Virus record (IMG/VR): IMGVR_UViG_3300033977_000108
Span: 124,001-188,000 of that record
Length of the DNA: 64,000 bases
Source: a virus
Direction: 5' to 3' (one strand)
Below the pieces are notes generated by a model, which was not told the DNA's origin, did not search any database, and saw nothing but the letters and a program-made list of their open reading frames with translations. Made by a program: the position numbers and the translations under genes. Position 1 is the stretch's first letter. The number at the start of each line of letters is the position of its first letter. Positions 1-64,000 of this stretch are shown here, piece by piece.

Positions 1-501
1 CCAGAGAGGAGGCGTGGCATCTGTCTGATTCTGCGCGGTTATTGGAAGATTGACGCCACAATAAATTCCACCGAACAAATCAGTGGCGATTTCTACTTCC
101 TTTTCACTCTTTAGATTGACCGCGGCATAAGCTTCTAGTTTTATGCCGGCGATAGGATTATTTCTCCACCAGTTCAGCAGGTCTAAAATGACCAAGCCAT
201 CGTCATTTGGGCTCAATTCCTTGTAAATACTGACTATCTGATCTTCGGTCGGGGTCACAGGACTGCCACAGGCCGTTGTCCAAAGCTGAATCATGTGGCC
301 AATAGCCGCCAAAGTACAATCACCCAGCGTATCGTTGCCGTACATGGGCCAGCTGCTTACTTTGGTTAGCCAATCTATTGAAGACGCTGGCAAGGTCACC
401 TGTGCTTTGGCAGGCTTTATCAGTTTGGTGATATACTTGCTCAATTGCAGAGTGCGAGGGTCTATCTTCGCGGGTTTCTTACCGAGCTTACGATTAGGCA
501 T
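1..501 (-). CDS. Papain-like cysteine peptidase-like protein (3' end outside window)
   Basis: The frame opens at an ATG (499-501) behind GAAGGAG and stays open for 167 codons to the window edge, so the C-terminus is missing. Residues 54-69 read YGNDTLGDCTLAAIGH: a G-D-C motif (Cys62) at the head of a helix, as in papain-fold (C1/C39-like) proteins that occur in phages and actinobacteria. The catalytic His would lie beyond the edge, so peptidase activity is inferred only. It could equally be an inactive structural relative. It is the last gene read before a tRNA on the same strand. Confidence 0.6.
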   Translation of the reverse strand, partial: MPNRKLGKKPAKIDPRTLQLSKYITKLIKPAKAQVTLPASSIDWLTKVSSWPMYGNDTLGDCTLAAIGHMIQLWTTACGSPVTPTEDQIVSIYKELSPNDDGLVILDLLNWWRNNPIAGIKLEAYAAVNLKSEKEVEIATDLFGGIYCGVNLPITAQNQTDATPPLW

Positions 502-520
502 ACGAACTCCTTCAAAGAAT

Positions 521-597
521 TGGTGGCGGGGACTGGATTTGAACCAGTGATTTCTTGATTATGAGCCAAGCGAGATACCAGACTTCTCTACCCCGCT
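521..597 (-). tRNA. tRNA with CAT anticodon (Met, or Ile if lysidine-modified), CCA encoded
   Basis: The minus strand folds as a full cloverleaf: acceptor AGCGGGG/CCCCGCC, D stem GAGA/TCTC, anticodon stem CTTGG/TCAAG around loop CTCATAA, T stem ACTGG/CCAGT around TTCAAAT, then ACCA. The only acceptor defect is an A1.C72 mismatch, which recalls the unpaired 1-72 position of initiator tRNA. The anticodon stem lacks the three G:C pairs of bacterial initiators, so elongator Met or Ile2 is more likely. Confidence 0.9.
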
Positions 598-602
598 AAA
601 AC

Positions 603-755
603 TTATTTACCTTGAAACGGAGACTGGGTGGTTCTATACGGCTTCTTGCCGCCGGCTTTGAATACACCAATCTTACCTGGGCCATCACTCTTGCCTGGGG
701 ATGGATTCTTTACAGGATTAGGGCCTTTGGCTGCCCCGGATGCTCTTGCGCCCAT
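603..755 (-). CDS. Small basic Gly/Lys/Pro-rich protein, tandem family member 1
   Basis: 50 residues. It begins with an ATG one base after the stop of the gene upstream, whose final codons supply an AAAGG. It carries the family core NPSPGKSDGPGKIGVFKAGG and ends PYRTTQSPFQGK, almost the same tail as its upstream neighbour. There is no catalytic motif, signal or membrane segment; the Lys/Gly/Pro-rich, probably disordered sequence suggests nucleic-acid or virion binding, which is inference. An open frame extends further upstream, but only through the neighbour in another frame, so the internal ATG is preferred. Confidence 0.6.
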   Translation of the reverse strand: MGARASGAAKGPNPVKNPSPGKSDGPGKIGVFKAGGKKPYRTTQSPFQGK

Positions 756-756
756 G

Positions 757-885
757 TTATTTACCTTTCTTTTGATAAGGTGGCTGTGTGGTACAGTAGG
801 GCTTTTTGCCCCCGCCCTTGAACACACCTACCTTGCCAGGCCCGTCGGACTTACCTGGGCTGGGATTTTTATAGGGATTGGCCAT
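757..885 (-). CDS. Small basic protein, tandem family member 2
   Basis: 42 residues starting MANPYKNPSPGKSDGPGKVG and ending with PYCTTQPPYQKKGK. The start has an ideal AAGGAGG about 8 nt upstream, formed by the end of the preceding gene. It is nearly identical over its first 20 residues to the family member at 1073-1276, which points to recent duplication. Function unknown. Confidence 0.65.
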   Translation of the reverse strand: MANPYKNPSPGKSDGPGKVGVFKGGGKKPYCTTQPPYQKKGK

Positions 886-896
886 TGGAGGCCTCC

Positions 897-1052
897 TTAC
901 TTGGATTTCTTCTGGAAAGGCGGAGCAGCGCCTTTGAACGCAGGCTTCTTCTCGCCTTTGCCGCCGGCCTTGAACTTGCCCACCTTGCCAGAGCCTGTGG
1001 TTTTCTTCACGGGCTTTTTCTTATCGAACTCGGATGGATTGAACATATCCAT
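897..1052 (-). CDS. Small basic protein, tandem family member 3 (divergent)
   Basis: 51 residues, start MDMFNPSEFDKKKPVKK with AAGGAG 7 nt upstream. It keeps the GSGKVGKFKAGGKG core but has lost the NPYKNPSPGK head, and has a Lys-rich C-terminus (FQKKSK). Pro/Lys/Gly-rich and without a predicted fold. It lies 11 nt upstream of member 2 in the same transcription direction, so it is almost certainly co-transcribed. Confidence 0.6.
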   Translation of the reverse strand: MDMFNPSEFDKKKPVKKTTGSGKVGKFKAGGKGEKKPAFKGAAPPFQKKSK

Positions 1053-1072
1053 TTAGGTTCTCCTTGTTGCGT

Positions 1073-1276
1073 TTATTTGCCCTTGCCGGACTTCGTGAAG
1101 GCGCCGCGAGGCTTGAATGCCTTGGCGGGAGCCTGATTAACCGGAGGTGGCAGAGCATGCGGATCCGTGCCATGGTGTCTTCTTCCTGGCCCTGTAGCAG
1201 TTGGGTTCATGAAACTACCGACTTTCCCTGGACCATCACTTTTACCCGGGCTTGGATTCTTATAAGGATTAGACAT
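1073..1276 (-). CDS. Small basic protein, tandem family member 4
   Basis: 67 residues. The head MSNPYKNPSPGKSDGPGKVG matches member 2 almost perfectly. The middle TGPGRRHHGTDPHALPPP resembles the LRHSYPSGDPHAMP stretch of member 5 (1769-1951). The start is preceded by GGAGA and overlaps the end of the endonuclease VII-like gene by 8 nt. Members 4 and 5 therefore form a longer sub-type separated only by the endonuclease gene. Confidence 0.65.
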   Translation of the reverse strand: MSNPYKNPSPGKSDGPGKVGSFMNPTATGPGRRHHGTDPHALPPPVNQAPAKAFKPRGAFTKSGKGK

Positions 1277-1769
1277 GTTCGTCTCCTTTATTTTCGTATT
1301 GTTTTAGGTATTCAATCATACCTGATAATTTTCGTATGCTACTGCTGAATAGACCTTCTCCGCAGTTGCAACTAAAGCAAAGAATACCACGTATTCTGCC
1401 TGTTGCATGATCATGATCTGTTTGCCAGCCTTTTGGCCCTGGATCTGTAGTTAGACAGCCTGGATTGGCACAGCGTCTGCCTTGTCTTTCAAACAAGGCC
1501 TCCCACATTTCCTCAGATATACCATATTTCTTCTTTAACATATATCTTCGTTGTATGGAAGCATAGCCTGGCTTTCCTTTCTTTCTTTGCGCATGTATCC
1601 TATCATACGCTTTTGCTTTGTCTGGATTTTTCTTCTCCCATGACTTCTTTTGTTCGTTGCTGCATTTCTTACACCAGCATTTCAGCCCATCTGGTTTCCT
1701 TTTGTCCTTATAAAACGGACCAGGACCGCCACATTTAGGACAAATCTTCGTCTTGATGGGTTCTATCAC
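1269..1769 (-). CDS. Recombination endonuclease VII-like HNH (ββα-metal) nuclease
   Basis: 166 residues. The C-terminal half has the endonuclease VII signature: Cys100/Cys105, the DHDH motif at 118-121 followed by ATGRIRG, and Cys131/Cys134, so two CxxC-type zinc ligand pairs around a ββα-metal active site. The N-terminus adds a second cysteine cluster (10, 13, 31, 33, 36). The family includes T4 gp49 (resolvase) and many stand-alone homing-type nucleases. It sits between two members of a small-protein family and overlaps both by 1-8 nt, which fits a free-standing mobile endonuclease better than a housekeeping resolvase. Confidence 0.85.
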   Translation of the reverse strand: MIEPIKTKICPKCGGPGPFYKDKRKPDGLKCWCKKCSNEQKKSWEKKNPDKAKAYDRIHAQRKKGKPGYASIQRRYMLKKKYGISEEMWEALFERQGRRCANPGCLTTDPGPKGWQTDHDHATGRIRGILCFSCNCGEGLFSSSIRKLSGMIEYLKQYENKGDEHV

Positions 1770-1951
1770 TAGTTTATCTTTTTCCCAGTTCTTTGTGGCA
1801 TTGCATGAGGATCTCCAGACGGATAAGAATGTCTCAAACCAGGACCTTCTTTCCTTACCTTGCCAGGATTAGGGCCTTTCATGAACGTACCGATGTGCCC
1901 AGAGCCCTCGCCCTTGCCAGATGGCTGGGGATTCTTGTATGGATTCGGCAT
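1769..1951 (-). CDS. Small basic protein, tandem family member 5
   Basis: 60 residues from the ATG at 1949-1951 (AGAGGAC upstream). It starts MPNPYKNPQPSGKGEGSGHI and shares the GDPHAMP element with member 4. The reading frame continues upstream, but only into the next gene, so the internal start is preferred. The stop overlaps the start of the endonuclease VII-like gene by one base. Confidence 0.6.
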   Translation of the reverse strand: MPNPYKNPQPSGKGEGSGHIGTFMKGPNPGKVRKEGPGLRHSYPSGDPHAMPQRTGKKIN

Positions 1952-1965
1952 TTTAGTCCTCTCTA

Positions 1966-2349
1966 TTATGCAGTCACTGACAGCTCGCAAACTGCGTCAA
2001 CAACCTTAGACGACAGTGGGCCTTCTATTACTGTCAATGGCTCCAACTCATGCGGACCTGAAGATACGAGCACATCTTGGGCCGGCATTGTAGCAGTGAC
2101 GATGACGTTTTCGGTCGGTGCCAGAGCATTGACTGTCACTGTAGTTGAAGCATAAGCAGCGCCAGCTTGGCCTGCTGTACCGCTAAGGGTTAGCGAAGCA
2201 GGCACTGGGACATTGGTCGGGTCCGAACTGGTCAGGCTTACAACCAACGAGCTTACGGGCCAATAATCCAAAGTAACGCCTGCGGTCAAGATAAACGCGC
2301 CGCCGGCTGTAACAGAGGCATTATTAGAAACAAGTGTAAAGTTGAACAT
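1966..2349 (-). CDS. Ig-like (BIG-type) β-sandwich domain protein
   Basis: 127 residues, Ser/Thr/Val-rich and almost all β-strand in character. The pattern LTSSDPTNVPVPASLTLSGT followed by YASTTVTVNA is the usual rhythm of bacterial Ig-like domains (strand, SSDP turn, PASVT strand). One domain only, no signal peptide. Phages often carry such domains on capsid decoration or tail proteins, so a virion role is plausible but inferred. Start ATG behind AGGAGG. Confidence 0.55.
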   Translation of the reverse strand: MFNFTLVSNNASVTAGGAFILTAGVTLDYWPVSSLVVSLTSSDPTNVPVPASLTLSGTAGQAGAAYASTTVTVNALAPTENVIVTATMPAQDVLVSSGPHELEPLTVIEGPLSSKVVDAVCELSVTA

Positions 2350-2390
2350 ACTTCCTCCTGATTGAAGAATTCTGATCTAATTCCTAAACT

Positions 2391-2466
2391 TGGTGGATCC
2401 TGATGGCTCTGCCCCATCCGCCTCCTGGGTGCAAGCCAGGCGTTCTCCTGAATGAACTAAGGACCC
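2391..2466 (-). tRNA. tRNA-Ala(TGC), CCA encoded
   Basis: Full 76 nt cloverleaf: acceptor GGGTCCT/AGGATCC (one G.T pair), D stem GTTC/GAAC, anticodon stem CCTGG/CCAGG with loop CTTGCAC (anticodon TGC), T stem GATGG/CCATC, discriminator A and encoded CCA. The T loop reads GGCAGAG instead of the usual TTCRANY, and the usual GG of the D loop is shifted. Either it is a divergent phage tRNA or it is decaying. Confidence 0.75.
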
Positions 2467-2470
2467 ACGA

Positions 2471-2902
2471 TTACCACACCATCCTGACGGCAAAGCCGAA
2501 TCCAGGATAGAGTGTATTATACATGAAGCAAGGTGAACCATCGTCTGGGCAGTCAATCCAATAGAAATCAAATTGGCTCCACCAGCCTATGGGGAACCAC
2601 CATAACGGCCATGGAGGGCCAACAAAGAACCAACGGCCACCATAGAAGAAACGATAGCTGCGACCAACAGCTATGACGCGGCTGGGCCGGAATGTATGGC
2701 CTTTGCCTAAATAGCTTGCGCGCCAGGCAGGCGTGAAGCTGCGTCTGTATGTAGGATGTGGAACCCTTGTTACCCCAGAGGTTCTCACTGCTCCTGAACT
2801 ATGAACAGCTGGTCTGGCTCCGCTTTCTCTTCCGCCCCGCTGGCTAAACGTAGGGGCAGTGCAGAGAAACAAAGCCAATAAAAGCATGACAATTGTTTTC
2901 AT
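2471..2902 (-). CDS. Exported aromatic-rich protein with signal peptide
   Basis: 143 residues from the ATG with GGAGGAGG upstream. An N-terminal signal peptide (MKTIVMLLLALFLCTAPTFS) has a likely cut after TFS, near residue 20. The mature part is Arg-rich, then a Trp/Phe/Tyr-rich C-terminal domain with two cysteines (YWIDCPDDGSPCFMY) and a YPG turn. Small secreted bacterial proteins of this aromatic type exist but have no known function. Being exported, it may act in the envelope during lysis or exclusion; this is inference. Confidence 0.6.
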   Translation of the reverse strand: MKTIVMLLLALFLCTAPTFSQRGGRESGARPAVHSSGAVRTSGVTRVPHPTYRRSFTPAWRASYLGKGHTFRPSRVIAVGRSYRFFYGGRWFFVGPPWPLWWFPIGWWSQFDFYWIDCPDDGSPCFMYNTLYPGFGFAVRMVW

Positions 2903-2945
2903 ATTTGCCTCCTCCGTCCTATTAGATGCCAAAGCAGGGCCTTGG

Positions 2946-3242
2946 TTACACTCTCAATCCTTCTATGGGGCCTTTCAGGTCACCCATAGTCAGCATAAAT
3001 CGCAGCACGCAATCCAAAACGCCTGACCAAGGAGCTCTCTTCTCCTCGGTCCGCCAATGAAAAGCCGGCTCATCGGGAAAAAGCAGATACATAATACCAG
3101 AACAGACATATAAAGATTGCCCATCTAGCTTCTGTATCAGGTTATTCTGCACTATTAGCTGACGAACCTTTTCGTGGTCCTGATTCCAGATGTCCATGTG
3201 ACTGATATTGAACAATGACCGAGGGGGCAAAACCAATCCCAT
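2946..3242 (-). CDS. Hypothetical protein
   Basis: 98 residues, mixed α/β, no recognisable motif, cysteines at two isolated sites, no signal or membrane segment. It lies between two genes for exported or membrane proteins. The frame and length fit the local gene spacing, with a GAGTGTCGC-type weak ribosome site. I do not recognise it. Confidence 0.5.
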   Translation of the reverse strand: MGLVLPPRSLFNISHMDIWNQDHEKVRQLIVQNNLIQKLDGQSLYVCSGIMYLLFPDEPAFHWRTEEKRAPWSGVLDCVLRFMLTMGDLKGPIEGLRV

Positions 3243-3276
3243 GCGACACTCCTAGAGTAGGACGCAGGCCGAGAGC

Positions 3277-3561
3277 TTACTTCTTTGTTTCCAAAGACTT
3301 TATCTTTGCCTCTAAATCGGCAATGACTTTCTTTAAGTCGGCGATGACCTTTTCGTAATCGGACTTCAGCTTTGCAATCGTCTTCTCGTAATCGGCCACC
3401 AACTTGCCGCGCAATGCCGCTTCCTCGGCCCTGATTTTCGTTACCTCGGCCTTTACTCTTGCTTCAAAATCCTCTTCCAGTTGTTTCAAAGATACATGCT
3501 TCACACAGGCAACAATCACTGCCAATGCTAACAACACTGCCAAAGTGGTAATCCAAAACAT
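3277..3561 (-). CDS. Membrane-anchored coiled-coil protein (spanin-like architecture)
   Basis: 94 residues: one N-terminal membrane helix (FWITTLAVLLALAVIVACV), then about 70 residues of heptad-patterned Lys/Glu/Leu helix ending KSLETKK. A single N-in anchor plus periplasmic coiled coil is the layout of inner-membrane spanins and of Rz-like lysis proteins. No partner lipoprotein is obvious next to it, so the lysis role is only suggested by architecture and by the neighbouring exported proteins. Confidence 0.55.
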   Translation of the reverse strand: MFWITTLAVLLALAVIVACVKHVSLKQLEEDFEARVKAEVTKIRAEEAALRGKLVADYEKTIAKLKSDYEKVIADLKKVIADLEAKIKSLETKK

Positions 3562-3637
3562 GATAAACCTCTCTATTTCATGGGTTTCAGGTATCCTCTC
3601 CTGGTTAGTATAGCCGGAAAGGAGGGCCTGTTCTTAC

Positions 3638-3733
3638 CTAACTCCGCGACTTTAATCCTACCATATAACCGAACTCTATGGCAAGTAGCAAAATGATTAT
3701 TACGATGGTGGCGTGGATAAGGAAGGCATGCAT
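3638..3733 (-). CDS. Single-pass membrane mini-protein
   Basis: 31 residues. About 18 hydrophobic residues (TIVIIILLLAIEFGYMV) make one membrane span, followed by a basic tail (GLKSRS). The start overlaps the 3' end of the sigma-like gene in another frame and has AGGAAGG very close upstream. It fills an otherwise empty 138 nt gap before the coiled-coil membrane protein. A holin-like or regulatory micro-protein is possible; nothing proves it. Confidence 0.4.
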   Translation of the reverse strand: MHAFLIHATIVIIILLLAIEFGYMVGLKSRS

Positions 3734-4881
3734 CCTTCCTGGTTAGTATGGTTGCTTTGTCTTCCTTGTTCCACGGCTGCCTTATTGCGTAAAGCAGCCA
3801 TGATTTCATCGTAAAGTCTTTGGCACTCGCGCACTTCTATTTTCAAGGCGCGGGCGATGTCTCTAAATGGCTGCTCTATCATAAAGCGCGCATATAAGAT
3901 GTAGCGCTCAGAAGGGGACATCGAACGGAATATAGGATCCGCTGTATGATGCACCCAATTTATATCCATCTCATTCAAATCAAAGGATTTATTTATAAGG
4001 CTGAGGTCAGCTGCCCAAGCCTGACCTCGTGTATCTTGTAATTCGCCGCCGGCATCTGGGATTAGGCGTTCGTTTGGTAAGTCTTCATTGTCTATGTTCC
4101 CTGGTCGGTGATCCAATTGCATCAATCCATAGCCTACATCGGTTCCTTTTGCTTCTATGTCAAACAAAGACCGCTCTATAAAATCCTTTAGAAAGTACCT
4201 GAACCATCTCTGTACGACATAGACAAAGCCTATGGGCCCTTTTCCATACTTCTTTGGGCGGGGCGGCCATCTATGTTCCACCTTTTGATAACTGACTACC
4301 GTTTTCCGCTCTCTTTTTGCGGCCAGCAGACCATCGCGGCTAAGCAGGCGAATATACTTAGTACAATCGAACCCAAGTTTAGCACTGATTTCTCTTGGAA
4401 TGACCAGTTCTTCATTTTTGAGCCCATTGATTAGATTAATTACCCTCCCTAATTTATTTGAGTAATGCGGGTCGTACTTCCTAATGGCCCTCAAAAGACA
4501 GGTAACAAGTATTTCATAAATATCATCGGTATCCTGCTCCTTAAAGGCCAGATGCAGGAACTTGGCTGCCATAAACAAGGAGGCCCTATTGACTTTGTCC
4601 TTGCTGTTGATAAAGAACTTGAGAAACGCTATGGTATCACGGTTCCAACCATAAGGGGTAGAGGCCAGATGCCCGCGCGTAATCATGTCTAAGTACTTCA
4701 TCAAATAAGAATGAAAACAACGAATCAACTCGAATAGCCGCTCTTCACGCGCAGGGCCGTCCTCCATTAGGGCATACTCTAAGCCAAGCTGATTGATGTG
4801 TTTCACATCATTGAACTGATCAAACTTGAGTATCTCCCATTTGGCGGCATAATGCCAACTGCTAAGGGTTCGCCTGCGCAT
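3700..4881 (-). CDS. Divergent sigma-70-like transcription factor
   Basis: 393 residues. Around residues 45-75 the helix FELIRCFHSYLMKYLDMITR resembles sigma region 2. The C-terminal segment MSPSERYILYARFMIEQPFR plus DIARALKIEVRECQRLYDEI has the layout of sigma region 4: a helix, a short turn and a helix-turn-helix. The middle contains a second likely DNA-binding helix (REISAKLGFDCTKYIRLLSR). It is longer than ECF sigmas and matches no host class closely. It would switch host RNA polymerase to phage promoters. A generic HTH regulator is the alternative. Confidence 0.6.
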   Translation of the reverse strand: MRRRTLSSWHYAAKWEILKFDQFNDVKHINQLGLEYALMEDGPAREERLFELIRCFHSYLMKYLDMITRGHLASTPYGWNRDTIAFLKFFINSKDKVNRASLFMAAKFLHLAFKEQDTDDIYEILVTCLLRAIRKYDPHYSNKLGRVINLINGLKNEELVIPREISAKLGFDCTKYIRLLSRDGLLAAKRERKTVVSYQKVEHRWPPRPKKYGKGPIGFVYVVQRWFRYFLKDFIERSLFDIEAKGTDVGYGLMQLDHRPGNIDNEDLPNERLIPDAGGELQDTRGQAWAADLSLINKSFDLNEMDINWVHHTADPIFRSMSPSERYILYARFMIEQPFRDIARALKIEVRECQRLYDEIMAALRNKAAVEQGRQSNHTNQEGCMPSLSTPPS

Positions 4882-4888
4882 AAAGTCC

Positions 4889-5482
4889 TTATTTATTCAT
4901 TTTATCAATCACATCCCGTTGGAATGCTGTCAAATCCTTATCCCAGCCAAGATAAGCTCTGCCGATACGGCTCAATACATACGCGTCTGCCTCATTGTCA
5001 TCCGTTAAGTCAACATTCCATCGCTTATAGACTTCTTTCAAGATCAATGATTTCTGGGCGGTGCCTGTCCCAGTGCAGAACTTCTTCACCATTGTTGGCG
5101 GCACCAAAAGGAATTTTATACCATGCTCCCACAGCCAATGCCGGACCAAATAACCTAAACCAGCTATTTGGAATAATGAACTGCCTTTGCTGGAGAAAGA
5201 GAAGTCTTCTATGATTACCAGCGTCTCGTTGATATTGAGTTCGCTGGTCTGCGGCAGACTGGCATCTTCTTCCGAATGACTAACATGGAAAAAAGGGACC
5301 TGCGTCAGATCCAGTAGTTTAGAAATCTCTTTTAGGATGTGATCCATGCGTTCAAGGCCTTCCAGCTTACCTGGCTCAATGATCCCCACCCTTGTGACTA
5401 GATTGCTGGTAGCACACCAGCCGGTTCCTGTCAAACTTAAATCCAAGCCTAAAACACGATTAGGTTGTTTCATGATTGCCAT
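4889..5482 (-). CDS. RuvC-like Holliday junction resolvase
   Basis: 197 residues with the RNase H-fold order of acidic residues: Asp14 in VLGLDLSLTGTGW, Glu92 in LVIIEDFSF, and the DDNEADAY cluster at 161-168 in the last helix. This is the RuvC/phage crossover-junction family, which cuts four-way junctions during recombination or before packaging. An alternative start four codons in (MKQPNRV) would give an ATGA overlap with the upstream stop. It follows the sigma-like gene's position in the operon by 7 nt. Confidence 0.85.
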   Translation of the reverse strand: MAIMKQPNRVLGLDLSLTGTGWCATSNLVTRVGIIEPGKLEGLERMDHILKEISKLLDLTQVPFFHVSHSEEDASLPQTSELNINETLVIIEDFSFSSKGSSLFQIAGLGYLVRHWLWEHGIKFLLVPPTMVKKFCTGTGTAQKSLILKEVYKRWNVDLTDDNEADAYVLSRIGRAYLGWDKDLTAFQRDVIDKMNK

Positions 5483-5964
5483 AATCCTTTACCTTTGGGT
5501 TGTTTGGCGATAGTTTCCTCTATCGTTAGCGGCTTCTTTCCTGTCCGCGCCTCCTCCATGATATCAATGAGGTCTTTCACATCACTACGGCGAAAATCCA
5601 TGGGCGTCCAATACCAACCGCCGCCGAGCATGGGTGAGTTCTTCATTATAGGCCGTGTCTTTTCCAACATTTCAGCAAGCCGTTTATATTTCGTATCTCC
5701 AGCCGGCCGCAACTCGGAGATAATGTTCAACATATAGTTCAAGTCCTTATCTTTCAATCTAATATGGACACGCACTACGGTGGGTATACGGCGTTTACCA
5801 CTCTCGATGATCCCAGCTTCTGGGTCAAAGGCGGCGCTGAAATCAATAACAGAAATCTCCTCTCGTACTACTGGATGTGTCGGATGATAATACTGGGCAT
5901 ACCATTTCTTGAGCTCGGCCAGAATACGGTCGCAGTCGCCCGCGAACCACAATGGTTTAGACAT
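5470..5964 (-). CDS. Hypothetical protein
   Basis: 164 residues, α/β, no cysteine cluster, C-terminus Lys/Gly-rich. Contains an MLGGGWYWTPMDFRRSD stretch that looks like a conserved core, but I cannot link it to a family. It overlaps the resolvase start by 13 nt and the SLOG gene end by 8 nt, so it is translated with them. Confidence 0.6.
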   Translation of the reverse strand: MSKPLWFAGDCDRILAELKKWYAQYYHPTHPVVREEISVIDFSAAFDPEAGIIESGKRRIPTVVRVHIRLKDKDLNYMLNIISELRPAGDTKYKRLAEMLEKTRPIMKNSPMLGGGWYWTPMDFRRSDVKDLIDIMEEARTGKKPLTIEETIAKQPKGKGLWQS

Positions 5965-6520
5965 TATCCCACCCTGATAGCTTTATTCGGCGAAGGTCTC
6001 CGGGGAATATCTGATAGATAGGCTTACCCTTCTCCGTCGCGGCTTCCACGCAGTTATAAGTACCGCTTCCAGTGGATTGACCCACATTATTATAGCTATA
6101 CCTTGAGCCGCTCCATACAGCCACTAGGACATCGCAGGCGTCAATTAGGACAAGATTGCGCTTCTGCATTTGGTTCAGTTCCTTGGCATAGGGGCGGGGG
6201 TCAACCAGAATTGTTTTATAGCATTTACTTAGGATATTCGTATACTGCAGCTGGGCAGATTGTGGCCAGACACACTCTTGGTCTTTACAGGGAATGACAG
6301 CGATTACTTTGACGCCCATTTCCAGCGCGACCTCTGCAGCCCACTGATCTACTCCTAACGCCATGCCGGTGAATAAGAAATCATGTTCAGGGTCTTTGAA
6401 CAGTTCCTGAAACAATTCTTTGAGTGCCTGTTTTATAGGCTTGCACCTATTTGTTTTATTATTATAGCCCCCCACTGGGGAGTGCTTCCCCGGGCGGTGT
6501 CCCGCGATGCTCACCCTCAT
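5957..6520 (-). CDS. SLOG/YpsA-like nucleotide-binding Rossmann protein
   Basis: 187 residues. The N-terminus MRVSIAGHRPGK followed by TGMALGVDQWAAEVALEMG and VIAVIPCKDQE is the YpsA/DUF1273 branch of the SLOG superfamily, which binds nucleotides or nucleotide-derived signals. The late GSGTYNCVEAATEKGKPIY segment is also typical. In phages such proteins occur beside nucleotide-metabolism genes; in bacteria SLOG domains sense second messengers in conflict systems. Ligand unknown. GGAG lies 7 nt upstream of the chosen ATG. Confidence 0.8.
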   Translation of the reverse strand: MRVSIAGHRPGKHSPVGGYNNKTNRCKPIKQALKELFQELFKDPEHDFLFTGMALGVDQWAAEVALEMGVKVIAVIPCKDQECVWPQSAQLQYTNILSKCYKTILVDPRPYAKELNQMQKRNLVLIDACDVLVAVWSGSRYSYNNVGQSTGSGTYNCVEAATEKGKPIYQIFPGDLRRIKLSGWDNV

Positions 6521-6962
6521 TCTTTAGCTCCTTGAATGTGATTTCCATCTCATGTTCCGGCGGCCTGGGCCAAAACCTTGTCCTGGTCCTTCGGCGGCCG
6601 GATTTGAGCTTCCAAATACTGCAGATACCTAGGATGATCTGTTTATTGCTAGCGCTGTCATCCCAGTCATCTTCGCTCGGCGACGCATCATAGGTATCAG
6701 GATGCGTATGTATGTCGCCAAGGAAAGCCATACCAAAATCACTGGCTTCCTGTTTTGACCTGTTCATGACCGCGGCGTCATAAGTAATTGAGTCGCGTGT
6801 TGCTTCGTGCTCCAAGTCCTGTAGCACCTTGATGTTGATTGTGGAATCCTCTATATTACCCCAGACGGCTTCGGCATACTCCTTAGGATAGGCTTTGAGG
6901 GCCCGCCTTATGAACCCCTTTAGCACTCGCTTGTCAATCATTATCCTAAGTTTGTCGGGCAT
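6462..6962 (-). CDS. JAMM/MPN metalloprotease-like protein (Prok-JAB)
   Basis: 166 residues. FLGDIHTHPDTYDASPSEDD at 80-99 holds the JAMM zinc motif (His85, His87, Ser96, Asp99), with the Ser spaced one residue further than usual. JAB proteases cleave isopeptide or peptide bonds; in phages they are mostly fused to tail NlpC modules, whereas this one stands alone. The last 20 codons overlap the SLOG gene by 59 nt. A solitary JAB next to SLOG could act on host ubiquitin-like conflict systems; that is inference from context. Confidence 0.75.
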   Translation of the reverse strand: MPDKLRIMIDKRVLKGFIRRALKAYPKEYAEAVWGNIEDSTINIKVLQDLEHEATRDSITYDAAVMNRSKQEASDFGMAFLGDIHTHPDTYDASPSEDDWDDSASNKQIILGICSIWKLKSGRRRTRTRFWPRPPEHEMEITFKELKNEGEHRGTPPGEALPSGGL

Positions 6963-7071
6963 AAGAGATCCTAATAGATTTCTTTGATATTAAAGGCGCT
7001 GGCACATTCTCCGTGCTTGAATGATAATGCCATATTTATCAGTCACATAGCGGTCTTTTCTGCTTCAACCA

Positions 7072-8049
7072 TTAGCTTAACTCATAGAAATTAGATAGGT
7101 TAACATTCGTCCTGCCCGTCTCCCTATCTTGAAAGAAGAGCGTATAACCCTTCACAGCCGGCCGGGCGCCAGGCATTCTTGGGTCGCTGGCGTATTCAGG
7201 GGTCATGGCCAGGCAGCCCATTTCAAAGGCTACCACGCCATAATCGCACCATACTTTACCGGCTTGGTGCGTATGGCCGGCGCCCACCACACGGAATTCC
7301 TGCAAGCCCAAAGGAGCGCGATACCGCATAAGATAAGACACAAATTCTGTGGCTACCTTATTTGGTATCTTGGAGAACTTCTCCGGGTGTCCGAGAACCA
7401 AGTCCCCGCGCTGCCAAATCCAATTCCATTCGGCGTAGCCATCGGAAATAGGCTTGGCCACCTTTACATGTGGCATTTTCAGCTTATCCACAATAGCAGC
7501 CAAAGGATTTAGAGCATTCTCATTCAGATAAAGCAAGGCTTCCAGTTCATAGCCTTGGATACCCCGTCCCATCAGGTGCTTCTTTAGCCGGTCGTCGTGA
7601 TTGCCGGGCATAATGATAACTTCGGGGAAGGCTTCGGCAATCGCCGTGATGACGGTTGCTGTCCCGATCATTTCCTCCACCGCTGTGAATTTCTGTGCGC
7701 GGTGCGGATAGCGCGAAAAGGCATACAGATCTGATACATCGCCAACGACGACACAAGTATCGACTTTGCCCCTGTTTGTTTCTATCGTATACCGGAACCT
7801 ATCTTCATCATGGTAGGGCACATGCAAATCATTGATAGCCAATATGCGATTGTATTGGTCTGCGTGTTCCACAATCGGCGGATGGATTGGCTTATAATTC
7901 TTCCAGCCTATCCAACTGTGGACGGCGGACATCGCTTGGTCAAAATCCATAGTGTAGATGTCCTTTATGTTGGACGTGAACCGTCCGTTGCTGTCGCGTA
8001 GCGGCTTTACCGCTTCTTTCGTGCTAACTTTGGATGGTTTTTGAACCAT
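7072..8049 (-). CDS. Calcineurin-like metallophosphoesterase
   Basis: 325 residues with all blocks of the family in order: NDLHVPY (Asp74/His76), VVGDVSD (Asp104), MPGNHDDR (Asn150/His151), LVLGHPE and GAGHTH. These are the two-metal ligands of calcineurin-type phosphodiesterases. The DNA-type pattern seen in phage family members suggests a nuclease or cyclic-nucleotide phosphodiesterase. The GGGAGG site lies inside the small gene upstream, giving a 43 nt overlap with it. Confidence 0.85.
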   Translation of the reverse strand: MVQKPSKVSTKEAVKPLRDSNGRFTSNIKDIYTMDFDQAMSAVHSWIGWKNYKPIHPPIVEHADQYNRILAINDLHVPYHDEDRFRYTIETNRGKVDTCVVVGDVSDLYAFSRYPHRAQKFTAVEEMIGTATVITAIAEAFPEVIIMPGNHDDRLKKHLMGRGIQGYELEALLYLNENALNPLAAIVDKLKMPHVKVAKPISDGYAEWNWIWQRGDLVLGHPEKFSKIPNKVATEFVSYLMRYRAPLGLQEFRVVGAGHTHQAGKVWCDYGVVAFEMGCLAMTPEYASDPRMPGARPAVKGYTLFFQDRETGRTNVNLSNFYELS

Positions 8050-8174
8050 TCTACTTCTGCCTCCCTTTTATGTGCCGCGGCTTTGGAGCCGGGCTTGGAT
8101 AAACGCTTGCCTGAGCTACTAAACAGTACATAGCCGCCCTTTACTTTCCTGATGATGTCAGTTCCCTGATTCAT
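8007..8174 (-). CDS. Small basic phage protein (KxKGGYxLxSxxGK type)
   Basis: 55 residues: IIRKVKGGYVLFSSSGKRLS, then KAAAHKREAEVEWFKNHPK and a basic end. The GGY-V-L-x-S-x-x-GK β-hairpin followed by an Ala/Glu helix is common in small phage proteins of unknown role. The start sits in the last codons of the deoxyribosyltransferase-like gene with an AAGGAG 5 nt upstream, so translation is well supported despite overlaps on both sides. Confidence 0.65.
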   Translation of the reverse strand: MNQGTDIIRKVKGGYVLFSSSGKRLSKPGSKAAAHKREAEVEWFKNHPKLARKKR

Positions 8175-8574
8175 AGAACTCCTTCAATAACCAATCTCGG
8201 CAATCTTCCCAACAATCAAATCGGTTCTGCTTGGGAAGCCAATGGAACAATAGCTGCTTGGGGCCCACAATGGCGCGTATCTTGCCAATGCCTTCGGCAT
8301 AACCATCTTCCCAGCAGTGGCCGCCGCGCGTGAAAGCAATGTCAGGAGACACGGTGAATAGCACCAAGTGCGTACACAGATTAACTTCTTCTTTGTCTCT
8401 CTTGGCAACCCTCTGTCGATTCCGTTCTGAGGATGTCTGGAATGGATTGTCCGGGCCGGCTTTCTCACGATACCAGCTGGAAACTACCTTGATACCCATT
8501 TTCTCCAATTGCTTGGCATACCTAGCTATCTCAAACTTTCGGCTATAATGGGCCGCTAAATAAACTGCTATCAT
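8158..8574 (-). CDS. Nucleoside 2-deoxyribosyltransferase-like protein
   Basis: 138 residues. VYLAAHYSRKFEIARYAKQL, then GIKVVSSWY, a THLVLFT strand and GGHCWEDGYAEGIGK match the NDT-like Rossmann fold, in which the Glu of the last block is the nucleophile (here Glu in WEDG). Members swap or hydrolyse deoxyribosyl groups or handle nucleotide signals. Overlaps the next gene's stop by 4 nt (ATGA). Confidence 0.7.
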   Translation of the reverse strand: MIAVYLAAHYSRKFEIARYAKQLEKMGIKVVSSWYREKAGPDNPFQTSSERNRQRVAKRDKEEVNLCTHLVLFTVSPDIAFTRGGHCWEDGYAEGIGKIRAIVGPKQLLFHWLPKQNRFDCWEDCRDWLLKEFYESGN

Positions 8575-8834
8575 TTTCCTCCTCGCTTATGTATTTTCAG
8601 TGGGATGCCAAGATAGATACCTGGCTTTCCACTGAGAATCCATTCGGTCTGTTTCTTACAGAAATCAGACAACTCGGCCAAGGTAGAGGCGTTCAACTGC
8701 TGCCCATCCTTGGGGAAAAACATCAATTCCTTGTCCAGGAATATAAAGTTGCCTAATGGCCTATTAGTGCTTGCTTCCTTCACCGCCCAGACATTGGGGC
8801 GGGCCCTCTGTTCCAGTGTGATTTGCCTAAGCAT
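8571..8834 (-). CDS. Hypothetical protein
   Basis: 87 residues, β then α, ending with a basic HKRGGK. No recognisable motif. The stop overlaps the start of the deoxyribosyltransferase-like gene in an ATGA junction, so both are read from one message. Confidence 0.55.
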   Translation of the reverse strand: MLRQITLEQRARPNVWAVKEASTNRPLGNFIFLDKELMFFPKDGQQLNASTLAELSDFCKKQTEWILSGKPGIYLGIPLKIHKRGGK

Positions 8835-8860
8835 TCTTGTTTTTCCTTTTTAGTGGCATA

Positions 8861-9019
8861 CTACTTCCCCAATAGTTTCCCCATGATCACATAACCTACT
8901 GTTAACGCGACCACTAAAATAACGCCCTTCATCTTGTCCGGGCCGGGCAACGCTACCCCGGTCCATCGACAACCTGCGCCGATCAGCAATGACAGTACTA
9001 TCCCGATTGCGAACCGCAT
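8861..9019 (-). CDS. Two-span small membrane protein
   Basis: 52 residues with two hydrophobic stretches: FAIGIVLSLLIGAG near the N-terminus and VILVVALTVGYVIMGKLL near the C-terminus, linked by a short polar loop (RWTGVALPGPDKMK). GGGAG lies upstream of the ATG. Holin-like size and topology, but no sequence signature. Confidence 0.55.
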   Translation of the reverse strand: MRFAIGIVLSLLIGAGCRWTGVALPGPDKMKGVILVVALTVGYVIMGKLLGK

Positions 9020-9022
9020 TAT

Positions 9023-9547
9023 CTACTCCCGAAGGGCCCCATACATTTCCTGATTTATTACTTCATTGTTCAGCAAGAAGAACGCTAAAGTATCCTGAAT
9101 CAAAGGGTCAGACACGTAGTCCAGCCAATCTTCGTGAGATTTCAGATTGGGGATTGAGGTAGGATGGCACTTTACTCTGTAGATGAAAACGGATAGTTCA
9201 GTCTTCTTGGCAGGATGCTTCATCAACCATTCAGGGAATAGGTCTGGGTCGCTCTGCTGGGCCAGTAGGGCGTCCATAGTTTCCCTAAATGCTACAAAGT
9301 AGGTCTTGGTTGGCGCGTGCTTGATAGTCGCGATGTGCTCGTAAAAGCACACAGTATCGCTATCTTTGACATTCAAGCTTGGGTCATTGCTGATAATAGT
9401 TTTCAGGCGCGGGTCCCGCAGCCCTTGGCGCGGATAGACAGCTCCTTGCAAAGGATAGATACGCTGGTCTATCAGCATCAAACCCTGCAAGAACTCCTCG
9501 TTGACAGGCCTTCGGCCGAAGACACCAGTATCTCTAATGGTAGCCAT
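9023..9547 (-). CDS. Hypothetical protein
   Basis: 174 residues, α/β, no motif I recognise. It has an acidic helical C-terminus (NNEVINQEMYGALRE). Located between a zinc-ribbon gene and a small membrane protein. Confidence 0.55.
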   Translation of the reverse strand: MATIRDTGVFGRRPVNEEFLQGLMLIDQRIYPLQGAVYPRQGLRDPRLKTIISNDPSLNVKDSDTVCFYEHIATIKHAPTKTYFVAFRETMDALLAQQSDPDLFPEWLMKHPAKKTELSVFIYRVKCHPTSIPNLKSHEDWLDYVSDPLIQDTLAFFLLNNEVINQEMYGALRE

Positions 9548-9561
9548 AATGCTCTCCGATG

Positions 9562-9981
9562 CTATTCTGTGGAAGTTTGTAGCTTGGCCAGTTTGGCCTC
9601 AAGCTCGGCAACTTTAGCCGCCAGCTCGGCCAGTTGGGAAGGAACAACTACTTGATCCAATAGCGGCTTTAGGTCCACTTTAGAATGGGCTTCGGTATTC
9701 ACAGTATTAGCGGCATTCAGGGAAGCAGTCAGACCTTCTTTTGCTTTCTGGGCTGTGCCACGGGTCATTCCCGTGAAGCTCGGTCTTACGGCCTGGCCGC
9801 ACAAGCATACCAGCAACTCGGTCGGTATAGCACCCTCTTCCTGGATGTCAGAGCTTCCATAGCCGCCGGCTCTGAATGTATTGAATGTAAGCCTGGTGAA
9901 GTGCTGCGAACCGCAACGCGGGCAGACTACAGGCTTATTCATCTGCGCCATACGGTCTATGATTGATGGGGTGGCTGACAT
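9562..9981 (-). CDS. Zinc-ribbon protein with C-terminal coiled coil
   Basis: 139 residues. CPRCG at 20-24 and CLCG about 40 residues later form a zinc ribbon; the last 35 residues are an Ala/Leu/Lys/Glu coiled coil (LAELAAKVAELEAKLAKLQT). The layout suggests an oligomeric adaptor. It overlaps the upstream gene by 25 nt. Confidence 0.6.
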   Translation of the reverse strand: MSATPSIIDRMAQMNKPVVCPRCGSQHFTRLTFNTFRAGGYGSSDIQEEGAIPTELLVCLCGQAVRPSFTGMTRGTAQKAKEGLTASLNAANTVNTEAHSKVDLKPLLDQVVVPSQLAELAAKVAELEAKLAKLQTSTE

Positions 9982-10169
9982 GTATCCTCCAATTTATCTA
10001 ATCTTTCATTTATTTCCTTTACTCTCTTACAGATAGGACAGGCTTCTTTGTCCTCGTTTGTTTCGTGCTTGTGTTCCAACAGGTCGATGGTTTGATCACC
10101 GATTACTATGTATCTTGGTGTATTATCCTTACGAGAAAGGATGGTCATAATGTCAGGCTCTACGGGCAT
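9957..10169 (-). CDS. Small CPIC-motif protein
   Basis: 70 residues. One CPIC knuckle followed by a charged helix (KRVKEINERLDKLEDT); a further Cys and two His near the end could complete a zinc site. Overlaps the Cas4-like gene's stop by 17 nt and the zinc-ribbon gene's start by 25 nt. Confidence 0.55.
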   Translation of the reverse strand: MPVEPDIMTILSRKDNTPRYIVIGDQTIDLLEHKHETNEDKEACPICKRVKEINERLDKLEDTCQPPHQS

Positions 10170-10848
10170 GTTTCGGCACCTCCTGAAACACAGCTAAACA
10201 CGCAAGCGTGGGACAGGTCTTGCAATGCAGGCCAGGCGAGGGGTACAGGTGGCCGGCAAGTGCCACATCTACGGCCTTGTGGATGTAGTCCCTAGCCACA
10301 CCTTCAAGGATACCATAAAATGGACAGGCTGTCAACTCTGGTATAGTAATGAATAACAATCCTGCGTTTTTCCTTATGTGGGTGTTATAATGCAGCCAGC
10401 TTGATAAGTCGCCGGGGCTGGGAAAGCCGGTATAGCATGTTGTAAACTTGACGACATAAGTGATAGGCTCCTTATTCCTGGCGCGCGGCTTTCTCGCTTG
10501 CAGTACTCCGAACTCGCCGGTAATCTCAATACCATCAAGGAAGTTAGAGTAGCGACTCATCGGCTGTATGACCTTGTACTTGGAGCGCAACTCGTCCAAC
10601 TGCACACAGAACCTTCTAACGAAGGGAACAGGTATAGGTATCCTATCATCTATCTCCGCCCATTCCCTTTCAAACGCCTCCTGAATGCTATGCCGGTTCG
10701 GCGTGCTGCCGTTGAAACATTGAACCATAAACCATCTAACAGTTTCCATAGCTGCTTGGTTGGTCTGGTCTGGCGGGACTTCATAATTCGACAGGGCTCG
10801 TAGCGGGCACTTTACGAATTCATCAAGATAAGCTTCGGTGATTTTCAT
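10153..10848 (-). CDS. Cas4/RecB-like PD-(D/E)XK protein with altered active site
   Basis: 231 residues. The frame matches Cas4-like nucleases: an N-terminal Cys (Cys14 in FVKCPLRA), a GEFGVLQ...ITYVVKF core in place of the usual GxxD...(D/E)xK, and a C-terminal CKTCPTLAC cluster for an iron-sulphur site. The Lys of motif III is present, but the preceding acid is Val, so catalysis may be lost or re-built. It lies directly downstream of the primase-helicase (1 nt overlap), suggesting a replication or recombination role. Confidence 0.6.
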   Translation of the reverse strand: MKITEAYLDEFVKCPLRALSNYEVPPDQTNQAAMETVRWFMVQCFNGSTPNRHSIQEAFEREWAEIDDRIPIPVPFVRRFCVQLDELRSKYKVIQPMSRYSNFLDGIEITGEFGVLQARKPRARNKEPITYVVKFTTCYTGFPSPGDLSSWLHYNTHIRKNAGLLFITIPELTACPFYGILEGVARDYIHKAVDVALAGHLYPSPGLHCKTCPTLACLAVFQEVPKHARRA

Positions 10849-13421
10849 CAGTAACTCTGTTTGATTCGCACGTCTTCACTTGTGGAAGTAGCCCAGTATT
10901 TAGCCATTTCATCATTTGTACATTCTTTGTAGCGGGCGGTTTCCGGGTTCAACTCATAGTATAAACTACCAGCGAAGCCGCTGTCAACCTTTACTTTGTC
11001 AAATACCAGCTCTATAATAGGCTTCCTCTTACCCATTATTACCGTCCCGTCTAAATTGGCGTGCGAGTCTTCCGGTGCGGCATCATCCACCCAGAACAAC
11101 TTGGGATCATTTGGGAAGTCCTTCAAATCATTATAGATACCGATACAGATATTGGCGTCAAAGGCAGGTCCTGAGGAGCCTTTTATGTCTGCGGCCCTCG
11201 GCCGATGGCCAGGCCTCAATGCATCCTTTGGTAGCTCAACCGTCATAACAATAGTCGCGTGATAGCGGTTAGCTATGTTCTTCAATAACTGGGACTTGAT
11301 ACGGACTTTCCTTTCGCCTTCCTCCATCCCGGGCAAATCAAAGAGATGGAAGTTGTCGCCACACGCCACCAAATACTTGCTTGGGTATCTGCTGCGTATA
11401 GAACGCACCCAGCCCTCAAATGCTGGGACCGTCCCAGGCAAAGAAACCGCATCAGCGAGTATCAAGCGTTCGTCCTTTACCACTTCTCGCAGCCATTTTG
11501 TGCCGCTCTCCCAATAGGGGCGGAAACTATCCTCGGTGGAAAGATAATAGCCAGCCTTGCGGAACCATTTGCTCGGCAGGTTATACTTGGAGCCGAGAAT
11601 CCTTGGCACAAACCAATCCAAGGAATCGTCCAAGGAGTGGGACATTACAACTGCGTTGGCATTGTTATCAATCAACTGGTGAGCCAGGCAGGCAATGAAG
11701 CTAGTCTTGCCTTGGTTCTGCTTCCCGGGCAGGGTAATCAGGCAGTCGCCGAATGGCAAACCACCCAGCCGCTCATCAAAGGTAGGCCATCCTGTGATTA
11801 GTTCCTTCTCGTGGACATTCTCTGTGAAGCGGGTAAATAGCTCCTCAAGATGGTCTACCAAGCCATCTGGTTTATAACCAAGGGCTCCGGCATCCAGCTT
11901 CTCCAGTTTCATTTGTGCTTCATTTACAATGGCAACTGCGGCAGACGGGTTCTGTATCAGGCGCTTGGCTACTCCATTTGCCAGCGCTACACGCGCCTCT
12001 TCCAGCTTCGCCCTATCTGCGTCAATCTTACAGGTTACCTCTCGCCATACGGCATCTTCGCTTATACCCGTCCGCTTAGCAAGATTTCTCGCCATCCGTA
12101 GGCGAGTTATGTTGTTGATTTCATTGACGATAAGGTCAATGCTATCTTCGCATACCTTATACGGGTCATCTCCCCGGGCTATGCATTGGGCAACTTGCCA
12201 GGTAAAGACATCCGTCCGTTCCAGGACTTTGAAGGCGTCCAGCCCGTGCTCGCGGATGTAAGCGTCTGGGTCATCAGTGCCCTTCGGCATCACCAGTATC
12301 TCGGCGCGCAGCCCAGGATGCCCACCAAAGTGCTGGCTCAATAACTTGACGAAGCGGTCTGTGCCTGCGGCGCCGGCTTCATCGGCATCCAGGACGAAGA
12401 TAACGAAGTTCTGCCCTGTTTCCAGCAGCAGTTGGAGGTGTTCTGGGGTGAAACTAATACTGCCTACAGCTACTGCGTTCTTCATTCCCCTATCGTAGGC
12501 GGTCACCCTGTCGGCATAGCCTTCAAATATCCATAGCGGAGGCGCCCAGCGCCGGGCTACATCAAAGCCGTACAATCGCTTGCGCTTTTGGTAGATGTCA
12601 TTCTTCTCTACCAGTGTGCCTTCATTCGTCTGTATTTGAGCGGCGGAGTTGATGAACTTCCGCGGGCAGAAGAGAGCGGCAAGCTTGGGACTGTCTTCTC
12701 CTTCTTCTTTCACCATCTTCTCATACTGCTCGTTGTAGACTTCCTTTTTCTCTTCGTATTTCAGGTCGCGGGCGGCAAAGCCAACAGGATTGCCATGCTC
12801 GTCCTTGATAGTAAAGATAAGAGAGTTGGGATTGAAGATAGCCTGATTGTCCAGGTCAACCTGCGCCATAAAGGCCTTATCTACTTTGTGTTGGCTGACC
12901 ATCTGGCGCACATACTCATCGTAGCTGGACACCCAGCCTACGCCACAGATTCGGGGTGTATCTTCCTCCCAGCTATACTTGGCATTGATTGTTTCATCCA
13001 CCAGTGGCGGGCGCGCCATCTCGGAAATGACTTGCGCAGCCGCCCGATAAGCGTGGAAAACATTCATCTCGTGAAGCTCGGCGTCAGACATCTTCGTCAT
13101 GGACTCGGGCACCACGATGCCGAACATATCGGCGAGCGGGATTAGATTATCGGTAATGAATTCTCTGCCGCGCAGTGGCTTCTCTTCCAGCAGGCTGGCG
13201 GCGGTGAAAATATCGCCGCTCGCCCCGCAGCCAAAACAGTGAAACAGTTCCGGAGCGCCCTTGATAATACCACAGGAAGGGTGATTGTCTGTGTGCCCCT
13301 TATTGATACAGCGGAAGCGTCCGCCTGGGGAGACATCGTGCTTGCCGTGGGCTTGGAGATATGCCCCGAGATGCTGCCTGAGTTGGGATTTGATGCCGTT
13401 CAGTTGGTCGATGTTGCGCAT
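10848..13421 (-). CDS. Replicative primase-helicase (CHC2 zinc finger, TOPRIM, DnaB-like helicase)
   Basis: 857 residues in three parts. Residues 36-70 hold a CHC2-type zinc finger (Cys38, His43, Cys50, Cys62, Cys65). TOPRIM follows with the Glu of WIFEGYAD (Glu300) and the DADEAG block at 345-350. The C-terminal RecA-fold helicase has Walker A at 566-573 (GKQNQGKT) and a MSHSLDD strand. This is the bifunctional T7 gp4-like arrangement: it unwinds DNA and lays primers for the family A polymerase coded at 37-41 kb. Length is above T7 gp4 (566) because of longer linkers. Confidence 0.9.
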   Translation of the reverse strand: MRNIDQLNGIKSQLRQHLGAYLQAHGKHDVSPGGRFRCINKGHTDNHPSCGIIKGAPELFHCFGCGASGDIFTAASLLEEKPLRGREFITDNLIPLADMFGIVVPESMTKMSDAELHEMNVFHAYRAAAQVISEMARPPLVDETINAKYSWEEDTPRICGVGWVSSYDEYVRQMVSQHKVDKAFMAQVDLDNQAIFNPNSLIFTIKDEHGNPVGFAARDLKYEEKKEVYNEQYEKMVKEEGEDSPKLAALFCPRKFINSAAQIQTNEGTLVEKNDIYQKRKRLYGFDVARRWAPPLWIFEGYADRVTAYDRGMKNAVAVGSISFTPEHLQLLLETGQNFVIFVLDADEAGAAGTDRFVKLLSQHFGGHPGLRAEILVMPKGTDDPDAYIREHGLDAFKVLERTDVFTWQVAQCIARGDDPYKVCEDSIDLIVNEINNITRLRMARNLAKRTGISEDAVWREVTCKIDADRAKLEEARVALANGVAKRLIQNPSAAVAIVNEAQMKLEKLDAGALGYKPDGLVDHLEELFTRFTENVHEKELITGWPTFDERLGGLPFGDCLITLPGKQNQGKTSFIACLAHQLIDNNANAVVMSHSLDDSLDWFVPRILGSKYNLPSKWFRKAGYYLSTEDSFRPYWESGTKWLREVVKDERLILADAVSLPGTVPAFEGWVRSIRSRYPSKYLVACGDNFHLFDLPGMEEGERKVRIKSQLLKNIANRYHATIVMTVELPKDALRPGHRPRAADIKGSSGPAFDANICIGIYNDLKDFPNDPKLFWVDDAAPEDSHANLDGTVIMGKRKPIIELVFDKVKVDSGFAGSLYYELNPETARYKECTNDEMAKYWATSTSEDVRIKQSY

Positions 13422-13423
13422 GA

Positions 13424-13630
13424 TTACTCTATACTTCCATCGGGCTCATCAATATATTTGATAAGAAAAAGCAGTGATGGTAGATCGCCAGCATTGATTT
13501 TGATTACAAGAATTCTGGCCAGCCTATCCAATAAAGATTCATCCGTCTCAAGACCTTTCTTGAGTTCAGCATTTGTCAGAAGTATCATCTTTTCTAGGGC
13601 TCTGTATAACGGTCTCTCTTTCGAGTTCAT
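13424..13630 (-). CDS. Small helical protein
   Basis: 68 residues, predicted all-helical, acidic tail (EPDGSIE). Sits 2 nt upstream of the primase-helicase and 12 nt downstream of the restriction-modification gene. Role unknown; position would suit a primase or helicase accessory factor. Confidence 0.5.
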   Translation of the reverse strand: MNSKERPLYRALEKMILLTNAELKKGLETDESLLDRLARILVIKINAGDLPSLLFLIKYIDEPDGSIE

Positions 13631-13642
13631 TTTGTCCTCCTT

Positions 13643-16027
13643 TCAATCCAGCTTCGTATCCAATTTATCTAGTATCCTGGAAAACTCCAGTCCTTTCATG
13701 AACTTATCTATGTCTTCCCAATCTGGCGTTCCATCTTTCTTGGCTGGGAGTTTGATTGTGAGGTTCGCCCGCTCATCGCGGAACTTCCTACCATAGTTGA
13801 ACCGGTAGGATTCATTGGTTATCAGCGTGGCTATAAAGAGCTTACAGGCAGGCGTGATCTTGTCTTCTAACCCTTTCTTGACAGTCAGGACACACGTATC
13901 GTTGGCAACATAGAAATCATCAGGCTGATAGAAAGCCACACCAGGCTGACCATTTGCCAGTACGGTGATCTTTCCACCATTATACTTAGTCTGTCCTTCA
14001 ATCTCTGGGAATAGACCTACAGACCCATTGTCTTTCGTAGTAGCTGCCAGCAACGGATACTTCTTCTCCCCTTCCAGTTTCTCGGCTTCGTATTGGGAAA
14101 TACCGACAGGCCATTCCATGTCGAATAAGTCTCGTAGTTTGAATGGTTTCCAGGTATCCTTCGACGGAAGCTTGGACTTGATAACCACCTGTTTCAACGA
14201 TAGCAGGTAAAGCTCCAGATCTTTGATTGCCTGGCCGAACAAACTCTCTCCTAATTTGGAGTAGTCCGTCTCCAAGTAAGCCTCAGCGCACCACTCATCA
14301 TCGGCTTTTACTACTTTCTTCACTGATTGTCCCGGTACTGTATCTCGCTTCCTATAAGCCGAGATCCATTCTTTCTTTCTTTGTTCCCAGGCGTCGTCGT
14401 GTTTCTCTACGCGCTTCCCCTTGAGCAACCTGAAGTTGTCGTCCTTCCATAGACCAAACCACGTCTCGCGGTCTTCCTGGTGTGGCTGATGGCACTTTAT
14501 AACAAATACACAAGTGACAGCGCCGATGCTTGGGAATAGCTGATTCGGCATGGACATGACAGCTTCCAATGTGTGCTTCTCCATCAGTTCTTTCTTCTTG
14601 GCTGATTTCTGGATCATGCAAGACATTGGAACGATCGCTATTAGCGTCGCGCCTGGTTCGGCTAGCTCGGCAGCTTTCAGCACGAAGTCAAGCTCTGTCT
14701 TGTCTTTTTCCTTCTGTGAGTACGGCGGGTTCAATAAGATCACGTTTATCTTCATCGCTCTTAGCCTTTTCTTTATGTCCTCTGGCAGATCAAGCGTGTC
14801 TTCATTGAACAGATTACTCTTCCCGTCGCCGCGGAAGATCATGTTGGCAGCTGCTAATACGTACATCAGCGTCTCAAGCTCCACACCGGCGAGGCCTTGC
14901 TTCTTGATCCGTTCCTTTATCTTTGGATCGTCGGTCTTGCCCAGCATGTAAGCCATGGCAGCCAGGAGGAAGCCGGCTGATCCGCAGCACGGATCGTAGA
15001 CTACCGATGAGTTGGGATTGAGATTGGCAAGATCGCAGAATAACTCAGTTATGTGCTGTGGTGTCAATACTATGCCAAGCCCTGAACCGTCACCGCCTGA
15101 GTACCGAATGAATTCGCTATAAAGATCACCGAGTACATCCACACCAGCGTCGGACGTCAAAGCAAGCGACATGATGTCGTCAATCATCTGTATGGCTTCC
15201 AGCAGATTGTTGCTAACTGCTGTCTCATCTAGGACTGTTTCTATTTGTCCCAGCATCTTACGCTGCTTTTCATCTGGGATACCAGCCTTGTCCAAGATGT
15301 TCTCAATAGCCTGCTTGCAATTCCTGACCAATTCTTTCTTGCTGGCTACAGTATAACCTTTGGCGAACGCCTTATCCTTGAGGGCAAGCAGGATAGCGGC
15401 TACCAGCTCAGGCTTGAGCGTCTCTTTCAAGCTCATCTTATCACGCAGGAAGTTGTGGAGCTTCTTAGCTAGCTTCTGTATCTCCTCTTTAGTTGGCAGT
15501 CTTGAAGCTTTTACTTCCTGTAGCAACTGCTCGCAATCTGCTATCGACAACAGCTTGTCTACCTTGAGCCGTTCTACCTTCCCATTGCGCCGGGCTCTGA
15601 ACCAGCTTATCCTATGATTGTCCTTTGGCCCGGAAACGGCGAGGCCTAACGTATTCCTCTTCTGCCTGGCGCCTTTCATGTAGCTGATAACCCCATCCTC
15701 AGCATAAGCTGTCTTCTTCAGGTTATCGTTCTCAGTTAGGGTCTCCTTGCTCGTGTGGTGTTCTTTATCTGCCTTACACTCAACAAGGAGTACATCGCCA
15801 CCATTGAAGGGATACACAAGCTCAGGCCTGCCTATGCCCCCTTTACCTGTCTTCGATTTGATAGCATCACGCAGAATCGGATCGTCTGTTCCCTGCACTC
15901 CTGCCCCTATCTTCTCGGAATCGAAACCATGCTCCTTGAGCCAGGTAAGCAGCCACTCTTCAACTGCCCGTTCATTCTTCCGTCTGTAGATTGTCTTGCG
16001 GTTGGGTTTGTAATTGGGATCTACCAT
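13643..16027 (-). CDS. Single-chain restriction-modification enzyme (type IIG/IIL-like)
   Basis: 794 residues joining three modules. N-terminal nuclease: GRPELV then GGDVLLVECKAD (Asp78, Glu83, Lys85), a PD-(D/E)XK site like HsdR. Middle: an N6-adenine methyltransferase of the HsdM type, with DPCCGSAGF (SAM site, near residue 347) and LLNPPY (near 433). C-terminal about 170 residues: an HsdS-like target-recognition domain (WKPFKLRDLF... LLAATTKDNG... GKITVLANGQPGVAFY). This order is that of type IIG/IIL enzymes. A phage could use it to self-methylate, cut competitors, or both. It seems to have its own upstream promoter. Confidence 0.85.
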   Translation of the reverse strand: MVDPNYKPNRKTIYRRKNERAVEEWLLTWLKEHGFDSEKIGAGVQGTDDPILRDAIKSKTGKGGIGRPELVYPFNGGDVLLVECKADKEHHTSKETLTENDNLKKTAYAEDGVISYMKGARQKRNTLGLAVSGPKDNHRISWFRARRNGKVERLKVDKLLSIADCEQLLQEVKASRLPTKEEIQKLAKKLHNFLRDKMSLKETLKPELVAAILLALKDKAFAKGYTVASKKELVRNCKQAIENILDKAGIPDEKQRKMLGQIETVLDETAVSNNLLEAIQMIDDIMSLALTSDAGVDVLGDLYSEFIRYSGGDGSGLGIVLTPQHITELFCDLANLNPNSSVVYDPCCGSAGFLLAAMAYMLGKTDDPKIKERIKKQGLAGVELETLMYVLAAANMIFRGDGKSNLFNEDTLDLPEDIKKRLRAMKINVILLNPPYSQKEKDKTELDFVLKAAELAEPGATLIAIVPMSCMIQKSAKKKELMEKHTLEAVMSMPNQLFPSIGAVTCVFVIKCHQPHQEDRETWFGLWKDDNFRLLKGKRVEKHDDAWEQRKKEWISAYRKRDTVPGQSVKKVVKADDEWCAEAYLETDYSKLGESLFGQAIKDLELYLLSLKQVVIKSKLPSKDTWKPFKLRDLFDMEWPVGISQYEAEKLEGEKKYPLLAATTKDNGSVGLFPEIEGQTKYNGGKITVLANGQPGVAFYQPDDFYVANDTCVLTVKKGLEDKITPACKLFIATLITNESYRFNYGRKFRDERANLTIKLPAKKDGTPDWEDIDKFMKGLEFSRILDKLDTKLD

Positions 16028-16107
16028 CTTATTCTCCTTAGCCCTCTCGGCGTTCCGGCAAGCCCACGGATTGGCCAGAGTATTGGTTTGAATTTGACTA
16101 CGACTTA

Positions 16108-16116
16108 ATTATACCA
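16108..16116 (-). promoter_or_regulatory. Extended -10 promoter element upstream of the restriction-modification gene
   Basis: On the minus strand TGGTATAAT: a perfect TATAAT with the TG of an extended -10, about 80 nt before the ATG at 16027, in a 106 nt intergenic gap. No TTGACA-like -35 box is visible at 16-18 nt. Extended -10 promoters do not need one. Confidence 0.5.
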
Positions 16117-16133
16117 TAAGTCCAGGTTTCGCA

Positions 16134-16322
16134 TCAGTCTCTCTTGCCGACCCAGCCATATCTCGCTGCTTCGGCATAAGCATGCTCCGCCCAGCTCTCG
16201 CTCTTCTGACAAATCATAGCAAGGACTTTGGTCTCATTCTTTGTGGCCCAATCTGGCAGCCCTTTCTCCAAGACATATTGGAATAGCACGGCCCTCTCAC
16301 CGGGGATTAGTTTTCCTATCAT
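16134..16322 (-). CDS. Small hypothetical protein
   Basis: 62 residues, helical, Trp/Ala-rich C-terminal half (AEHAYAEAARYGWVGKRD). It starts inside the end of the upstream gene (26 nt overlap) behind GAGGAA. No family recognised. Confidence 0.5.
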   Translation of the reverse strand: MIGKLIPGERAVLFQYVLEKGLPDWATKNETKVLAMICQKSESWAEHAYAEAARYGWVGKRD

Positions 16323-16782
16323 ATTCCTCCATACAGCGCATCGTTTCCCTTATCCCAACTGCGGCTCTTTCCCTACCATCATTCAACCACATTAGCAATG
16401 CCTCGCTCTCTTCCAGCTTTATTCCAAAGTAAATCTCTCTCGATTCCGTGGTTTCTACTATTGTGGCCCGCCTGTCCAGGCACCAGGAATGCTGTCGCCA
16501 GATGTTATCATCGCTTAGCGCCCAGCCCGTGCAGATGGCATAGCCTTTTCTGTTCCATAAGAGAGCAACGTTGCTATGGCAGGCGCTGTTGTCCATCTTG
16601 TGAAAGCGGAGGTCGTTGTTCATTACTTTGCCTCTTTGCAGCAATGCATTTAGGTGAGGCTCCGGCATGGGAGCTATTTTCTTCCCGCCGGCTTTCAGCA
16701 ACTTTTGGCCAAGAGATAGATAATCAGCATCTACCAGATTGATGAACATATTCCTTATGAATGCTTTGTTTACATCGCGCAT
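16297..16782 (-). CDS. Hypothetical protein with CHSN...CTGWALSDD motif
   Basis: 161 residues. Around residues 68-120 the sequence CHSNVALLW, ICTGWALSDDNIWRQHSW, then VETTESREIYFG forms a conserved-looking α/β block with Cys, His and Glu residues; I have seen similar strings in unannotated bacterial and phage proteins. A Cys-His pair raises a cysteine-peptidase or transglutaminase-like possibility, which is not established. Confidence 0.55.
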   Translation of the reverse strand: MRDVNKAFIRNMFINLVDADYLSLGQKLLKAGGKKIAPMPEPHLNALLQRGKVMNNDLRFHKMDNSACHSNVALLWNRKGYAICTGWALSDDNIWRQHSWCLDRRATIVETTESREIYFGIKLEESEALLMWLNDGRERAAVGIRETMRCMEEYDRKTNPR

Positions 16783-16783
16783 C

Positions 16784-17098
16784 CTACGCGCCCCTTCTTA
16801 CTCTTATCTTCTGCGCCAGCCATATCCCCGTTCTACTTCCTGGCTTTGGCCTTATATTCTTCGCTTCTATCGCGCGCCATTCATACTTGCCTTTGGTCAG
16901 CTGATTGAAGTTCAATGCAGCGTCCATATCGTGCATGAAATGGAAGCCGGAGCGGTAATAACGTCCTCTTCCATCTCTTACGCGCCGCTGCTTGGTGGTC
17001 AGCCATCTACCTATTGGCACTTCCAAGCTGCCATTATATCCGTGGAATAGAAAGCAGAGCTTGTTGTTCTTGATTCGGAAAGCTTTGAAGCCTATCAT
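16784..17098 (-). CDS. Phage protein with WLxxxxRxVxDGxGxYxSGFH motif
   Basis: 104 residues from the ATG at 17096-17098, which has an ideal AAGGAGG. The core GFKAFRIKNNKLCFLF, GRWLTTKQRRVRDGRGRYYR and SGFHFM recurs in uncharacterised phage proteins. It is probably a small β-rich domain. C-terminus strongly basic (KIRVRRGA). Confidence 0.6.
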   Translation of the reverse strand: MIGFKAFRIKNNKLCFLFHGYNGSLEVPIGRWLTTKQRRVRDGRGRYYRSGFHFMHDMDAALNFNQLTKGKYEWRAIEAKNIRPKPGSRTGIWLAQKIRVRRGA

Positions 17099-17167
17099 CC
17101 GCCTCCTTATGGAGTTTGTTCCTCTCCTCGTAGAAGTCATCCCTGAGTATAGCCAGGGACAGAGGAT

Positions 17168-17443
17168 CTAATTTCCCCAGTGGCCCAGACAGGTTCCTGC
17201 TCCTAGAAGTTTGCCCGTCTTATCAAACTGCCAATCCCTGGCGCCTATGTAGACGTTAATATCGCCGTCTTCATCAATCATAAAGACATCTATGGGGACT
17301 AGTTTCACCAACATTGGCAGGATGAGGTCTTCATTCAGCTCGCGGGTAATCTTCTTCAGCACGCTGCTTTTTATTCCTATTTTCCGTAGCTTTAGGCTCG
17401 CTCTTTCTACTGCTTTCTTTATCTTTGTTTGTTTACTCTTCAT
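17168..17443 (-). CDS. Hypothetical protein
   Basis: 91 residues. A Lys/Arg-rich N-terminal helix is followed by a β-rich part (VFMIDEDGDINVYIGARDW). No motif recognised. The start overlaps the zinc-ribbon gene upstream by 11 nt. Confidence 0.5.
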   Translation of the reverse strand: MKSKQTKIKKAVERASLKLRKIGIKSSVLKKITRELNEDLILPMLVKLVPIDVFMIDEDGDINVYIGARDWQFDKTGKLLGAGTCLGHWGN

Positions 17444-17594
17444 TTTGCGCCTCCGTTTTCTCGTCCGGCATTCCTATTCCTAAATGCGACCACCGGCGAT
17501 GACCGCACTCGCACACTGATACTTCTTTCGGATTTCGGGCTTGGCAGAGATGGCAAATCCAATCGCTGTCAAGTTCCAGGGCTTGTTTCTTCAT
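17433..17594 (-). CDS. RanBP2-type zinc-ribbon mini-protein
   Basis: 53 residues. DWICHLCQARNPKEVSVCEC reproduces the W-x-C-x2-C-x3-N-x6-C pattern of RanBP2-type zinc fingers, with CxC instead of CxxC for the last pair. Such fingers bind ssRNA or proteins. Tail acidic. The ribosome site is weak; translation may be coupled to the upstream gene, which it overlaps by 26 nt. Confidence 0.55.
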   Translation of the reverse strand: MKKQALELDSDWICHLCQARNPKEVSVCECGHRRWSHLGIGMPDEKTEAQNEE

Positions 17595-17811
17595 TCGGCT
17601 TTGTCCCTTCATAGGTGTAAATTAATGATGGAGGCAGGGAAACGAACCTGCAAGGTTCCAGTTCAATGGAGTAGAATTCACGCGTGCTATAATCCGACAG
17701 GCGACAAATGTACCTTCGGTGGGGATGTGCATCATAGGAATTCAATACCAGTATTAGTTCCCCAGTCAGCACATGTTTTACTTTCGTTCCGTTCACGATT
17801 ATCTCTTCCAT
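17569..17811 (-). CDS. Small β-rich hypothetical protein
   Basis: 80 residues: VNGTKVKHVLTGELILVLNS and RRYICRLSDYSTREFYSIEL look like an SH3-like or barrel fold of five strands. The ATG at 17809-17811 overlaps the upstream stop in a TGATG junction, so it is translationally coupled. Confidence 0.5.
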   Translation of the reverse strand: MEEIIVNGTKVKHVLTGELILVLNSYDAHPHRRYICRLSDYSTREFYSIELEPCRFVSLPPSLIYTYEGTKPNEETSPGT

Positions 17812-18062
17812 CACGCCGCTTTCTCCTCTCGCAGGGCTTGTAATTCCTTCTCCCTGCGTAGTTTACGCTCCTCTAACTTCGCATTTAGTGCGTCGATTTT
17901 CTTGTCTATTTCGGCGGCGACCTCGGCGGGCTGTAAAGAGACAACCCTATCCCTCCATACGCGAAGTTCGGAAAGAATAGCGCGGTCAATAGCGTCTATT
18001 ACCACGGGTACGAGGGAACCGCTAAATAGATTATCGTTGCCGTAAGCAGCGACAATCTCCAT
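17811..18062 (-). CDS. Helical/coiled-coil protein; 5' end uncertain
   Basis: From the ATG at 18060-18062, 83 residues: an α-helical block with DAIDRAILSELRVWRDRV and a charged coiled coil ending REEKAA. The protein-like reading (LPEVEASDLFEVLGPEADNV) continues upstream to about 18148, where the resolvase-like gene ends in the neighbouring frame. No ATG, GTG or TTG exists in that stretch. Either an unusual start, a frameshift from the upstream gene, or a sequence error accounts for the missing N-terminus. Confidence 0.45.
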   Translation of the reverse strand: MEIVAAYGNDNLFSGSLVPVVIDAIDRAILSELRVWRDRVVSLQPAEVAAEIDKKIDALNAKLEERKLRREKELQALREEKAA

Positions 18063-18148
18063 AACTTCTCGTATACTGCTGGCGACATTATCGGCCTCGG
18101 GTCCGAGGACTTCAAATAAATCGGAAGCTTCAACCTCTGGCAGCCGGC

Positions 18149-18709
18149 CTATAAGGGAAGGTTTGGCAGATCTTCCAGAGCGAACACTACCACCCGCCGG
18201 TTCATGTCGTTTGAGATTACCAGGGCTCCAGCCTGGGACCCTATTCTCTTCGCATCGGCACGTACCTTCTCCAGTTCGCTCAGGAACACCACCGGATTGC
18301 TTCTGGCTTGATGTTTTGTATCCAGGGTTATTTTGTCCAGGTACAGGTGGTCTCCATTTCTTGCCGTTCTCCCGGAGTTGCTCGTAGCTTTTATCACAGC
18401 GTCTTGGGTTCTTTTCTCTGTTCGCCGTGCTATCCTGGCTACTTCTTGCCGCTTGCGGTCTTTGTTCCGGCGTTCGTCCGCCCGCGCTTTCAGCCTGGCA
18501 GCATGGAGCAGGCGTTTCTCTAGCTCCAATTGGGGGTGCTTCGCTCCCTTCACGAGGGGCCGCCAGTGATGTGGGACCTCGGCTGTGGCAAACAGGTTGT
18601 CCGGCGACAGCCGGCACAGGTAGCACAGCGGCGGCGTTCGCCAGCGTTTTGAGTTGCGACATTGTTCCCATACTTCGCATGGTGCCGATTCCTTAGGCAG
18701 CAGACTCAT
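18149..18709 (-). CDS. Hjc-like PD-(D/E)XK Holliday junction resolvase-type protein
   Basis: 186 residues from MSLLPKE (GAGGA upstream). N-terminal CEVWEQC...CYLC could bind zinc; a long basic helix follows. The C-terminal 75 residues have the layout of phage Hjc-like nucleases: SGRTARNGDHLY, LDKITLDTKHQ (Asp-x-Lys), FLSELEKVRADAKRIGSQAG, ALVISND and a final β-strand. Family members bind or cut branched DNA. Overlaps the RecA-like gene's 3' end by 17 nt, which fits a recombination role. Confidence 0.6.
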   Translation of the reverse strand: MSLLPKESAPCEVWEQCRNSKRWRTPPLCYLCRLSPDNLFATAEVPHHWRPLVKGAKHPQLELEKRLLHAARLKARADERRNKDRKRQEVARIARRTEKRTQDAVIKATSNSGRTARNGDHLYLDKITLDTKHQARSNPVVFLSELEKVRADAKRIGSQAGALVISNDMNRRVVVFALEDLPNLPL

Positions 18710-19757
18710 TGGCTGCTTCCTCAAGCGCAGGCTCAGTGCCATCCACCGCCTGCTTTATCTCATTGAATAGCTTGGGGTCATCTTTCATTTTACGATAGAA
18801 ATTATAGTCCCCTTGTGCTTTCACATCGCCGTATTGAAGCCAGGCGCCGCTCTTGGTAATGACTTTGGCGGCTTTGGCGGCGTCAAAATAGTCATAGATG
18901 GAGCTGAAGCCCTCATCAAAGATGTAGGTAAGATTAGTAGCTAACCACTGCCGGCTTAGATTGTTCTTGGCCGTGAAGGCTTTGATTTTGAAGCCGTAGC
19001 ACCTATCGTTGGCGTCCTTCAGCTTCTCAATGATAGATAATTCCAGGCGGATAGAACCGAAGAAAGGCAACGCTCGGCCGCCCATAGTAACAAACTTCTG
19101 CTGGCCGGTTGGATTGTAGCCGATGTAAGACCGGGTCTGATTTATCCAAACGACGCAGGCGCGCTTCTTTACATTCTTCCTGAGGAAGCTGGACATCAAG
19201 CCAGCGATACCACACATCTTGTTTGCCTCATCGGCACTCTTCTCCAAGTTCGTCTTCAGGTCCAAGGCCGCCAAAGAATCAAGTACAACTAAATCAAAGA
19301 CTTTGGCTGCTGATTTCACCAAATCGAGAACCTCTTCAGCGGACAGCACTTCCTCCGGGCGGATAATTCTGACCGCCGGTGTCGTCTGGTCCTGCTCTGG
19401 GTCGGTGATAATACCAATCCTGTGGAGATAATCGAGCGTCATAGTGCGCTCGGTGTCGATTATAACCGTCCGTAGCTTCTGCTTCTGGAACGCTGCCACA
19501 AAATGTAGCCCCAGACTTGTCTTTCCTACTTCAGTTTCCTTGCTGTAAATCTCAACATCTCTGCCAAGCGGAAGGCCTTTCAATGCCTGGTGTAAAATCA
19601 CATCCAGTTGTGGAAAACCGGTGGATACACAGGCAACGCTCATATCCGGGGCATTTTCCGCCAATTCCACAAGCCCACTCAAGCCAGCTTTTGCCAAATC
19701 TTCTTCTAACTCCTTCTCAACATTGATGTTATCCTGTTCTGTTTTCTTCTTGGACAT
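18693..19757 (-). CDS. RecA-like recombinase
   Basis: 354 residues. RecA-type ATPase core: Walker A SKETEVGKTS at 72-81 (unusual Lys-Glu-Thr-Glu in place of PESSG), Walker B LVVLD at 156-160, and INQTR at 205-209 in the region of the sensor motif. Loop L2-like sequence follows (RSYIGYNPTGQQKFVTMGGR). C-terminal tail acidic, as in RecA. It would coat ssDNA and drive strand exchange, with the Hjc-like and RuvC-like nucleases resolving junctions. Confidence 0.85.
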   Translation of the reverse strand: MSKKKTEQDNINVEKELEEDLAKAGLSGLVELAENAPDMSVACVSTGFPQLDVILHQALKGLPLGRDVEIYSKETEVGKTSLGLHFVAAFQKQKLRTVIIDTERTMTLDYLHRIGIITDPEQDQTTPAVRIIRPEEVLSAEEVLDLVKSAAKVFDLVVLDSLAALDLKTNLEKSADEANKMCGIAGLMSSFLRKNVKKRACVVWINQTRSYIGYNPTGQQKFVTMGGRALPFFGSIRLELSIIEKLKDANDRCYGFKIKAFTAKNNLSRQWLATNLTYIFDEGFSSIYDYFDAAKAAKVITKSGAWLQYGDVKAQGDYNFYRKMKDDPKLFNEIKQAVDGTEPALEEAANESAA

Positions 19758-19770
19758 TGTTCTCCTTGCT

Positions 19771-19944
19771 TTAGTCCAGCTTCAGCTGGACGGAGTAAAC
19801 CTCGGCTATCTCTTCGCTTTCAAAAACATCCCCGATAGCATCTTCTAGGTACTCAATCAAGTCCTGTAGTTTCTCTGGGGCCAGTGCCTTGAGATAATCT
19901 GCGACTTGCTTTTCATTGCGATCAAAATCAATTTCGATTGTCAT
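19771..19944 (-). CDS. Small acidic protein
   Basis: 57 residues, about one quarter Asp/Glu, helical (KLQDLIEYLEDAIGDVFESE). AAGGAC precedes the ATG. It sits 13 nt upstream of recA-like. Its stop lies in a 7 bp inverted repeat (TCCAGCT/AGCTGGA, 19775-19790) without a T run. Confidence 0.55.
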   Translation of the reverse strand: MTIEIDFDRNEKQVADYLKALAPEKLQDLIEYLEDAIGDVFESEEIAEVYSVQLKLD

Positions 19945-20004
19945 GATTGTCCTTATTGCCCACAGGGGCTAAAGATTGGAGCTACGATGGCTGAATTTTG
20001 AATA

Positions 20005-20316
20005 TTACAACTCCCTATCACTTCCATAGGATAGGTCCTCGGGTCCCTGGGTCAGGTCCTCGGGAGTTGGTTCTATAACCTTTGTCGGTATTTGTGGCGG
20101 TGGATAAGGATACCAACCAAGCCATAAATAGCACGCTAAATGGTTCTCGCATGCGTGAACAAAGGCTCTCATTGGGGTTTGATAGACCATCGTATCAAAT
20201 GCCAATATCGACAAGGGGCCATGTGAGTGTTCTGCCGTCCCATCGGCACCAATGCCCATATAAGCACAAGGTCGTCCAATCAAATTCCTGATGTCGTATG
20301 CGTATTGATTAATCAT
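20005..20316 (-). CDS. Hypothetical Pro-rich protein
   Basis: 103 residues from the ATG at 20314-20316 (a TTG start at 20379 is also open). Start region MINQYAYDIRNLIGRPCAYM, then a His/Asn segment and a Pro-rich tail (YPYPPPQIPTKVIEPTPEDL). No family recognised. Confidence 0.45.
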   Translation of the reverse strand: MINQYAYDIRNLIGRPCAYMGIGADGTAEHSHGPLSILAFDTMVYQTPMRAFVHACENHLACYLWLGWYPYPPPQIPTKVIEPTPEDLTQGPEDLSYGSDREL

Positions 20317-20468
20317 TGCAGCACCGTGCAAAAGCAGCGCGATGTAGCCAAGCTCTCTACAACCCGTGTTTTGTGGCAAGAGGAAAGGAGGAAAGCTCTC
20401 GCCAAGGCTTCACTGCCCAGCTCCTGGTCTCCGGACCAAGGGTGCACACCAAGTGCTCGCGCGGCAAA

Positions 20469-20822
20469 TCAAAGTACCTCTATCTCGACGTTGTGGTCCT
20501 CATGCAGCTTACGAATACTCAAAAGTAACTCGCCATCTTTATATGTGGCTTGGGTAGTGCTTGGGTCCGAGTTCGCTGGAGGGCCTATTTTGTATTTCCA
20601 CTCTTCCACCACGTCGCCGATCTTCTTTTTGATTATCACATAGATAAGCCCGTCCCGCACTGTGATCGTAGTATTTGCCGCGTCCTCAGGGGGCATAGCA
20701 ATGGAAATCAAATGCTCGGTTGGAGTACTGCTAAGTTTTATTTCTTTATCCAGAAATTCTTTCTGTGGATCCGCAGGCATGGATAGGTCAAAGTAGTTCT
20801 TGATGCTTTTCCAGAAGTTCAT
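20469..20822 (-). CDS. Hsp20/α-crystallin-like small heat-shock protein
   Basis: 117 residues. Residues 33-117 read as an α-crystallin domain: EHLISIAMPPEDAANTTITV (strand, then the PG-like turn), DGLIYVIIKKKIG, WKYKIGPP, and the diagnostic last strands ATYKDGELLLSIRK followed by VEIEV. The N-terminal arm is short (about 30 residues), with no IXI tail. T4-like cyanophages carry Hsp20 proteins, so a virion-assembly chaperone role is likely but inferred. AAGGAAA precedes the ATG. Confidence 0.65.
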   Translation of the reverse strand: MNFWKSIKNYFDLSMPADPQKEFLDKEIKLSSTPTEHLISIAMPPEDAANTTITVRDGLIYVIIKKKIGDVVEEWKYKIGPPANSDPSTTQATYKDGELLLSIRKLHEDHNVEIEVL

Positions 20823-21048
20823 ATATTTTCCTTGATGAACTGAATTGGGTCCTACTCTAAGTCAGCAGCCGGTAGAACAACCAAAAACCCGCAACAACAT
20901 TGACAATCAGCAATCAATAACCAACAACATCAACAAGATTGTGAGCGATGTGCCCTCAATAGGTACATGTTGCCTCATTGCTATCTTTATCGCCGCATCA
21001 GAAGCTATTAGCGGCTAGCTGCTCGCCCTCATTTCGGACCCAAACTTG
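20823..21048 (-). other. Non-coding stretch upstream of the Hsp20-like gene
   Basis: 226 nt without a convincing gene. The part near 20880-20940 is strongly strand-biased (AAC/CAA-rich on plus, TTG/GTT-rich on minus). It likely holds the leader of the Hsp20-like gene; no clear -35/-10 pair was seen. Confidence 0.4.
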
Positions 21049-21216
21049 TTAGCGCCTCCGGTGTTTCTTCTTCGGAGGCCGTGGCATTCTGCCGTGCGAC
21101 CCAGCCCAGAAGTGCCCATAGTTGATGCAGCAATCGGTACAGACTACCTGCTTACATCCGTAGCACAGATCGCGGGCTGGGTGGCAGTTCGCATTACAAC
21201 TGAAACATTTGGCCAT
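21049..21216 (-). CDS. Cysteine-rich zinc-binding mini-protein
   Basis: 55 residues with eight cysteines: CFSCNANC, CYGCKQVVCTDCC. The spacing suits two zinc knuckles. The C-terminus is basic (RPPKKKHRRR), suggesting nucleic-acid binding. It begins 13 nt after the tRNA-like sequence on the same strand. Confidence 0.6.
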   Translation of the reverse strand: MAKCFSCNANCHPARDLCYGCKQVVCTDCCINYGHFWAGSHGRMPRPPKKKHRRR

Positions 21217-21229
21217 AGGTCTCAACCTC

Positions 21230-21304
21230 GGTAGTCGGGGCCGGATTCGAACCGCCAACGCCTGCCTTTTTAGGACAGTGCTCTATCATTGGAGCTACCC
21301 GTCT
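21230..21304 (-). tRNA. Degenerate tRNA, anticodon loop CTAAAAA (anticodon AAA by position)
   Basis: Cloverleaf: acceptor AGACGGG/CCCGACT with an A3.A70 mismatch, D stem GCTC/GAGC, anticodon stem CTGTC/GGCAG, T stem GGCGG/CCGGC with a G.G mismatch, canonical T loop TTCGAAT, 3' end ACCG rather than ACCA. Position 33 is T, so the anticodon would be AAA (Phe), which is not normally used. Two stem mismatches and the odd anticodon suggest a decaying or repurposed tRNA. Confidence 0.55.
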
Positions 21305-21431
21305 TTACTCTCCTTGGTTTGGGTCGCCAGTTGCGCCCATCTGATACATAATCCCTACACATAGAGGCAGCTACATACAGAAGCTCCACGAGAAGAAGTA
21401 TCCATAGACTATCTCGCCTTCTATATTTCAT
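21270..21431 (-). CDS. Possible small membrane protein overlapping the tRNA
   Basis: 53 residues behind GAGGGG: basic start MKYRRR, one membrane helix (LWILLLVELLYVAAS), polar basic tail that runs 35 nt into the tRNA-like sequence. The overlap makes one of the two features doubtful. Without the ORF, 21305-21450 would be empty. Confidence 0.35.
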   Translation of the reverse strand: MKYRRRDSLWILLLVELLYVAASMCRDYVSDGRNWRPKPRRVKTGSSNDRALS

Positions 21432-21450
21432 AACTGCCCCTCGTTATCTT

Positions 21451-21520
21451 AGCGGGCGGCTGGAACTCAACCAGCGCCCTGGGCTTATGGAGCTACCAGC
21501 CAGGGTCTGACGCGCCCGCT
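21451..21520 (-). ncRNA. tRNA-like fold lacking a normal anticodon arm
   Basis: Ends AGCGGGCG and CGCCCGCT make an 8 bp acceptor-like stem. A perfect 5 bp T arm (GCTGG/CCAGC, loop TTGAGTT) sits directly inside its 3' strand, as in a tRNA. The D and anticodon arms are replaced by one hairpin of CCCTGG/CCAGGG around a TGG/CCA mini-stem. No CCA end. It may be a tRNA relic or a tRNA mimic. Confidence 0.4.
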
Positions 21521-21523
21521 ATA

Positions 21524-22054
21524 CTATTCCTTCTCGCTTATTGGCGGTATGCCAAGTTCCGCCCTAATGGCATTGAGGCGGTCTATCAAACCACTGCTGA
21601 GAAAGTCTATACCAAATGCCAGGCCGCCTCCACGCTCCATTGAAGCATTGCTTATAGGGGTCTTTCCTTCCAGCATTTCAGCCCATTTTCTTAACTCATC
21701 TAGATTGTCAAACCAGATGGCGGTCTCCCGCATTTCCTTTTCAATGTCTGCGTCAGATGCGTTTTGTGCTTCCCAGCCGTCGCAGCCGGAACATGAGCCA
21801 TACCACCATTCATAGAATGAATACTTGCCGTCTTTCCTGGCAAGAATGGAGGCATGCCCTTGGTAATCGGCCTCGCTGTCTTCCCAGATGATTTCCCAGT
21901 CGCCCCAGATGCGGCCGGCTATCTTCCCGTAGCGGCACCCAGATGCGATTGTTTCGTTCCAATGCTTACCGATAAGCTTATCTACAGCCTTCGGTTTTAT
22001 TTTCCTTACTATAGCCTTTTCCTTTGTTGATTTGGCCTTTTTCTTCTTGGACAT
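21524..22054 (-). CDS. Hypothetical protein
   Basis: 176 residues from MSKKKKAK (GGAGG 6 nt upstream). Basic N-terminus, then WGDWEIIWEDSEADYQGHAS and YEWWYGSCSGCDGWE, a Trp-rich core with a CSGC pair. A helical C-terminus follows. The core resembles uncharacterised phage proteins; I cannot name it. Confidence 0.55.
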   Translation of the reverse strand: MSKKKKAKSTKEKAIVRKIKPKAVDKLIGKHWNETIASGCRYGKIAGRIWGDWEIIWEDSEADYQGHASILARKDGKYSFYEWWYGSCSGCDGWEAQNASDADIEKEMRETAIWFDNLDELRKWAEMLEGKTPISNASMERGGGLAFGIDFLSSGLIDRLNAIRAELGIPPISEKE

Positions 22055-22179
22055 TTTGCCTCCATAAGAACTTATGCCGCACGCCGGACTGCTCCCCGGT
22101 GAAGATCGGTTCGCATGCTGGCGACGTCTGTCCAGGCCGGCTCCGCAGCCTAACAACAGCCCACTAGCGGCGCCTAAAC
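22055..22179 (-). other. GC-rich intergenic stretch
   Basis: 125 nt without an ORF. Contains small hairpins such as GGCT/AGCC around GCGG. No promoter or tRNA could be built from it with confidence. Confidence 0.3.
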
Positions 22180-22521
22180 TTAGTTCGGGAAGCTCAGTTC
22201 CAGCTGCTTCTCGTCTTTCTTCTCTTCCATTTGCAGCTCGCCCAATACGGCATCATTCTGGTCGTAGCCAATGACCATTGTAATGGCGTTCGTCTTCTTT
22301 ATGGCATTGTCCAGCGTCCTTATCTCTCGGGCCAGGCCCGTGATAAGAGAGTCCAAAGCCTTGGCGTTATAAAGCGGCTCAATGATTTGTGTCTTATCCA
22401 CATTGGCGCCGTACAACCGCGTGGAACGGGTGGCATTCTCATTTCGCAAGGCGACGAGTTCCTGGTGCCTTGTTTCCAGCGTCTTTTTCCAGTTTATGGC
22501 TTCACTTATACAAATTTGCAT
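22180..22521 (-). CDS. DIP1984-like helical protein
   Basis: 113 residues, two long helices: SEAINWKKTLETRHQELVAL and LITGLAREIRTLDNAIKKTN, with the IKKTNA end that recalls the RINxTN box of the DIP1984/septicolysin-like family. No membrane segment. Function of that family is not established. Confidence 0.45.
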   Translation of the reverse strand: MQICISEAINWKKTLETRHQELVALRNENATRSTRLYGANVDKTQIIEPLYNAKALDSLITGLAREIRTLDNAIKKTNAITMVIGYDQNDAVLGELQMEEKKDEKQLELSFPN

Positions 22522-22530
22522 GTTTTCCTC

Positions 22531-22746
22531 TTATTCTGAAGCAGTATCATAGCTTTTGTTGCAGATGATACCCTGAATCTCGAAGTCTCCATCTATAGTA
22601 TCTCCAATAAATGTCACGAAATCCTTCTCTTTCAATGATTTGGCTTTCGTTAGAGCTGTTTCAAGGCTGTCTGCGTTTATTTCCAGCGATAGTAAGCTCC
22701 TGGAGATCGCATAAACCACATAGGTGTTGTTGTTCTTGTTAGCCAT
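22531..22746 (-). CDS. Small hypothetical protein
   Basis: 71 residues, β-α-β pattern: TYVVYAISRSLLSLEINADS, ETALTKAKSLKEKDFVTFIG. It may be a ferredoxin-like mini-fold. Acidic. Third gene downstream of the consensus promoter at 22981-23008. Confidence 0.5.
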   Translation of the reverse strand: MANKNNNTYVVYAISRSLLSLEINADSLETALTKAKSLKEKDFVTFIGDTIDGDFEIQGIICNKSYDTASE

Positions 22747-22755
22747 TACTACTCC

Positions 22756-22971
22756 TTAGACGATTCTATCCTCCAATATGATTGGAGAATCTTTCCTTAT
22801 TTCTGGCGTCAGTGGCACGTCCTTTGCTTCTGGCACATCGAAGTTCGGGAAGCATCCCTTGGTAAGCAAGCGTTTCATTCTATCTACATCGGCTTTTAGG
22901 TCCAATATGGCAATCCCAATCGTGGAGTCACCCCATGTCTGAGCAAATTCTTTCCACGCATTCTCTTTCAT
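22756..22971 (-). CDS. Small hypothetical protein, first gene after a consensus promoter
   Basis: 71 residues from the ATG at 22969-22971. GGAGG lies 4 nt upstream, only 9 nt after the -10 box. Helical N-terminus, Pro-rich C-terminus (DVPLTPEIRKDSPIILED). No motif. Its 5' leader must be a few nucleotides at most if the promoter is used. Confidence 0.55.
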   Translation of the reverse strand: MKENAWKEFAQTWGDSTIGIAILDLKADVDRMKRLLTKGCFPNFDVPEAKDVPLTPEIRKDSPIILEDRIV

Positions 22972-22980
22972 ACATCCTCC

Positions 22981-23008
22981 ATTATACCACAACCAACGGC
23001 TGTGTCAA
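22981..23008 (-). promoter_or_regulatory. Consensus sigma70 promoter
   Basis: On the minus strand TTGACA (23008-23003), 16 nt, TATAAT (22986-22981), with TGTGG just before the -10 (extended -10). Both hexamers match consensus perfectly. The start point would fall about 7 nt downstream, near the ribosome site of the gene at 22756. Such strength is typical of early phage promoters read by unmodified host polymerase. Confidence 0.8.
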
Positions 23009-23025
23009 GGGCATTAGCCACCACA

Positions 23026-23295
23026 TCATATATACTTCGGAGTATCATAGCCCACATCGACAAGATATTTCTTGCCTGGTTTGTCTGGGTCGCCGTCCAA
23101 TTCGTCCCAGACTTGGAATATCGAGGCAGTACTATCAAGGTCTCTTATTATTTCCATCGCTTTTTGGGCGGCCTCAAGAGGGTCTTTGGCGTCTATGTCG
23201 ATGTCCCATACAACATACCAGGACTTCAGCTTGCGCCTCTTACCAGATATAGCCTTCTTTGGTTGCCGTCTTTTGGTCTGACATGTAGACCTCAT
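23026..23295 (-). CDS. Small hypothetical protein
   Basis: 89 residues. Basic head (KRRQPKKAISGKRRKLKS), then SWYVVWDIDIDAKDPLEAAQ and a helix, then an acidic GDPDKPGKKYLVDV part: a β-α-β mini-domain seen in many small phage proteins. Start behind GGAGACGCC, overlapping the upstream gene by 56 nt. Confidence 0.5.
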   Translation of the reverse strand: MRSTCQTKRRQPKKAISGKRRKLKSWYVVWDIDIDAKDPLEAAQKAMEIIRDLDSTASIFQVWDELDGDPDKPGKKYLVDVGYDTPKYI

Positions 23296-23437
23296 CTGGC
23301 GTCTCCTTCACGATTAACTGGCATCCATTGACAAGCTCCAGCTCTGTGTGGTCATTTACCCGGCAGGCAGTGACAATGTGTTCAAGAGCTATGTATACCG
23401 GCTTGCGGTCGATTAAGGTTAGTTGTTTGACAATCAT
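23240..23437 (-). CDS. Small β-rich hypothetical protein
   Basis: 65 residues, mainly β: LTLIDRKPVYIALEHIVTAC, LELVNGCQLIVKETPDEV, reminiscent of a compact barrel regulator. Start and stop overlap neighbours by 1 and 56 nt. Confidence 0.5.
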   Translation of the reverse strand: MIVKQLTLIDRKPVYIALEHIVTACRVNDHTELELVNGCQLIVKETPDEVYMSDQKTATKEGYIW

Positions 23438-23880
23438 TAGACATCCCTCCGGCTACGCTTGAAGCCCTCGGCCTCAGTGTAGAGGAATTTCTTACAGATA
23501 TTCACCCTTTCATCTATGCAGTCAATAAGTCCTTCCAGGAGTTCTTTCCAGGCGACAAAACCTCCGCTGAGCTTTCTGCGGAAGGCGTCCCTGTCTAACT
23601 CTGTCATGTCCTTGCTCTTTGCCGGCAGGAAAGCAGAACTCTTGGAGCGTTCCACCAGGGCGGAAGCCAGCGATAACTGGGCTACCACCTTTACTCGCCA
23701 GCTATTTACTTCATCCATGTGTAGTTCAATGGAAGCTACATCCGATGACAGTACTTTTGTCTCCAGCAGGTCTTCCAGCGGAGCAAAACGGGATGACCAT
23801 TCTGCATCCAAGGTGGAGCAAGCTGCGGTCAAGTCCTCGACTGACATAATAGCCAAAGCATCAGAGATTGTTGTTATCAT
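23437..23880 (-). CDS. Helical hypothetical protein
   Basis: 147 residues, almost entirely α-helical (SVEDLTAACSTLDAEWSSRF, VVAQLSLASALVERSKSSAF). It lies at the downstream edge of the palindromic region, whose first hairpin falls in its leader. No family recognised. Confidence 0.55.
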   Translation of the reverse strand: MITTISDALAIMSVEDLTAACSTLDAEWSSRFAPLEDLLETKVLSSDVASIELHMDEVNSWRVKVVAQLSLASALVERSKSSAFLPAKSKDMTELDRDAFRRKLSGGFVAWKELLEGLIDCIDERVNICKKFLYTEAEGFKRSRRDV

Positions 23881-24184
23881 AGCTCTCCTACAGTGAGGCG
23901 GAGTCGCCAGTTTATGAGTGGGCGACTCCGCATTTCTTACCCCGGCATGAGCGAGGCACCGACAGCGTTAGCGGTCGAGCGGAAGCCGCGGCCACAATGA
24001 GGAATCCGACAAGGATTTCTGCCGTAACGGAGAGAATTTAGTGCTGGCACTAAATTCTCGTAGTGGAGGGCGGAAATCCGAGGGCGGATTCTGAATGTCT
24101 TGTGGATAAGCGGCTCCGCGAGAGTTGAAGGCAGCAGAGCTGCCTTCAGCTGCCCGCGTAGCGAAGGGGCCGAGCGGAACATTA
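23881..24184. repeat. Nested palindromic non-coding element (possible structured RNA or MITE)
   Basis: About 300 bp without a credible gene. A 141 nt imperfect hairpin spans 23979-24119 with stems of 10 bp (23979-23989/24110-24119, one bulge), 6 bp (23992-23997/24100-24105), 7 bp (24002-24008/24085-24091), 11 bp (24013-24023/24069-24079) and 13 bp (24032-24044/24047-24059). It is flanked by an 11 bp hairpin (23898-23908/23921-23931, loop 12) and one of about 12 bp (24124-24135/24139-24150, loop 3). No T run follows any stem on the minus strand, so this is not a plain terminator. Either strand could fold. Confidence 0.75.
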
Positions 24185-24448
24185 CTAACAGTTCAACCTT
24201 TGGCATAGATCATCTATTTCTTCCGGGCTGAGCGGGGTGATTTTCTTTGTGAAGTGCGCCGGAAAGATAAGTATAGGTTCCCTGTTTTCCAATTCAGCTT
24301 CTCTTAATTCCTGTTCGAGATTGTTTTGCCAGTAGCGCAAGGCAGCCAGCACAGTAGCCACTTGCCTATCGGTCAAGAAGCGTCTGTGTAATCTACCCGT
24401 TGTCTTCGTCTTTAGTCTCTTCAGATTGTGCATTGCTGGACCCATCAT
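24185..24448 (-). CDS. Small helical hypothetical protein
   Basis: 87 residues. Basic start (HNLKRLKTKTTGRLHRR), then a long helix (VATVLAALRYWQNNLEQELR) and an acidic end. It may be DNA-binding. Overlaps the acidic protein upstream by 56 nt. Confidence 0.5.
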   Translation of the reverse strand: MMGPAMHNLKRLKTKTTGRLHRRFLTDRQVATVLAALRYWQNNLEQELREAELENREPILIFPAHFTKKITPLSPEEIDDLCQRLNC

Positions 24449-24566
24449 CTAAATCATTCTCGTGGAAGTTGGGGACGTTGCAGGAGCCGTCCTCTGTCAT
24501 TTCCAAATCGGTTGGCCCTTCTGTGGGCGGGTCTGGCAAAACAAATGGTTCAGTGGCTTTTCCCAT
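24393..24566 (-). CDS. Small acidic, probably disordered protein
   Basis: 57 residues from MGKATEP (GGAG upstream), Pro-rich then Glu/Asp/Ser-rich, ending SEETKDEDNG. Nearly no hydrophobic residues. Such acidic phage peptides often mimic DNA or act as linkers; no specific evidence here. Confidence 0.5.
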   Translation of the reverse strand: MGKATEPFVLPDPPTEGPTDLEMTEDGSCNVPNFHENDLDDGSSNAQSEETKDEDNG

Positions 24567-24580
24567 GGTAGTTTTCTCCT

Positions 24581-24988
24581 TTATGCCCATGAACGGTGGG
24601 CTTCCTCAATGGTTTCCACGCCATCGTATTCGTCAATCACCCATTCTATCCCGTCGGGTATCTTGACTACTTTTAGATTGGCGAAGAACCCATTGGCTCT
24701 CTTTCCAAGCTCCTCTACTACGGCTACCAAATCCTTATCGTCTCGTGGTATGTCTCCGCTGCAGAGCAAGTGATCCCCCATCTCTTTCTCATCCATAAAA
24801 GGCTTATCATAAGCCAAAAGAGTCTTTGTGGATTTCATTGCTTCCGAGCGAGTTACAGGGGAATACTGTTGGCGCATACAGTCGTAGATATACCAGTAGA
24901 GCTTTTTTCCTTTCCTCTTTGCGTATGCTTCAAGAGCGAGTGGGGACAGACTAAAGCCACCGAAGCATGTGTTTATAACAATTTTCAT
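24581..24988 (-). CDS. Conserved phage protein (MKIVINTCFGGFSLS family)
   Basis: 135 residues. The start MKIVINTCFGGFSLSPLALE, the middle DLVAVVEELGKRANGFFANL and the end VVKIPDGIEWVIDEYDGVET follow a family I have met in many environmental phages, always without a known activity. AGGAGG lies 9 nt before the ATG; the ATG three codons earlier is less well placed. Confidence 0.7.
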   Translation of the reverse strand: MKIVINTCFGGFSLSPLALEAYAKRKGKKLYWYIYDCMRQQYSPVTRSEAMKSTKTLLAYDKPFMDEKEMGDHLLCSGDIPRDDKDLVAVVEELGKRANGFFANLKVVKIPDGIEWVIDEYDGVETIEEAHRSWA

Positions 24989-24989
24989 G

Positions 24990-26171
24990 CTATTCATCCT
25001 CCTCGGGGATGGTATTCAGCATCAAATACCTTAACTCTGGGTATTCCATTGCTACGCATGGGGCCTTATAACGACAATAGCGACATTGCCATGCCCCAAT
25101 TATCTTATGCTTGGCTTCCCATTCTTTGTACTTTTTGTCGGTGATTAGCCCTTTGCCCTTCAGGTCTTCCACCTTCTCGGCCGTGTATTTGTATTGATAT
25201 TCAGCCGGAGGCATGTAGCCAGCAGGCAGTTCAGCTATTTCGAGCCGGACCGCTTCCCAGAAATCAGCACCGGCTTTCTTTGACGCCTCGTCTAAATTGC
25301 CTTCATTGTCGGCAACTAATAGTGGGGGCTGTACGCCCCTGAGCATCAGCCGTCTCTCAGCCTCATCTATGGCTCTTTGCCAGGCATCCTGTAAAGTCTT
25401 GTATCGTTGGTAGATATTCTCAATGGTAAATACTTTCCAAGGTATGCCATCTACAGATGGGTAATGTAAACCGTCGGTATCCATGTAAATACCGATGTCA
25501 AACTCTCTTCTATTGCGGCCGGTCCGGTCTACATAGAGGAGCTTGCCACCTAACTCACCATTGCCCATCAGGTCAAGTTGCGGCTGATACACTTGGATGC
25601 GATTCCTATGGCGCGCGGCGGCTTCAGGATTGTCGCGGGCCTCTTTGGCGCAAATCTCAATCGCGTCTTTCATACGCGCGCCTGTCCGCAGCTCATTCAA
25701 ATAGACTACGAGTTGCAGCATGTGCTCAAGCTTTGGTTTGCCCTCTTTCACGATGCGCTTACTGGCAAAATACCCATCAAAGCTTTTGATTTCAGCAATC
25801 AATCCTTGCTGTGTATCTTTGTCCAGGAGCACACCATCAAGCTCAAATGCCAGCTTTACGTCCTCAACCCAAACTTTTACGCCGGAAGCTACGCAGATGT
25901 TGGCGGCTATTGCTTGCTCGAAGACATCCTTTTCTACCGCCTTGCCTAAACGGACAATTTGACAGCCCGTGGCGTCCATTGGATTGGTGATAGGCTGCCC
26001 TGTCATTCTGAGATAACTGGCTCTATGGCACCCGCCCACAATGTCTGATTCGGTCTGGTCTAATAGGCAAGCGGAAGCTTCTGACGGCCAGACGGCGGGG
26101 AGCTGAGAGATACGGGGCTCCCAGTTCTCCATGGAAAGTAATATTTTGTCTAATTCCTCAAATACGCGCAT
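24990..26171 (-). CDS. Cas4/RecB-family PD-(D/E)XK exonuclease with Fe-S cysteines
   Basis: 393 residues. Cys48 (GGCHRASYLR), the nuclease core ELDGVLLD with Asp112 and LIAEIKSFDGY with Glu127/Lys129, a HMLQLVVYL helix (the QhxxY block), and the C-terminal cysteines 363, 366 and 372 (WQCRYCRYKAPC) complete a Cas4-type [4Fe-4S] nuclease. Phage members serve as recombination exonucleases paired with annealing proteins; a Rad52-like one is coded at 51.5-52.2 kb. Confidence 0.85.
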   Translation of the reverse strand: MRVFEELDKILLSMENWEPRISQLPAVWPSEASACLLDQTESDIVGGCHRASYLRMTGQPITNPMDATGCQIVRLGKAVEKDVFEQAIAANICVASGVKVWVEDVKLAFELDGVLLDKDTQQGLIAEIKSFDGYFASKRIVKEGKPKLEHMLQLVVYLNELRTGARMKDAIEICAKEARDNPEAAARHRNRIQVYQPQLDLMGNGELGGKLLYVDRTGRNRREFDIGIYMDTDGLHYPSVDGIPWKVFTIENIYQRYKTLQDAWQRAIDEAERRLMLRGVQPPLLVADNEGNLDEASKKAGADFWEAVRLEIAELPAGYMPPAEYQYKYTAEKVEDLKGKGLITDKKYKEWEAKHKIIGAWQCRYCRYKAPCVAMEYPELRYLMLNTIPEEDE

Positions 26172-26190
26172 TTGCTAACCTCCATCGCGT

Positions 26191-26201
26191 ATTATACCAC
26201 A
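26191..26201 (-). promoter_or_regulatory. Extended -10 promoter element
   Basis: TGTGGTATAAT on the minus strand, the same 11-mer as in the consensus promoter at 22981-22991, 19 nt before the Cas4-like start at 26171. It overlaps the stop codon of the gene upstream and has no good -35 box. Confidence 0.4.
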
Positions 26202-26464
26202 TCAGGGCCCCAGCCAAAAGATACATCAGACGGTCCTTTTGCATGGAACAAGATCTGTTCTATCTCATTTGGGAAGGGCAGATTCATCTGCCTTGCGTGC
26301 AGGCAAAACATGAGAAGCCCCCAATCTCTGGGGCTTGGGGTGGGGCTCATAGTATCCCTAATCGCAGCAATGAGCAGGTCAACCTTGTCCGGCTGCATAC
26401 GCGGCACTTCGCTGGGGTCAAAGCCAACTACTTCGGCAGTTTCCTGTAAGTTATCCCAGTCCAT
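26192..26464 (-). CDS. Small hypothetical protein
   Basis: 90 residues from MDWDNLQETA (GGAG upstream). Two helices, with MQPDKVDLLIAAIRDTMSPT and a Pro/Trp-rich centre. No family recognised. Its stop (GTATAA) is part of the TGTGGTATAAT element. Confidence 0.5.
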   Translation of the reverse strand: MDWDNLQETAEVVGFDPSEVPRMQPDKVDLLIAAIRDTMSPTPSPRDWGLLMFCLHARQMNLPFPNEIEQILFHAKGPSDVSFGWGPDVV

Positions 26465-26684
26465 TTTGTTTCTCCAAGTGTGGCTCCGGCGGCCATTCGA
26501 CAACATTCAATGTTTGATTACCGCGGGTGACTCTAAACCTTCCTGAACCATCGCGTAGCAGTTCTATGCGGGCTTCGGTAATCCAAGTATTGGCCTCTAC
26601 AACAAGTTCTTGACTGGCAAGTCTATGTACGAGTTTGCGCCTGCGCGAATCGCTTGCGTAGATTCTACCTATGAGGGCTGCCAT
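26451..26684 (-). CDS. Small basic hypothetical protein
   Basis: 77 residues, Arg-rich (YASDSRRRKLVHRLASQELV, GSGRFRVTRGNQTLNVVEWP), β-rich C-terminal part. Probably nucleic-acid binding by charge. Overlaps the next gene by 14 nt. Confidence 0.5.
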   Translation of the reverse strand: MAALIGRIYASDSRRRKLVHRLASQELVVEANTWITEARIELLRDGSGRFRVTRGNQTLNVVEWPPEPHLEKQNGLG

Positions 26685-26686
26685 AT

Positions 26687-27034
26687 TTACCAGAACGACT
26701 TCGTTTCGCCGGATAAGTAATGGATGTAGCCTTGAGGACCATTAACGAAGCGGGGGCCCCTTTTATCTAATAGCTGCCCTGGTTGTACTTCCCTACTATA
26801 CACTTCTGGGGTCTTAGTCCCATCCTCATCGCGCTGTGGGTGCCATCTGTCGCCGCAGCAGGGGCAGTCTATGCCGCTCTTGCAGCCATAAAAGTATAAT
26901 CCCAGATCCTCTGCCCGGCAGTTTGCATCGTAGCTATTTATTGCTTCTATTACGACAAAACATGAGATACCCTTGGCAGAGTCTGTATCGAATTTGCCAA
27001 AGCCGTTATTCTGATCGAAACAAAAGAAAGGCAT
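26687..27034 (-). CDS. DUF7296-like phage protein
   Basis: 115 residues from MPFFCFDQNNGFGKF (GGGAG upstream). Contains VVIEAINSYDANCRAEDLGL and YFYGCKSGIDCPCCGDRWHP, a Cys-rich motif (DCPCCGDRW) characteristic of a family common in environmental phages with no known activity. The CPCC cluster suggests metal binding. Confidence 0.65.
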   Translation of the reverse strand: MPFFCFDQNNGFGKFDTDSAKGISCFVVIEAINSYDANCRAEDLGLYFYGCKSGIDCPCCGDRWHPQRDEDGTKTPEVYSREVQPGQLLDKRGPRFVNGPQGYIHYLSGETKSFW

Positions 27035-27035
27035 A

Positions 27036-27434
27036 CTAAATCTCCCTACCAATATCCTCACCGGCCTCAACTGCCTTGCCGGAATTTGTAGCCGTAAGGC
27101 CAGTAGATTGAAATGTATCCAGGACTTTCTCAGACAATAGACATCTCAATGGTAAAACTTGTACTCGTTGTGTGCTGAAATAGGCGCGCTCTGGGGTACC
27201 GAGCATGTCCCTGCCCATGCCCACTGGCGTTTCTTTGCCAAACAAGCTTGTCGTTATAATGAGCAAGGCAGGATATTCCTCATCCACTGAGAGGGGAACG
27301 TTGGTATTGAACGGTGTCTTATAACCCCGGAGTACGAAAGTAGTCTCGGATTCTGCTGCTACGGCCTGCCTTATTTCTTTGGTCTGTTCCGCATTCTTTG
27401 CTACTCTAACACTGACATAAACATCAAGGAGCAT
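27036..27434 (-). CDS. Hypothetical protein at the 3' end of the AAA cassette
   Basis: 132 residues, α/β: MLLDVYVSVRVAKNAEQTKE, then VPLSVDEEYPALLIITTSLF. No motif known to me. It overlaps the AAA ATPase stop by one base, so it is probably part of that cassette. Confidence 0.55.
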   Translation of the reverse strand: MLLDVYVSVRVAKNAEQTKEIRQAVAAESETTFVLRGYKTPFNTNVPLSVDEEYPALLIITTSLFGKETPVGMGRDMLGTPERAYFSTQRVQVLPLRCLLSEKVLDTFQSTGLTATNSGKAVEAGEDIGREI

Positions 27435-29515
27435 TAGACCTCCCTATCTGTTTCCAAGATGCCCTGGCTATACATCTCTTGCCGGTGTTTCCGCAGCCCG
27501 TTCCTATCTCTACCGCGCTCACGCCACTCCTTTGGACAATACCCGAAGTGCGTGACATATTCCAGTGCCAGGTCTATCAGAGCTTCTATCAGCTGCGTAT
27601 TCGGCAGGATATTATCCATTGATAGTTCCCAATCAGCGCGTGTGATTTCTGCCGAATCGGCTGCCTTTCTTTGCTCTGTCTTGGATAACTTCTTTATCTC
27701 CGGGTCTTCCAAGATGCGAAAGATAGCGTTGTTTAGGGCGTCTTTTGCTACTACTTCTATGTCGGCGCCGGTCCAAACATGGTCGGCCCAGATTAGGCGG
27801 CCTAAACCATGCTCTTTATTCTCCAACTTTGCCGTCTCTTTCAGATCCTTCGCCCAACGGAGATGATGCTTCTTGGCGATAGCTTGAAGCAGTTCGGCTC
27901 TGCCTTCACTATTTACCTCGGAAGGGGGCAGAGCTGGCAAAACAGCATCGAAGCGACCAGACCGGATTAGAGCGGTGTCCAATACATCTGGTCTGTTTGT
28001 GGCACCGATAATCACAATCTTACCTGCCCGGCTGTCATCGGACAAAAAGGTCATTAGTGAGTTGAATACCCGGGAAGAAGTCCCAGAGTCTCCTATTGAG
28101 GTTCGTCCGGCGGAGAGAACAGAATCTAATTCATCAAGGAACAGAATGACAGGAGCGGCAGATTCCACAGCCTCCAAGAACTTGCGCGTCTTTGTCTCCG
28201 TTTCTCCCACAATGCCGCCGAAGAGCCTGTCAAGGTGGCCTATCATGAAATTCATTCTGGCTTCTTTGGCTAAGGCATTTGCTAAGAAGGTCTTACCGGT
28301 TCCTGGCGGACCGGTCAGGAGCACACCTTTGCTGCATGACCGCTTGTCGCCCACCATCAAGGGACGGATAATCATCCGCCTGAAGTATAACTTCAACTCT
28401 TCGTGGCCGCCTACCAGGTCGAAGCCATGCTCCGGTTCATAAAACTCAACCAGACCTTGATATTCCTCTTCAATAGCCCGCTGCTTTCGGGCGCGGATGG
28501 CCGTGAAATCGACGGGCACATTATCCAGCCAGGACTGCATCAGAACATCCTCTAAATGGCATCTTGACATGCCTGCGGATTGGACGGCGAACAGATGCTC
28601 ATCTACGCCTTCGGCATAGGCCACATCATGGACGTTCCTGCTGGCTATTCTTACAGGATGGCCTTCTTTAGAGTATCTTCGGACCATCTCGGTGAAGTTG
28701 TGCAGCCATTCTTCACGCTCCTCCAGCTTTGGGTGCTTCACAAGGATGCTGCTTACTCTTGAAGAGCCTCCACTGATGCTGTCATGAATATCCGTGGAGT
28801 GGCGGCTGAGAATGATTATCATGTTCTTATTGCCAATGGCTTCATCTGCCGCCCAGTTGCGCAGGTGTACTATAGGCAGCCTATCGGTTAGGTTCAGTTG
28901 GGACATCTGCCCGTTAGGGAAGATGGCATCCCCATCTTTGAATATAATCCTAAAGCATGTCTCAGGTTTCCCGACTTCCCCCTTCTTCCTTGCGGCCTGG
29001 TTCTTCTCGTATAGAGCTTTAGACGCGGCGAACCACATACTCAGCGTCTTCAAACAAGCCATCAAATCGGGCGGGTGGATAATCAGATTCCACGGTACCA
29101 TGCTGTCGTCGCTATCCTTTGCCTCATCGGGATAGCAGGCAGCCATGATAGTCTCCCAGTCTTTACGGGATTTCTCATGGACAAAAGTCAGCCCCTCATT
29201 CAGGCTATAGCAGGCCATTACACGATTGTCGGCTTGCAGGATTTCTTTCTTTTGAGCGGCTGTAGTGGCTTTCATTAGTCTATAATTTACATCCAGTTTG
29301 GTAGCGAGAAGGTCTATAATATGAGATCTACAGCCGCTATTGTCCTGGTAGTCGTTGATGTTCCCGTGGAGAATAAAGGTATGGGCTATCTTCGCTTTAT
29401 AGTCGCGGGCTAATTTACGGATGGCTTCCGGCTCAGGAAACTCATAAGCCTTTGTCTCTTCCACCGCGTCCTCTGATTCGGGCTTTTTGGTCTTATTTTC
29501 TTCGTCCGGCATCAT
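27434..29515 (-). CDS. Ycf46-like AAA+ ATPase
   Basis: 693 residues. The C-terminal AAA module has GPPGTGKT (near residue 400), LDRLFGGIVGETE right after it, Walker B FLDELDS (near 462), and the sensor/Arg-finger stretch GATNRPDVLDTALIRSGRFD. The RLFGGIVGE-S/T-E string is a hallmark of the Ycf46 group. The first 350 residues form an ATPase-like α/β domain without a clear P-loop (AHTFILHGNINDY), also like Ycf46. A start three bases in (second ATG) has better ribosome-site spacing. Likely a remodelling ATPase for the small Ycf35/DUF2997 proteins of the same operon. Confidence 0.8.
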   Translation of the reverse strand: MMPDEENKTKKPESEDAVEETKAYEFPEPEAIRKLARDYKAKIAHTFILHGNINDYQDNSGCRSHIIDLLATKLDVNYRLMKATTAAQKKEILQADNRVMACYSLNEGLTFVHEKSRKDWETIMAACYPDEAKDSDDSMVPWNLIIHPPDLMACLKTLSMWFAASKALYEKNQAARKKGEVGKPETCFRIIFKDGDAIFPNGQMSQLNLTDRLPIVHLRNWAADEAIGNKNMIIILSRHSTDIHDSISGGSSRVSSILVKHPKLEEREEWLHNFTEMVRRYSKEGHPVRIASRNVHDVAYAEGVDEHLFAVQSAGMSRCHLEDVLMQSWLDNVPVDFTAIRARKQRAIEEEYQGLVEFYEPEHGFDLVGGHEELKLYFRRMIIRPLMVGDKRSCSKGVLLTGPPGTGKTFLANALAKEARMNFMIGHLDRLFGGIVGETETKTRKFLEAVESAAPVILFLDELDSVLSAGRTSIGDSGTSSRVFNSLMTFLSDDSRAGKIVIIGATNRPDVLDTALIRSGRFDAVLPALPPSEVNSEGRAELLQAIAKKHHLRWAKDLKETAKLENKEHGLGRLIWADHVWTGADIEVVAKDALNNAIFRILEDPEIKKLSKTEQRKAADSAEITRADWELSMDNILPNTQLIEALIDLALEYVTHFGYCPKEWRERGRDRNGLRKHRQEMYSQGILETDREV

Positions 29516-29768
29516 GCTCCTTTAGTTCCAGATTTAGCCCTAGGAAGTCGGCTGGACCATTGGTGACTGGAGTGTTCCTAGGAAACATCTCCATGCCGAA
29601 ATAAAAGGCCAGGTATTGCTTCAAGGCTTCGTCAAGCGTGAGAACTCCCGACAATACACGATTGACGAAGGGTACCCAGTTTGGGTCTTCTTCCACCCTC
29701 TCCATGTCTATTTCCACTTTGCCGGTGAGGGTGAAGATTACGGTCTTTATGTCCTCATCGTTCCTCAT
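29493..29768 (-). CDS. Small hypothetical protein in the AAA cassette
   Basis: 91 residues: TVIFTLTGKVEIDMERVEED (β-hairpin) and a helical part (VLTLDEALKQYLAFYFGMEM). GGAGG precedes the ATG. It lies between the AAA ATPase (23 nt overlap) and the radical SAM gene (adjacent), and is thus likely to work with them. Confidence 0.55.
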   Translation of the reverse strand: MRNDEDIKTVIFTLTGKVEIDMERVEEDPNWVPFVNRVLSGVLTLDEALKQYLAFYFGMEMFPRNTPVTNGPADFLGLNLELKEHDAGRRK

Positions 29769-30434
29769 CTACACCTCCCTTACCAAATCAAAGTTCGGTG
29801 CTGGGAAGCCGGTAACCTGAACCAATCCGGTTTCATCTATGGTTATTTCTGTTTGCTGCTGGGTAAAATCAGCAAGCGTGTATCTATTACTAAATAAGCG
29901 GAACTCCTGGTTCGTTGAAGAACTTAGTGGTCGGTTATCTGGCCGCCCCCTCATATAGCGCCCCATTATAGCGAAGTCTAAGTAGTAAGTACTCAAGAGG
30001 TTCCAGGTGGCTACTTTGCTGGTATACGGTTTGTTAGCCGACGTCTCAATAACCGCTTTGCCCTCCTCCGTAATACATAGTGTCTGGTATTGGCCGGCTT
30101 CCAATTCTTTGAGGGAATAACCAGTGAACATTCCAATGCTGAAGTTTGGTATTGCCTCCCTCACTTGCTGGGAAACGGCCAATACATTCTGTGCTTGATG
30201 CATGGGCTCGCCGCCGGACCAGGTAAGACCTTCCAAATTATTGGCTCGCGCTTCAGTCTCTATCCATTTGGCAAGATATTCATTATCCTCCCAGCATGGA
30301 TGGCCTGGGTTTGGATTGTGCGTTTCCGTATTGAAGCAGCCGGGGCAATTCAATAGACAGCCTTGGACCCAGATTATAGCCCGCTTGCCTGGTCCATTGA
30401 CGCGCGTTTCTGATAGCCTTGCGTGTATTAGCAT
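29769..30434 (-). CDS. Radical SAM protein, NrdG-like
   Basis: 221 residues. WVQGCLLNCPGCFN holds the CxxxCxxC [4Fe-4S] site; LTWSGGEPM is the SAM-binding GGE motif; IGMFTGYSLKEL follows the NrdG order. NrdG activates class III ribonucleotide reductase, but the window's reductase is class II, which needs no activase. It may serve a reductase outside the window or modify one of the small proteins of this cassette. Confidence 0.8.
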   Translation of the reverse strand: MLIHARLSETRVNGPGKRAIIWVQGCLLNCPGCFNTETHNPNPGHPCWEDNEYLAKWIETEARANNLEGLTWSGGEPMHQAQNVLAVSQQVREAIPNFSIGMFTGYSLKELEAGQYQTLCITEEGKAVIETSANKPYTSKVATWNLLSTYYLDFAIMGRYMRGRPDNRPLSSSTNQEFRLFSNRYTLADFTQQQTEITIDETGLVQVTGFPAPNFDLVREV

Positions 30435-30856
30435 TGATGCTCCTTGTTGTCGGCGCCGGAGATAATAAGCTTCGTCATCGCGCTGATTTGGTTCTGTAAG
30501 TCGCGATTGTCCTCGTAGACTTTGTAAGTAGTCTCATCAACTACGAGCATCTTTACCCTACATTTCGGGCAAATAATCCCTATGATGTCGATAAAGATAT
30601 CACCGGCTATCTCTTCTTTCTCCACCTTGCCGTCTATAATAAGCGATTGGAAGCCCCTGCGATAACTGCCTTCCAGCGAGTAAGTCAGCCCCTGACAGGA
30701 GGGACATTTTATAGGGTCAGTCTGAACCTTGCTATCAGGTATCATAACTATGGCAGTTGGTATCCAACTGGGCTCCTGCTCGGGGGGCTTTGGCGTTTCG
30801 GGCTTCGCGTCCGAGACTTGTTCTACCGGATTGTCTTCTGGTTTATCTTCCGCCAA
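30428..30856 (-). CDS. Zinc-ribbon protein in the AAA cassette
   Basis: 142 residues. Pro/Glu-rich disordered head (about 30 residues), then CPSC and CPKC about 45 residues apart, a two-knuckle zinc ribbon, then a charged helix. Overlaps the radical SAM start by 7 nt and the DUF2997 stop by 14 nt. Confidence 0.6.
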   Translation of the reverse strand: MAEDKPEDNPVEQVSDAKPETPKPPEQEPSWIPTAIVMIPDSKVQTDPIKCPSCQGLTYSLEGSYRRGFQSLIIDGKVEKEEIAGDIFIDIIGIICPKCRVKMLVVDETTYKVYEDNRDLQNQISAMTKLIISGADNKEHQC

Positions 30857-31031
30857 GAGTCACCTTCTGGGTCTGCTGCGTTTCATAGAATTCTGGCTTG
30901 GTTTTCTCTTCCAGTGTGCGGCCGAGCTTGGCAAATATCTTCGCCAAGTCCTTACAGCCTGGACCGTGCCCGCCTTGGATATCAACCTCAGCGTCGCCGT
31001 TTTCACCAATGGTTACAACGATTTGTGGCAT
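30843..31031 (-). CDS. DUF2997-like protein
   Basis: 62 residues from MPQIVVTIGENGDAEVDIQG (AAGGAGG upstream). The order β-hairpin, GGHGPGCKDLAKIFAKLGRT, then KPEFYE matches DUF2997: Gly-rich turn, a conserved Cys and the pEYY-like end. DUF2997 genes are often adjacent to DUF1257 (Ycf35) genes, as here. Confidence 0.75.
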   Translation of the reverse strand: MPQIVVTIGENGDAEVDIQGGHGPGCKDLAKIFAKLGRTLEEKTKPEFYETQQTQKVTLGGR

Positions 31032-31309
31032 TGTTCCTCCTTCCAATCAGTATAGAATCTTCCTATGCGGATGAATAGGATACCAGTCTTTGATCCCGTC
31101 CATTTACGCACGGCCTTTGCTACACCACGAAGAGTGAGTTTGTCCAGCATGATAGCTTTCTCCAGAGATTCTATATGCTGTAGTGTAGCCTGCTGATGCG
31201 ATGCGTGCTCCAAATACCCCGCGGTATGCGGTCCATACCTCTGCATCTCTATGTCATCTTCGTGTACGATCTGCTCCCACTTGGCGATAAGGGCTTCTAC
31301 GTAGCTCAT
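31013..31309 (-). CDS. Helical hypothetical protein in the AAA cassette
   Basis: 98 residues, helix-rich with several His (EHASHQQATLQHIESLEKAI), then a basic end. Overlaps DUF2997 by 19 nt. No family recognised. Confidence 0.5.
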   Translation of the reverse strand: MSYVEALIAKWEQIVHEDDIEMQRYGPHTAGYLEHASHQQATLQHIESLEKAIMLDKLTLRGVAKAVRKWTGSKTGILFIRIGRFYTDWKEEQCHKSL

Positions 31310-31473
31310 TTACCGCTCCCTTCCTGTTTGGTACAAGCACTTTCCTTCTTGATGGTCTTGTCGAGATTCTTCAGGGCTTTTCTTAACTGCCTGTTGCCTC
31401 CAAGTTCCCTTATGGCCTTCTTCAGGCCCTTACGCGCCTTCCGCAAGACCCTAAGCATCCTTTGGTTAGGCAT
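31306..31473 (-). CDS. Small basic helical protein
   Basis: 55 residues from MPNQRMLRVL (AAGGA 7 nt upstream), Lys/Arg-rich helices (KARKGLKKAIRELGGNRQLR). Likely binds nucleic acid. ATGA-type overlap with the next gene. Confidence 0.45.
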   Translation of the reverse strand: MPNQRMLRVLRKARKGLKKAIRELGGNRQLRKALKNLDKTIKKESACTKQEGSGK

Positions 31474-31681
31474 TAGCATATCCTTCAATCGGGAACTCGG
31501 GTGGATTAGGCCGTGGGGCTACCTGGCCTATGTGATAATCGGCGTAGGCCTGCAGTGCATCCAGACGCATCTGCTCTTCTGCACTTATCGTCCCTGAAAT
31601 GCTTTTGTCGATTAGGACGCCACGTTCATGATTTGTCAGCGCCCAATTCTCCTCAAAGTGAAGGAAGTCAGCCAAGTTCAT
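31466..31681 (-). CDS. Small hypothetical protein
   Basis: 71 residues from MNLADFLHFEENWALTNHER (GAGGG upstream). Acidic helical protein with DALQAYADYHIGQ and a Pro-rich tail. The EEQMRLDALQAYAD part resembles small phage proteins of unknown role. Confidence 0.5.
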   Translation of the reverse strand: MNLADFLHFEENWALTNHERGVLIDKSISGTISAEEQMRLDALQAYADYHIGQVAPRPNPPEFPIEGYANA

Positions 31682-31709
31682 CACGCCCTCAAGTTCCCTC
31701 GGCAATTGT

Positions 31710-32123
31710 CTAGGCATTGTACACCAATTGGATTTTCACACCCTTGTCGGTTTTTATTTCCCGTTTGCTTGCCAGCGTCAATCCGCGCGCTCGGGCGAGC
31801 TTGGCTGCTTTCCTGGCGGCATACTTCTGCTTGAGCTTCCCTACCCATTTGCTATTGAAGCGCCCGCGGTCATACTCTGAGATGATGGCTACATACTTGC
31901 CATTCTCTTTCTTGAAGCCAAGGTCATTGGAAGACGAGCCGACATACTTACGGGGAACTATGATATCGGCTTTCTGTTCCCGCTTGTCTCCGTGGTAGCC
32001 TTCCAGCTGCTGAGCCTCCTTATTCACCTGTATTGCCTGGGACGAAAAGCCCATATCTTGCAGGGCACCGACTAGGCAGGCTTCATCAGTCATTTCTAAT
32101 TCATAGTTATGGTAAGCCGACAT
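31710..32123 (-). CDS. Ycf35-like (DUF1257) protein, copy 1
   Basis: 137 residues. It follows the DUF1257 plan: EACLVGALQDMGFSSQAIQV (helix), LEGYHGDKREQKADIIV, DLGFKKENGKYVAIISEYDR, FNSKWVGKLKQKYAARKAAK, then a final strand KIQLVYNA. Ycf35 is a conserved plastid and cyanobacterial ORF of unknown function, long noted next to Ycf46-type ATPases and DUF2997 in bacteria (from memory). A second copy lies 340 nt upstream. Confidence 0.75.
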   Translation of the reverse strand: MSAYHNYELEMTDEACLVGALQDMGFSSQAIQVNKEAQQLEGYHGDKREQKADIIVPRKYVGSSSNDLGFKKENGKYVAIISEYDRGRFNSKWVGKLKQKYAARKAAKLARARGLTLASKREIKTDKGVKIQLVYNA

Positions 32124-32156
32124 TGCTAACCTCCTGTAAATTGTCTCCTATCCAGG

Positions 32157-32231
32157 TTATCTGCCCTCTTTGGTCAGCTTCTTTAGGAATAAAGTCAGGT
32201 TCTGTTCTTCTCGCTTTGCTTTTTCCGGCAT
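32157..32231 (-). CDS. Possible 24-residue peptide
   Basis: MPEKAKREEQNLTLFLKKLT then KEGR, behind GAGGG. An amphipathic basic helix that fills the gap between the two DUF1257 genes and overlaps the next ORF in another frame. Confidence 0.35.
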   Translation of the reverse strand: MPEKAKREEQNLTLFLKKLTKEGR

Positions 32232-32464
32232 TTTTGCCCTCGCGTCCGGGGAGTTATCAGTTCGACGTTCAAATCCTTGGCTACACAATGAGAATCGCCC
32301 CTAACCACATCTTGTATGATTCTTAACCTTTCGTTGTCATAGGTTTCAAGCGCATCCATCAAGGCGTACTGGATGATATTTTGAAGCTCATGAATCTTTT
32401 CAGCAATGTTCAGCAAATTATTATAGGCTGTATATCTACCTAACGGTAGCCTAATCTTTTTCAT
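32195..32464 (-). CDS. Small basic hypothetical protein in the AAA cassette
   Basis: 89 residues, helical, C-terminus basic (RGQKCRKKQSEKNRT). It sits between the two Ycf35-like genes and joins the upstream copy by an ATGA overlap. No family recognised. Confidence 0.5.
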   Translation of the reverse strand: MKKIRLPLGRYTAYNNLLNIAEKIHELQNIIQYALMDALETYDNERLRIIQDVVRGDSHCVAKDLNVELITPRTRGQKCRKKQSEKNRT

Positions 32465-32847
32465 ACATTATACACCAATTGGATTTTTCTGCCTACCGTC
32501 CTCTGGGCTTGTAGGGTCAGCCCTTTCTGGCGCGCAAGTTTCATAGCCTTGCGCTTCTGATAGTGCTGTTTGACGCGATTGATAAAGTCTTTATTGAGGG
32601 CACTATCCATAGATTCTTTCACTAATCCCAGCTCGCCCTTCGAGTTCTTGACGAAGCCGGCTTCATACCGGTTCCCTACCCCAGAATTCGCGGGCAGTTT
32701 GATCTTCACTTCCCGCTTGTTCTGCCATGGGCTTTTGATGGTCAGATTTTCTCCTATCTCTACTTTGCATCCTATGTCTTCCAGCGCCTTGGCAAGTAGC
32801 TCTTCGTCTTCTACGCCCGCGCATTCTTGTTTTGAATAGTGACTCAT
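32461..32847 (-). CDS. Ycf35-like (DUF1257) protein, copy 2
   Basis: 128 residues. Same plan as copy 1 with clear sequence echo: EELLAKALEDIGCKVEIGEN, EAGFVKNSKGELGLVKESMD, DFINRVKQHYQKRKAMKLAR, QKGLTLQAQR and the identical end KIQLVYN. N-terminus MSHYS is like canonical Ycf35 (MSHF-type). Duplication followed by divergence is the simplest reading. Confidence 0.75.
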   Translation of the reverse strand: MSHYSKQECAGVEDEELLAKALEDIGCKVEIGENLTIKSPWQNKREVKIKLPANSGVGNRYEAGFVKNSKGELGLVKESMDSALNKDFINRVKQHYQKRKAMKLARQKGLTLQAQRTVGRKIQLVYNV

Positions 32848-32854
32848 TGTCCTC

Positions 32855-33550
32855 CTAAAATGCCACCGTGGGTTCGGTATGGTCTGCCTTGTAAAACGAC
32901 TTTAGCAGGCTGGATATCCTCCTGCTATAGACGCCGCGCTCTACAAGTATTACATCCGGTACTCTGCCGGCGAAGTCTTTCAGTTTGACGTAGCTCTCTC
33001 GCGAATGTCCCTTGTCTTTCAGTGCGGCCAGGATTTCAGGTATGTTCTTCTGCGAGAGATCAAACCAGTTTGGATTCGTACCGGAATCTATTAGTATCTG
33101 CTGTAAAGCGATGTCGTATCTAAAGGAAAAGTAGGCGGTATAATGACAGAATGAACACCATGTCGGTTCATACGGGTGCCTATCAAAGTGCTCCTTCAGT
33201 CTAATCAGCTCGGCGGAGATGAGGCTCCCTCGCTGTATGGTATTGATGTCATATTTGCTTTTGAATCTGGAGTTTACGCCGGTTCGTATTACTTTCCTTT
33301 GACCGTGTGTGTCCATTATTGTGGTGTTCAATTCTTCATAGTCCTTTGGGTCAATGGCGGTATCCGTAAGGAATGCTGCCTGTATGAGGTTCTGGCATTC
33401 CGTACAAAAGTGGCCGTAGATTAGCTGCCTCGTAAGGGTCGGAGCGTGGCCCACTTTCTTGTATTCCTTGTCCTCCTTTGTTATGTCGCCCGTGGCCCAA
33501 GGGCTGAACCGAATGCTTGGCACATCGCCATCATAGAATAATTCTATCAT
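32855..33550 (-). CDS. Hypothetical Cys-pair protein
   Basis: 231 residues. HFCTECQ and TWCSFCHYTA give two CxxC pairs about 80 residues apart; the rest is helical with no motif I know. It overlaps the helicase stop by 4 nt, so it might be a helicase accessory. Confidence 0.55.
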   Translation of the reverse strand: MIELFYDGDVPSIRFSPWATGDITKEDKEYKKVGHAPTLTRQLIYGHFCTECQNLIQAAFLTDTAIDPKDYEELNTTIMDTHGQRKVIRTGVNSRFKSKYDINTIQRGSLISAELIRLKEHFDRHPYEPTWCSFCHYTAYFSFRYDIALQQILIDSGTNPNWFDLSQKNIPEILAALKDKGHSRESYVKLKDFAGRVPDVILVERGVYSRRISSLLKSFYKADHTEPTVAF

Positions 33551-36500
33551 AAGACCCTCTCATTCAGCAGCTCTTCGGTACCAAAGTCCAGGTTCTGCGT
33601 TATCTCCAGGTCTTCTCCAGCCTCTCTGAAGAAATCCAGGATGTGGGACCTGTCATCCAGCACGCGATTTACAAACCAGCGTATGTCCAGCGCGCTCGCC
33701 CTGACATTGATTACCTTGCGGTCCAATGCCTGCTCGGCAGCCGCCACTTTGGCATAAAAGGTATTGTAAACATGGTCATCAACTGTATTCTCCATCACAA
33801 GCAAATAGACATCACAGAACCTCTCCTCCTTCGTCGGTGTCATTACTCGGCTCCACGCCTGCGCCTGTAGCCCAGGCTGCCATAGCAAGTCGGTACAAAT
33901 CACTGATTTGGCAGCAGATAAGTCAACACCCTCTCTTATTTCCATCGTACCGGCTATCCAAAGATGTCTCTCTGGGTCGTCGCGGAAAGTGTCAAACGCT
34001 TCCCTGCGCTCTTCATCATTCCAGCTACCATCAAAGACGATGGGATTATAGCTAGCGAACTCTTTGGCAAGGGACTCCCTCATGGCTATAAAGCCGGATA
34101 GGATAACTATTTTCTCCCCTGCCATGGTTCTTTCCAGTACTATTCTCTTTATGTCGTCCATTTTGCCGCCGCCAGGCGGGCCGTGGTAAATAGGAGCCCT
34201 TGGCGGTTTCATCTTGGCCAGTACTTTATTGAAGTGTTCTGGGCAGGTAGCCGCGATGCGCATCTTGCTCATCTGCGAAATGACCATGGCGGGATTCACC
34301 AGATGGTGCTGTTGGGCGGCCTGCTGGGACAGCGTATTGAATTCTGTCTCAAACTGATTGATAGAAGATACAACCAGAGCCGCTTGTAAGGGATGCATCT
34401 TGGAGGCTACCCGATGCATTCTCGGCTTTGGTATGTGCAAGCCCAGCCTCTCCAGTGAGGACAGTACCAGCGGGTCTTCGTAACTTCTGCGCACCATCTT
34501 GGGTGCCATCAATTCCCAGAACTTGATCGGATTCTTCAGATATGGCAGCATCTTGCGGCTGTCTTTCAGCCCGCCGCGCTTATAGACCACATACTCGCAG
34601 AATTCATTATAGAAATCCGTGGCGCCGGCCGTTCCTTGATAGGGGAATGAAGCGGAGCCACCCTTGAAAATCCAGTGTAGCGGCCAATAGGCATCCGAGG
34701 GCGTATTCGGCATCAAAGTGCCCGTCATGCCCAGATGATGCTTGCCTCGGAATGTGCGTATTGCCTTCCCTACATCGCTTCCCTCCGATTTTATGGTATG
34801 AACTTCATCTACGATGACGGTGGGAAACCTATCCTTTATTCTGCGATAGACTGGGGGCACCCAGACACTATCTACCAATCCACACTCGCGGCACATGCGG
34901 CCTTTTATTGCTCTCGGATCGCAGTTCCTATGGACTTTTAGATTCAAGTCGCTCCATACATTCAGCTGCTTTGTCGTAGTCGTTTGCTTCAACTCAAAGC
35001 CTTTGGATTCAATGATTTTCTTGGATCGCCAGGCTGCTCCTCTCATTCGCCGGTTATCATATCTGCGAACACAGGCGGGATTTACGCACATGTACCCAAA
35101 GTTCCCGGCTTCTTCATGCCCCTTTACCGGCGCCTTATGAAACTCCAGCGGCATCTTCATCAGCAGATTCTTCTGCCCGGTGAGGGGGTCTTCGGAGATT
35201 AGTTTTGGCACATAAGGCCAAACCAAGGTGGAGCCGCAGTGCGGGCACTTGTGCTCATTTAGCACATCAGTCTTACCTTCCGTAAATCTAAAGCGTAGAT
35301 AACCTCTGCGTGCCTTCCTGTCCTTCTTTCCGGCGTCGTCCACGCCTCGGCCGGCTTGCCGCGGGCCGCCCTTGATCCAGGAGTAAGTCATCAAGTAAAT
35401 CTTCCCTGGCTTCTTCAAGTCTGCCAGACTATCTACTATGACATACTGTCCGAAGTATGGCAACACCTTGCTCAAGGCGTCCAAGTCCTTCTTCGTGAAG
35501 ATTCTGGCATTCCTTGGGCCTATCCAGGCGCACTTGTCCGAGCCCCACAACCAGGTCAGCACAGCAGATTCTCTGGTCTTCCCTTGTCTCATTGGCTTTA
35601 GGTCGGCCGCATTATCCTTAGTGGCCATCTGCGGGACATCAACATGGGAGTGGTCAAACAGGGCATCACCAAATACCTCCAGCTTTTCAGTGTAGTAGTT
35701 TATTAGTTCCGGGTATTTTGCAGGCACGCACTTCTTCGGGTCGTAGATTACCCTTTCGTCATAGGCGAAGTAGGTCTCCAGCGGAGTAGCGTTTTCATGG
35801 AAAGTCGTCCATTCAAATACGCTGGGTCCGCTGATAACCAGCTTTATGTTGGGGCGGATTGGCTCACGGAAAATCTTCACAATGCCATCCTGTCCGCTGC
35901 GTGAAGTATCTACTACTTGGTATCTCTCGCCCTTCTGAAAGATAAGCTCTTTGGCGGCTTGCTTGTGCTGTCCGGCATGCCCTTGATAGCCACTGTGTCC
36001 CGTGGGACCTTCCGGGGGTACATAGGTCGGTTCGGCTACAAAGTCGGCTTTGCAAGTAAGCACCATCCCGGCTTCCACTTTGTCGAATAGAGGCCTTGTA
36101 TCTTTGTATTCTGGCAAGAGGTAAGGCGTATTTTCTCTTTCCAGTCGCCTCTTCTCTTTCTTTAGCCAGTTGCCCAGGGTCGTGGATAGATTTACTTCTA
36201 AGCCATAGCTTTCCAATAACCTGGCTATTGGATGCTTGTTTAGTTCGGCATCTATTAGCATCCAAGCTCGGCTCTGTAAGGTCAGTTTTCTATGGCTAAT
36301 GTCAGATAAGATTTGCAGTTCAAGCTCGTCGTCTGGTTTATCAGGATCCGGGCGCTCTATTAGCAGCGCATGCAGTTCTTGGAGCAGCAAAGCCGACATT
36401 ACATCATTGGGAGAGATAACTATACGGCTGCCGCCTTTGTGTAGCGTCACGGAAGGCTTCTCTACCAATGCTAACGGCTGTATGATCTTCTGTTTCTTGG

Positions 36501-36597
36501 CCTTACTATGTATCACTGGGTCCTGCTTCTTGGCTGCTTGTTCTCCTGGGAACAAATCAGCCATCAGGGATAGCTGTCCTTTTATCTCCTTCTTCAT
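33547..36597 (-). CDS. SNF2-type superfamily 2 helicase
   Basis: 1016 residues. Motif I QGKTRES (near residue 336), motif II DEVH (near 595), motif III GMTGTLMPN, then a C-terminal RecA domain with IVILSGFIAM, REGVDLSAAKSVICTDLLWQ and QAQAWSRVM (motifs V-VI). Zinc-binding pairs CPHC, CVNPAC, CREC lie between motifs I and II, an insertion not seen in standard SNF2 proteins. It likely remodels protein-DNA complexes or forks. The N-terminal 300 residues have no recognised domain. Confidence 0.8.
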   Translation of the reverse strand: MKKEIKGQLSLMADLFPGEQAAKKQDPVIHSKAKKQKIIQPLALVEKPSVTLHKGGSRIVISPNDVMSALLLQELHALLIERPDPDKPDDELELQILSDISHRKLTLQSRAWMLIDAELNKHPIARLLESYGLEVNLSTTLGNWLKKEKRRLERENTPYLLPEYKDTRPLFDKVEAGMVLTCKADFVAEPTYVPPEGPTGHSGYQGHAGQHKQAAKELIFQKGERYQVVDTSRSGQDGIVKIFREPIRPNIKLVISGPSVFEWTTFHENATPLETYFAYDERVIYDPKKCVPAKYPELINYYTEKLEVFGDALFDHSHVDVPQMATKDNAADLKPMRQGKTRESAVLTWLWGSDKCAWIGPRNARIFTKKDLDALSKVLPYFGQYVIVDSLADLKKPGKIYLMTYSWIKGGPRQAGRGVDDAGKKDRKARRGYLRFRFTEGKTDVLNEHKCPHCGSTLVWPYVPKLISEDPLTGQKNLLMKMPLEFHKAPVKGHEEAGNFGYMCVNPACVRRYDNRRMRGAAWRSKKIIESKGFELKQTTTTKQLNVWSDLNLKVHRNCDPRAIKGRMCRECGLVDSVWVPPVYRRIKDRFPTVIVDEVHTIKSEGSDVGKAIRTFRGKHHLGMTGTLMPNTPSDAYWPLHWIFKGGSASFPYQGTAGATDFYNEFCEYVVYKRGGLKDSRKMLPYLKNPIKFWELMAPKMVRRSYEDPLVLSSLERLGLHIPKPRMHRVASKMHPLQAALVVSSINQFETEFNTLSQQAAQQHHLVNPAMVISQMSKMRIAATCPEHFNKVLAKMKPPRAPIYHGPPGGGKMDDIKRIVLERTMAGEKIVILSGFIAMRESLAKEFASYNPIVFDGSWNDEERREAFDTFRDDPERHLWIAGTMEIREGVDLSAAKSVICTDLLWQPGLQAQAWSRVMTPTKEERFCDVYLLVMENTVDDHVYNTFYAKVAAAEQALDRKVINVRASALDIRWFVNRVLDDRSHILDFFREAGEDLEITQNLDFGTEELLNERVL

Positions 36598-36782
36598 TCT
36601 ACATCAAGTCCCGGTCTTATGCTGAGCTTAAAACCCAGACCACCGCGGGTCCGGGTAAAGTATAGATAAGCAATGTCCAGCAGCACTCCAACAGCTACGA
36701 CGGCCATCATCCATCCTGATCTCCGTGCCCAAATCAGCGCGGCACCTATCACGCTGCCCTCCTGCGGAAACTTCTTGCCCAC
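36594..36782 (-). CDS. Small single-span membrane protein
   Basis: 62 residues with one hydrophobic segment (WMMAVVAVGVLLDIAYLYF) between two basic parts. The stop overlaps the helicase start by 4 nt; the start overlaps the upstream gene by 34 nt. Confidence 0.5.
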   Translation of the reverse strand: MGKKFPQEGSVIGAALIWARRSGWMMAVVAVGVLLDIAYLYFTRTRGGLGFKLSIRPGLDVE

Positions 36783-37405
36783 TTATTCTTGGCTTTCCAT
36801 TTCAATTTGGCCGGCCGGGACATGCCTGTCCGGTCATAGAATAGTTTAGCTACATCATAGCCGCTGGACGGCTCGGTCATTGTGCGCTCTATCTCCGGTA
36901 ACGGAAGACCCAGCTCCAGCTGTTGTCCTCTGCCTGCCTTCTTGCATCTGCGCTGCTTATTGGCTATGAAGCCATAGAGTTCATCGCAATAGTCCTCCAC
37001 CAGAGCTTTCCTTTTGCGTTTCATTTTATCTAAGAACTCCGGCAGCTTGCAGAACTCGGCTAATCCTGATAGCTCATAATGTACATCAAAGCATAGCAGC
37101 TTCATTTCGTTATCAGAAAGCTTTTTGCTCTTCGTTGCGCGTTTCTTGCTATAGTAGACAACCTTTCGTGTCCTATCTCCCCAGGAATCAGGGTCGTACG
37201 AGCGGGCCCTGAATAAGTAGCAGTAAGCCTCCCAGAACTCCTGCGGAGTAATCGCATTCCCCAGCCCGAAGCATTGATAGCAATAAGTGGCGTCCTTTAT
37301 CAGCATTAGCCACGGCAGCTTGCTCCGGTCGTAGTTCGCTGGCGCACCTTCAAGCAGGTTCAGTTCTTCCAGTTTAGGTATCGCTGTGCGGGTTTCGTCT
37401 GGCAA
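36749..37405 (-). CDS. Hypothetical protein
   Basis: 218 residues, basic and helical, with KRATKSKKLSDNEMKLLCFD and a C-terminal KWKAKNKWARSFRRRA. Aromatic and Cys residues (DATYCYQCFG) near residue 45. I do not recognise a family. Confidence 0.5.
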   Translation of the reverse strand: MPDETRTAIPKLEELNLLEGAPANYDRSKLPWLMLIKDATYCYQCFGLGNAITPQEFWEAYCYLFRARSYDPDSWGDRTRKVVYYSKKRATKSKKLSDNEMKLLCFDVHYELSGLAEFCKLPEFLDKMKRKRKALVEDYCDELYGFIANKQRRCKKAGRGQQLELGLPLPEIERTMTEPSSGYDVAKLFYDRTGMSRPAKLKWKAKNKWARSFRRRAA

Positions 37406-37697
37406 GGATGTCTTTTTCCTCCTTGGTTAGTTTATTCGTTGAATAAATCCTGAATGGTTCCGGCGGTTTCAAATACAGCCTCATCTTATTGCCCAGTTTC
37501 CTGTAAGTCTTGCGCCGTATGGCCGGCCGGACGACTATCCATCCGAACGGCATCTCGACAGGCTCTCTTCTTATTAGGGCGGCTATCCAGGCATCGCGTA
37601 CAACCTGAACGAATTTCCTGGACTTGCGCTTGGACAGCCCAAGAGTGCTGGCCAGCCATAGCGTCCCCTTGAACTCACTTTTTCCAGTAGTCGGCAA
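37374..37697 (-). CDS. HU/IHF-like DNA-binding protein
   Basis: 107 residues. The order matches DNABII proteins: a helical part (TLGLSKRKSRKFVQVVRDAW), then IAALIRREPVEMPFGWIVVR, where ALxRGExVxLPFG is the HU hinge into the β-arm, then a basic arm (RKTYRKLGNKMRLYLKPPEP). It overlaps the polymerase 3' exon by 23 nt. Role: DNA bending or compaction. Confidence 0.65.
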   Translation of the reverse strand: MPTTGKSEFKGTLWLASTLGLSKRKSRKFVQVVRDAWIAALIRREPVEMPFGWIVVRPAIRRKTYRKLGNKMRLYLKPPEPFRIYSTNKLTKEEKDILARRNPHSDT

Positions 37698-38243
37698 TGG
37701 TGACCTCCGTCTCGCCTTTTATAGTTTTGATGGTGTCGTGATAGACGGCATCCATACACCCTTTCACTATGGCCGCCACTGGCTCGGCATGATCTTCTCT
37801 GGCATGTACTATGATTTCATCATGTACGCAGGCGAGTAGATGGGCTTCGTAGATACGGGGCTTCCTTAGGTCTCCACCGTGTAAAGCCAGGCTAATCATA
37901 GACATAGCCCGCTTCAGCATGTCTACGCACTCGCCTTGGATGGGCTGATTGCCAGCCCAGCGGCCTACCTGTGCTCTCTTGGCTTCCTTATCGGGGTCAT
38001 CCTGGTCTATCTTGCGGTAGAACCGCTTCCTGCCGCGCCGTGTGGTAGAATACCAGAACTTCAATGCCATTGCCTTCTGGTCGTCCAGCCACTTACGGAG
38101 TTTGAAGGCTTTGGCGAACCATCTATCAATAAGCTCGCCGGCTTTATCATTGGTCATCCAGGCGGGATTAGGCTCGCCATTGGGCAGGAATTGCTTCTTG
38201 CCGCGATTGGCAAGTGCGGCTACGCGGGGAGCTTTGGCGCCAT
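37675..38243 (-). CDS. DNA polymerase family A, C-terminal gene, exon 2
   Basis: Second exon of the polymerase palm/fingers gene. After splicing it continues motif B as TFGV-P-YGAKAPRVAALANRG, then FRG-type helices (WLDDQKAMALKFWYSTTRRG) and motif C LLACVHDEIIVHA with the catalytic His-Asp-Glu. Exons 1 and 2 together give 316 codons in one frame. An ATG (MTNDKAG) inside this exon could make a fragment but has no obvious role. Confidence 0.85.
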
Positions 38244-38908
38244 CAATATGTTACGATAGAACCGCATCCGTTCTATCTCTCTATGTTCCCATAGAGTTCA
38301 GACCATATCATTGCCCAATTGCTTGGGCACCAGGCGTTTCGGGAGCGCTGCTCCCTACTCCCTTGCGGGATGGTCGTTGCGCCTTCGGAAGATTATCCTG
38401 GCAGTGATGTTCTCGTCTGTGGCATTTTACGCATAACAACTCAAAGTTGTTATCCGTGTTATTGGTGCGGTCATGGTCTCTATGGTGAACATTCCATTGG
38501 GCATGGCTCGCATCCTGCAGGTCCTTGCCGCAGCGTTCGCAATAACGTCGCTCTGCCTTTATTTGACGTCTTCTTCGCATAAAGTAGCGTATGCCTGTCT
38601 TATATTGCGAATCATCCTGCCCGATATCATTGGTACCGCCACTCCCTACATTTATTATGTGCCCCTGCCTTAATCTATACGCCTTCATTACTCGTCTCAT
38701 TGTCTCTCTTTTATTGTCTTCTTTACAGAGCACGCAGACTTTCTGAGCCGGGCCTGTTGGCGTATAGCTTTTGTAGCATCTGATACATATTCTCGTAGGA
38801 AACGATACCATAAATCCTCCGCTTGGTTCAGGATTGTCCGTTCCGGACTTCCCCTGAGTTAACCTGGTTCTTCTATGCTTATTATAGCGTAGCCTCGTGT
38901 TTGAAAAC
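38244..38908 (-). ncRNA. Group I self-splicing intron in the polymerase motif B
   Basis: 665 nt. The 5' splice site follows exon CCUU; GAGG at 38896-38893 can pair with it as P1, giving the required U.G at the cut. The core Q-like string AATCCTGAACCAAGC lies at 38835-38821 and a P7/S-like GATATGGTCTGAACTC at 38309-38294. The intron ends in G (38244). Removing it joins FGVP to YGAK in frame. Group I introns in phage polymerase genes often sit in such catalytic codons. Confidence 0.8.
38308..38811 (-). CDS. HNH homing endonuclease inside the group I intron
   Basis: 167 residues from MVSFPTRIC (GGAGG upstream). Cysteines 9/12, 26/29 form an N-terminal zinc site; the HNH core is Cys91/Cys94, VHHRDHDRTNN (His109-110, Asp112, His113), Asn122, CVKC at 127-130 and His131. 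It would cut intron-less polymerase genes and drive homing. The stop codon overlaps the intron's P7-like element. Confidence 0.9.
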   Translation of the reverse strand: MVSFPTRICIRCYKSYTPTGPAQKVCVLCKEDNKRETMRRVMKAYRLRQGHIINVGSGGTNDIGQDDSQYKTGIRYFMRRRRQIKAERRYCERCGKDLQDASHAQWNVHHRDHDRTNNTDNNFELLCVKCHRREHHCQDNLPKAQRPSRKGVGSSAPETPGAQAIGQ

Positions 38909-39287
38909 AAGGGACGCCAAATGTGATGTTCTTCGTCTGGCTCCGCAGCGTGACGAATTGGGCATGATCGGGATGGCTTTCGTCCTTATAGGCTTTGTAG
39001 AAGATGTCATAGCCAATACCTTCTATGTCGCTGGTCATAAAGCAATGGATGTCCTTATCCGAGTTCAGCGCATTAGTTAGCCAGGTGTCTCTTGAACAAT
39101 CAGCCATACTCTTGATTTCTATCTGTGAATAGTCGGCATCCAGTATCTTCCATCCTGGCGCCGCGCGTATTGCTTCCCTGGTGCTGGGCACCCGCCAATA
39201 GATGGCATACCTGCCATTCTGGCGGGGGCCTTCAAGCCAGAACTCTTTCTTGCCTATGTTCCCGAGATACTTGCTTGGTGCTGCCAA
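38909..39287 (-). CDS. DNA polymerase family A, C-terminal gene, exon 1 (TTG start)
   Basis: Starts at TTG behind GGGAGG. Holds motif A, WKILDADYSQIEIKS with the metal-binding Asp, then the first half of motif B (LRSQTKNITFGVP), after which the intron interrupts. The thumb and 3'-5' exonuclease are on a separate gene (40245-41624) about 960 bp upstream, so the polymerase is made as two chains. Confidence 0.85.
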
Positions 39288-39538
39288 AGCGCCTCCCTGT
39301 CATACTTATAAACAAACTTCGCGCGCTCTACCCGGAACGGACCTACTTCGGCGAACTTGAGTTTGGGATCCAGTTCCAATTGGCGCTCCAGGCCGGTGAA
39401 GACAGCTTCGAGTTCCTTGCTCGTCGGCAGTGGCACAACTTTCTTCCCTGTGTGGTATATCACACGCCAGTTCTCCTCTTGGAGCCACACAAGGATGTAG
39501 TTCACGCACACCTTTTTCCTTCGGTACGTTTGTTTCAC
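39254..39538 (-). CDS. Hypothetical protein between the polymerase halves
   Basis: 94 residues, GTG start behind AGAGGATTA. Basic β/α protein (WRVIYHTGKKVVPLPTSKEL, PFRVERAKFVYKYDREALWQ). Overlaps polymerase exon 1 by 34 nt. Not related to polymerase by sequence. Confidence 0.55.
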   Translation of the reverse strand: MKQTYRRKKVCVNYILVWLQEENWRVIYHTGKKVVPLPTSKELEAVFTGLERQLELDPKLKFAEVGPFRVERAKFVYKYDREALWQHQASISGT

Positions 39539-39807
39539 TAATCCTCTTCTGGTAGAAGCTCTCGTAATCTATCGCAGGCGGCGTCCCAACGATTTACATC
39601 GGCCTGTAGGGTGGCCTTTTGCTTGGCCACAATGGTGGAGGCATCAAGCCCCTGGCTTAGATTGAATACTACATTGCTGAGGAAGGTACCAGCTAATCCT
39701 ACTTCGCTAATAGCCTTCCTCAATCTGGGAGGAATACTGTGGACTTTATAAGCTTTATTCTGTTGGGGCATCTTTCTTCTTGCCTGCCGGCGACCCAAAT
39801 CCGACAT
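39538..39807 (-). CDS. Small basic protein between the polymerase halves
   Basis: 89 residues from MSDLGRRQAR (GGAGG 6 nt upstream). Basic head, then helices SIPPRLRKAISEVGLAGTFL and QADVNRWDAACDRLRELLPE. It overlaps the gene upstream by 53 nt. Confidence 0.5.
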   Translation of the reverse strand: MSDLGRRQARRKMPQQNKAYKVHSIPPRLRKAISEVGLAGTFLSNVVFNLSQGLDASTIVAKQKATLQADVNRWDAACDRLRELLPEED

Positions 39808-40255
39808 GGCGTTCCTCCGTTTCGTTGTCGTCCTCAGTCTCAAAGAACCGGGTCAGGTCTCCTGAGCCACTGGCGACTGCTTCCATGTGGGCCTTCTCGG
39901 CTCTCATCATGTTGCGCTGATCGCGCCGCGTAAAGATAGACTCCAGCACTACTTGTCCTGTCTCATTTCTAAAGGGCATCCACTGCAGTTCCTGGGCAAC
40001 CAGTGGGAAAACGCCAGCTGCCTGCTCCAGGAATTCCGTTTGCAGTTTCACTGATTTGGCGGACGCCGCCAGTGCTTCAGAGCCAATCACCTGTGCATCG
40101 CGAAAGGCTCTATCAGCTGCACGCGCCGTCTTTACTTCCAGGTCTCTGGCTATCTCCAGGTCGGCGAATAAATGTAGCAGCTTCTCTTTCTGTTCTAATT
40201 CCTTTATGTCATCCACGATTAGTTGGATGATCTTGAATGTTCGCTTAATTGCCAT
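39755..40255 (-). CDS. Helical protein between the polymerase halves
   Basis: 166 residues, strongly helical and Ala/Glu-rich (LLHLFADLEIARDLEVKTAR), acidic Glu/Asp-rich part then a Lys-rich tail. No motif. It starts inside the last codons of the polymerase N-terminal gene (11 nt overlap). Confidence 0.5.
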   Translation of the reverse strand: MAIKRTFKIIQLIVDDIKELEQKEKLLHLFADLEIARDLEVKTARAADRAFRDAQVIGSEALAASAKSVKLQTEFLEQAAGVFPLVAQELQWMPFRNETGQVVLESIFTRRDQRNMMRAEKAHMEAVASGSGDLTRFFETEDDNETEERHVGFGSPAGKKKDAPTE

Positions 40256-41624
40256 AGGGTTCTAACTCCAATCCTTTCAGCGCGTTGGCGCCAAGTGTCT
40301 CTACGACTTTGAGTTCTTCATCGGTAGGTTGCTCCCTGACATCCTCAGGTCTTGGTATCTGTTGAATGTCAGAGGCATACCTTCCTGTGGAGGTGCCTCG
40401 TCCTATTTGCCTCTTTGCCGTCGGCGTATCCCCAGAGCCCATTTGTTCCATGTGGGGTATCAGGGTGCCTAGAACGGGGTGCCGCTTATCCAGCAAGTTC
40501 TGTCCGTAGGTGGATGTTATCTTCTGGCATTCCGTGTATTCAGCCAGCAGTTGGGCTATTTCACTGTCCAGGGCGGCAAGGGTCTCCCTCTTTACATCCT
40601 TCAACTTTATGCCCATCAGTTCCAGGGCTTCCAGCTTTTGGGAGGGCGAGTCAAGGTCAAAGCTGTCTACTACCGGCATTATCGTCAATTGCTTTCGGCC
40701 TTTTAGGTTCAGGGCGTCGTTGTATAACTTGGTTACCGCCTCTTCTATTTCCTTCTGGCGCCGGACATAAGGAAGAATAGACAGCATTAGGATGTCCTCG
40801 TCCAGGCGTATGCCTGTTGCTGTTGCTCGCTCACGGTATTCCTTTTCTACGACGCCTTCCATCTCGGCTGTAACATGTATCTGTAGGAATTCGTCTCTGG
40901 CGGCTCTGCCAAGGTTCCATTGGGAGAGTGCCTTTGTCTGCGCTTCATAGATGGGGAACAACAGGAAGACATCGCGCGCGGCATAATAGAGCATCTCTTT
41001 GGTGAATTTTCCAATGGCAGCAAAGTTAGCGAAGGAATCCCTTACCGTCTTGGTGATTATATAATGGGGTGGGTATTTCATTGCCAGGTCTTTGATGCTT
41101 ACTCTTACGCCCGGGTAGCCGGCGGTGATAAGCTGCTCCGCCAACATAGTATCAAATAGCCTGCAAGTAGAGCCTCCCAACCGGATATTGTATTTCTGCA
41201 GCGCGAACTCATAGTCAAAGACAAGGTTCTGGCCTATCAATAAGGCCTTGTCGTTGCCTATCCTGGGCTCCAGGAATAAAGCTAACCCTGGGTCTATCAA
41301 GTAGATACATTCCGGTACGCCCCATTGAAGCAGGACTACTTCTGATGTGGCACCCAAAGGATCCAGGCCTTCTTTACCACCTGCCCCGCTGGTTTCACTA
41401 TCGTAGCCGTGGATAGAAAACCGGTCCATGTATTTGAAGATAGGGTCAAGATCCGTCGGCGAGTTGACAAGCAATAAGTGGTCGGACTCTACGACGCCCG
41501 GGTCAAAGTACTTGTCAAACCAATCCGGGCTGCCTATTACTTGATAGTTTATCTCTATCTTGCTCTCATAAGCAGCCACGTTTTCAAAGCCGGTGAGCTT
41601 CTTGTAGCTTTTGAAGCCTCTCAT
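40245..41624 (-). CDS. DNA polymerase family A, N-terminal gene (3'-5' exonuclease and thumb)
   Basis: 459 residues. DnaQ-like exonuclease: HGYDSETSG (Exo I, near residue 72), LIGQNLVFDYEFAL (Exo II), YAARDVFLLFPIY (Exo III).  The polymerase part runs from thumb helices to TYGQNLLDKRHPVLGTLIPH and GTSTGRYASDIQQIPRPEDV, equivalent to the TGRLSS...NIP stretch of Pol I, then stops. The palm continues on another gene. It should associate with the 38.9-39.3 kb product to make one active enzyme. Confidence 0.85.
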   Translation of the reverse strand: MRGFKSYKKLTGFENVAAYESKIEINYQVIGSPDWFDKYFDPGVVESDHLLLVNSPTDLDPIFKYMDRFSIHGYDSETSGAGGKEGLDPLGATSEVVLLQWGVPECIYLIDPGLALFLEPRIGNDKALLIGQNLVFDYEFALQKYNIRLGGSTCRLFDTMLAEQLITAGYPGVRVSIKDLAMKYPPHYIITKTVRDSFANFAAIGKFTKEMLYYAARDVFLLFPIYEAQTKALSQWNLGRAARDEFLQIHVTAEMEGVVEKEYRERATATGIRLDEDILMLSILPYVRRQKEIEEAVTKLYNDALNLKGRKQLTIMPVVDSFDLDSPSQKLEALELMGIKLKDVKRETLAALDSEIAQLLAEYTECQKITSTYGQNLLDKRHPVLGTLIPHMEQMGSGDTPTAKRQIGRGTSTGRYASDIQQIPRPEDVREQPTDEELKVVETLGANALKGLELEPYGN

Positions 41625-42130
41625 CTTTTGGACCTCCGCTTCTTTGATTTCGCTTTCTTGGACTTTTTGTAGCCTTCATAGTCCCACCCAAGAAATGTCT
41701 GCAGGTTCTTATACTCATAATCGGATAATGGCTCGGCTATCTTCATCGGGTCGTCGCTGATTTGGTCAGGCATGTCATTCAGTTCGGTGGGTCGGAGACC
41801 CATCTTGATGAGGGCTGCTGTGAAGATGTAGGCAATGGCATTCCACGCCAACTGGGAGGCGTGAGGTTCATTGCGTCGGCCGCATTTGAGCTTGGCCAAA
41901 TGGCGCTCCATTGAATCAATGTATTGGCTCAACGGCATGCCTTTCTCCCAGTTTCTAGCGTCATATTTAAGGGCACCGTCTTCCCAGATGCGGGAAATCA
42001 TAAGTACTACCCAACCTGGTACAAGGTGCGGTGCGCCTTTGCCATACTGCATGTCTCGTTGGGCGCCTGTATTCCATACTTTCCTGATGCCTGAGTCTTC
42101 AAGGGCGTCTTGTTTCTTTGATTTCTTCAT
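41621..42130 (-). CDS. DUF5664-type dATP/dGTP pyrophosphohydrolase-like protein
   Basis: 169 residues. NTGAQRDMQYGKGAPHLVPG, GALKYDARNWEKGMPLSQYI, SMERHLAKLKCG and HASQLAWNAIAY match DUF5664/dATP-dGTP hydrolase N-terminal domains (MazG-like helices with Glu and His ligands). It would shape the dNTP pool. C-terminus basic. Confidence 0.75.
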   Translation of the reverse strand: MKKSKKQDALEDSGIRKVWNTGAQRDMQYGKGAPHLVPGWVVLMISRIWEDGALKYDARNWEKGMPLSQYIDSMERHLAKLKCGRRNEPHASQLAWNAIAYIFTAALIKMGLRPTELNDMPDQISDDPMKIAEPLSDYEYKNLQTFLGWDYEGYKKSKKAKSKKRRSKR

Positions 42131-42621
42131 ATTACCCTTTCTGGGAATAGCTCACAGACTTCCATAGCAAGCTTTGATGGCCGTTTTTTGCCGCGCCTCT
42201 TGGTGGCGGCTCCCGATTTGATAAAGAGATTGCGGGCATTGAACTCGTTCTTTACCCCGCTGATTGTGTTAGCTGGTTGATTGGCATCCATCCACGCATC
42301 CCAATCTATCACCACCGGCAGGGCTGCATCATTGCGTGCATCGTAGATGAAGAAGTTCCATCTTGGATACAGCCCTTTCCAATACCCTATACTCTCATAA
42401 GCGCTATCTTTGCCATCAATTATGTGTGGATCTGTACCAGAGTTGCCGGGGGTGCAATCGGATGACCAGAAGAATTGCGTGCGCCAAGGTAGCACCTCCA
42501 TGCTAAAAGAATGCCCTACGGGGCCATACCATTGAGTATCTCCTGGCTTCTTTATCAGGACTATATAGCCTGCTAGCTTCTTTAGCTTTTCATTGCGGGT
42601 TTCCTTCTCTTTGTCAGTCAT
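42127..42621 (-). CDS. Hypothetical protein
   Basis: 164 residues from MTDKEKET with GGAGG upstream; an in-frame ATG at 42708 also has GGAG. β-rich core with YIVLIKKPGDTQWYGPVGHS and SYGYW-type aromatic stretches, basic end (KRRGKKRPSKLAMEV). No family recognised. Overlaps DUF5664 by 4 nt. Confidence 0.5.
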   Translation of the reverse strand: MTDKEKETRNEKLKKLAGYIVLIKKPGDTQWYGPVGHSFSMEVLPWRTQFFWSSDCTPGNSGTDPHIIDGKDSAYESIGYWKGLYPRWNFFIYDARNDAALPVVIDWDAWMDANQPANTISGVKNEFNARNLFIKSGAATKRRGKKRPSKLAMEVCELFPERVI

Positions 42622-42688
42622 TATTCCTCCGCTGATCATATAACACTGTGCGGCTCGGCAGTACAGCCGATACCATTTCTCTGATGTT

Positions 42689-43129
42689 TCATGCCCCTGT
42701 GCTGCCATGGCCTTTATCTCCTCTGTCCGATGGTGAGAGCTCGGCTACCGGAACAATATCGCCGTCAAATACTGGGATAGGTACTATCTGTGCTATGCGA
42801 GTGCCTGGGTTCAGATATACCCATGCGTCGGAGAAGTTCAACAAGTCTATCAGTATCTCTCCGCGGTATCCGTTATCAACCACGCCGGCGACAACAGCAA
42901 TCCCATATTTATGCGGTCCGCTGCTTCTATCTCGTACCAAGCCGCCCCAGCCCACTGGGAATTCCATGGCTATGTTAGTATGCGCCAAGGCAGTCTCGTG
43001 TGGAGGTATGATTACTTCTTCTGACAAAGTAAGGTCAAATCCTAGGTCTCCTTTGTATGATCTTGCGGGAAGGAAGGCATAGGTTTGTTCTTCGTCCGTT
43101 CCTGTAAACTTGACCTTAATGTTTAGCAT
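42689..43129 (-). CDS. dut: dUTPase
   Basis: 146 residues from MLNIKVKFTG (AAAGGA upstream). All five trimeric dUTPase motifs are visible: GDLGFDLT, RSSGPHKYGI, AGVVDNGYRGEI, GTRIAQIVPIPV and the flexible P-loop-like RGDKGHGSTG. It converts dUTP to dUMP, limiting uracil in DNA and feeding thymidylate synthesis. Confidence 0.95.
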   Translation of the reverse strand: MLNIKVKFTGTDEEQTYAFLPARSYKGDLGFDLTLSEEVIIPPHETALAHTNIAMEFPVGWGGLVRDRSSGPHKYGIAVVAGVVDNGYRGEILIDLLNFSDAWVYLNPGTRIAQIVPIPVFDGDIVPVAELSPSDRGDKGHGSTGA

Positions 43130-43131
43130 TT

Positions 43132-43914
43132 TTATCCTTTCGGAACGATATCTTCGTATTTTCTCCATCGGCGGGCGCCGCTGGAATAGGTAACATAGCA
43201 GGACTCTCTTTCTAGTACAAACCCTAATTCCAGCCCAAGGCGGCAATAAAGTGCCCCTTTTGGCCAGTTATAAGAGCTTTGATAGTGCCGGTTTATTGAT
43301 TTTGGGTCATACAAGGCATCAAATCTCTCCTCGAACCATTCCCAATGGGTACCGGGTACGGTAACCAATGCTACACGGCCGCTAACGAAAACGGAAGCGC
43401 CACTGGATTTCAAACTTGCTGGTATGTGGACCGACTCGTAGCCGTGCTTGTCAATTTCCCAGTCCCCATAGGCATAGCGGCGTACAATGGCGGGCAGTTG
43501 ATTTGGATGATAGTTTTTCTGCCTCTCGCGTCGCAGCAACTCTGCGGTAATTGCTTGTCGCATGAGATCCACAAAGCACAGCTTGCCGGTAGTGAGAGTA
43601 TACTCTCCGTTTAGAATCTCTCTGGCCTTTGATAGAGCATTGTAATACCTATGCCCGGCCTTTTCGCCCCAGCCATCTTTCAGCCGTTGGCCCAATTCGT
43701 CGTCGGTCTTGCCCTCCATGAACTTCAAATAGCGCGTCAATTTGTATCGGTTCTTATTCGGGTCGGGATAGACCTTGACTTCATGTGTTTCTTCCTCTAT
43801 TGTATCTATGAGCCCATGTATCTGTCCAATAGCACTATTGAAGTCTTGTGGCACATCCAAATTTGGGAGCCAATCAGTCGCTGGTTCTATAGGTTCCCTA
43901 TCATCGCCGGCCAT
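43132..43914 (-). CDS. Hypothetical protein
   Basis: 260 residues. N-terminal helical half, C-terminal β-rich half (VSGRVALVTVPGTHWEWFEE, YNWPKGALYCRLGLELGFVL). Looks like a two-domain protein; no known motif. Overlaps the nucleotidyltransferase stop by 28 nt. Confidence 0.5.
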   Translation of the reverse strand: MAGDDREPIEPATDWLPNLDVPQDFNSAIGQIHGLIDTIEEETHEVKVYPDPNKNRYKLTRYLKFMEGKTDDELGQRLKDGWGEKAGHRYYNALSKAREILNGEYTLTTGKLCFVDLMRQAITAELLRRERQKNYHPNQLPAIVRRYAYGDWEIDKHGYESVHIPASLKSSGASVFVSGRVALVTVPGTHWEWFEERFDALYDPKSINRHYQSSYNWPKGALYCRLGLELGFVLERESCYVTYSSGARRWRKYEDIVPKG

Positions 43915-44987
43915 AATACCTCCTTTGTTGTCTGAATAATCAAGTCATTGATGAGCTTGAAGTCCGGGCTCTCCGGCACCGCGAAGTCCTTGATTTCATT
44001 GATTTTATTTATCATTTCATCGGCGTAATCTACAGCCTTTTCGTAAGACCAGGTACCTTGGCGTATGCTAAGGAGCTCTTGGGCATCCGGCCGGCGGACA
44101 AGGAGTTTGCCTTCAGTCAGGATTTCATAGCCGGTGCGGAGCAGACGGATAAGATGGGCGGCATGCCTTGTATCGTATCCGAACTTGACCTCTGATTCGT
44201 GTCTCTTTGGATCTCGGCGGGCCATCCATTCAGTGTATTGCTGCCGCTTCTTCTTGGCCTCCTTGAACTTCAGCTCGTCGAAGACCAAGCACTTTCCGTT
44301 CAGGTACTCCTTCTCTCTGAAGAACATCATTGATCTCTCATCTGGCTCGGCGAGGCCTGTATCTTCCATCTGGCTTAGATAGGCATCCATAGGCTCTGTC
44401 TTTGGTTGCTGCCTCCAGGATAGATAGCAGTCCAAGCTTGTTGAAGGGAGTTGCATCTTTGAAGCGAACTCATTCTCCATGCGTTCCACCACATTACTGC
44501 CAAAGCGCCATTGTACCCATTCTCTACACACCTTCTCATTTATTACCAATGGCCATAGTATTTCCATCGCTCGCAGCTCTTGGCTTATCCATCTCTTGTG
44601 ATTATGTATCCTATGAAGCTGGGCAGAAGCATATCCGACATAGGTTTTGGCGCATCTCTGGGATAGGAAAGCATCCCTATGGTGTATAAGTGGCGCGAAT
44701 TCAAGCCGGCACAATAGAATATCCTCGGGATCTACAAACAACATCTCCAAGACATTCGGGTTGTTGGCGATTGCCAAATGGGCAAATTGTCGGAGCGAAT
44801 AGTAGGCGCAATCTTCATCATTCTTGGTGTCAAGTATATCAAAGGCTCTCAGGCCGAGGAAGTATTCCTCCGGCGGAATGAAAATGCCACGATAGTCATA
44901 GTCGGATTCCGGTGTACTGAAACCGTAAGCCCTACTACCTGATAGTATTTTGTAGATAAGATGCTTTTCAGCCAGTCCTTTGTCCAC
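43887..44987 (-). CDS. RlaP-like nucleotidyltransferase (DNA polymerase β fold)
   Basis: 366 residues. LSGSRAYGFSTPESDYDYRG holds the Pol β-type active site (Gly17-Ser18, Asp29 and Asp31) of the PF10127 group; later LVINEKVCREWVQ and HLIRLLRTGYEILTEGK are typical helical segments. Some phage members are linked to RNA ligation or repair. Substrate unknown. Confidence 0.75.
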   Translation of the reverse strand: MDKGLAEKHLIYKILSGSRAYGFSTPESDYDYRGIFIPPEEYFLGLRAFDILDTKNDEDCAYYSLRQFAHLAIANNPNVLEMLFVDPEDILLCRLEFAPLIHHRDAFLSQRCAKTYVGYASAQLHRIHNHKRWISQELRAMEILWPLVINEKVCREWVQWRFGSNVVERMENEFASKMQLPSTSLDCYLSWRQQPKTEPMDAYLSQMEDTGLAEPDERSMMFFREKEYLNGKCLVFDELKFKEAKKKRQQYTEWMARRDPKRHESEVKFGYDTRHAAHLIRLLRTGYEILTEGKLLVRRPDAQELLSIRQGTWSYEKAVDYADEMINKINEIKDFAVPESPDFKLINDLIIQTTKEVLWPAMIGNL

Positions 44988-44988
44988 G

Positions 44989-45420
44989 CTATAGTGCCTC
45001 CGTCAACGCATGTGACTCCTTTAGGTCTTTGTCTAATACCTTATCTAGTGCTTGGTGCAATTTCTTCCTCACGGTCTCATTATCATCACGCAGGCAATAG
45101 ATATCTCCTGTCAGTTCAATCTCTACTTTAGCATAGGTAGCTATGGAGCCTTCCACTTTGCCTCTATTTTCAACCGGAGTATCTCCAGCCAGGTACAACA
45201 GTGCCTGCCCGAACTCCATGGCTTGCGCACCTGTCAGATTAGCTACAGTCGTTTTCGATCTGGACCAGTAGCCTTCGATACTCAGTCTTATGTTATCGTC
45301 GTCGGCTTTGGTCAATTCCAGATTTCGTAGTCGTGCCCTGGTGGCAGAACCCGGCCAGCCAGTTGCCTTTACTTCTAGAACTATCTTGCCCGGCGCACTT
45401 TTATCTATCCAGCGACTCAT
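44989..45420 (-). CDS. Hypothetical protein
   Basis: 143 residues, N-terminal β-rich, C-terminal charged helix (RKKLHQALDKVLDKDLKESH). The segment NLTGAQAMEFGQALLYLAGD resembles the ELGHAL-type helix of the pair at 48.4-48.9 kb. No name available. Confidence 0.5.
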   Translation of the reverse strand: MSRWIDKSAPGKIVLEVKATGWPGSATRARLRNLELTKADDDNIRLSIEGYWSRSKTTVANLTGAQAMEFGQALLYLAGDTPVENRGKVEGSIATYAKVEIELTGDIYCLRDDNETVRKKLHQALDKVLDKDLKESHALTEAL

Positions 45421-45686
45421 AACTTGTTCTCGCCGGTTAGATCCGCGGCGCTTGGTATGTCCCGTATGTGCAGCTCTGTATCCTCCCCAAAACCTAAACC
45501 GGCATAGATTTGCTCCGCTGTAATTGGCAGCAGATTGGAGATAACAACGGTGATTTTCAATCGACCGGGCCTCGCATCCTTGTCGAGGAAGGCAGTTGCT
45601 TCCAGCATGGAGTTCGGGTCAATCAATGGGGTGCCATCAGAGCACTCAAAAATCGGCCAGAAGGTTATTGTCTTCGCTTGGTTCAT
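45417..45686 (-). CDS. Hypothetical protein
   Basis: 89 residues, β-α-β: TITFWPIFECSDGTPLIDPN, RLKITVVISNLLPITAEQIY. ATGA overlap with the gene downstream. No motif. Confidence 0.5.
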   Translation of the reverse strand: MNQAKTITFWPIFECSDGTPLIDPNSMLEATAFLDKDARPGRLKITVVISNLLPITAEQIYAGLGFGEDTELHIRDIPSAADLTGENKL

Positions 45687-45873
45687 AGTCTCCTATACAT
45701 TCTCCTTTATGCCCCCTTATTCGGGCGCAGTGGATAATCAAAGACACCTTACCGTTGCTGATATAGCCATAGCCCGGGCATTTATCGCCCAGCAGCCAAT
45801 GAAAAAGCCTCACATACCAGGGAGACATGTGAGGCGTATCTAACCAATACTTTCGTATTGTATTATTAAGCAT
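45646..45873 (-). CDS. Small hypothetical protein
   Basis: 75 residues, His/Cys-containing (CPGYGYISN, CARIRGHKGECIGDY), start behind GGAGG. It may bind metal. Directly downstream of the ribonucleotide reductase, adjacent stop-to-start. Confidence 0.5.
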   Translation of the reverse strand: MLNNTIRKYWLDTPHMSPWYVRLFHWLLGDKCPGYGYISNGKVSLIIHCARIRGHKGECIGDYEPSEDNNLLADF

Positions 45874-48450
45874 TCATCCTCCTCCGCATTTGTTATACGG
45901 GCAGACTAGGCATCTTACGCAGCCCTCGGCCCGCACCAAAGTGTATCTGCCGCATTGGGGGCATATCTTATCCAACTCCTCCCCTACCGGAGGGCCTGTG
46001 TATTCCTCTATCGGGGGCTTGGGCTCGGCCGTCGCTGCTGTCTCAGTGGGTACCACGGCCTGTGTAAAGTACTCCTGGGCCATTTCCAATACCTGGGCTA
46101 TGGCCTGGGCAATGGAAGTCAAAATATTGCCTCTGAGCACAATAGTGCTCTGACCAAGCGTTCTGTTAAGCTGCTTCTGTATCTTTTGGATGGGAATCCT
46201 TGAGCGTAGCAGCAAGCTCAACAGTCTGCCTGTCAGCTCCCAGGCCTCATTGCCGGAGTTTTCCCTAATAAAGACTTCAAGGATGCATTTCAGGTCGGGA
46301 TCGTAGTTTACCGTGACATAGACGGTGCCGTGGGGCGTATTTATCTTCCAAGTGGCGCCTGGTAGGAGATCCGCCCTATGAATGTATCCATTTGCTTCCA
46401 CTTTCTCGGCGGGTGCCTCTACGATTTGGGGCAGTTCTTCTATTTTGGATGCTGCTGGCTCTACTTTTGCCTCCTTTTTCAACAGTACCCCTTCTCGGCA
46501 TCCGTCCCTGTATACAGTGACCGATTTACAGCCCAGTTCATGGGCAAGTTCGTACACTTGTCGTACATCTTCTATTGTGGCAGCGTGGGCCAGGTTCACG
46601 GTCTTTGATACACCGTTGTCGCAGTACTTCTGGAAGGCAGCCTGCATCCTAACATGTTCTTCTGGCGTGACTTCGTGGGCTGCGACTGCGTAATCCGGCC
46701 AAAACTTGGCTTCCAATCCAGCCACAATGTCTTTCCGACTATTATCATCCCATGCTTCCTTGAACCAATGGACATACTCACGCGTGCCGACTGTATCCTG
46801 CCGTTTCATTTCGTAAGCAAAGACCGGTTCAATACCTGAGGAGCACTCGGCAAGCAGGGAGATGGTTCCTGTTGGGGCTATTGTAGTTACTTGGCAATTC
46901 CTTACGCCATACCGGACTGCTCGGTTATATAGCCCTTCCTTTGGATCATAGTCGAAGTTGGTATTGGCGTAATCGTATTCGAGCTTATTTAGCTTCTCAC
47001 AAAAGAAAGAACTGCTGTCATAACTGGCAGTATTATACTGTGGATAGGCCCCATACTTAGCAGCGAGTTCTGTGCTTGTATACCACGCCCAGTAATCAAT
47101 GAATAGCATCACCCTCTCTGCCAAGTCGAGAGAGTCTTTGGAGCCGTAGCGTATGCCAAGCATCAGCAGCAAGTCAGCCCAGCCCATTACGCCTAATCCC
47201 ACCGGTCGGCTATCCAGGGTGACCTTCTTGATTTCCGGTATAGGATATTCATTGATATCTATAACAGCGTTTAGATAGTAGATGGCGGCTATTACTGTCC
47301 CTTTCAGCCGGCCCCAGTCAATCCTATTGACAACAGGGTTTTCCGTCTTCGTGAATGCGCCCCAACCTTCCTTCACAAACTTGGACAGGTTTATTGAGCC
47401 CAGGATGCAAGATGAATAAGGCACTTGCCAGTATTCGCCGCATGGATTGGATGTAGCTATCTTGCCCATCTGCGGCACTGGATTATCCTGGTTGATGCGG
47501 TCGATAAACGCTACTCCAGGTTCCCCGGAGGCCCAGGCGGACTCTACTATGCGCTCCCAGACCTCTTTAGCAGGGAGAGAGTAGATCTCAACACCGTCTT
47601 TCCCCTGCCGACCCGCGAATTTAGCATTGAGGCTGCCTCTTGGATCTGTTACCCGATAGGTGCCAGTTGTCCATTCTGAGTTATGCACCTCGTATTGATG
47701 GTCGTTTTCTACCGCCTGCCAGAATTTGTCTGTGATTTTCACTGTCAGGTTGAATTCACTATAAGGTGCCACCCAATCAGTGAAATGGAGTACCTCCTCT
47801 GCCCCCTCTTTCCCGAACTTGTAGTCATCCATTAGCTTCTTCACGAGAGCGGGCTTTGTTTCGCGCTTACAGTCAATAAAGTGAAGGATTTCCGGGTGAT
47901 GAACGGACATTTGGCCCATCATGGCACCGCGTCGGCGCCCGCCTTGGGCGATGGTGCGGTTCATAGTTTGAAAGGCGGTCATGAAAGACAGCGCGCCGGA
48001 TGATACGCCACCGCTGGAGGTGATAGTTCCTGTGGTGCGCAGGTCGCTGAAGTCCATACCAATGCCACCACCTAACTTTCCTATGATCGCGCCTTCCCTC
48101 ACAGCTTGGTAAATCTCTCGTATGGAGTCGCCGACCGGCAGGATGAAGCAAGCACTGCCCATCTCTATTTTATTGCCTATATTGAAGTAAACAGGCAGGT
48201 TAGCAAGGAACTCCTGATTGTATTGCATGCGATAGTATTCGTTTGCCCAGTATGTATAGTCAGATGCCAGGTTCGCAATAACCTTGGGCTGCGCGTCCGT
48301 CTTTTGGGTAGGGTCAACGGTAAATCTGGCCAGCCGGGCTGATACCCTATCGCACATGCCCTCAAAGGTCTCGGCAATCTTCCCGTCTTTGTCCCTCATC
48401 AAGCAGAAAGCTTCAAGCACCGCTTGTGTATTAGGTTGTAGTTTTTTCAT
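45874..48450 (-). CDS. nrdJ: Class II (B12-dependent) ribonucleotide reductase
   Basis: 858 residues. SNPCGE, PTGTISLLAECSSGIEPVFA and LGVMGWADLLLMLG are catalytic-barrel landmarks; GSACFILPVGDSI and GIGMDFSDLRTTG lie in the N-terminal half. The C-terminus has a TSCPD-like domain and a zinc ribbon (CPQCGRYTLVRAEGCVRCLV). Class II enzymes use adenosylcobalamin and need no second subunit or oxygen. It supplies dNTPs from host NTP pools for phage replication. Confidence 0.95.
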   Translation of the reverse strand: MKKLQPNTQAVLEAFCLMRDKDGKIAETFEGMCDRVSARLARFTVDPTQKTDAQPKVIANLASDYTYWANEYYRMQYNQEFLANLPVYFNIGNKIEMGSACFILPVGDSIREIYQAVREGAIIGKLGGGIGMDFSDLRTTGTITSSGGVSSGALSFMTAFQTMNRTIAQGGRRRGAMMGQMSVHHPEILHFIDCKRETKPALVKKLMDDYKFGKEGAEEVLHFTDWVAPYSEFNLTVKITDKFWQAVENDHQYEVHNSEWTTGTYRVTDPRGSLNAKFAGRQGKDGVEIYSLPAKEVWERIVESAWASGEPGVAFIDRINQDNPVPQMGKIATSNPCGEYWQVPYSSCILGSINLSKFVKEGWGAFTKTENPVVNRIDWGRLKGTVIAAIYYLNAVIDINEYPIPEIKKVTLDSRPVGLGVMGWADLLLMLGIRYGSKDSLDLAERVMLFIDYWAWYTSTELAAKYGAYPQYNTASYDSSSFFCEKLNKLEYDYANTNFDYDPKEGLYNRAVRYGVRNCQVTTIAPTGTISLLAECSSGIEPVFAYEMKRQDTVGTREYVHWFKEAWDDNSRKDIVAGLEAKFWPDYAVAAHEVTPEEHVRMQAAFQKYCDNGVSKTVNLAHAATIEDVRQVYELAHELGCKSVTVYRDGCREGVLLKKEAKVEPAASKIEELPQIVEAPAEKVEANGYIHRADLLPGATWKINTPHGTVYVTVNYDPDLKCILEVFIRENSGNEAWELTGRLLSLLLRSRIPIQKIQKQLNRTLGQSTIVLRGNILTSIAQAIAQVLEMAQEYFTQAVVPTETAATAEPKPPIEEYTGPPVGEELDKICPQCGRYTLVRAEGCVRCLVCPYNKCGGG

Positions 48451-48685
48451 TATTCTCCTTTGCTCTATGGGCCACCTCTATTAGCGCGTGGCCCAGCTCT
48501 TCAGCTTTTTCTGGATTGAGAAATAAGGTTGCCCTGTATCCATTCCTGGGGCCGATCATGCGTAGTCTAACTCCGTATTCTTGACCCAGAAATCCGAAGC
48601 GGCTTGCCCATACCACTACTTTAGAATTGGCCGTGCTCCAACAAACGCCTTGTATAGTAATGGATTGATCGGTTTCAGGGTCCAC
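48431..48685 (-). CDS. Small protein with PExAEELGHAL motif, copy 1 (GTG start)
   Basis: 84 residues from a GTG with AGGA 8 nt upstream. The C-terminal LRMIGPRNGYRATLFLNPEK then AEELGHALIEVAHRA repeats the layout of the gene at 48675-48917. Overlaps the RNR start by 20 nt. Function unknown. Confidence 0.55.
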   Translation of the reverse strand: MDPETDQSITIQGVCWSTANSKVVVWASRFGFLGQEYGVRLRMIGPRNGYRATLFLNPEKAEELGHALIEVAHRAKENNEKTTT

Positions 48686-48917
48686 TATGTATTCCTGCGG
48701 CTTTGGTGCCCTTAAGCCTCGCCTCTGAAGCCTGCGAGAGCAATAAGTGGCCAAGCTCCTCTGCTTCTTCTGGGGATAGCAATTGGTGTTTGGCATAGCC
48801 TCCCAGCGGGCCGCAAAGGATAAGGCTAACAGTGTTCGCGCTACGCACATCCACATAAGCCAGGCCCCTCATGATGCCTCTAAACCTCAGTTCTGTGCCA
48901 CCATACCAGTGTATCAT
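48675..48917 (-). CDS. Small protein with PExAEELGHLL motif, copy 2
   Basis: 80 residues. LILCGPLGGYAKHQLLSPEE then AEELGHLLLSQASEA mirrors copy 1 (GP-x-GGY, P-E-x-AEELGH). The two are adjacent paralogues with an 11 nt overlap. Confidence 0.55.
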   Translation of the reverse strand: MIHWYGGTELRFRGIMRGLAYVDVRSANTVSLILCGPLGGYAKHQLLSPEEAEELGHLLLSQASEARLKGTKAAGIHSGP

Positions 48918-48990
48918 GCGGCTTTCTTACTCCTTCCGTTATCAACTCTGTCGGCGAAGTATTCCTTGCCCACACTGTCTCTGTGTTCAT
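48880..48990 (-). CDS. Possible 36-residue peptide
   Basis: Starts ATGA-overlapped with the UDG stop (MNTETVWARNTSPTELITEG). It fills the 69 nt gap but runs into the next gene in another frame. Weak ribosome site, so doubtful. Confidence 0.25.
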   Translation of the reverse strand: MNTETVWARNTSPTELITEGVRKPHDTLVWWHRTEV

Positions 48991-49679
48991 AGAGGCTCGC
49001 CCTTCTTGAGCTTATCCAGCACAGCTTTCAGGTAGCCGAGCAGCCTTTCGGCATTGCCGAACTTTTCCTCCGACCATTGATAGATAGGATGGTCGCTGCG
49101 CAGCACAAAGGCTGGGTGGGGCATGCAGTAGAACAGCACACCAGGAAGTAACCTATCATTGGTGAACCAATCGCCTTGCCCATAAGGATTGTCTGCCCCG
49201 GCGAACTGCTCCTGAGCCACCGCCCCAAGCAATACAACCACTTTCAGGTTAGGCATAGCACGCAGGACATTCAGGCAGCGAGGGAAGCACACAGCCAGTT
49301 CTTCCTTGTCCGGTGGCCTGAATTCACCCTTGCCAGGCTCTTTCGGGTCTTTCTTCACACGCGGCGTAATACATTGGAGAACATTGCCGATAAAACTGTC
49401 TTTATCGGCGTTTATCCCCAGGAAACTACACCACTTATTCAGCAAGTTGCCGCCTTCTCCCATCATGGCTCGGCCGGTTTCCCACTCTTTGTCGGCCGGC
49501 ATAATGCCTATCCAAGCAAGGCTGGCCTTCGGATTACCGCGCCATACGAAGCCATAGTTATTGGGGAACTTGTAGCCCAAAGCGCAATCGCGGCACTTGC
49601 CGGTATAGCGCTTTATTGTCTGTACTACATCTTCCTTCTTGCTGGCAGGGAGCTCTAATCCAAGATTCAATTGGTTCAT
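48987..49679 (-). CDS. Uracil-DNA glycosylase, family 4-like
   Basis: 230 residues. The IGIMPADKEWETGRAMMGEG active-site loop, SFIGNVLQCITPR strand, VVVLLGAVAQEQF and the MPHPAFVLRSD motif give the UDG fold. Cysteines (KCRDC near 29-32, QC, CFPRC) fit the [4Fe-4S] cluster of family 4. It removes uracil from DNA; with dUTPase and dCMP deaminase close by, the phage controls uracil tightly. Confidence 0.8.
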   Translation of the reverse strand: MNQLNLGLELPASKKEDVVQTIKRYTGKCRDCALGYKFPNNYGFVWRGNPKASLAWIGIMPADKEWETGRAMMGEGGNLLNKWCSFLGINADKDSFIGNVLQCITPRVKKDPKEPGKGEFRPPDKEELAVCFPRCLNVLRAMPNLKVVVLLGAVAQEQFAGADNPYGQGDWFTNDRLLPGVLFYCMPHPAFVLRSDHPIYQWSEEKFGNAERLLGYLKAVLDKLKKGEPL

Positions 49680-49822
49680 GGCGGCGGTATCCTATTGAAG
49701 ACGGAGTCTCTTAATGCGCCCCGCCACACAGCCATAAGAGCCAAGGTGAAGCCGCACAAAAGCAGTAGATAGAACTCCCTGTGTATCATCTCCGATAGTA
49801 AAAACCTTATGAAGCGCTTCAT
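49676..49822 (-). CDS. Small membrane protein
   Basis: 48 residues with one membrane helix (FYLLLLCGFTLALMAVWRG). ATGA overlaps on both sides (with dCMP deaminase upstream and UDG downstream) make translation very likely. Confidence 0.55.
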   Translation of the reverse strand: MKRFIRFLLSEMIHREFYLLLLCGFTLALMAVWRGALRDSVFNRIPPP

Positions 49823-50298
49823 ACTTTGTTGCCAATCACGGTCCCAGGGGATGTATCAACAATCTTTATTTGTATGCCGGCTTCGTCCAGCATTTCCTTG
49901 GCAATCAATAGATCGGGCCCCCAGCGTGGATTGTCGTATTCTGGCGGTGTTGTGACAATCCTCTTTATCCCAGCCTGGATTATCGCCCTGGCGCAGTCCG
50001 TGCAGCAAAGGCTCATAAGATAGATGGTGCAACCCTCCATAGGGATGCCTATCCTTGCCGCATTGTAAATAGCGTTGCGCTCCCCGTGTTCGTACCACCG
50101 GTATTTCAGCGGGCGTTCGTTCCGCGCTTTGACATTGTCATTCAGCCCGCGGCACAAGCCATTGTAGCCCGTCGCCCGTACTACATGGCTGTCGTCAGCG
50201 ATAACAGTGCCTATTTTAGTTGATTCGTCTTTGCTCCAGCCTGAGATGTATCGCGCCAGTTCCAGAAGCCGTACATCCCAGTTCACTTTTTCACTCAT
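49819..50298 (-). CDS. dCMP deaminase
   Basis: 159 residues from MSEKVNWDVR (GGAGGAAAG upstream). Zinc site: His and Glu of EHGERNAIYNAAR, Cys pair CCTDCARAI. STKIGTVIADD is the usual phage-type N-terminal strand. It makes dUMP from dCMP for thymidylate synthesis. Confidence 0.9.
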   Translation of the reverse strand: MSEKVNWDVRLLELARYISGWSKDESTKIGTVIADDSHVVRATGYNGLCRGLNDNVKARNERPLKYRWYEHGERNAIYNAARIGIPMEGCTIYLMSLCCTDCARAIIQAGIKRIVTTPPEYDNPRWGPDLLIAKEMLDEAGIQIKIVDTSPGTVIGNKV

Positions 50299-50306
50299 CT
50301 TTCCTC

Positions 50307-51470
50307 CTATGATTGCACGCAAGCCAATAGGTAGGTTGCAGTCTGCTCAGCGTTGTCATTGTCTAATAGCAAGACCCTCGTGCTATCAGTAGTAGTAGTA
50401 ATAGTCAGCACATTGCCGCTATTCTTCAGCATTATGGGGGTCAAGTATCTGGCATTCAAGTACATAGTATGTGCCAGTTTCTGGGCTGGGTCGGCGCCGT
50501 TGACTGATGCGCTGAAACTACCAGTCGTCCTGCCGCCAGTGCTCAAGCTCAAGGTATTACCCTTGAGTACGATTTTTATCTTGCCGTCGTCGGCGAAAGG
50601 TATCGCGCGCTGTAAGGCCTGCCGCAGTATATTATAGTCTATTTTGAAGGAGCTGCCAGCTATTTTATGAGCCTGTTCCAGTGCCAGGTTAGGGTTGGGG
50701 AAAGGCTCGGTGAGCAAGGAAACCCCAAAGAATACTCTCGCGAACTTGAAGAATACCTTGGTTGGTTTTCCGTCCTCGCCCTTGTCAAACACTACCTGGA
50801 CTAACTCCTCCTTGGCTCTGGATAGCAGAGACTTCAGAAAAGCTAATCCATAGCCTGGAATCAAGGCTTGGTGGCCAGGCCCTGGAGACTTCTCGTCTTT
50901 TGAATAGGCAACGGCCAGGATGTTCCCGTCGGTTGCCTCAGCAACGTAGCCATCCTGCACTGTTTTCAGATTGACGCCGGACATAGCTATAGTCCGGCTC
51001 GCAGTAGTGCAGAATTCGGTCCTGGCAATCATCTCGGTCAACTTGTCGGCCTCCATTTCAAATAGAGGCTTTTCCTTGAACGGCATAGTATCTACCAGAG
51101 ACTTTATGCCTGGATCGCCGGCGCCACCCAGCACCATGCCCTTGCCCAGGCTGGACTTGAAGTCAAGGTTGCCGCTATTGCTGGCTGACAATTCCACTTC
51201 CTCTTCTTCCGGCAAGTTATAGAGAAAGTCCGTCAGCAATCGGGGACGAATAGTTACCGAGCCAAGGGTCTCCACTTCCACGGGCAGGCTGACTAATGTC
51301 TTTGCTATCATGTCGGTAGAGAACATTAGCAGCCTCTGATTGCCTTTATCTTTCTCGCCCAGCGTGTACATGTAGAGCCAGCTGCTGGGTAAGTCTTCTC
51401 TCTTTCCTATTGTTATGGCCGCTTGGGTCAGGGCCTCAAAGAATTCACCGGCCTTGGTTTTTAGTTTCAT
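50307..51470 (-). CDS. Sliding clamp (DnaN-like)
   Basis: 387 residues, the length of bacterial β clamps. LKTKAGEFFEALTQAAITIG opens the first domain, SVTIRPRLLTDFLYNLPEEE and ASRTIAMSGVNLKTVQDGYV the first two clamp folds, and the C-terminal TMYLNARYLTPIMLKNSGNV then LLLDNDNAEQTATYLLACVQ matches the third (the M-P-M-R-end region replaced). It would tether the phage polymerase to DNA. Confidence 0.8.
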   Translation of the reverse strand: MKLKTKAGEFFEALTQAAITIGKREDLPSSWLYMYTLGEKDKGNQRLLMFSTDMIAKTLVSLPVEVETLGSVTIRPRLLTDFLYNLPEEEEVELSASNSGNLDFKSSLGKGMVLGGAGDPGIKSLVDTMPFKEKPLFEMEADKLTEMIARTEFCTTASRTIAMSGVNLKTVQDGYVAEATDGNILAVAYSKDEKSPGPGHQALIPGYGLAFLKSLLSRAKEELVQVVFDKGEDGKPTKVFFKFARVFFGVSLLTEPFPNPNLALEQAHKIAGSSFKIDYNILRQALQRAIPFADDGKIKIVLKGNTLSLSTGGRTTGSFSASVNGADPAQKLAHTMYLNARYLTPIMLKNSGNVLTITTTTDSTRVLLLDNDNAEQTATYLLACVQS

Positions 51471-52162
51471 TGGCCCCCTTTAGCTGTCTTCTCCTTCTTG
51501 AGTTTTATCATGCAGTCGGCGCAGAATACGCCGTTGTATTCACGTTGGGCTCTTGCCAGCACCGCAGTAGCTGACATTTCCTGGCTGTCGTGTTTGTAGG
51601 CGGTGATTTCGTTACCGCACTTCTCGCACTTATGCTTTGGCACGGCCCATTCTGGGAGCTCTGGTATCTCTAACAGCTTCTTGCTTTCTTTGTCGTACCT
51701 CACCCAGAAACGAGGCAAGTCATAGAGATAGCGGCCCAGTCCGAAGGGCACGCAGGCACGCTTGAAGGCCTGGGCTTCGGCCGAGGTGGCTCCGTTCTCA
51801 TCGCTGGCCTTGTCTTCGCCCAAGCTGGTGTGGTCTACCCTGTTTGCGTAGTTGCCGTGTGGGAAAAGTATGGTTACGGTGGCCTCTACGATTATTTTAT
51901 CGCCCGTGGTCCAGACTATATAACTAGAAGTCCAGTTTGTCGGCCCGACTATGACATTTAGACGGTCAATGTAGGCGCGCGGGTCGGCGTGGGCAACAAC
52001 CATCGCTTTGCATTTATCCCCTTCGCCTCTAACGAGTTGCGGTTTCCACTTGATATCGTCCCTGTCAAAAGGCTCGCTGAGCCTTGCCAGTATCTCTTTC
52101 CTCTTTGCTTCGTTGTTATTTTCCACCTGTTCATCTGTGGTGGTTTCTATGGTATCACTCAT
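51467..52162 (-). CDS. Rad52/22-like single-strand annealing protein
   Basis: 231 residues from MSDTIETT (AGGAGG upstream). LSEPFDRDDIKWKPQ, AYIDRLNVIVGPTNWTSSYI, TSLGEDKASDENGATSAEAQ, AFKRACVPFGLGRYLYDLPR and WVRYD are the Rad52-fold annealing family. A zinc ribbon follows (CEKCG...CADC). It anneals ssDNA and pairs with an exonuclease such as the Cas4-like one at 25 kb. Confidence 0.85.
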   Translation of the reverse strand: MSDTIETTTDEQVENNNEAKRKEILARLSEPFDRDDIKWKPQLVRGEGDKCKAMVVAHADPRAYIDRLNVIVGPTNWTSSYIVWTTGDKIIVEATVTILFPHGNYANRVDHTSLGEDKASDENGATSAEAQAFKRACVPFGLGRYLYDLPRFWVRYDKESKKLLEIPELPEWAVPKHKCEKCGNEITAYKHDSQEMSATAVLARAQREYNGVFCADCMIKLKKEKTAKGGQ

Positions 52163-52286
52163 TGGGGGTCCTCCTTCTTGATTTCTCACGCAGTTTGGCT
52201 AAGCGCTTCCTTTGGCGCCTATGCACAGCAGCCAATTGTTTATGGCTGCGCAGTCTGGTATTTCCATCGCGGCTTGGCCTATTCAC
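52155..52286 (-). CDS. Small basic protein (GTG start)
   Basis: 43 residues, about one third Arg/Lys (HRRQRKRLAKLREKSRRRTP). The GTG start forms a GTGA overlap with the upstream stop; AAGG lies ahead. Likely nucleic-acid binding. Confidence 0.5.
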   Translation of the reverse strand: MNRPSRDGNTRLRSHKQLAAVHRRQRKRLAKLREKSRRRTPNE

Positions 52287-52552
52287 TTTACCTTATCCAA
52301 CACATCCATTGCGTATTTCGGAATGCCCTGGGGCTCCACGCGAACCGCCTGCCAGGCAGCCGGCCCGTGGTTAGTGTCGTTCCATATCTTGAAAAGGGCT
52401 CTGTGTATAACATTGTCAGGATATAGTATAACAGCTTGGAACCTTTCCTTATTGATTTTCAGTACCCTGCCAAAGGATGGCATTCCGCAATTGCTAGCAT
52501 AGACAAAGAAGTCGCCTACCGTTAATTCTTTGAGGTATCGGTCTGTCATCAT
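52283..52552 (-). CDS. GDF-box protein, tandem family member A
   Basis: 89 residues. LTVGDFFVYASNCG, FGRVLKINKERF, VIHRALFKIW and the end RVEPQGIPKYAMDVLDKVK define a family repeated downstream-to-upstream here: GDF-x-VYA strand, RV-x-KI strand, then a V-x-PE-x-IP-x-x-M-x-LD tail. Small β-barrel (SH3-like) fold expected. Function unknown. Confidence 0.6.
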   Translation of the reverse strand: MMTDRYLKELTVGDFFVYASNCGMPSFGRVLKINKERFQAVILYPDNVIHRALFKIWNDTNHGPAAWQAVRVEPQGIPKYAMDVLDKVK

Positions 52553-52875
52553 TTTGCCTTATCTAAGATAGACATTATCTTGTCTGGTACCTCCCGGGGG
52601 GAAATTACTATAAACGCACGGCGGGAAATACTGGCTTTGTAATAAGGCTTTGGCTTTAGCACGGATTTCATGAGCTTTGGGTCCCACATGGTTCTGCCCG
52701 GCGCGGCAACCGCTACCGTAAGACTGTCATCCTGTATCATCGTTATTTTGGCTACGCGCATGCTTACGCTTTGTCCATAACCCGCGCTCGCATAGACTAT
52801 AAAATCTCCTCTGTGCACCAGCCGGCCGAGAAAGTCGGTATCTGGTTCTAGGATGTTGGTAGTTCCATCTGACAT
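52549..52875 (-). CDS. GDF-box protein, tandem family member B
   Basis: 108 residues from MSDGTTNIL (GGAGG upstream). VHRGDFIVYASAGYGQSVSM, RVAKITMIQDD and the tail FIVISPREVPDKIMSILDKA keep the family pattern. Directly adjacent to member A by an ATGA overlap. Confidence 0.6.
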   Translation of the reverse strand: MSDGTTNILEPDTDFLGRLVHRGDFIVYASAGYGQSVSMRVAKITMIQDDSLTVAVAAPGRTMWDPKLMKSVLKPKPYYKASISRRAFIVISPREVPDKIMSILDKAK

Positions 52876-53243
52876 GGATCTGTCTCCTCCAGTACTTTTG
52901 CTATTACTTCCTCTGGGATGGCAGCTGTTACACACTCCTCATCACTGTCGCAGGCTCTGAATTGAAAGAATACACCTTCCTCATCAATTATCATCTGCAA
53001 TGAATCTACAGATATGGGCTCGGCTTTTATGACCGAATCACCGTAGCATTGCAAGCCCGTGCAGCCTGTATAGTTATGTGACAGCAATTGGGAGTCTTCT
53101 TTCAGGAGCTCCTTGAAGGCGTGCAGACGCCTCATAATCAGTTCGGCTAGCGGCTCGTCCAGGTCCAATACGCAATACCAGGGAACTTTTGCCTCTCCCC
53201 CATACCAAGCGAAGCTTATTACGGGTACGATTAGCTGCTGCAT
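52848..53243 (-). CDS. Hypothetical protein
   Basis: 131 residues, α/β, several Cys (CTGLQCYGD, CDSDEECV, CQMELP). Not a GDF-box member although embedded in that cluster. Overlaps member B by 28 nt. No family recognised. Confidence 0.5.
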   Translation of the reverse strand: MQQLIVPVISFAWYGGEAKVPWYCVLDLDEPLAELIMRRLHAFKELLKEDSQLLSHNYTGCTGLQCYGDSVIKAEPISVDSLQMIIDEEGVFFQFRACDSDEECVTAAIPEEVIAKVLEETDPCQMELPTS

Positions 53244-53344
53244 TTGTCCTCCTCTTCGAACCGGAGGAGTACCCCGTTATCCACGGCCCCCGCTAGATAA
53301 ATGCGCTTACCGTTGCCGTCTCTCTGCGGCAGACTTTTTGCCAT
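53231..53344 (-). CDS. Small hypothetical protein
   Basis: 37 residues: MAKSLPQRDGNGKRIYLAGA then VDNGVLLRFEEEDKC. AAGGAG 7 nt before the ATG. Its 3' end overlaps the next gene by 13 nt. Confidence 0.5.
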   Translation of the reverse strand: MAKSLPQRDGNGKRIYLAGAVDNGVLLRFEEEDKCSS

Positions 53345-53600
53345 GTTTCATCTCCTTCAGTAGGGCGTCTATAAGTGCTGTGGATTCATACCTTGTAATC
53401 TCCATCCAAATACCGACAGCATAAGACACGCCTTCTATAAATCCATACTCGAATCGAATACGATCTCTCACGTCTACGAGCAGTGCTTTCCACTCCTTGG
53501 ATCTGGAGATCCTCTGAGCCATGGTCAAAGCATCATCAGATATCCATGTCGGCAGTGGCTTCTGGTTGAGCTTGCGACCTACTACCAGTACTGTTGGCAT
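53307..53600 (-). CDS. Hypothetical protein
   Basis: 97 residues, helical, with a basic C-terminus (EMKHGKKSAAERRQR). Segment ISRSKEWKALLVDVRDRIRF. It lies between GDF-box genes; overlaps member C by 65 nt. Confidence 0.5.
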   Translation of the reverse strand: MPTVLVVGRKLNQKPLPTWISDDALTMAQRISRSKEWKALLVDVRDRIRFEYGFIEGVSYAVGIWMEITRYESTALIDALLKEMKHGKKSAAERRQR

Positions 53601-53925
53601 ACTTGGGCCTCACTGTATCTAGCAAAGTCATGAACCGATTAGGTATTTTCTCCGGTTCTATTACAACCATGTCATTTGGTTTATTCAGTACCTTCTCACG
53701 GATTAGCATCTTTGGCTTATAGTCGGTATCCACATTGCATCGGATGCTTATATAGCCAAGTCTCACTTTGCCATTATCGTAGTACTTCCTATCGTGCCAT
53801 GTGGAGTAGTGCTTCCTGGGTACGACCTCGATGACTCTTGCCAGGTTCAATCCGTTGGCGTAGTAGATAACGAAATCCCCAGGCTTAATCTCGTGATCGA
53901 GCTTGTCTAAGACGTCGGTTTCCAT
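53536..53925 (-). CDS. GDF-box protein, tandem family member C
   Basis: 129 residues. IKPGDFVIYYANGLNLARVI EVV-type start, then MVVIEPEKIPNRFMTLLDTV matches the family tail; a 25-residue extension rich in Ser/Gln/Thr follows. The upstream end overlaps member D by 19 nt. Confidence 0.6.
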   Translation of the reverse strand: METDVLDKLDHEIKPGDFVIYYANGLNLARVIEVVPRKHYSTWHDRKYYDNGKVRLGYISIRCNVDTDYKPKMLIREKVLNKPNDMVVIEPEKIPNRFMTLLDTVRPKYANSTGSRSQAQPEATADMDI

Positions 53926-54179
53926 GAGTTTAACGCCAGCCTAATGTTATCCGGGATGATGTCCGGATGGATGATGACAGAGCGCGCGGAATCATTCACC
54001 ACTTGTCTGTGCACTTTGTCCTTATCGTACCACCCTGATCCGTAAGCCACCACGGAGGGCTTGTGCTCTCCGATGGCTATTACTTTACCCACTCGGAGAT
54101 CGCCCATGTACTTGCCCTGCTTACACTGGAAAATCAGATAGCAGCCGATGGTAAGTTCGTGGTCAAACATGTCTTTCAT
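53907..54179 (-). CDS. GDF-box protein, tandem family member D (divergent)
   Basis: 90 residues. LTIGCYLIFQCKQGKYMGDL replaces GDF by GCY, but RVGKVIAIGEH and the tail VIIHPDIIPDNIRLALNSWK keep the order of strands and the P-x-x-IP-x-x turn. ATGA overlap with member E. Confidence 0.55.
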   Translation of the reverse strand: MKDMFDHELTIGCYLIFQCKQGKYMGDLRVGKVIAIGEHKPSVVAYGSGWYDKDKVHRQVVNDSARSVIIHPDIIPDNIRLALNSWKPTS

Positions 54180-54469
54180 AAGATTGGTTTCTCCTTATCC
54201 AGTACATCCATCGCCTGTTTGGGAACGCCTTCTGGGGCTACCCTCAGAGCTTGTCTTAGGTACATTTCGCCCGGTGGGACGGGTGGCTTGGGATATGCAC
54301 CGCTATTGTATGCCCATAGTGTTGTTCGATAGAGCTGGGGTCCGAACACAGCCACTCTAACCTTATGTGGCGGGGTGATCTTGAGGATCCTTGCCCAGTT
54401 GAGATTGGTTGAGGCCTTGACGATGAAATCGCCGGGCTTTAGTTCAAGCCCCAAGTCGTCGTAGAGCAT
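54176..54469 (-). CDS. GDF-box protein, tandem family member E
   Basis: 97 residues. LKPGDFIVKASTNLNWARIL, then KITPPHKVRVAVFGPQL and the tail ALRVAPEGVPKQAMDVLDKE. The tail is nearly the same as that of member A (EPQGIPKYAMDVLDK), so A and E are close relatives at opposite ends of the cluster. Confidence 0.6.
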   Translation of the reverse strand: MLYDDLGLELKPGDFIVKASTNLNWARILKITPPHKVRVAVFGPQLYRTTLWAYNSGAYPKPPVPPGEMYLRQALRVAPEGVPKQAMDVLDKEKPIL

Positions 54470-54549
54470 ACGGTCTTCTTCTCCAGCTTGTCCATTATGA
54501 ATTCCGGCAGGGCGCCATCATTGCTTATCGCGGGCGATATTAGCTGCAT
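54439..54549 (-). CDS. Truncated GDF-box tail
   Basis: 36 residues from MQLISPAISNDGALPEFIMD (GAGGGG upstream). PAISNDGALPEFIMDKLEKK echoes the family tail, but the barrel part is missing, as if the gene had been cut down. Overlaps member E by 31 nt. Confidence 0.4.
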   Translation of the reverse strand: MQLISPAISNDGALPEFIMDKLEKKTVCSTTTWGLN

Positions 54550-54913
54550 GTTGCCCCTCTTTCTCGATGTAGTAGCGGGTCTCCCAGGGCGAGATAGAGT
54601 CCTGGTTACCATGCTTGGCGATGTCCTCCGTATATGGAGTACTACCATTGGGTGGGAACGCGGGACCCGTGCAGTATACGATTAGGTCAAAGTACTCCCC
54701 GTCATTCACCATGATATCGCCAGTAACGGCGATCCCTTCCGAACCCGATGCACTCGCAGAAGCACTACTGAGTGCCATATTTATCATATTCCTCAGCCTG
54801 GTCAGCCCTTCTGTATTGCCTACTATGAATGAGGCATCATGCCAGACACCAGGCCCGAATACATGCAGTGTAGGGGCCTGTACAAAGCGCTGGCTGCAGA
54901 CTATGTCTTTCAT
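54518..54913 (-). CDS. Hypothetical protein
   Basis: 131 residues with a Ser/Ala-rich helix (MALSSASASASGSEGIAVTG) and FDLIVYCTGPAFPPNG. Start behind GGAGGG. No family recognised. Confidence 0.5.
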   Translation of the reverse strand: MKDIVCSQRFVQAPTLHVFGPGVWHDASFIVGNTEGLTRLRNMINMALSSASASASGSEGIAVTGDIMVNDGEYFDLIVYCTGPAFPPNGSTPYTEDIAKHGNQDSISPWETRYYIEKEGQHAANIARDKQ

Positions 54914-55593
54914 GTGGACCCTCCCAGTATACAGGCGGAGTATAGATCGGCAATACTAATCAATACGGCCAGGGGATTCGTGGTATGCCCAGTGGTAGAG
55001 GTCTCAGTACGACCCGCAAAGCCAAAATGGGCATCCGAGTACCCTCCCTCGGCAAATAGCAAGGACCCAGCCTGCAATTCAGTAAGCTGTATCCCGTGCT
55101 TCGCCAGCTCCTGGATGAGCTTCACCTCCTCGGTGACGTACCTAAAAGCGCCATCTTTATACCTGAACTCCTGGCCCTTCTCATTGTCCTTAAGCTGGGC
55201 AAGCTCCTCGGCCGTAAGCTTCTCGTACTTCCAGATCTTGGCAAAGTCGTGGATGTAGCAGCCAATGATAATATCACTGATGCTCACGGCTCCCCAGTCT
55301 CCGGCGTATAACTGCTTTATATCCAGGCAGATGCCAATCATCTGCCGGACGTGGTCGGATAGCCCACCGGACCACTTGTGATGCAGGCGCACGCTGGCTG
55401 GTGCATGCTGGAACTCCGGGTGTGCCAGGTGGAAGGCAAGCCACTTCTCTGCCTCCGTCTGGGGGCTGATCTCGGACAGCCAGTCACATGTATTGGTCTT
55501 ACTATAACGATACCTGACCATCCGTGCTCCCTGCTCCTCCATGTAGGCCATAGCTGCGCGGATGTCTATGCGAACAATATTGCTATCGCTCAT
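54910..55593 (-). CDS. HD-domain phosphohydrolase-like protein
   Basis: 227 residues. RLHHKWSGGLSDHVRQM (His71/72, His81), IIIGCYIHDFAKIWKY (His115-Asp116) and the late LISIADLYSA (Asp) are the HD metal ligands in order. HD enzymes hydrolyse nucleotides or cyclic nucleotides; dNTP degradation or signal removal are both possible. Confidence 0.75.
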   Translation of the reverse strand: MSDSNIVRIDIRAAMAYMEEQGARMVRYRYSKTNTCDWLSEISPQTEAEKWLAFHLAHPEFQHAPASVRLHHKWSGGLSDHVRQMIGICLDIKQLYAGDWGAVSISDIIIGCYIHDFAKIWKYEKLTAEELAQLKDNEKGQEFRYKDGAFRYVTEEVKLIQELAKHGIQLTELQAGSLLFAEGGYSDAHFGFAGRTETSTTGHTTNPLAVLISIADLYSACILGGST

Positions 55594-55801
55594 CTTGCGT
55601 ACTCGTCCAGTTGATCTTGAAGTACGGGCCCTCTACATCGAAAGGGTTCGGCCCCCAGCGCTTTCCATAGCGCAATACCCGCTTGGCAGGCCCCTTGCAC
55701 TTTGGGCATACCTGGTCCTTCTCATAGTCATCGAAAGTATGCCGCTCCTCAAACTCGGTCTTACAGTCTGGGCTACGGCATTCATACTGGTAGATAGGCA
55801 T
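55583..55801 (-). CDS. FmdB-family zinc-ribbon protein
   Basis: 72 residues. MPIYQYECRSPDCKTEFEER and CPKCKGPAKRVLR give the two-pair zinc ribbon of FmdB-type putative regulators. Common in bacteria and phages; function unclear. Confidence 0.8.
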   Translation of the reverse strand: MPIYQYECRSPDCKTEFEERHTFDDYEKDQVCPKCKGPAKRVLRYGKRWGPNPFDVEGPYFKINWTSTQDER

Positions 55802-56175
55802 TATTTCTCCTCTGGCAGCAGCTCTACTTCGCCGGTCAATGAGACAAAGTATTGTCGGCCTGGTTTCATGCCCTTGACTTCTTTCTTTAGCACAGCATCA
55901 ATAGCCATGCCGGCGAATTTGGCTATAGTGTTCATCAGCTTGCCGCCTAATTGAGGCACCACTCTTGGATTATCCCCGCGTATGGCCAGCATGGGAAGAA
56001 TGATACCAGGTGATCTCTTTTCGCCTGGGACTACCTTGCCATAGAGCAGGGCAAAGAAGTTCTCATTTCCTGGGCCGGCGCAAAGATGGATGATGGCATA
56101 GTGTCCTGTCTTTATGGCGGTCTTTCTATCAGGCGTTACTGTTATCAGTGCGTGTGTCAGAACTATTGGATCCAT
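55801..56175 (-). CDS. Hypothetical protein
   Basis: 124 residues, β-rich: TGHYAIIHLCAGPGNENFFA, LGGKLMNTIAKFAGMAIDAV. No motif. Adjacent to the FmdB-like gene (1 nt overlap). Confidence 0.5.
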   Translation of the reverse strand: MDPIVLTHALITVTPDRKTAIKTGHYAIIHLCAGPGNENFFALLYGKVVPGEKRSPGIILPMLAIRGDNPRVVPQLGGKLMNTIAKFAGMAIDAVLKKEVKGMKPGRQYFVSLTGEVELLPEEK

Positions 56176-56177
56176 CT

Positions 56178-56780
56178 TTATTCCATCCCTTCATAAAACT
56201 GCTCATTTTCGTCCCAATCCAAGGCCGTATCTAATTGTATGGCGCAAGTATCCAGCCAGTTTACTCCTTCCAGCGTCTCCATGTCAAGCTCCCGATTATC
56301 GGTAATGCTGTGAATCGCATTCATGAACTTCGTAAGCTCGCCCTTGAACAGATGGGATAGCTTCCTGACTTTGTATTCGTCGGCATCTTCAAAGGTATCC
56401 TTCTCCCGCAGCGCCCCTTCTACATACAGCCTATCTTCCAGGTCGGCAATGGCCTGTCTCCAACTGAATGGCGCCGTGTGCTTTACAATAACGCGTGCGG
56501 GGGATTGATGAAAGTCGCGCACAGCTCGCTTGCGGGCTATCTTGATGCCTTTCTTACGAATGAACTGGTCTGGCCCATAGCGTCCCGGCAGCCCAGGGCT
56601 GCATCTGGCCAATCCTACTACCCACTCAGATGTGGGGTCATCCTCTGTTGGCTTCTTGGTTAGATAGGCGGCTACTATCCGCCTATTGTGGAAGCTCCCC
56701 GGCTCAAATAGGACAACGGATAACTCCTTTGTTATCTGTAGCTCCGGGGCCGCTAACTCCGACTCGGAAATACTGCCCAT
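56178..56780 (-). CDS. Hypothetical protein
   Basis: 200 residues from MGSISESE (GGAGGAG upstream). β-rich first half, helical acidic second half (LMETLEGVNWLDTCAIQLD-type end). No family recognised. It lies 8 nt downstream of the helicase stop. Confidence 0.5.
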   Translation of the reverse strand: MGSISESELAAPELQITKELSVVLFEPGSFHNRRIVAAYLTKKPTEDDPTSEWVVGLARCSPGLPGRYGPDQFIRKKGIKIARKRAVRDFHQSPARVIVKHTAPFSWRQAIADLEDRLYVEGALREKDTFEDADEYKVRKLSHLFKGELTKFMNAIHSITDNRELDMETLEGVNWLDTCAIQLDTALDWDENEQFYEGME

Positions 56781-56788
56781 GGCTCCTC

Positions 56789-58960
56789 CTAATGGTTCAG
56801 CCGCCAAGCCAGTAAGCTATTCCGCTTGGACTGCTGATTATTCTTTACTGCTATTTCCAGGGCTGACCTGCTACCCAGGAAGATTATGAGCTTCTTTGCC
56901 CTTGTAGCTGCAGTGTAAATCAGCTGTCGCTGGAGCATAATGTAGTGCGACCTCAGCAAGACGACTATTACGCAATCGTATTCACTGCCTTGGCTCTTAT
57001 GTATGGTAGTAGCATAAGCCAGCTGTAGATCCTTTGCGTCCTCATAGGGATACAGAACTTCCTGGCCGTCAAAGTCAATGGTCAGTGTCTCCTCCGTGGA
57101 GTCTGCTCCTTTTATGATACCAATATCGCCATTATAGACGTTTAGATCATAATTATTTACTATCTGCATGACCCGATCACCGACTTGAAGGGCTCGCGAT
57201 AGCTCAACCACTAGCTTGCCATTGGGGTTGATTAAGTCGCGCAGAAAGACATTTAGTTCATTGACGCCGGCTCTGCCGCCCTTCATTGGTACTAATACTT
57301 GTACCTGTTTCTTCGGGTTGAGCTTGAACTTATCGGGTATTCTATCTTCTATGAGTTTTTGCAGCGTTGTTTTAATCCAGGCCTCCTGCTTGTCCTTTCC
57401 TTTGACCGCCTCTATAAAGTAGCTGTCGGACAAGTCGCCAGCATTGGCCGGCGGGAAGGAGGGCATCTCTCCGCGCCTGATGGCGTGGGCGTTGCGGACA
57501 ATAAGGCTGGTCTCGGCCTGTCTAAAGACCTGCGTTAGCTTCACGGTCTCTATCTTTCTACTCTCCAGTAGGGACTTCAGGACGCTTCCTGGACCTACGG
57601 CCGGCAGCTGCTCTGGGTCGCCTATAAGTAGAACGGTAGTGCCCAAAGCTATGGCTTTGAACAGATGGCAGGCCAACTCAGCATCTACCATGGAGAATTC
57701 ATCTACCACCAGAATGTCAGCATCCAAGAAGTTGTCTTTGTTGCGGCCGAACCTGCCCTCATTGGGCTTGAATTCCAGCAGCCTATGTATTGTCTGTGCC
57801 TCATGCCCGGAGACTTCGCTCAATCGCTTGGCGGCTCGGCCGGTTGGCGCAGCAAGGCTTACCTTAAGCCCTAAGTCTTTGGCTAGGGAGACGAGCGCCC
57901 TTATCGTTGTGGTCTTGCCGGTGCCAGGGCCACCAGTTAGGATAGAGATGGACCTTTTCAGGGCGTTCTTTACAGCCCTTTGCTGGTCTTCGGTCAATAT
58001 CAGTGGGGTTTGGCCATTGGGGACCGCTATACTTTTGGGTATTGGTATGTCAATCAGCATCAAATGTTGGAGCAGACAGGTCACATCTTCAGCTATACTC
58101 TTCTCTGCTTGAAGCAGGTGTGGAAGATAGGACAACTCTACATCGCCAGCTTTGGTCTTCATTGTTTCTTTTGCTACGTAGCCCTTCTCTATGGCGCCTT
58201 TCAATGAGGCTCTTGCCTCTTCTGGCAGCACGCCTATCAGCCTGGCAGCACGCTGTATCAATAACTCCTCTGGAATGAACATGTGCCCATCATTGGCCGC
58301 TTCATCCAGCAGATAGGCAAAGCTTGCCTCCAGGCGTTCAGGCGAGTCCTCCGGCCATTTCATCTTCTGGGCCATTTCGTCCGCGCGCTTGAAGCCAATG
58401 CCGGGCACAGACATCAGTCTGTATGGGTTGGCTTTCAGTATGTCAACAGCGTCCCCGCCAAACGTTATGTGCACACGATGCGTCCACACTGTGCTGATAC
58501 CATATTTCGCAAGGAACAATGCCAGCTGGCGCTCTATACGGTCCCGGCGCCAGGCCTTAGCAATGCGTGAGGCCGTAAGCTCTTTGATACCGGGTACTTT
58601 GGTGAGCTGCTCTGGATGGTTCTGCAGTACGTTCTCAAGCTCTGCAAGCGTTGGGAAGCGCAGGGCTATGGCCGTGGCTTTTATCGGTCCAACCCCTGGG
58701 ATCTCTCTGGCCAGATAATCCCGGATAGCCTCGATAGTAGTGCCGATAACACGAGCGGCCACAGCAACTTGGAACTGCTCACCATACGTTGGGTTGTTCA
58801 CCTTCTCGCCATTGATCTCGATCAGTTCGTCCGGCCCGACGAGAGGCAGAGTGCCAACCACCGTTATCTGCTCGGCGGCACCCTTAGAGATGAATTCGCC
58901 GATAGCGAAGTTACCTCTCCGGTACTTCACGTCGGTCAGATAGCCTTGTAGTGATTCCAT
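56789..58960 (-). CDS. RecD2-like superfamily 1 helicase
   Basis: 723 residues from MESLQGYLTD (GGGAG upstream). N-terminal OB and helix-hairpin-helix parts (IPGVGPIKATAIALRF, VPGIGFKRADEMA), then the motor: ILTGGPGTGKTTT (near 345), VVDEFSMVDAEL, GDPEQLPAVGPG, LTQVFRQAE, and the C-terminal UvrD-like LAYATTIHKSQGSEYD and TAATRAKKLI. This is the RecD2/TraA helicase order. It moves 5'-3' on ssDNA, likely in repair or replication restart. Confidence 0.9.
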   Translation of the reverse strand: MESLQGYLTDVKYRRGNFAIGEFISKGAAEQITVVGTLPLVGPDELIEINGEKVNNPTYGEQFQVAVAARVIGTTIEAIRDYLAREIPGVGPIKATAIALRFPTLAELENVLQNHPEQLTKVPGIKELTASRIAKAWRRDRIERQLALFLAKYGISTVWTHRVHITFGGDAVDILKANPYRLMSVPGIGFKRADEMAQKMKWPEDSPERLEASFAYLLDEAANDGHMFIPEELLIQRAARLIGVLPEEARASLKGAIEKGYVAKETMKTKAGDVELSYLPHLLQAEKSIAEDVTCLLQHLMLIDIPIPKSIAVPNGQTPLILTEDQQRAVKNALKRSISILTGGPGTGKTTTIRALVSLAKDLGLKVSLAAPTGRAAKRLSEVSGHEAQTIHRLLEFKPNEGRFGRNKDNFLDADILVVDEFSMVDAELACHLFKAIALGTTVLLIGDPEQLPAVGPGSVLKSLLESRKIETVKLTQVFRQAETSLIVRNAHAIRRGEMPSFPPANAGDLSDSYFIEAVKGKDKQEAWIKTTLQKLIEDRIPDKFKLNPKKQVQVLVPMKGGRAGVNELNVFLRDLINPNGKLVVELSRALQVGDRVMQIVNNYDLNVYNGDIGIIKGADSTEETLTIDFDGQEVLYPYEDAKDLQLAYATTIHKSQGSEYDCVIVVLLRSHYIMLQRQLIYTAATRAKKLIIFLGSRSALEIAVKNNQQSKRNSLLAWRLNH

Positions 58961-58961
58961 C

Positions 58962-59393
58962 TTATCTCCCGTGCACCCATACATTGTTTGGTAGGTCTTC
59001 AAGCAGGGGCTTTACTTGTTCCCACTTCAGCCCTCCACAGCCGCAACCGGGGCGTGGCAGGTGGAAGATGAAATTGGGGGAATCCTCCGCCAGGTGCAGC
59101 AATTGGGTGGCCGATTCCTTTATCCTCTTCAGAATAGAAGGCTTACGCCAGTCTTCCTTGGTAGGGAATGCAAGCATCTTGCCATTGTCCAGCCAGCACA
59201 CTCTATTGCCGAATTCACCCAGATGCAAAGCCAATTGCATAGGAACTAACGGCGCTCGGCGTTGGGCTTCCAGTGCCACGCCAGCACCCATCACAGCCCT
59301 CCCGTCCTTCCTGACACATCCATTGGTTGTAATACAAATCACATGGCCAGGCTCGCCATAGCGTTCCCACAGATCACCGGGTACCTCGATCAT
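58962..59393 (-). CDS. Macro-domain (ADP-ribose-binding) protein
   Basis: 143 residues. CITTNGCVRKDGRAVMGAGV is the ADP-ribose-binding loop of macro domains with the GrAvMGxG turn; FHLPRPGCGCGGLKWEQVKP is the second ribose loop. Length fits a lone macro domain of the phage/ADP-ribose-1''-phosphatase type. It may remove ADP-ribose from DNA or proteins. A NADAR gene lies 0.8 kb away. Confidence 0.75.
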   Translation of the reverse strand: MIEVPGDLWERYGEPGHVICITTNGCVRKDGRAVMGAGVALEAQRRAPLVPMQLALHLGEFGNRVCWLDNGKMLAFPTKEDWRKPSILKRIKESATQLLHLAEDSPNFIFHLPRPGCGCGGLKWEQVKPLLEDLPNNVWVHGR

Positions 59394-59806
59394 ATGCCGT
59401 GCTCCCTCTTGAAGGCGCCTACCCGTATATATTCGGTGGTAGCCTCCTCTACAGCAGGGCTCTCGAACGCGTAGGTCACCACGGTGGTGACCACAAAGTC
59501 GGAGCCACAGTTGGAACAGGTGACATTATGTTCGCCGCTTTCGAAGATGCTTTCAGATATGTCATACGGCTCGTGTAGAGTTTTACATTTGGGGCAGCGT
59601 ACCCTGCGCTCGTGGATTGTTGCTTCCTTCCTGTCCCTTAGGTTCTCGCAGGGGACACACAGGGCTTTGTGCCCTGATTCGAACGCAATACAGGCGTCAC
59701 ACTGGTAGCAGCTCTCGCCGTTGGCTACCTGCGCCCTTTTGTATGAATCCCAGTCTGTCTCGCCAGTGACTGGATCAGTATGGTCCGCGAGTCTTGTTAT
59801 GCTCAC
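59390..59806 (-). CDS. Multi-zinc-ribbon protein
   Basis: 138 residues with four cysteine pairs (CYQCDAC, CVPC, CPKC, CSNC). The CPKCKTLHEPYDISE... CSNCGSDF unit is a classic zinc ribbon. It overlaps the macro gene by 4 nt. Likely a nucleic-acid or protein adaptor. Confidence 0.65.
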   Translation of the reverse strand: MSITRLADHTDPVTGETDWDSYKRAQVANGESCYQCDACIAFESGHKALCVPCENLRDRKEATIHERRVRCPKCKTLHEPYDISESIFESGEHNVTCSNCGSDFVVTTVVTYAFESPAVEEATTEYIRVGAFKREHGI

Positions 59807-59824
59807 AACTGACCTCCTCTTCTA

Positions 59825-60106
59825 TTACCGGAGCCCTCCAATAGTATCCAGGGCGAATTTTAGACCGGCAGCCTGCTTCATGTCATTGTTGGTGCTTATA
59901 GGCTGTCCTGGCTCAATGGGGTCGTCAGGCAGTTCGTCAATCATCTTCCAGATGGCACTAGCATAGCAGTAGACTCTTTGTCCTTCGGCATAATGATACC
60001 AGGCGCCCCGTTCGTAGCCTGCCAGTGGGGCATTGTTCCGCCGACAAAGGAAGCAGACAGCCTCGGTAGCCTGCTCAAGCAGGTCCTTCTTTTCCTCGTT
60101 GGTCAT
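59825..60106 (-). CDS. Small hypothetical protein with CFLC pair
   Basis: 93 residues from MTNEEKKDLL (AAGGAG upstream). CFLC, then RGAWYHYAEGQRVYCYASAI with His and Cys, may form a zinc site. No family recognised. Confidence 0.5.
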   Translation of the reverse strand: MTNEEKKDLLEQATEAVCFLCRRNNAPLAGYERGAWYHYAEGQRVYCYASAIWKMIDELPDDPIEPGQPISTNNDMKQAAGLKFALDTIGGLR

Positions 60107-60221
60107 TTGGCTCCTTCTTTTTGCCGATGTAAATCTCAAGCGTAGCTTTCAGATTCTCTATCTGTTCGTGGAGCCGCGCTATTTGGCGCAGCTTCTTCTT
60201 ATTCTTCAGCACCTGCTTCAT
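60075..60221 (-). CDS. Small basic helical protein
   Basis: 48 residues, Lys-rich helix (LKNKKKLRQIARLHEQIENL). ATGA overlap with the NADAR stop; the 3' end overlaps the next gene by 32 nt. Confidence 0.5.
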   Translation of the reverse strand: MKQVLKNKKKLRQIARLHEQIENLKATLEIYIGKKKEPNDQRGKEGPA

Positions 60222-60685
60222 CGCTTCAGCTTATCCCTCACTTTCATCAGTATCTTACCCAAGTGGTTCTCGCCGCCGACATTCTTGCATTTGGGGCAGG
60301 TGCAGTTTCCCCACCGGTTGTCGTGCCACCAGTTTCCCTCTATTAGCGTGGCGTCGCCTGTCGCTAACAGCTTCTCTTTCAAGAACTTATCCTGGAATTT
60401 GATGGTAACAATCTCTTCCATTACCTGTAGGGCCAGCTCTGGCGACCAATCGGGGCGCAGGCGTATAGAGTCTCCCAATTTCTTGGCTTGGGCGGGATGC
60501 AAGTTGCAGAACAGTGCCCGTGTTGCGGTGTCAGTAGGCACTACTTTGGCTGCTTGATAGGCATTCTCTGAAGATCGGTAGGTAAGTCCTTCATATACAA
60601 CCTCCTGCAGATGGAAGTTGGATGCCCACTCAAATTCGCCCTTAAATTCACCTATGATTTCCATTGAATGGTTGTAGTCTCCCAT
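60218..60685 (-). CDS. NADAR (YbiA-like) N-glycosidase
   Basis: 155 residues. FEWASNFHLQEVVYEGLTYR, SSENAYQAAK at 38-47, RPDWSPELALQVM, GNWWHDNRWGNC and GENHLGKILMKVR follow the YbiA/NADAR fold. Family members split N-glycosidic bonds of ribose derivatives and have been shown to remove ADP-ribose from guanine. An alternative start is MEIIGEF, 7 codons in. Confidence 0.85.
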   Translation of the reverse strand: MGDYNHSMEIIGEFKGEFEWASNFHLQEVVYEGLTYRSSENAYQAAKVVPTDTATRALFCNLHPAQAKKLGDSIRLRPDWSPELALQVMEEIVTIKFQDKFLKEKLLATGDATLIEGNWWHDNRWGNCTCPKCKNVGGENHLGKILMKVRDKLKR

Positions 60686-60908
60686 GGCGTTTCATTCTCT
60701 TACGCACGCGATCCGTAATGGCATCGTTTCTCCTCCAGATAAACCCGAACTGACCATCTTTGATGGCTGCTTCGGCGGTGTGGACCAAGCCGCAGTCGCA
60801 GCAGGCCATATCATGTGTTTCCATTAGAAGTGGATAGAATCTGCCTTCTGTTCTTACCTTGAAGTAATCACGCACTAGGCTTCCTCCCTCAAAAGCAGGC
60901 AACGCCAT
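60648..60908 (-). CDS. Conserved phage protein (MACCDCGLVH family)
   Basis: 86 residues. The stretch HDMACCDCGLVHTAEAAI, then FGFIWRRNDAITDRVRKRMK, is a small Cys-Cys-x-Cys motif protein seen in many phages. Overlaps NADAR by 38 nt. Function unknown. Confidence 0.6.
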   Translation of the reverse strand: MALPAFEGGSLVRDYFKVRTEGRFYPLLMETHDMACCDCGLVHTAEAAIKDGQFGFIWRRNDAITDRVRKRMKRHGRLQPFNGNHR

Positions 60909-60917
60909 GCAGCTTTC

Positions 60918-61172
60918 CTATGCCTGCGCGCTCTCCTTTGTGGGCATTAGCAAGACTTGCTTTGATTTTACTTTGTCTTCGTAGAGGTCGGCCAGGCCGC
61001 TCAATAGCGCGCGCACATCTCTTGGCGCAGTCTCATTTGTATTGGAGAATTTCATAAGGGTCGGGGGCTTCACGCCCCAGATGAAGCCAATGATACACAT
61101 CTCGCGCTTGTTTGCCAGGTCTGTCACATAGCCAGCCATGGCTATCAGTTCGTCGCCTTCGGCTTCGGTCAT
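60918..61172 (-). CDS. Small hypothetical protein
   Basis: 84 residues, N-terminal helix with MCIIGFIWGVKPPTLMKF hydrophobic strand, then a helix. No motif. ATGA overlap with the gene upstream. Confidence 0.5.
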   Translation of the reverse strand: MTEAEGDELIAMAGYVTDLANKREMCIIGFIWGVKPPTLMKFSNTNETAPRDVRALLSGLADLYEDKVKSKQVLLMPTKESAQA

Positions 61173-61480
61173 GCTGCCAACTCCATGGGTATATTTGTTT
61201 CAACGGGGTCTACCAGTATGTAGGGCTCCATTACTGGGTCTTCCCTATACTGGCTGTCATACAATACTTCGCCGTTGACAGTGACGGTTAGAATGCCATC
61301 CTTTACGACGACATAGCCATCCTTGTCGTCGCAGGTATAGTAGAATGCTAAATCACTTACCCATTCTGGCGCGTTTCTTCTTATCCACGGACCTTCTATG
61401 CCCGTCAGGCGCGCCAGTATTCCTTCCGCATCTATGCTTGTTACGAACAACTGGTTCAATCGGTTCGGTAGGGTCAGCAA
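61169..61480 (-). CDS. β-rich hypothetical protein (TTG start)
   Basis: 103 residues. TTG start with AAGGAG 7 nt upstream. β-strands: FYYTCDDKDGYVVVKDGILT, VTVNGEVLYDSQ. Its first 128 nt lie inside the zinc-ribbon gene in another frame. Confidence 0.5.
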   Translation of the reverse strand: MLTLPNRLNQLFVTSIDAEGILARLTGIEGPWIRRNAPEWVSDLAFYYTCDDKDGYVVVKDGILTVTVNGEVLYDSQYREDPVMEPYILVDPVETNIPMELAA

Positions 61481-61832
61481 CAGATTCTCCTTTATGTGGT
61501 TGGGGGAGCATTGATGATAATTTCAGGCAGTTGTCGCAGTATAGCAGCCCTCCGGCTTTACTACCGCGGCAGTGAAAGCAGAGGTCTCCCCTTATGTATC
61601 TCTTCAGCTCGGCTTCGGTCAGGAATTCTTCGTCCCTGCACCACGGGCTGCAGAAGACCCTCTTATCCCCCAAAATAGTGTATCTGAAGAAGCCTATCAG
61701 TCTATGACAGGCATCACACTTTTCAGGTGGCTTTATCGGACGCGGCGTCGGAGAAGACCGCGCTCTCCCACTTCCCGGGCGAAGCAGGGCGCTCATCTCT
61801 TCCAGGGCTTCTAGGCTGGGATAATCCTTCAA
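61353..61832 (-). CDS. Zinc-ribbon protein (TTG start)
   Basis: 159 residues. CDACHRLIGFF, FCSPWCRDEE, LCFHCRG, CDNC: two paired zinc knuckles. TTG start with GAGG upstream. The C-terminal 42 residues (basic, low-complexity) are coded within the next gene's 5' part, so only the first 115 residues are clearly a domain. Confidence 0.55.
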   Translation of the reverse strand: MKDYPSLEALEEMSALLRPGSGRARSSPTPRPIKPPEKCDACHRLIGFFRYTILGDKRVFCSPWCRDEEFLTEAELKRYIRGDLCFHCRGSKAGGLLYCDNCLKLSSMLPQPHKGESVADPTEPIEPVVRNKHRCGRNTGAPDGHRRSVDKKKRARMGK

Positions 61833-62061
61833 GTTTCACCTCAAATTCTTTCTTATCCAGCTCGGCGCGCATGATATCAAACGGTTCATCAAACACCAGC
61901 AGCCGCAGCAAGTGGAGCAGCACCAGCTTGTAAATCCTATCATCGGCAAAATGCATGTACCAATCAGCCGCTGCTCCAAGCAGGGCCACCGGGTTGGTTG
62001 GTGGAAATGGATCCTCTATAAGGCAGCGGATCGTTTCAATTGTTTTGGGCTGTAGTTGCAT
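61723..62061 (-). CDS. Hypothetical protein
   Basis: 112 residues, helical, with LLHLLRLLVFDEPFDIMRAE; the last 35 residues (Ser/Pro/Arg-rich) overlap the zinc-ribbon gene by 110 nt. No family recognised. Confidence 0.5.
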   Translation of the reverse strand: MQLQPKTIETIRCLIEDPFPPTNPVALLGAAADWYMHFADDRIYKLVLLHLLRLLVFDEPFDIMRAELDKKEFEVKLEGLSQPRSPGRDERPASPGKWESAVFSDAASDKAT

Positions 62062-62070
62062 TGGCTTCCC

Positions 62071-62163
62071 TCAGCTCCTTCGGCCCGGGCGGCGTAGATT
62101 AGAAATAGGAGCGTATGAGGGCGCCAGTATGTGATCACCCTGCTGGACTATTAGAACTCTCAT
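62071..62163 (-). CDS. Small basic peptide
   Basis: 30 residues starting MRVLIVQQGDHILAPSYAPI behind AGGAGAAGAAG. It sits in the gap before the gene at 61723-62061. Possible mini-protein. Confidence 0.35.
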   Translation of the reverse strand: MRVLIVQQGDHILAPSYAPISNLRRPGRRS

Positions 62164-62497
62164 GCTTCTTCTCCTCCGCTAGGACCATAGCTTGCCATTC
62201 GCGCATTGGCTTGATGGAGATGTCTTGTATGGCGTACCCCCGCTCTCGATATATGTCGATATCTGTTATCATTGCGGACTCTTTGTCCCACCAGCATTCG
62301 CCTCCCCAAACTACGTCGCCGTTGTCCAGCGTCAGCTTGGGGTTCTTCTGGCCTGCTTCCCGCATAGCAGGGCAAAGGCCCATGGCATCTTCGGACGGCA
62401 CCTCTTCGCCCTCATAAATGCCGTAACCAAGAAAATAAACCACCTTGGCATTGCTATCAACCAGGTATACAACACCGATGCGATCACCTTTGGTCAT
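62135..62497 (-). CDS. Hypothetical protein
   Basis: 120 residues from MTKGDRIGVV (AGGAG upstream; the longer frame to 62647 lacks one). GVVYLVDSNAKVVYFLGYGI, VVWGGECWWDKESAMI; β-rich, Trp-rich core. I have seen comparable strings in phage proteins without function. Confidence 0.55.
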   Translation of the reverse strand: MTKGDRIGVVYLVDSNAKVVYFLGYGIYEGEEVPSEDAMGLCPAMREAGQKNPKLTLDNGDVVWGGECWWDKESAMITDIDIYRERGYAIQDISIKPMREWQAMVLAEEKKHESSNSPAG

Positions 62498-62531
62498 TGC
62501 TCTCCTGCGGCATTCCATGCCATCGCTGTGT

Positions 62532-62771
62532 TTATGTGTTCTCTTTCTTACCAAGGAGGTCTTTGCACTCCTGGCATCTGACCTGTCTTGGACCCCCATT
62601 CGCGGGGTTATAGTCGAGTTCCACTTCGTGCCCGCAGGAAAGTACATAAGTCCATACTCTGTAGTCGTCCGTATTGGTTAGCACATACCTCATGGTGGTC
62701 TGTTTGACCACCGATCTCCAGGGTACCTGGGGCTCATCTATCTTAGTCCACAACTTGCTCCACCAACTCAT
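62532..62771 (-). CDS. Zinc-ribbon protein
   Basis: 79 residues from MSWWSKLWTK (GAGGGAA upstream). VLSCGHEVELDYN and QVRCQECKDL form a Cys-His...CxxC site. ATGA overlap with the gene upstream. Confidence 0.55.
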   Translation of the reverse strand: MSWWSKLWTKIDEPQVPWRSVVKQTTMRYVLTNTDDYRVWTYVLSCGHEVELDYNPANGGPRQVRCQECKDLLGKKENT

Positions 62772-63271
62772 AGTTCCCTCTCTGGTATTGGATTGTATTC
62801 CCTCTGCTCTGGCCTGATGCACAGAGTATCAATTGCCTTCATCGCCTTTTGCTCGGCTGCTAAGTCCCACTCATTGACCACGCCTAAGGCCTTGGACAGG
62901 GCGGCGCGGATGGTATGCAGGAAGTTATTCGCGTCCTCGCGCCTGATTATCTGGTCGCCAATCGTTGTCCACTGCTCCTCGTCGCCTTCAAACAGCCGGC
63001 ACAGAGAAACAGCTGCGCTTTCAGCACACCACAAAGCATTGAACATCCTTGGGGATGCAGCTATAAAGCAGGGTAGCTCGGGAGAGCTATCGCACACAGC
63101 TACGGTTCTCCCATTGATATCCTTGACCTCAATATCTCGGGCGTACCAATCAGGCGCCTCCCTCAACTCCTCCCGGAGTCTGGCCCAGAAGTTAGGGGGC
63201 TCTATTATCATAGGCGGAACTTTAGGGGGCTCTATTATCATAGATGGAGCTGTCGAATTAGTTGAGCCCAA
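62768..63271 (-). CDS. Hypothetical protein with duplicated N-terminus (TTG start)
   Basis: 167 residues, TTG start behind GGAGG. The N-terminus reads MIIEPPKVPPMIIEPPN, produced by an exact 22 bp direct repeat. The body is α/β (VKDINGRTVAVCDSSPELPC, SAAVSLCRLFEGDEEQW). No family recognised. Confidence 0.55.
   Translation of the reverse strand: MGSTNSTAPSMIIEPPKVPPMIIEPPNFWARLREELREAPDWYARDIEVKDINGRTVAVCDSSPELPCFIAASPRMFNALWCAESAAVSLCRLFEGDEEQWTTIGDQIIRREDANNFLHTIRAALSKALGVVNEWDLAAEQKAMKAIDTLCIRPEQREYNPIPEREL
63192..63243. repeat. 22 bp direct repeat, two copies 30 bp apart
   Basis: TTAGGGGGCTCTATTATCAT plus AG occurs at 63192-63213 and 63222-63243, 8 bp apart. On the minus strand each copy begins CTATGATAATAGAGCC and includes an in-frame ATG, so it duplicates the N-terminus of the gene above. 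Confidence 0.85.
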
Positions 63272-63285
63272 TTGCGGCCTCCAGC

Positions 63286-63975
63286 CTACCGTTGTCGATC
63301 CGCCCGGTTTTTATTCTCACTGCTGATTCCTTTCAGTTTATCCCAGACCCTGAATGCTGGGGTCGGCAGCCTGGGCAACAGCGACCTACAAGGGGATAGA
63401 GAATAGTCGTAAATGATAGGACTGACATTTCCCCTAACTGGGACATAGTTACTCAATTTCAGCGGGCTGCCAGAATCCATGTTATGACTGCCATACCATG
63501 CGCTATTCCCGGCTTCAGCCAGTATTTTTGCCACTTCTGCTACATCGGCAAGGCTGAAGCGATAATCGTGTCCGCCGACTGGTATCTCCGTCATCGCCAG
63601 TAGCTCTTTGATCTTCGCGTCTTCGCAGGTAAGCGGGACCCGTATGATTATTCCTTTCATGTAGGCACCAACCAAGCGCTCGGCGGCTACCAGAATGCCA
63701 CCGTAGGACGCTTCGTTATCAGGTAAGGTAGGGTAAAGCCTCGTCGCGCAAAGCGCCTCTGGCCCTGATACTAGTATTAGTAGAGCGTTGTTGTGCATCG
63801 CCAGTCGTATTGCGGCGGAGAGGTTCTTCCCCTCTGCATCCAGCAGGTTATTCGGGTCCTGCATCAGATAGTAGATTACATCGAATTCTGTCTGACCCAA
63901 GGTTGCGTTTACCCATCTAAGTCGCTGGCTGTCATATACCGAGAACACGGCGGCATAGAGCAGGTCATCCGTCAT
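63286..63975 (-). CDS. Hypothetical protein
   Basis: 229 residues. Rossmann-like first half: FDVIYYLMQDPNNLLDAEGK, SAAIRLAMHNNALLILVSGP, then ASYGGILVAAERLVGAYMKG and IIIRVPL. It could be a nucleotide-binding protein of the SLOG/LOG sort, but no key motif is plain. Tail basic (SENKNRADRQR). Confidence 0.5.
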   Translation of the reverse strand: MTDDLLYAAVFSVYDSQRLRWVNATLGQTEFDVIYYLMQDPNNLLDAEGKNLSAAIRLAMHNNALLILVSGPEALCATRLYPTLPDNEASYGGILVAAERLVGAYMKGIIIRVPLTCEDAKIKELLAMTEIPVGGHDYRFSLADVAEVAKILAEAGNSAWYGSHNMDSGSPLKLSNYVPVRGNVSPIIYDYSLSPCRSLLPRLPTPAFRVWDKLKGISSENKNRADRQR

Positions 63976-64000
63976 AAAGACTTCTGCTCTGGGCGGAGTA

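Follow-up and report, generated by a model that had tools for sequence, protein, structure and literature searches.

A widespread phage module links a Ycf46-like AAA ATPase to DUF1257 and DUF2997 proteins

We describe a widespread, previously undescribed phage module in which genes for DUF1257 (Ycf35) and DUF2997 proteins are linked to that of a Ycf46-like ATPase. Of the two AAA domains in this ATPase, the second alone retains the catalytic residues. None of the papers open to search gives an account of the system. The module was analyzed in a 64-kb stretch of DNA (the window) from a 204,633-bp virus contig. The initial annotation had proposed a cassette of a Ycf46-type AAA ATPase, a DUF2997 protein, two DUF1257 copies and a radical SAM protein. 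Pfam searches confirmed this composition, with the genes at or near the places assigned to them, all on the minus strand (Table 1). The same window carries primase-helicase, polymerase, UvsX-like and RNR genes (PHROG annotation). Three related virus records (G001 to G003) were compared with that of the window (G000). Zinc-ribbon Pfam families matched the zinc-ribbon protein only below cut-off, and a 115-aa Cys-pair protein occupies its place in G003. We found no Pfam or PHROG match for orf231, and no relatives of orf98, of orf132 or of the smaller helical ORFs at 31306-31488, 31466-31717 and 32195-32464. Absent from related loci, orf132 probably lies outside the module, although the initial annotation had included it in its interval.

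Table 1. Genes of the cassette and its surroundings (positions of the 64-kb stretch)
Feature	Position	Strand	Evidence
orf132, within the interval of the initial annotation	27036..27434	-	sub-threshold Pfam match only; no PHROG or NCBIfam match
Ycf46-like AAA ATPase, 693 aa	27434..29515	-	PF00004, 115 bits
orf91, small conserved protein overlapping the ATPase start	29493..29768	-	33% identity, same position, related jumbo phage
NrdG-like small radical SAM protein, 221 aa	29769..30434	-	PF13353 Fer4_12, 97 bits
Zinc-ribbon protein between DUF2997 and radical SAM genes	30428..30856	-	homologue at same place, related phage, E 1e-12
DUF2997 protein, 62 aa	30843..31031	-	PF11211, 27.6-27.9 bits
orf98	31013..31309	-	no Pfam, PHROG or NCBIfam match
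DUF1257/Ycf35 copy A, 137 aa	31710..32123	-	PF06868, 46.1 bits
DUF1257/Ycf35 copy B, 128 aa	32461..32847	-	PF06868, 33.6 bits
orf231, conserved neighbour upstream of DUF1257, Cys pairs	32855..33550	-	homologues at same place in G001, G003
SNF2-type helicase, start of conserved block	33547..36597	-	phrog_62 DNA helicase; 33-37% identity, same place, G001-G003

Linkage was assessed in 79 viral loci that had been fetched by ATPase motifs alone. Genes for DUF1257 and DUF2997 both lay within 10 kb of the ATPase gene in 60 of the 79, always on the same strand, and the same was true of 53 of the 72 loci that had contributed no seed to the models. The median gap between the two partner genes was 19 bp in viral trio loci. 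Control loci never contained both partners (0/57 and 0/80; Fisher, 4e-22), and reversed ORFs gave 0. One control set came from a genome-collection scan with the ATPase alignment, the main return of which was FtsH-like and other generic AAA proteins. An independent Pfam check recovered 51/52 viral DUF2997 and 35/52 DUF1257 proteins.

The initial annotation had hung its proposal on co-occurrence in related phages, and this was found: the trio recurs widely. Its suggestion of a portable module was likewise borne out by the presence of the trio in many unrelated phages, on a Planktothrix plasmid and in cellular genomes. Two other jumbo phages, with ATPases 48% and 38% identical to that of the window, have retained the order helicase, orf231, DUF1257, DUF2997, zinc ribbon, radical SAM, AAA. 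Cultured phages with the trio include Rhizobium phages RHph_I4 and L338C, Aeromonas phage HJ05, Pseudomonas phage SM1 and Agrobacterium phage JP1. As in the window, their AAA, DUF1257 and DUF2997 genes follow one another in that order on one strand; an unnamed protein of ~200-240 aa comes after the ATPase, followed in three of them by a DnaB-type helicase. Unlike the window phage, they carry neither a radical SAM gene nor a duplicated DUF1257 in the stretch seen. The trio of RHph_I4, whose DUF1257 and DUF2997 proteins are already named as such in GenBank, lies upstream of DnaB and DNA polymerase genes. When viral contigs were scanned with one protein at a time, neither the window ATPase nor the two DUF1257 copies gave a confirmed match, and tblastn with DUF1257 against cultured phages and plasmids gave none; profiles later detected DUF1257. 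ATPase matches on a Bacillota plasmid and in Arthrobacter were rejected as module members, since neither adjoins DUF1257 or DUF2997.

The ATPase contains the Ycf46 string pointed out previously, DRLFGGIVGETE (RLFGGIVGE). Its first AAA domain is degenerate and lacks a Walker A motif; one complete AAA domain follows, with Walker A GPPGTGKT, the FGGIVGE pore-loop region, Walker B residues D461/E462, N507 and R518/R521, and this domain plan places the protein among Ycf46-like AAA ATPases. The catalytic residues were invariant across 46 aligned sequences, and the 78 viral relatives that carry a Walker A each have a single one, in no case N-terminal. The predicted model (pLDDT 86.3, pTM 0.82) aligned over ~670 columns to Rix7, Drg1 and p97 (E 2e-22), a match that would span both rings. 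The protein is thus predicted to share the two-tier, two-AAA-domain architecture of p97/Cdc48, Rix7 and Drg1/Afg2 over its full length; it departs from them in that Walker A is missing from the first AAA domain, so that it does not have the two complete AAA domains of Cdc48, and its TIGR01243 CDC48 score of 140 bits lies below the cut-off of 802. A quick tree did not recover orthology to plastid or cyanobacterial Ycf46: the window ATPase clade fell outside cyanobacterial Ycf46 and formed a long branch together with a Bacillota sequence.

Both small proteins that had been taken for DUF1257 exceeded the PF06868 cut-off of 22.2 bits. The copies are 36% identical to one another, and copy A is 42% identical to its counterpart in G001. 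The duplication noted by the initial annotation is real; another jumbo phage (G001/G002) shares it, whereas G003 does not. Copy A gave a confident model (pLDDT 93.5, pTM 0.85), and neither sequence nor fold searches of the PDB with DUF1257 returned a significant match; faint matches to Bcs1-type and other AAA ATPases (E 0.33 and 0.03-0.07) are a lead only. The DUF2997 protein starts at an ATG at 31031 preceded by AGGAGG, scored 27.6 bits against the PF11211 cut-off of 24.1 bits, and has GPGC at residues 23-26. Cys26 belongs to a conserved GxxGxxC motif, the cysteine of which is retained in 97% of 110 DUF2997 sequences; E-[YFW]-[YF] is also conserved, and 20 of 61 viral sequences end in Cys-Gly. 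Natural DUF1257-DUF2997 fusions occur in one virus and three Bacillota genomes, one of them directly after the ATPase.

To our knowledge, no function has been agreed upon for Ycf35 or Ycf46, both of which are retained in algal plastid genomes; DUF2997, likewise uncharacterised, is also shared by algal chloroplasts and cyanobacteria. The phage genes resemble those of cyanobacteria and red algal plastids (Ycf46 is slr0374) in pairing an FGGIVGE ATPase of the same domain plan with a DUF1257 protein; in one cyanobacterial chromosome, ycf46 adjoins the DUF1257 gene. They differ in forming one block with two DUF1257 copies, and in a 693-aa ATPase that has an extra N-terminal part and branches outside the cyanobacterial clade. 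In cyanobacteria, DUF2997 likewise adjoins ycf35, in the cluster duf2997-ycf35-fed7 (PMC4284462), where ferredoxin 7 stands in place of the phage radical SAM protein. Loss of Ycf46 in Synechocystis lowered the activity of the carbonic anhydrase EcaB, in the account of Jiang 2015 given in PMC7496141, and the phage genes could accordingly be read as an auxiliary photosynthesis or CO2-use set for a cyanobacterial host. We find this scarcely credible: phages of Rhizobium, Agrobacterium, Aeromonas and Pseudomonas carry the trio, as do Cyanobacteriota that have small genomes and are probably non-photosynthetic, and its linkage in many phages, some cultured on heterotrophs, takes photosynthesis out of the picture.

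The ferredoxin neighbour also bears on a second reading, an Fe-S or redox cofactor chaperone in which DUF2997 bears a persulphide, metal or cluster at its cysteine and is docked by DUF1257, and the ATPase inserts the cofactor into a target or extracts it. Oxygenic cyanobacteria would use a ferredoxin as the Fe-S partner, other lineages a radical SAM protein. The near-invariance of the cysteine fits this idea, as do a gene of 143-151 aa that follows DUF2997-DUF1257 in three genomes and the pattern in red algal plastids, in which the presence of ycf35 and ycf46 tracks habitat, as does that of ycf34 and of pbsA, a gene for haem oxygenase (PMC5940233). However, each DUF2997 has a single conserved cysteine, most phage trio loci have no further Fe-S gene, and the predicted fold of the ATPase points to threading machines. 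We consider this reading unlikely.

The radical SAM protein has the motifs CLLNCPGC (CxxxCxxC) and GGEP, and its alignment with phage and bacterial relatives has 23 invariant columns. As a small single-domain radical SAM protein with these motifs it resembles NrdG, the anaerobic ribonucleotide reductase activase, and TIGR02491 NrdG was its best curated match. An ordinary NrdG, placed here by chance, is nevertheless highly improbable: the score of 84.7 bits falls short of the 126.1 bits required for NrdG, the reductase that the phage encodes is NrdA-like, and the place beside DUF2997 is conserved across jumbo phages, Cyanobacteriota with small genomes and a single Pseudomonadota genome. No partner NrdD was found in the four virus records, which may be incomplete, or in three cellular genomes where a radical SAM gene is paired with DUF2997. 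This adjacency, together with the tiny size, conserved motifs and Cys-Gly ends of DUF2997, would suit a RiPP-like system, in which DUF2997 is a ribosomally made peptide that is modified by the radical SAM enzyme and handled by the ATPase and DUF1257. Such a system is very unlikely here: neither a protease nor an exporter was seen, several genomes encode DUF2997 as a fusion to DUF1257, unlike a released peptide, and a radical SAM gene is missing from most loci. Only 16 of the 79 viral loci had one nearby, and the radical SAM protein is therefore not a core part of the module.

DUF2997 is scarce in the host phyla (1/399 Pseudomonadota and 7/399 Bacillota), and the phages are therefore not simply copying a common host system. 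This scarcity, and the scatter of a portable module over phages of many hosts, would agree with the host takeover or counter-defence suggested by the initial annotation, with a phage machine that dismantles a host complex or defence protein. We judge this decidedly improbable, given that the same module is found in cellular chromosomes and sits in replication blocks rather than accessory regions. PADLOC returned nothing for the small proteins and only a common AAA domain for the ATPase. That match (97 bits) was to IetA of the anti-phage system IetAS, with which the likeness is confined to the AAA domain; no IetS-type protease partner was present among the ten cassette proteins scanned with Pfam.

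In two other lineages, unrelated proteins of the operon share one C-terminal tail, of the pattern [RK][RK]x-hydrophobic-polar-hydrophobic-COOH, which resembles a client tag. Such tails were shared by 37 of 2104 genes in viral trio loci and 15 of 113 in small-genome Cyanobacteriota loci, versus 1 of 2051 in controls, and in whole genomes they were restricted to the operon. In related modules, one common tail is found on the ATPase, DUF3150 proteins and DNA-repair or nuclease proteins. In the window cassette, no such tail common to unrelated operon proteins was found. A DUF3150 search gave no match in the window phage, nor in control genomes. The REV/REI/RDV tails of three neighbouring window genes and one other were ruled out as a protein tag because their codons belong to the AGGGAGGT-type Shine-Dalgarno site that precedes the start of the following gene.

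The explanation that we tentatively regard as the best overall, at a little less than an even chance, is that of a single-active-ring p97-like remodeller with a DUF1257-DUF2997 client receptor, in which DUF2997 is modified where a radical SAM protein is present. On this view, the cassette would be the phage form of an ancient module for protein remodelling that is widely distributed. Judging from its predicted fold, the ATPase may be a p97/Rix7-like hexameric threading or remodelling motor, to which DUF1257 and DUF2997, as one receptor unit, would present clients. The nearly invariant GxxGxxC cysteine is a candidate working or modified residue, and in the window phage the adjacent NrdG-like enzyme may modify DUF2997. 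The DUF1257-DUF2997 fusions and the radical SAM-DUF2997 adjacency in three lineage groups appear to fit this idea of adaptor and modification, which the initial annotation had put forward. The replication-region setting and the tail shared by the ATPase, DUF3150 and DNA-repair or nuclease proteins suggest that the phage's own replication and repair proteins would be the likeliest clients, for assembly, recycling or disassembly. Several observations speak against the remodeller: the lack of tag-like tails in the window, the missing DUF3150 match in this phage (although control genomes gave none either), the small share of viral trio loci with a radical SAM gene nearby, and the long branch between the ATPase and cyanobacterial Ycf46. 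A broader proposal, unlikely as a whole, is a new class of tag-directed remodelling systems in phages, cyanobacteria and plastids that combines a single-active-ring p97-like ATPase, a DUF1257-DUF2997 receptor (the cysteine of which certain lineages would modify with a radical SAM enzyme) and a client-marking C-terminal tail. Tail recognition, if true, would give AAA motors a new way of selecting their clients. The phage module turns an old chloroplast puzzle into one that is testable in phages of heterotrophic bacteria, which offer small, deletable systems for finding its role.

The virus record that holds the window (bases 124001-188000 of the record) is 204,633 bp long, and the cassette is flanked by replication genes encoding a primase-helicase, a DNA polymerase and processivity factor, a UvsX-like recombinase, helicases, and an NrdA-like ribonucleotide reductase. 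The initial annotation had named a DUF2997 protein and two diverged copies of Ycf35 (DUF1257), and these calls held up at the curated Pfam cut-offs, with 36% identity between the two DUF1257 copies. The window ATPase contains the string DRLFGGIVGETE. Elsewhere in the window, a tRNA-Phe with the anticodon AAA, which is unusual for Phe, was predicted at 21230-21304.

Cassette genes in the window and the basis of their assignment
Product	Position	Strand	Basis
AAA ATPase	27434-29515	minus	Pfam
orf91 (small protein overlapping the ATPase start)	29493-29768	minus	homologue at matching place in related phage
Fer4_12/NrdG-like radical SAM protein	29769-30434	minus	Pfam
Zinc-ribbon protein	30428-30856	minus	homologue at matching place in related phage
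DUF2997 protein	30843-31031	minus	Pfam, curated cut-off met
DUF1257 (Ycf35), one copy	31710-32123	minus	Pfam, curated cut-off met
DUF1257 (Ycf35), other copy	32461-32847	minus	Pfam, curated cut-off met

Scanning IMG/VR for the string FGGIVGE returned 65 loci, mostly chance matches. Close relatives of the window ATPase were found in three virus records, G001 and G002 (48% identity), which are the same virus within the compared stretch, and G003 (38% identity). All three share the gene order helicase, orf231 (a Cys-pair neighbor of DUF1257), DUF1257, DUF2997, and radical SAM, with the AAA gene at the end. DUF1257 is present in two copies in G001 and G002 and in one copy in G003, and a zinc-ribbon or Cys-pair protein precedes the radical SAM protein in G001 and G003. 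The radical SAM proteins show 35-36% identity. The case for reading this protein as NrdG is weak, because its score falls under the NrdG cut-off, NrdD was found neither in the four virus records nor in three of the five cellular genomes searched, and its place beside DUF2997 is conserved.

A second viral scan, based only on the ATPase motifs [LVC]FGGIVGE or [FW][TSI]GA[ED]IE[QVK], returned 79 loci. Such co-occurrence in phages was what the initial annotation had suggested counting: profile searches detected DUF1257 at 64 of these loci and DUF2997 at 62, 60 loci having the two together, with no match in 57 unrelated viral loci, 80 generic-AAA genomic loci, or reversed ORFs. The profile seeds came from 7 of the 79 loci, and with these left out, both partners were present in 53 of 72. 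Independently of the profiles, curated Pfam models recognized 51 of 52 DUF2997 and 35 of 52 DUF1257 viral sequences. At the motif-fetched loci, the two genes always lay on the same strand, with a median gap of 19 bp. Clustering the ATPases at 50% identity gave 26 groups; both partners accompany 17 of these, and the radical SAM protein 5. The trio of ATPase, DUF1257, and DUF2997 was also present in five of nine cultured phages examined (Rhizobium RHph_I4 and L338C, Aeromonas HJ05, Pseudomonas SM1, and Agrobacterium JP1); in RHph_I4, DUF1257 and DUF2997 are already so named in GenBank, and a DnaB-type helicase gene comes at most a few genes later in RHph_I4, L338C, and SM1. The Ycf46-like ATPase/DUF1257/DUF2997 set is thus a widespread phage module. 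DUF1257 or DUF2997 is mentioned in three of 5.39 million open papers, and we found no description there of such a phage module, subscription journals and preprints falling largely outside that body of text.

Further genes accompany the trio. In several phages, a protein of ~210 aa, with no Pfam match where scanned, is encoded between the ATPase and DUF1257 (L364:7279-7917, L367:6089-6727, L365:6036-6662, and L095:10556-11194). Loci L297, L300, L302, L314, L317, L318, L330, and L340 encode a further, longer type of radical SAM protein (~280-310 aa), located 1-3 kb upstream of the ATPase; the C terminus of the L297 protein, the sole one scanned, was treble-clef-like at a score below the cut-off. 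A frequent extra neighbor, at ~40 loci (e.g., L353:10656-11576), is a DUF3150-family protein, which was not found in the window phage and is mentioned in none of the 5.39 million open papers.

Among 59 Cyanobacteriota genomes, 34 carried DUF2997 and 30 carried DUF1257. Most oxygenic genomes had one copy of each, 150-300 bp apart, matching the published cluster duf2997-ycf35-fed7 (PMC4284462). On one cyanobacterial chromosome (L283:6679-8683), a second DUF1257 gene of shorter length comes immediately after ycf46; this fits the slr0373-slr0374(ycf46)-slr0376 operon (PMC7283877 and PMC7496141), in which we infer slr0376 to be a DUF1257 gene. In five small Cyanobacteriota genomes (~1.9 Mb; probably non-photosynthetic, to judge by size and phylum), DUF2997 is accompanied by an AAA ATPase as well as a DUF1257-like protein; an NrdG-like radical SAM protein joins them in five of six such stretches. 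A DUF2997-radical SAM pair was found in a Pseudomonadota genome (L275). DUF2997 turned up in just 1 of 399 Pseudomonadota genomes and 7 of 399 from Bacillota, and is thus rare beyond the Cyanobacteriota; most Pseudomonadota phage hosts therefore probably lack the system, and the phage set is likely self-sufficient. A role of the module in photosynthesis is disfavored by the hosts of the phages that bear it. The ATPase tree, a quick one with long branches that calls for caution, required at least six virus-cell changes, and the module has therefore probably moved repeatedly between viruses and cells. The portable module suspected in the initial annotation agrees with the presence of the set in many phages and of a compact ATPase, DUF1257, and DUF2997 set in some cyanobacterial genomes and a Planktothrix plasmid.

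The predicted structure of the window ATPase (pLDDT 86.3, pTM 0.82) aligned over ~670 columns to Rix7, Drg1, and p97 (E 2e-22). The predicted fold is like theirs, but the first AAA region lacks a Walker A, which is absent from all 78 viral relatives checked. In the second AAA domain, Walker A, Walker B, an asparagine, and two arginines are invariant (46 sequences). Given this two-ring match and the missing Walker A, the ATPase is, on the strength of sequence and prediction, a two-tier AAA protein in which one of the rings is active.

DUF1257 and DUF2997 are naturally fused in three Bacillota genomes (L271:8394-8927, directly after the ATPase; L273:8168-8836; L274:8591-9259) and one virus (L348:12439-12942). 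DUF2997 has an E-[YFW]-[YF] motif and a single, nearly invariant cysteine in GxxGxxC (97% of 110 sequences); Cys-Gly forms the C-terminal end of 20 of 61 viral or plasmid copies (e.g., L353:10346-10543). The DUF1257 model (pLDDT 93.5, pTM 0.85; beta-alpha-beta4-alpha-beta2) had no significant match among solved structures and two in a viral structure library, both unnamed small proteins (147 and 128 residues).

In the operons of the small-genome Cyanobacteriota, the ATPase shares the C-terminal ending G-[RK]-x-[ILV]-[DE]-[FWIV] with TPR proteins and an Mrr-type nuclease (loci L248, L250, and L251 and related loci G102, G099, and G090), and helix-hairpin-helix proteins have the looser ending R-[IV]-[IV]-D-F. 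In two whole Cyanobacteriota genomes, the true matches (four each) all lay inside the trio operon, and the remainder were at reversed-control level. Within one phage clade, the ending K-R-K-L-[TS]-F or R-R-K-L-S-F is common to proteins unrelated to one another (DUF3150 proteins, a protein of 150-216 aa, and a uracil-DNA-glycosylase/3'-5' exonuclease), and these tails were limited to the trio region in the clade's two longest records. Such tails occur beside the trio at loci L304, L311, L315, L326, L329, L331, L334, L337, L339, L343, and L345. Controls had 1 tailed gene among 2051, whereas the viral trio loci had 37 among 2104 (Fisher, 2e-10) and the Cyanobacteriota loci 15 among 113 (Fisher, 4e-19); these statistics are descriptive rather than proof, since the regular expression was written with examples already in view and related loci do not count as independent. 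The tail-encoding DNA at these loci is not Shine-Dalgarno sequence. The tail of the relatives, absent from the window, looks like a client tag. The REV/REI tails in the window were rejected as a protein tag, as they reflect the Shine-Dalgarno AGGGAGGT ahead of the next start codon.

A cofactor-chaperone role of the module is a serious rival, favored by the conserved cysteine, the adjoining ferredoxin 7 gene in cyanobacteria, and co-presence with ycf34 and heme oxygenase in red algal plastids (PMC5940233). Work in Synechocystis has connected Ycf46 with CO2 use and with EcaB activity (Jiang 2015, as cited in PMC7496141). Host takeover or counter-defense is possible. Alongside the observed linkage, fusions, fold prediction, catalytic residues, and conserved cysteine, we propose that the ATPase may act as a p97-like remodeller with DUF1257-DUF2997 as its client receptor, that the radical SAM enzyme may modify DUF2997, and that the clients would be phage replication and repair proteins.
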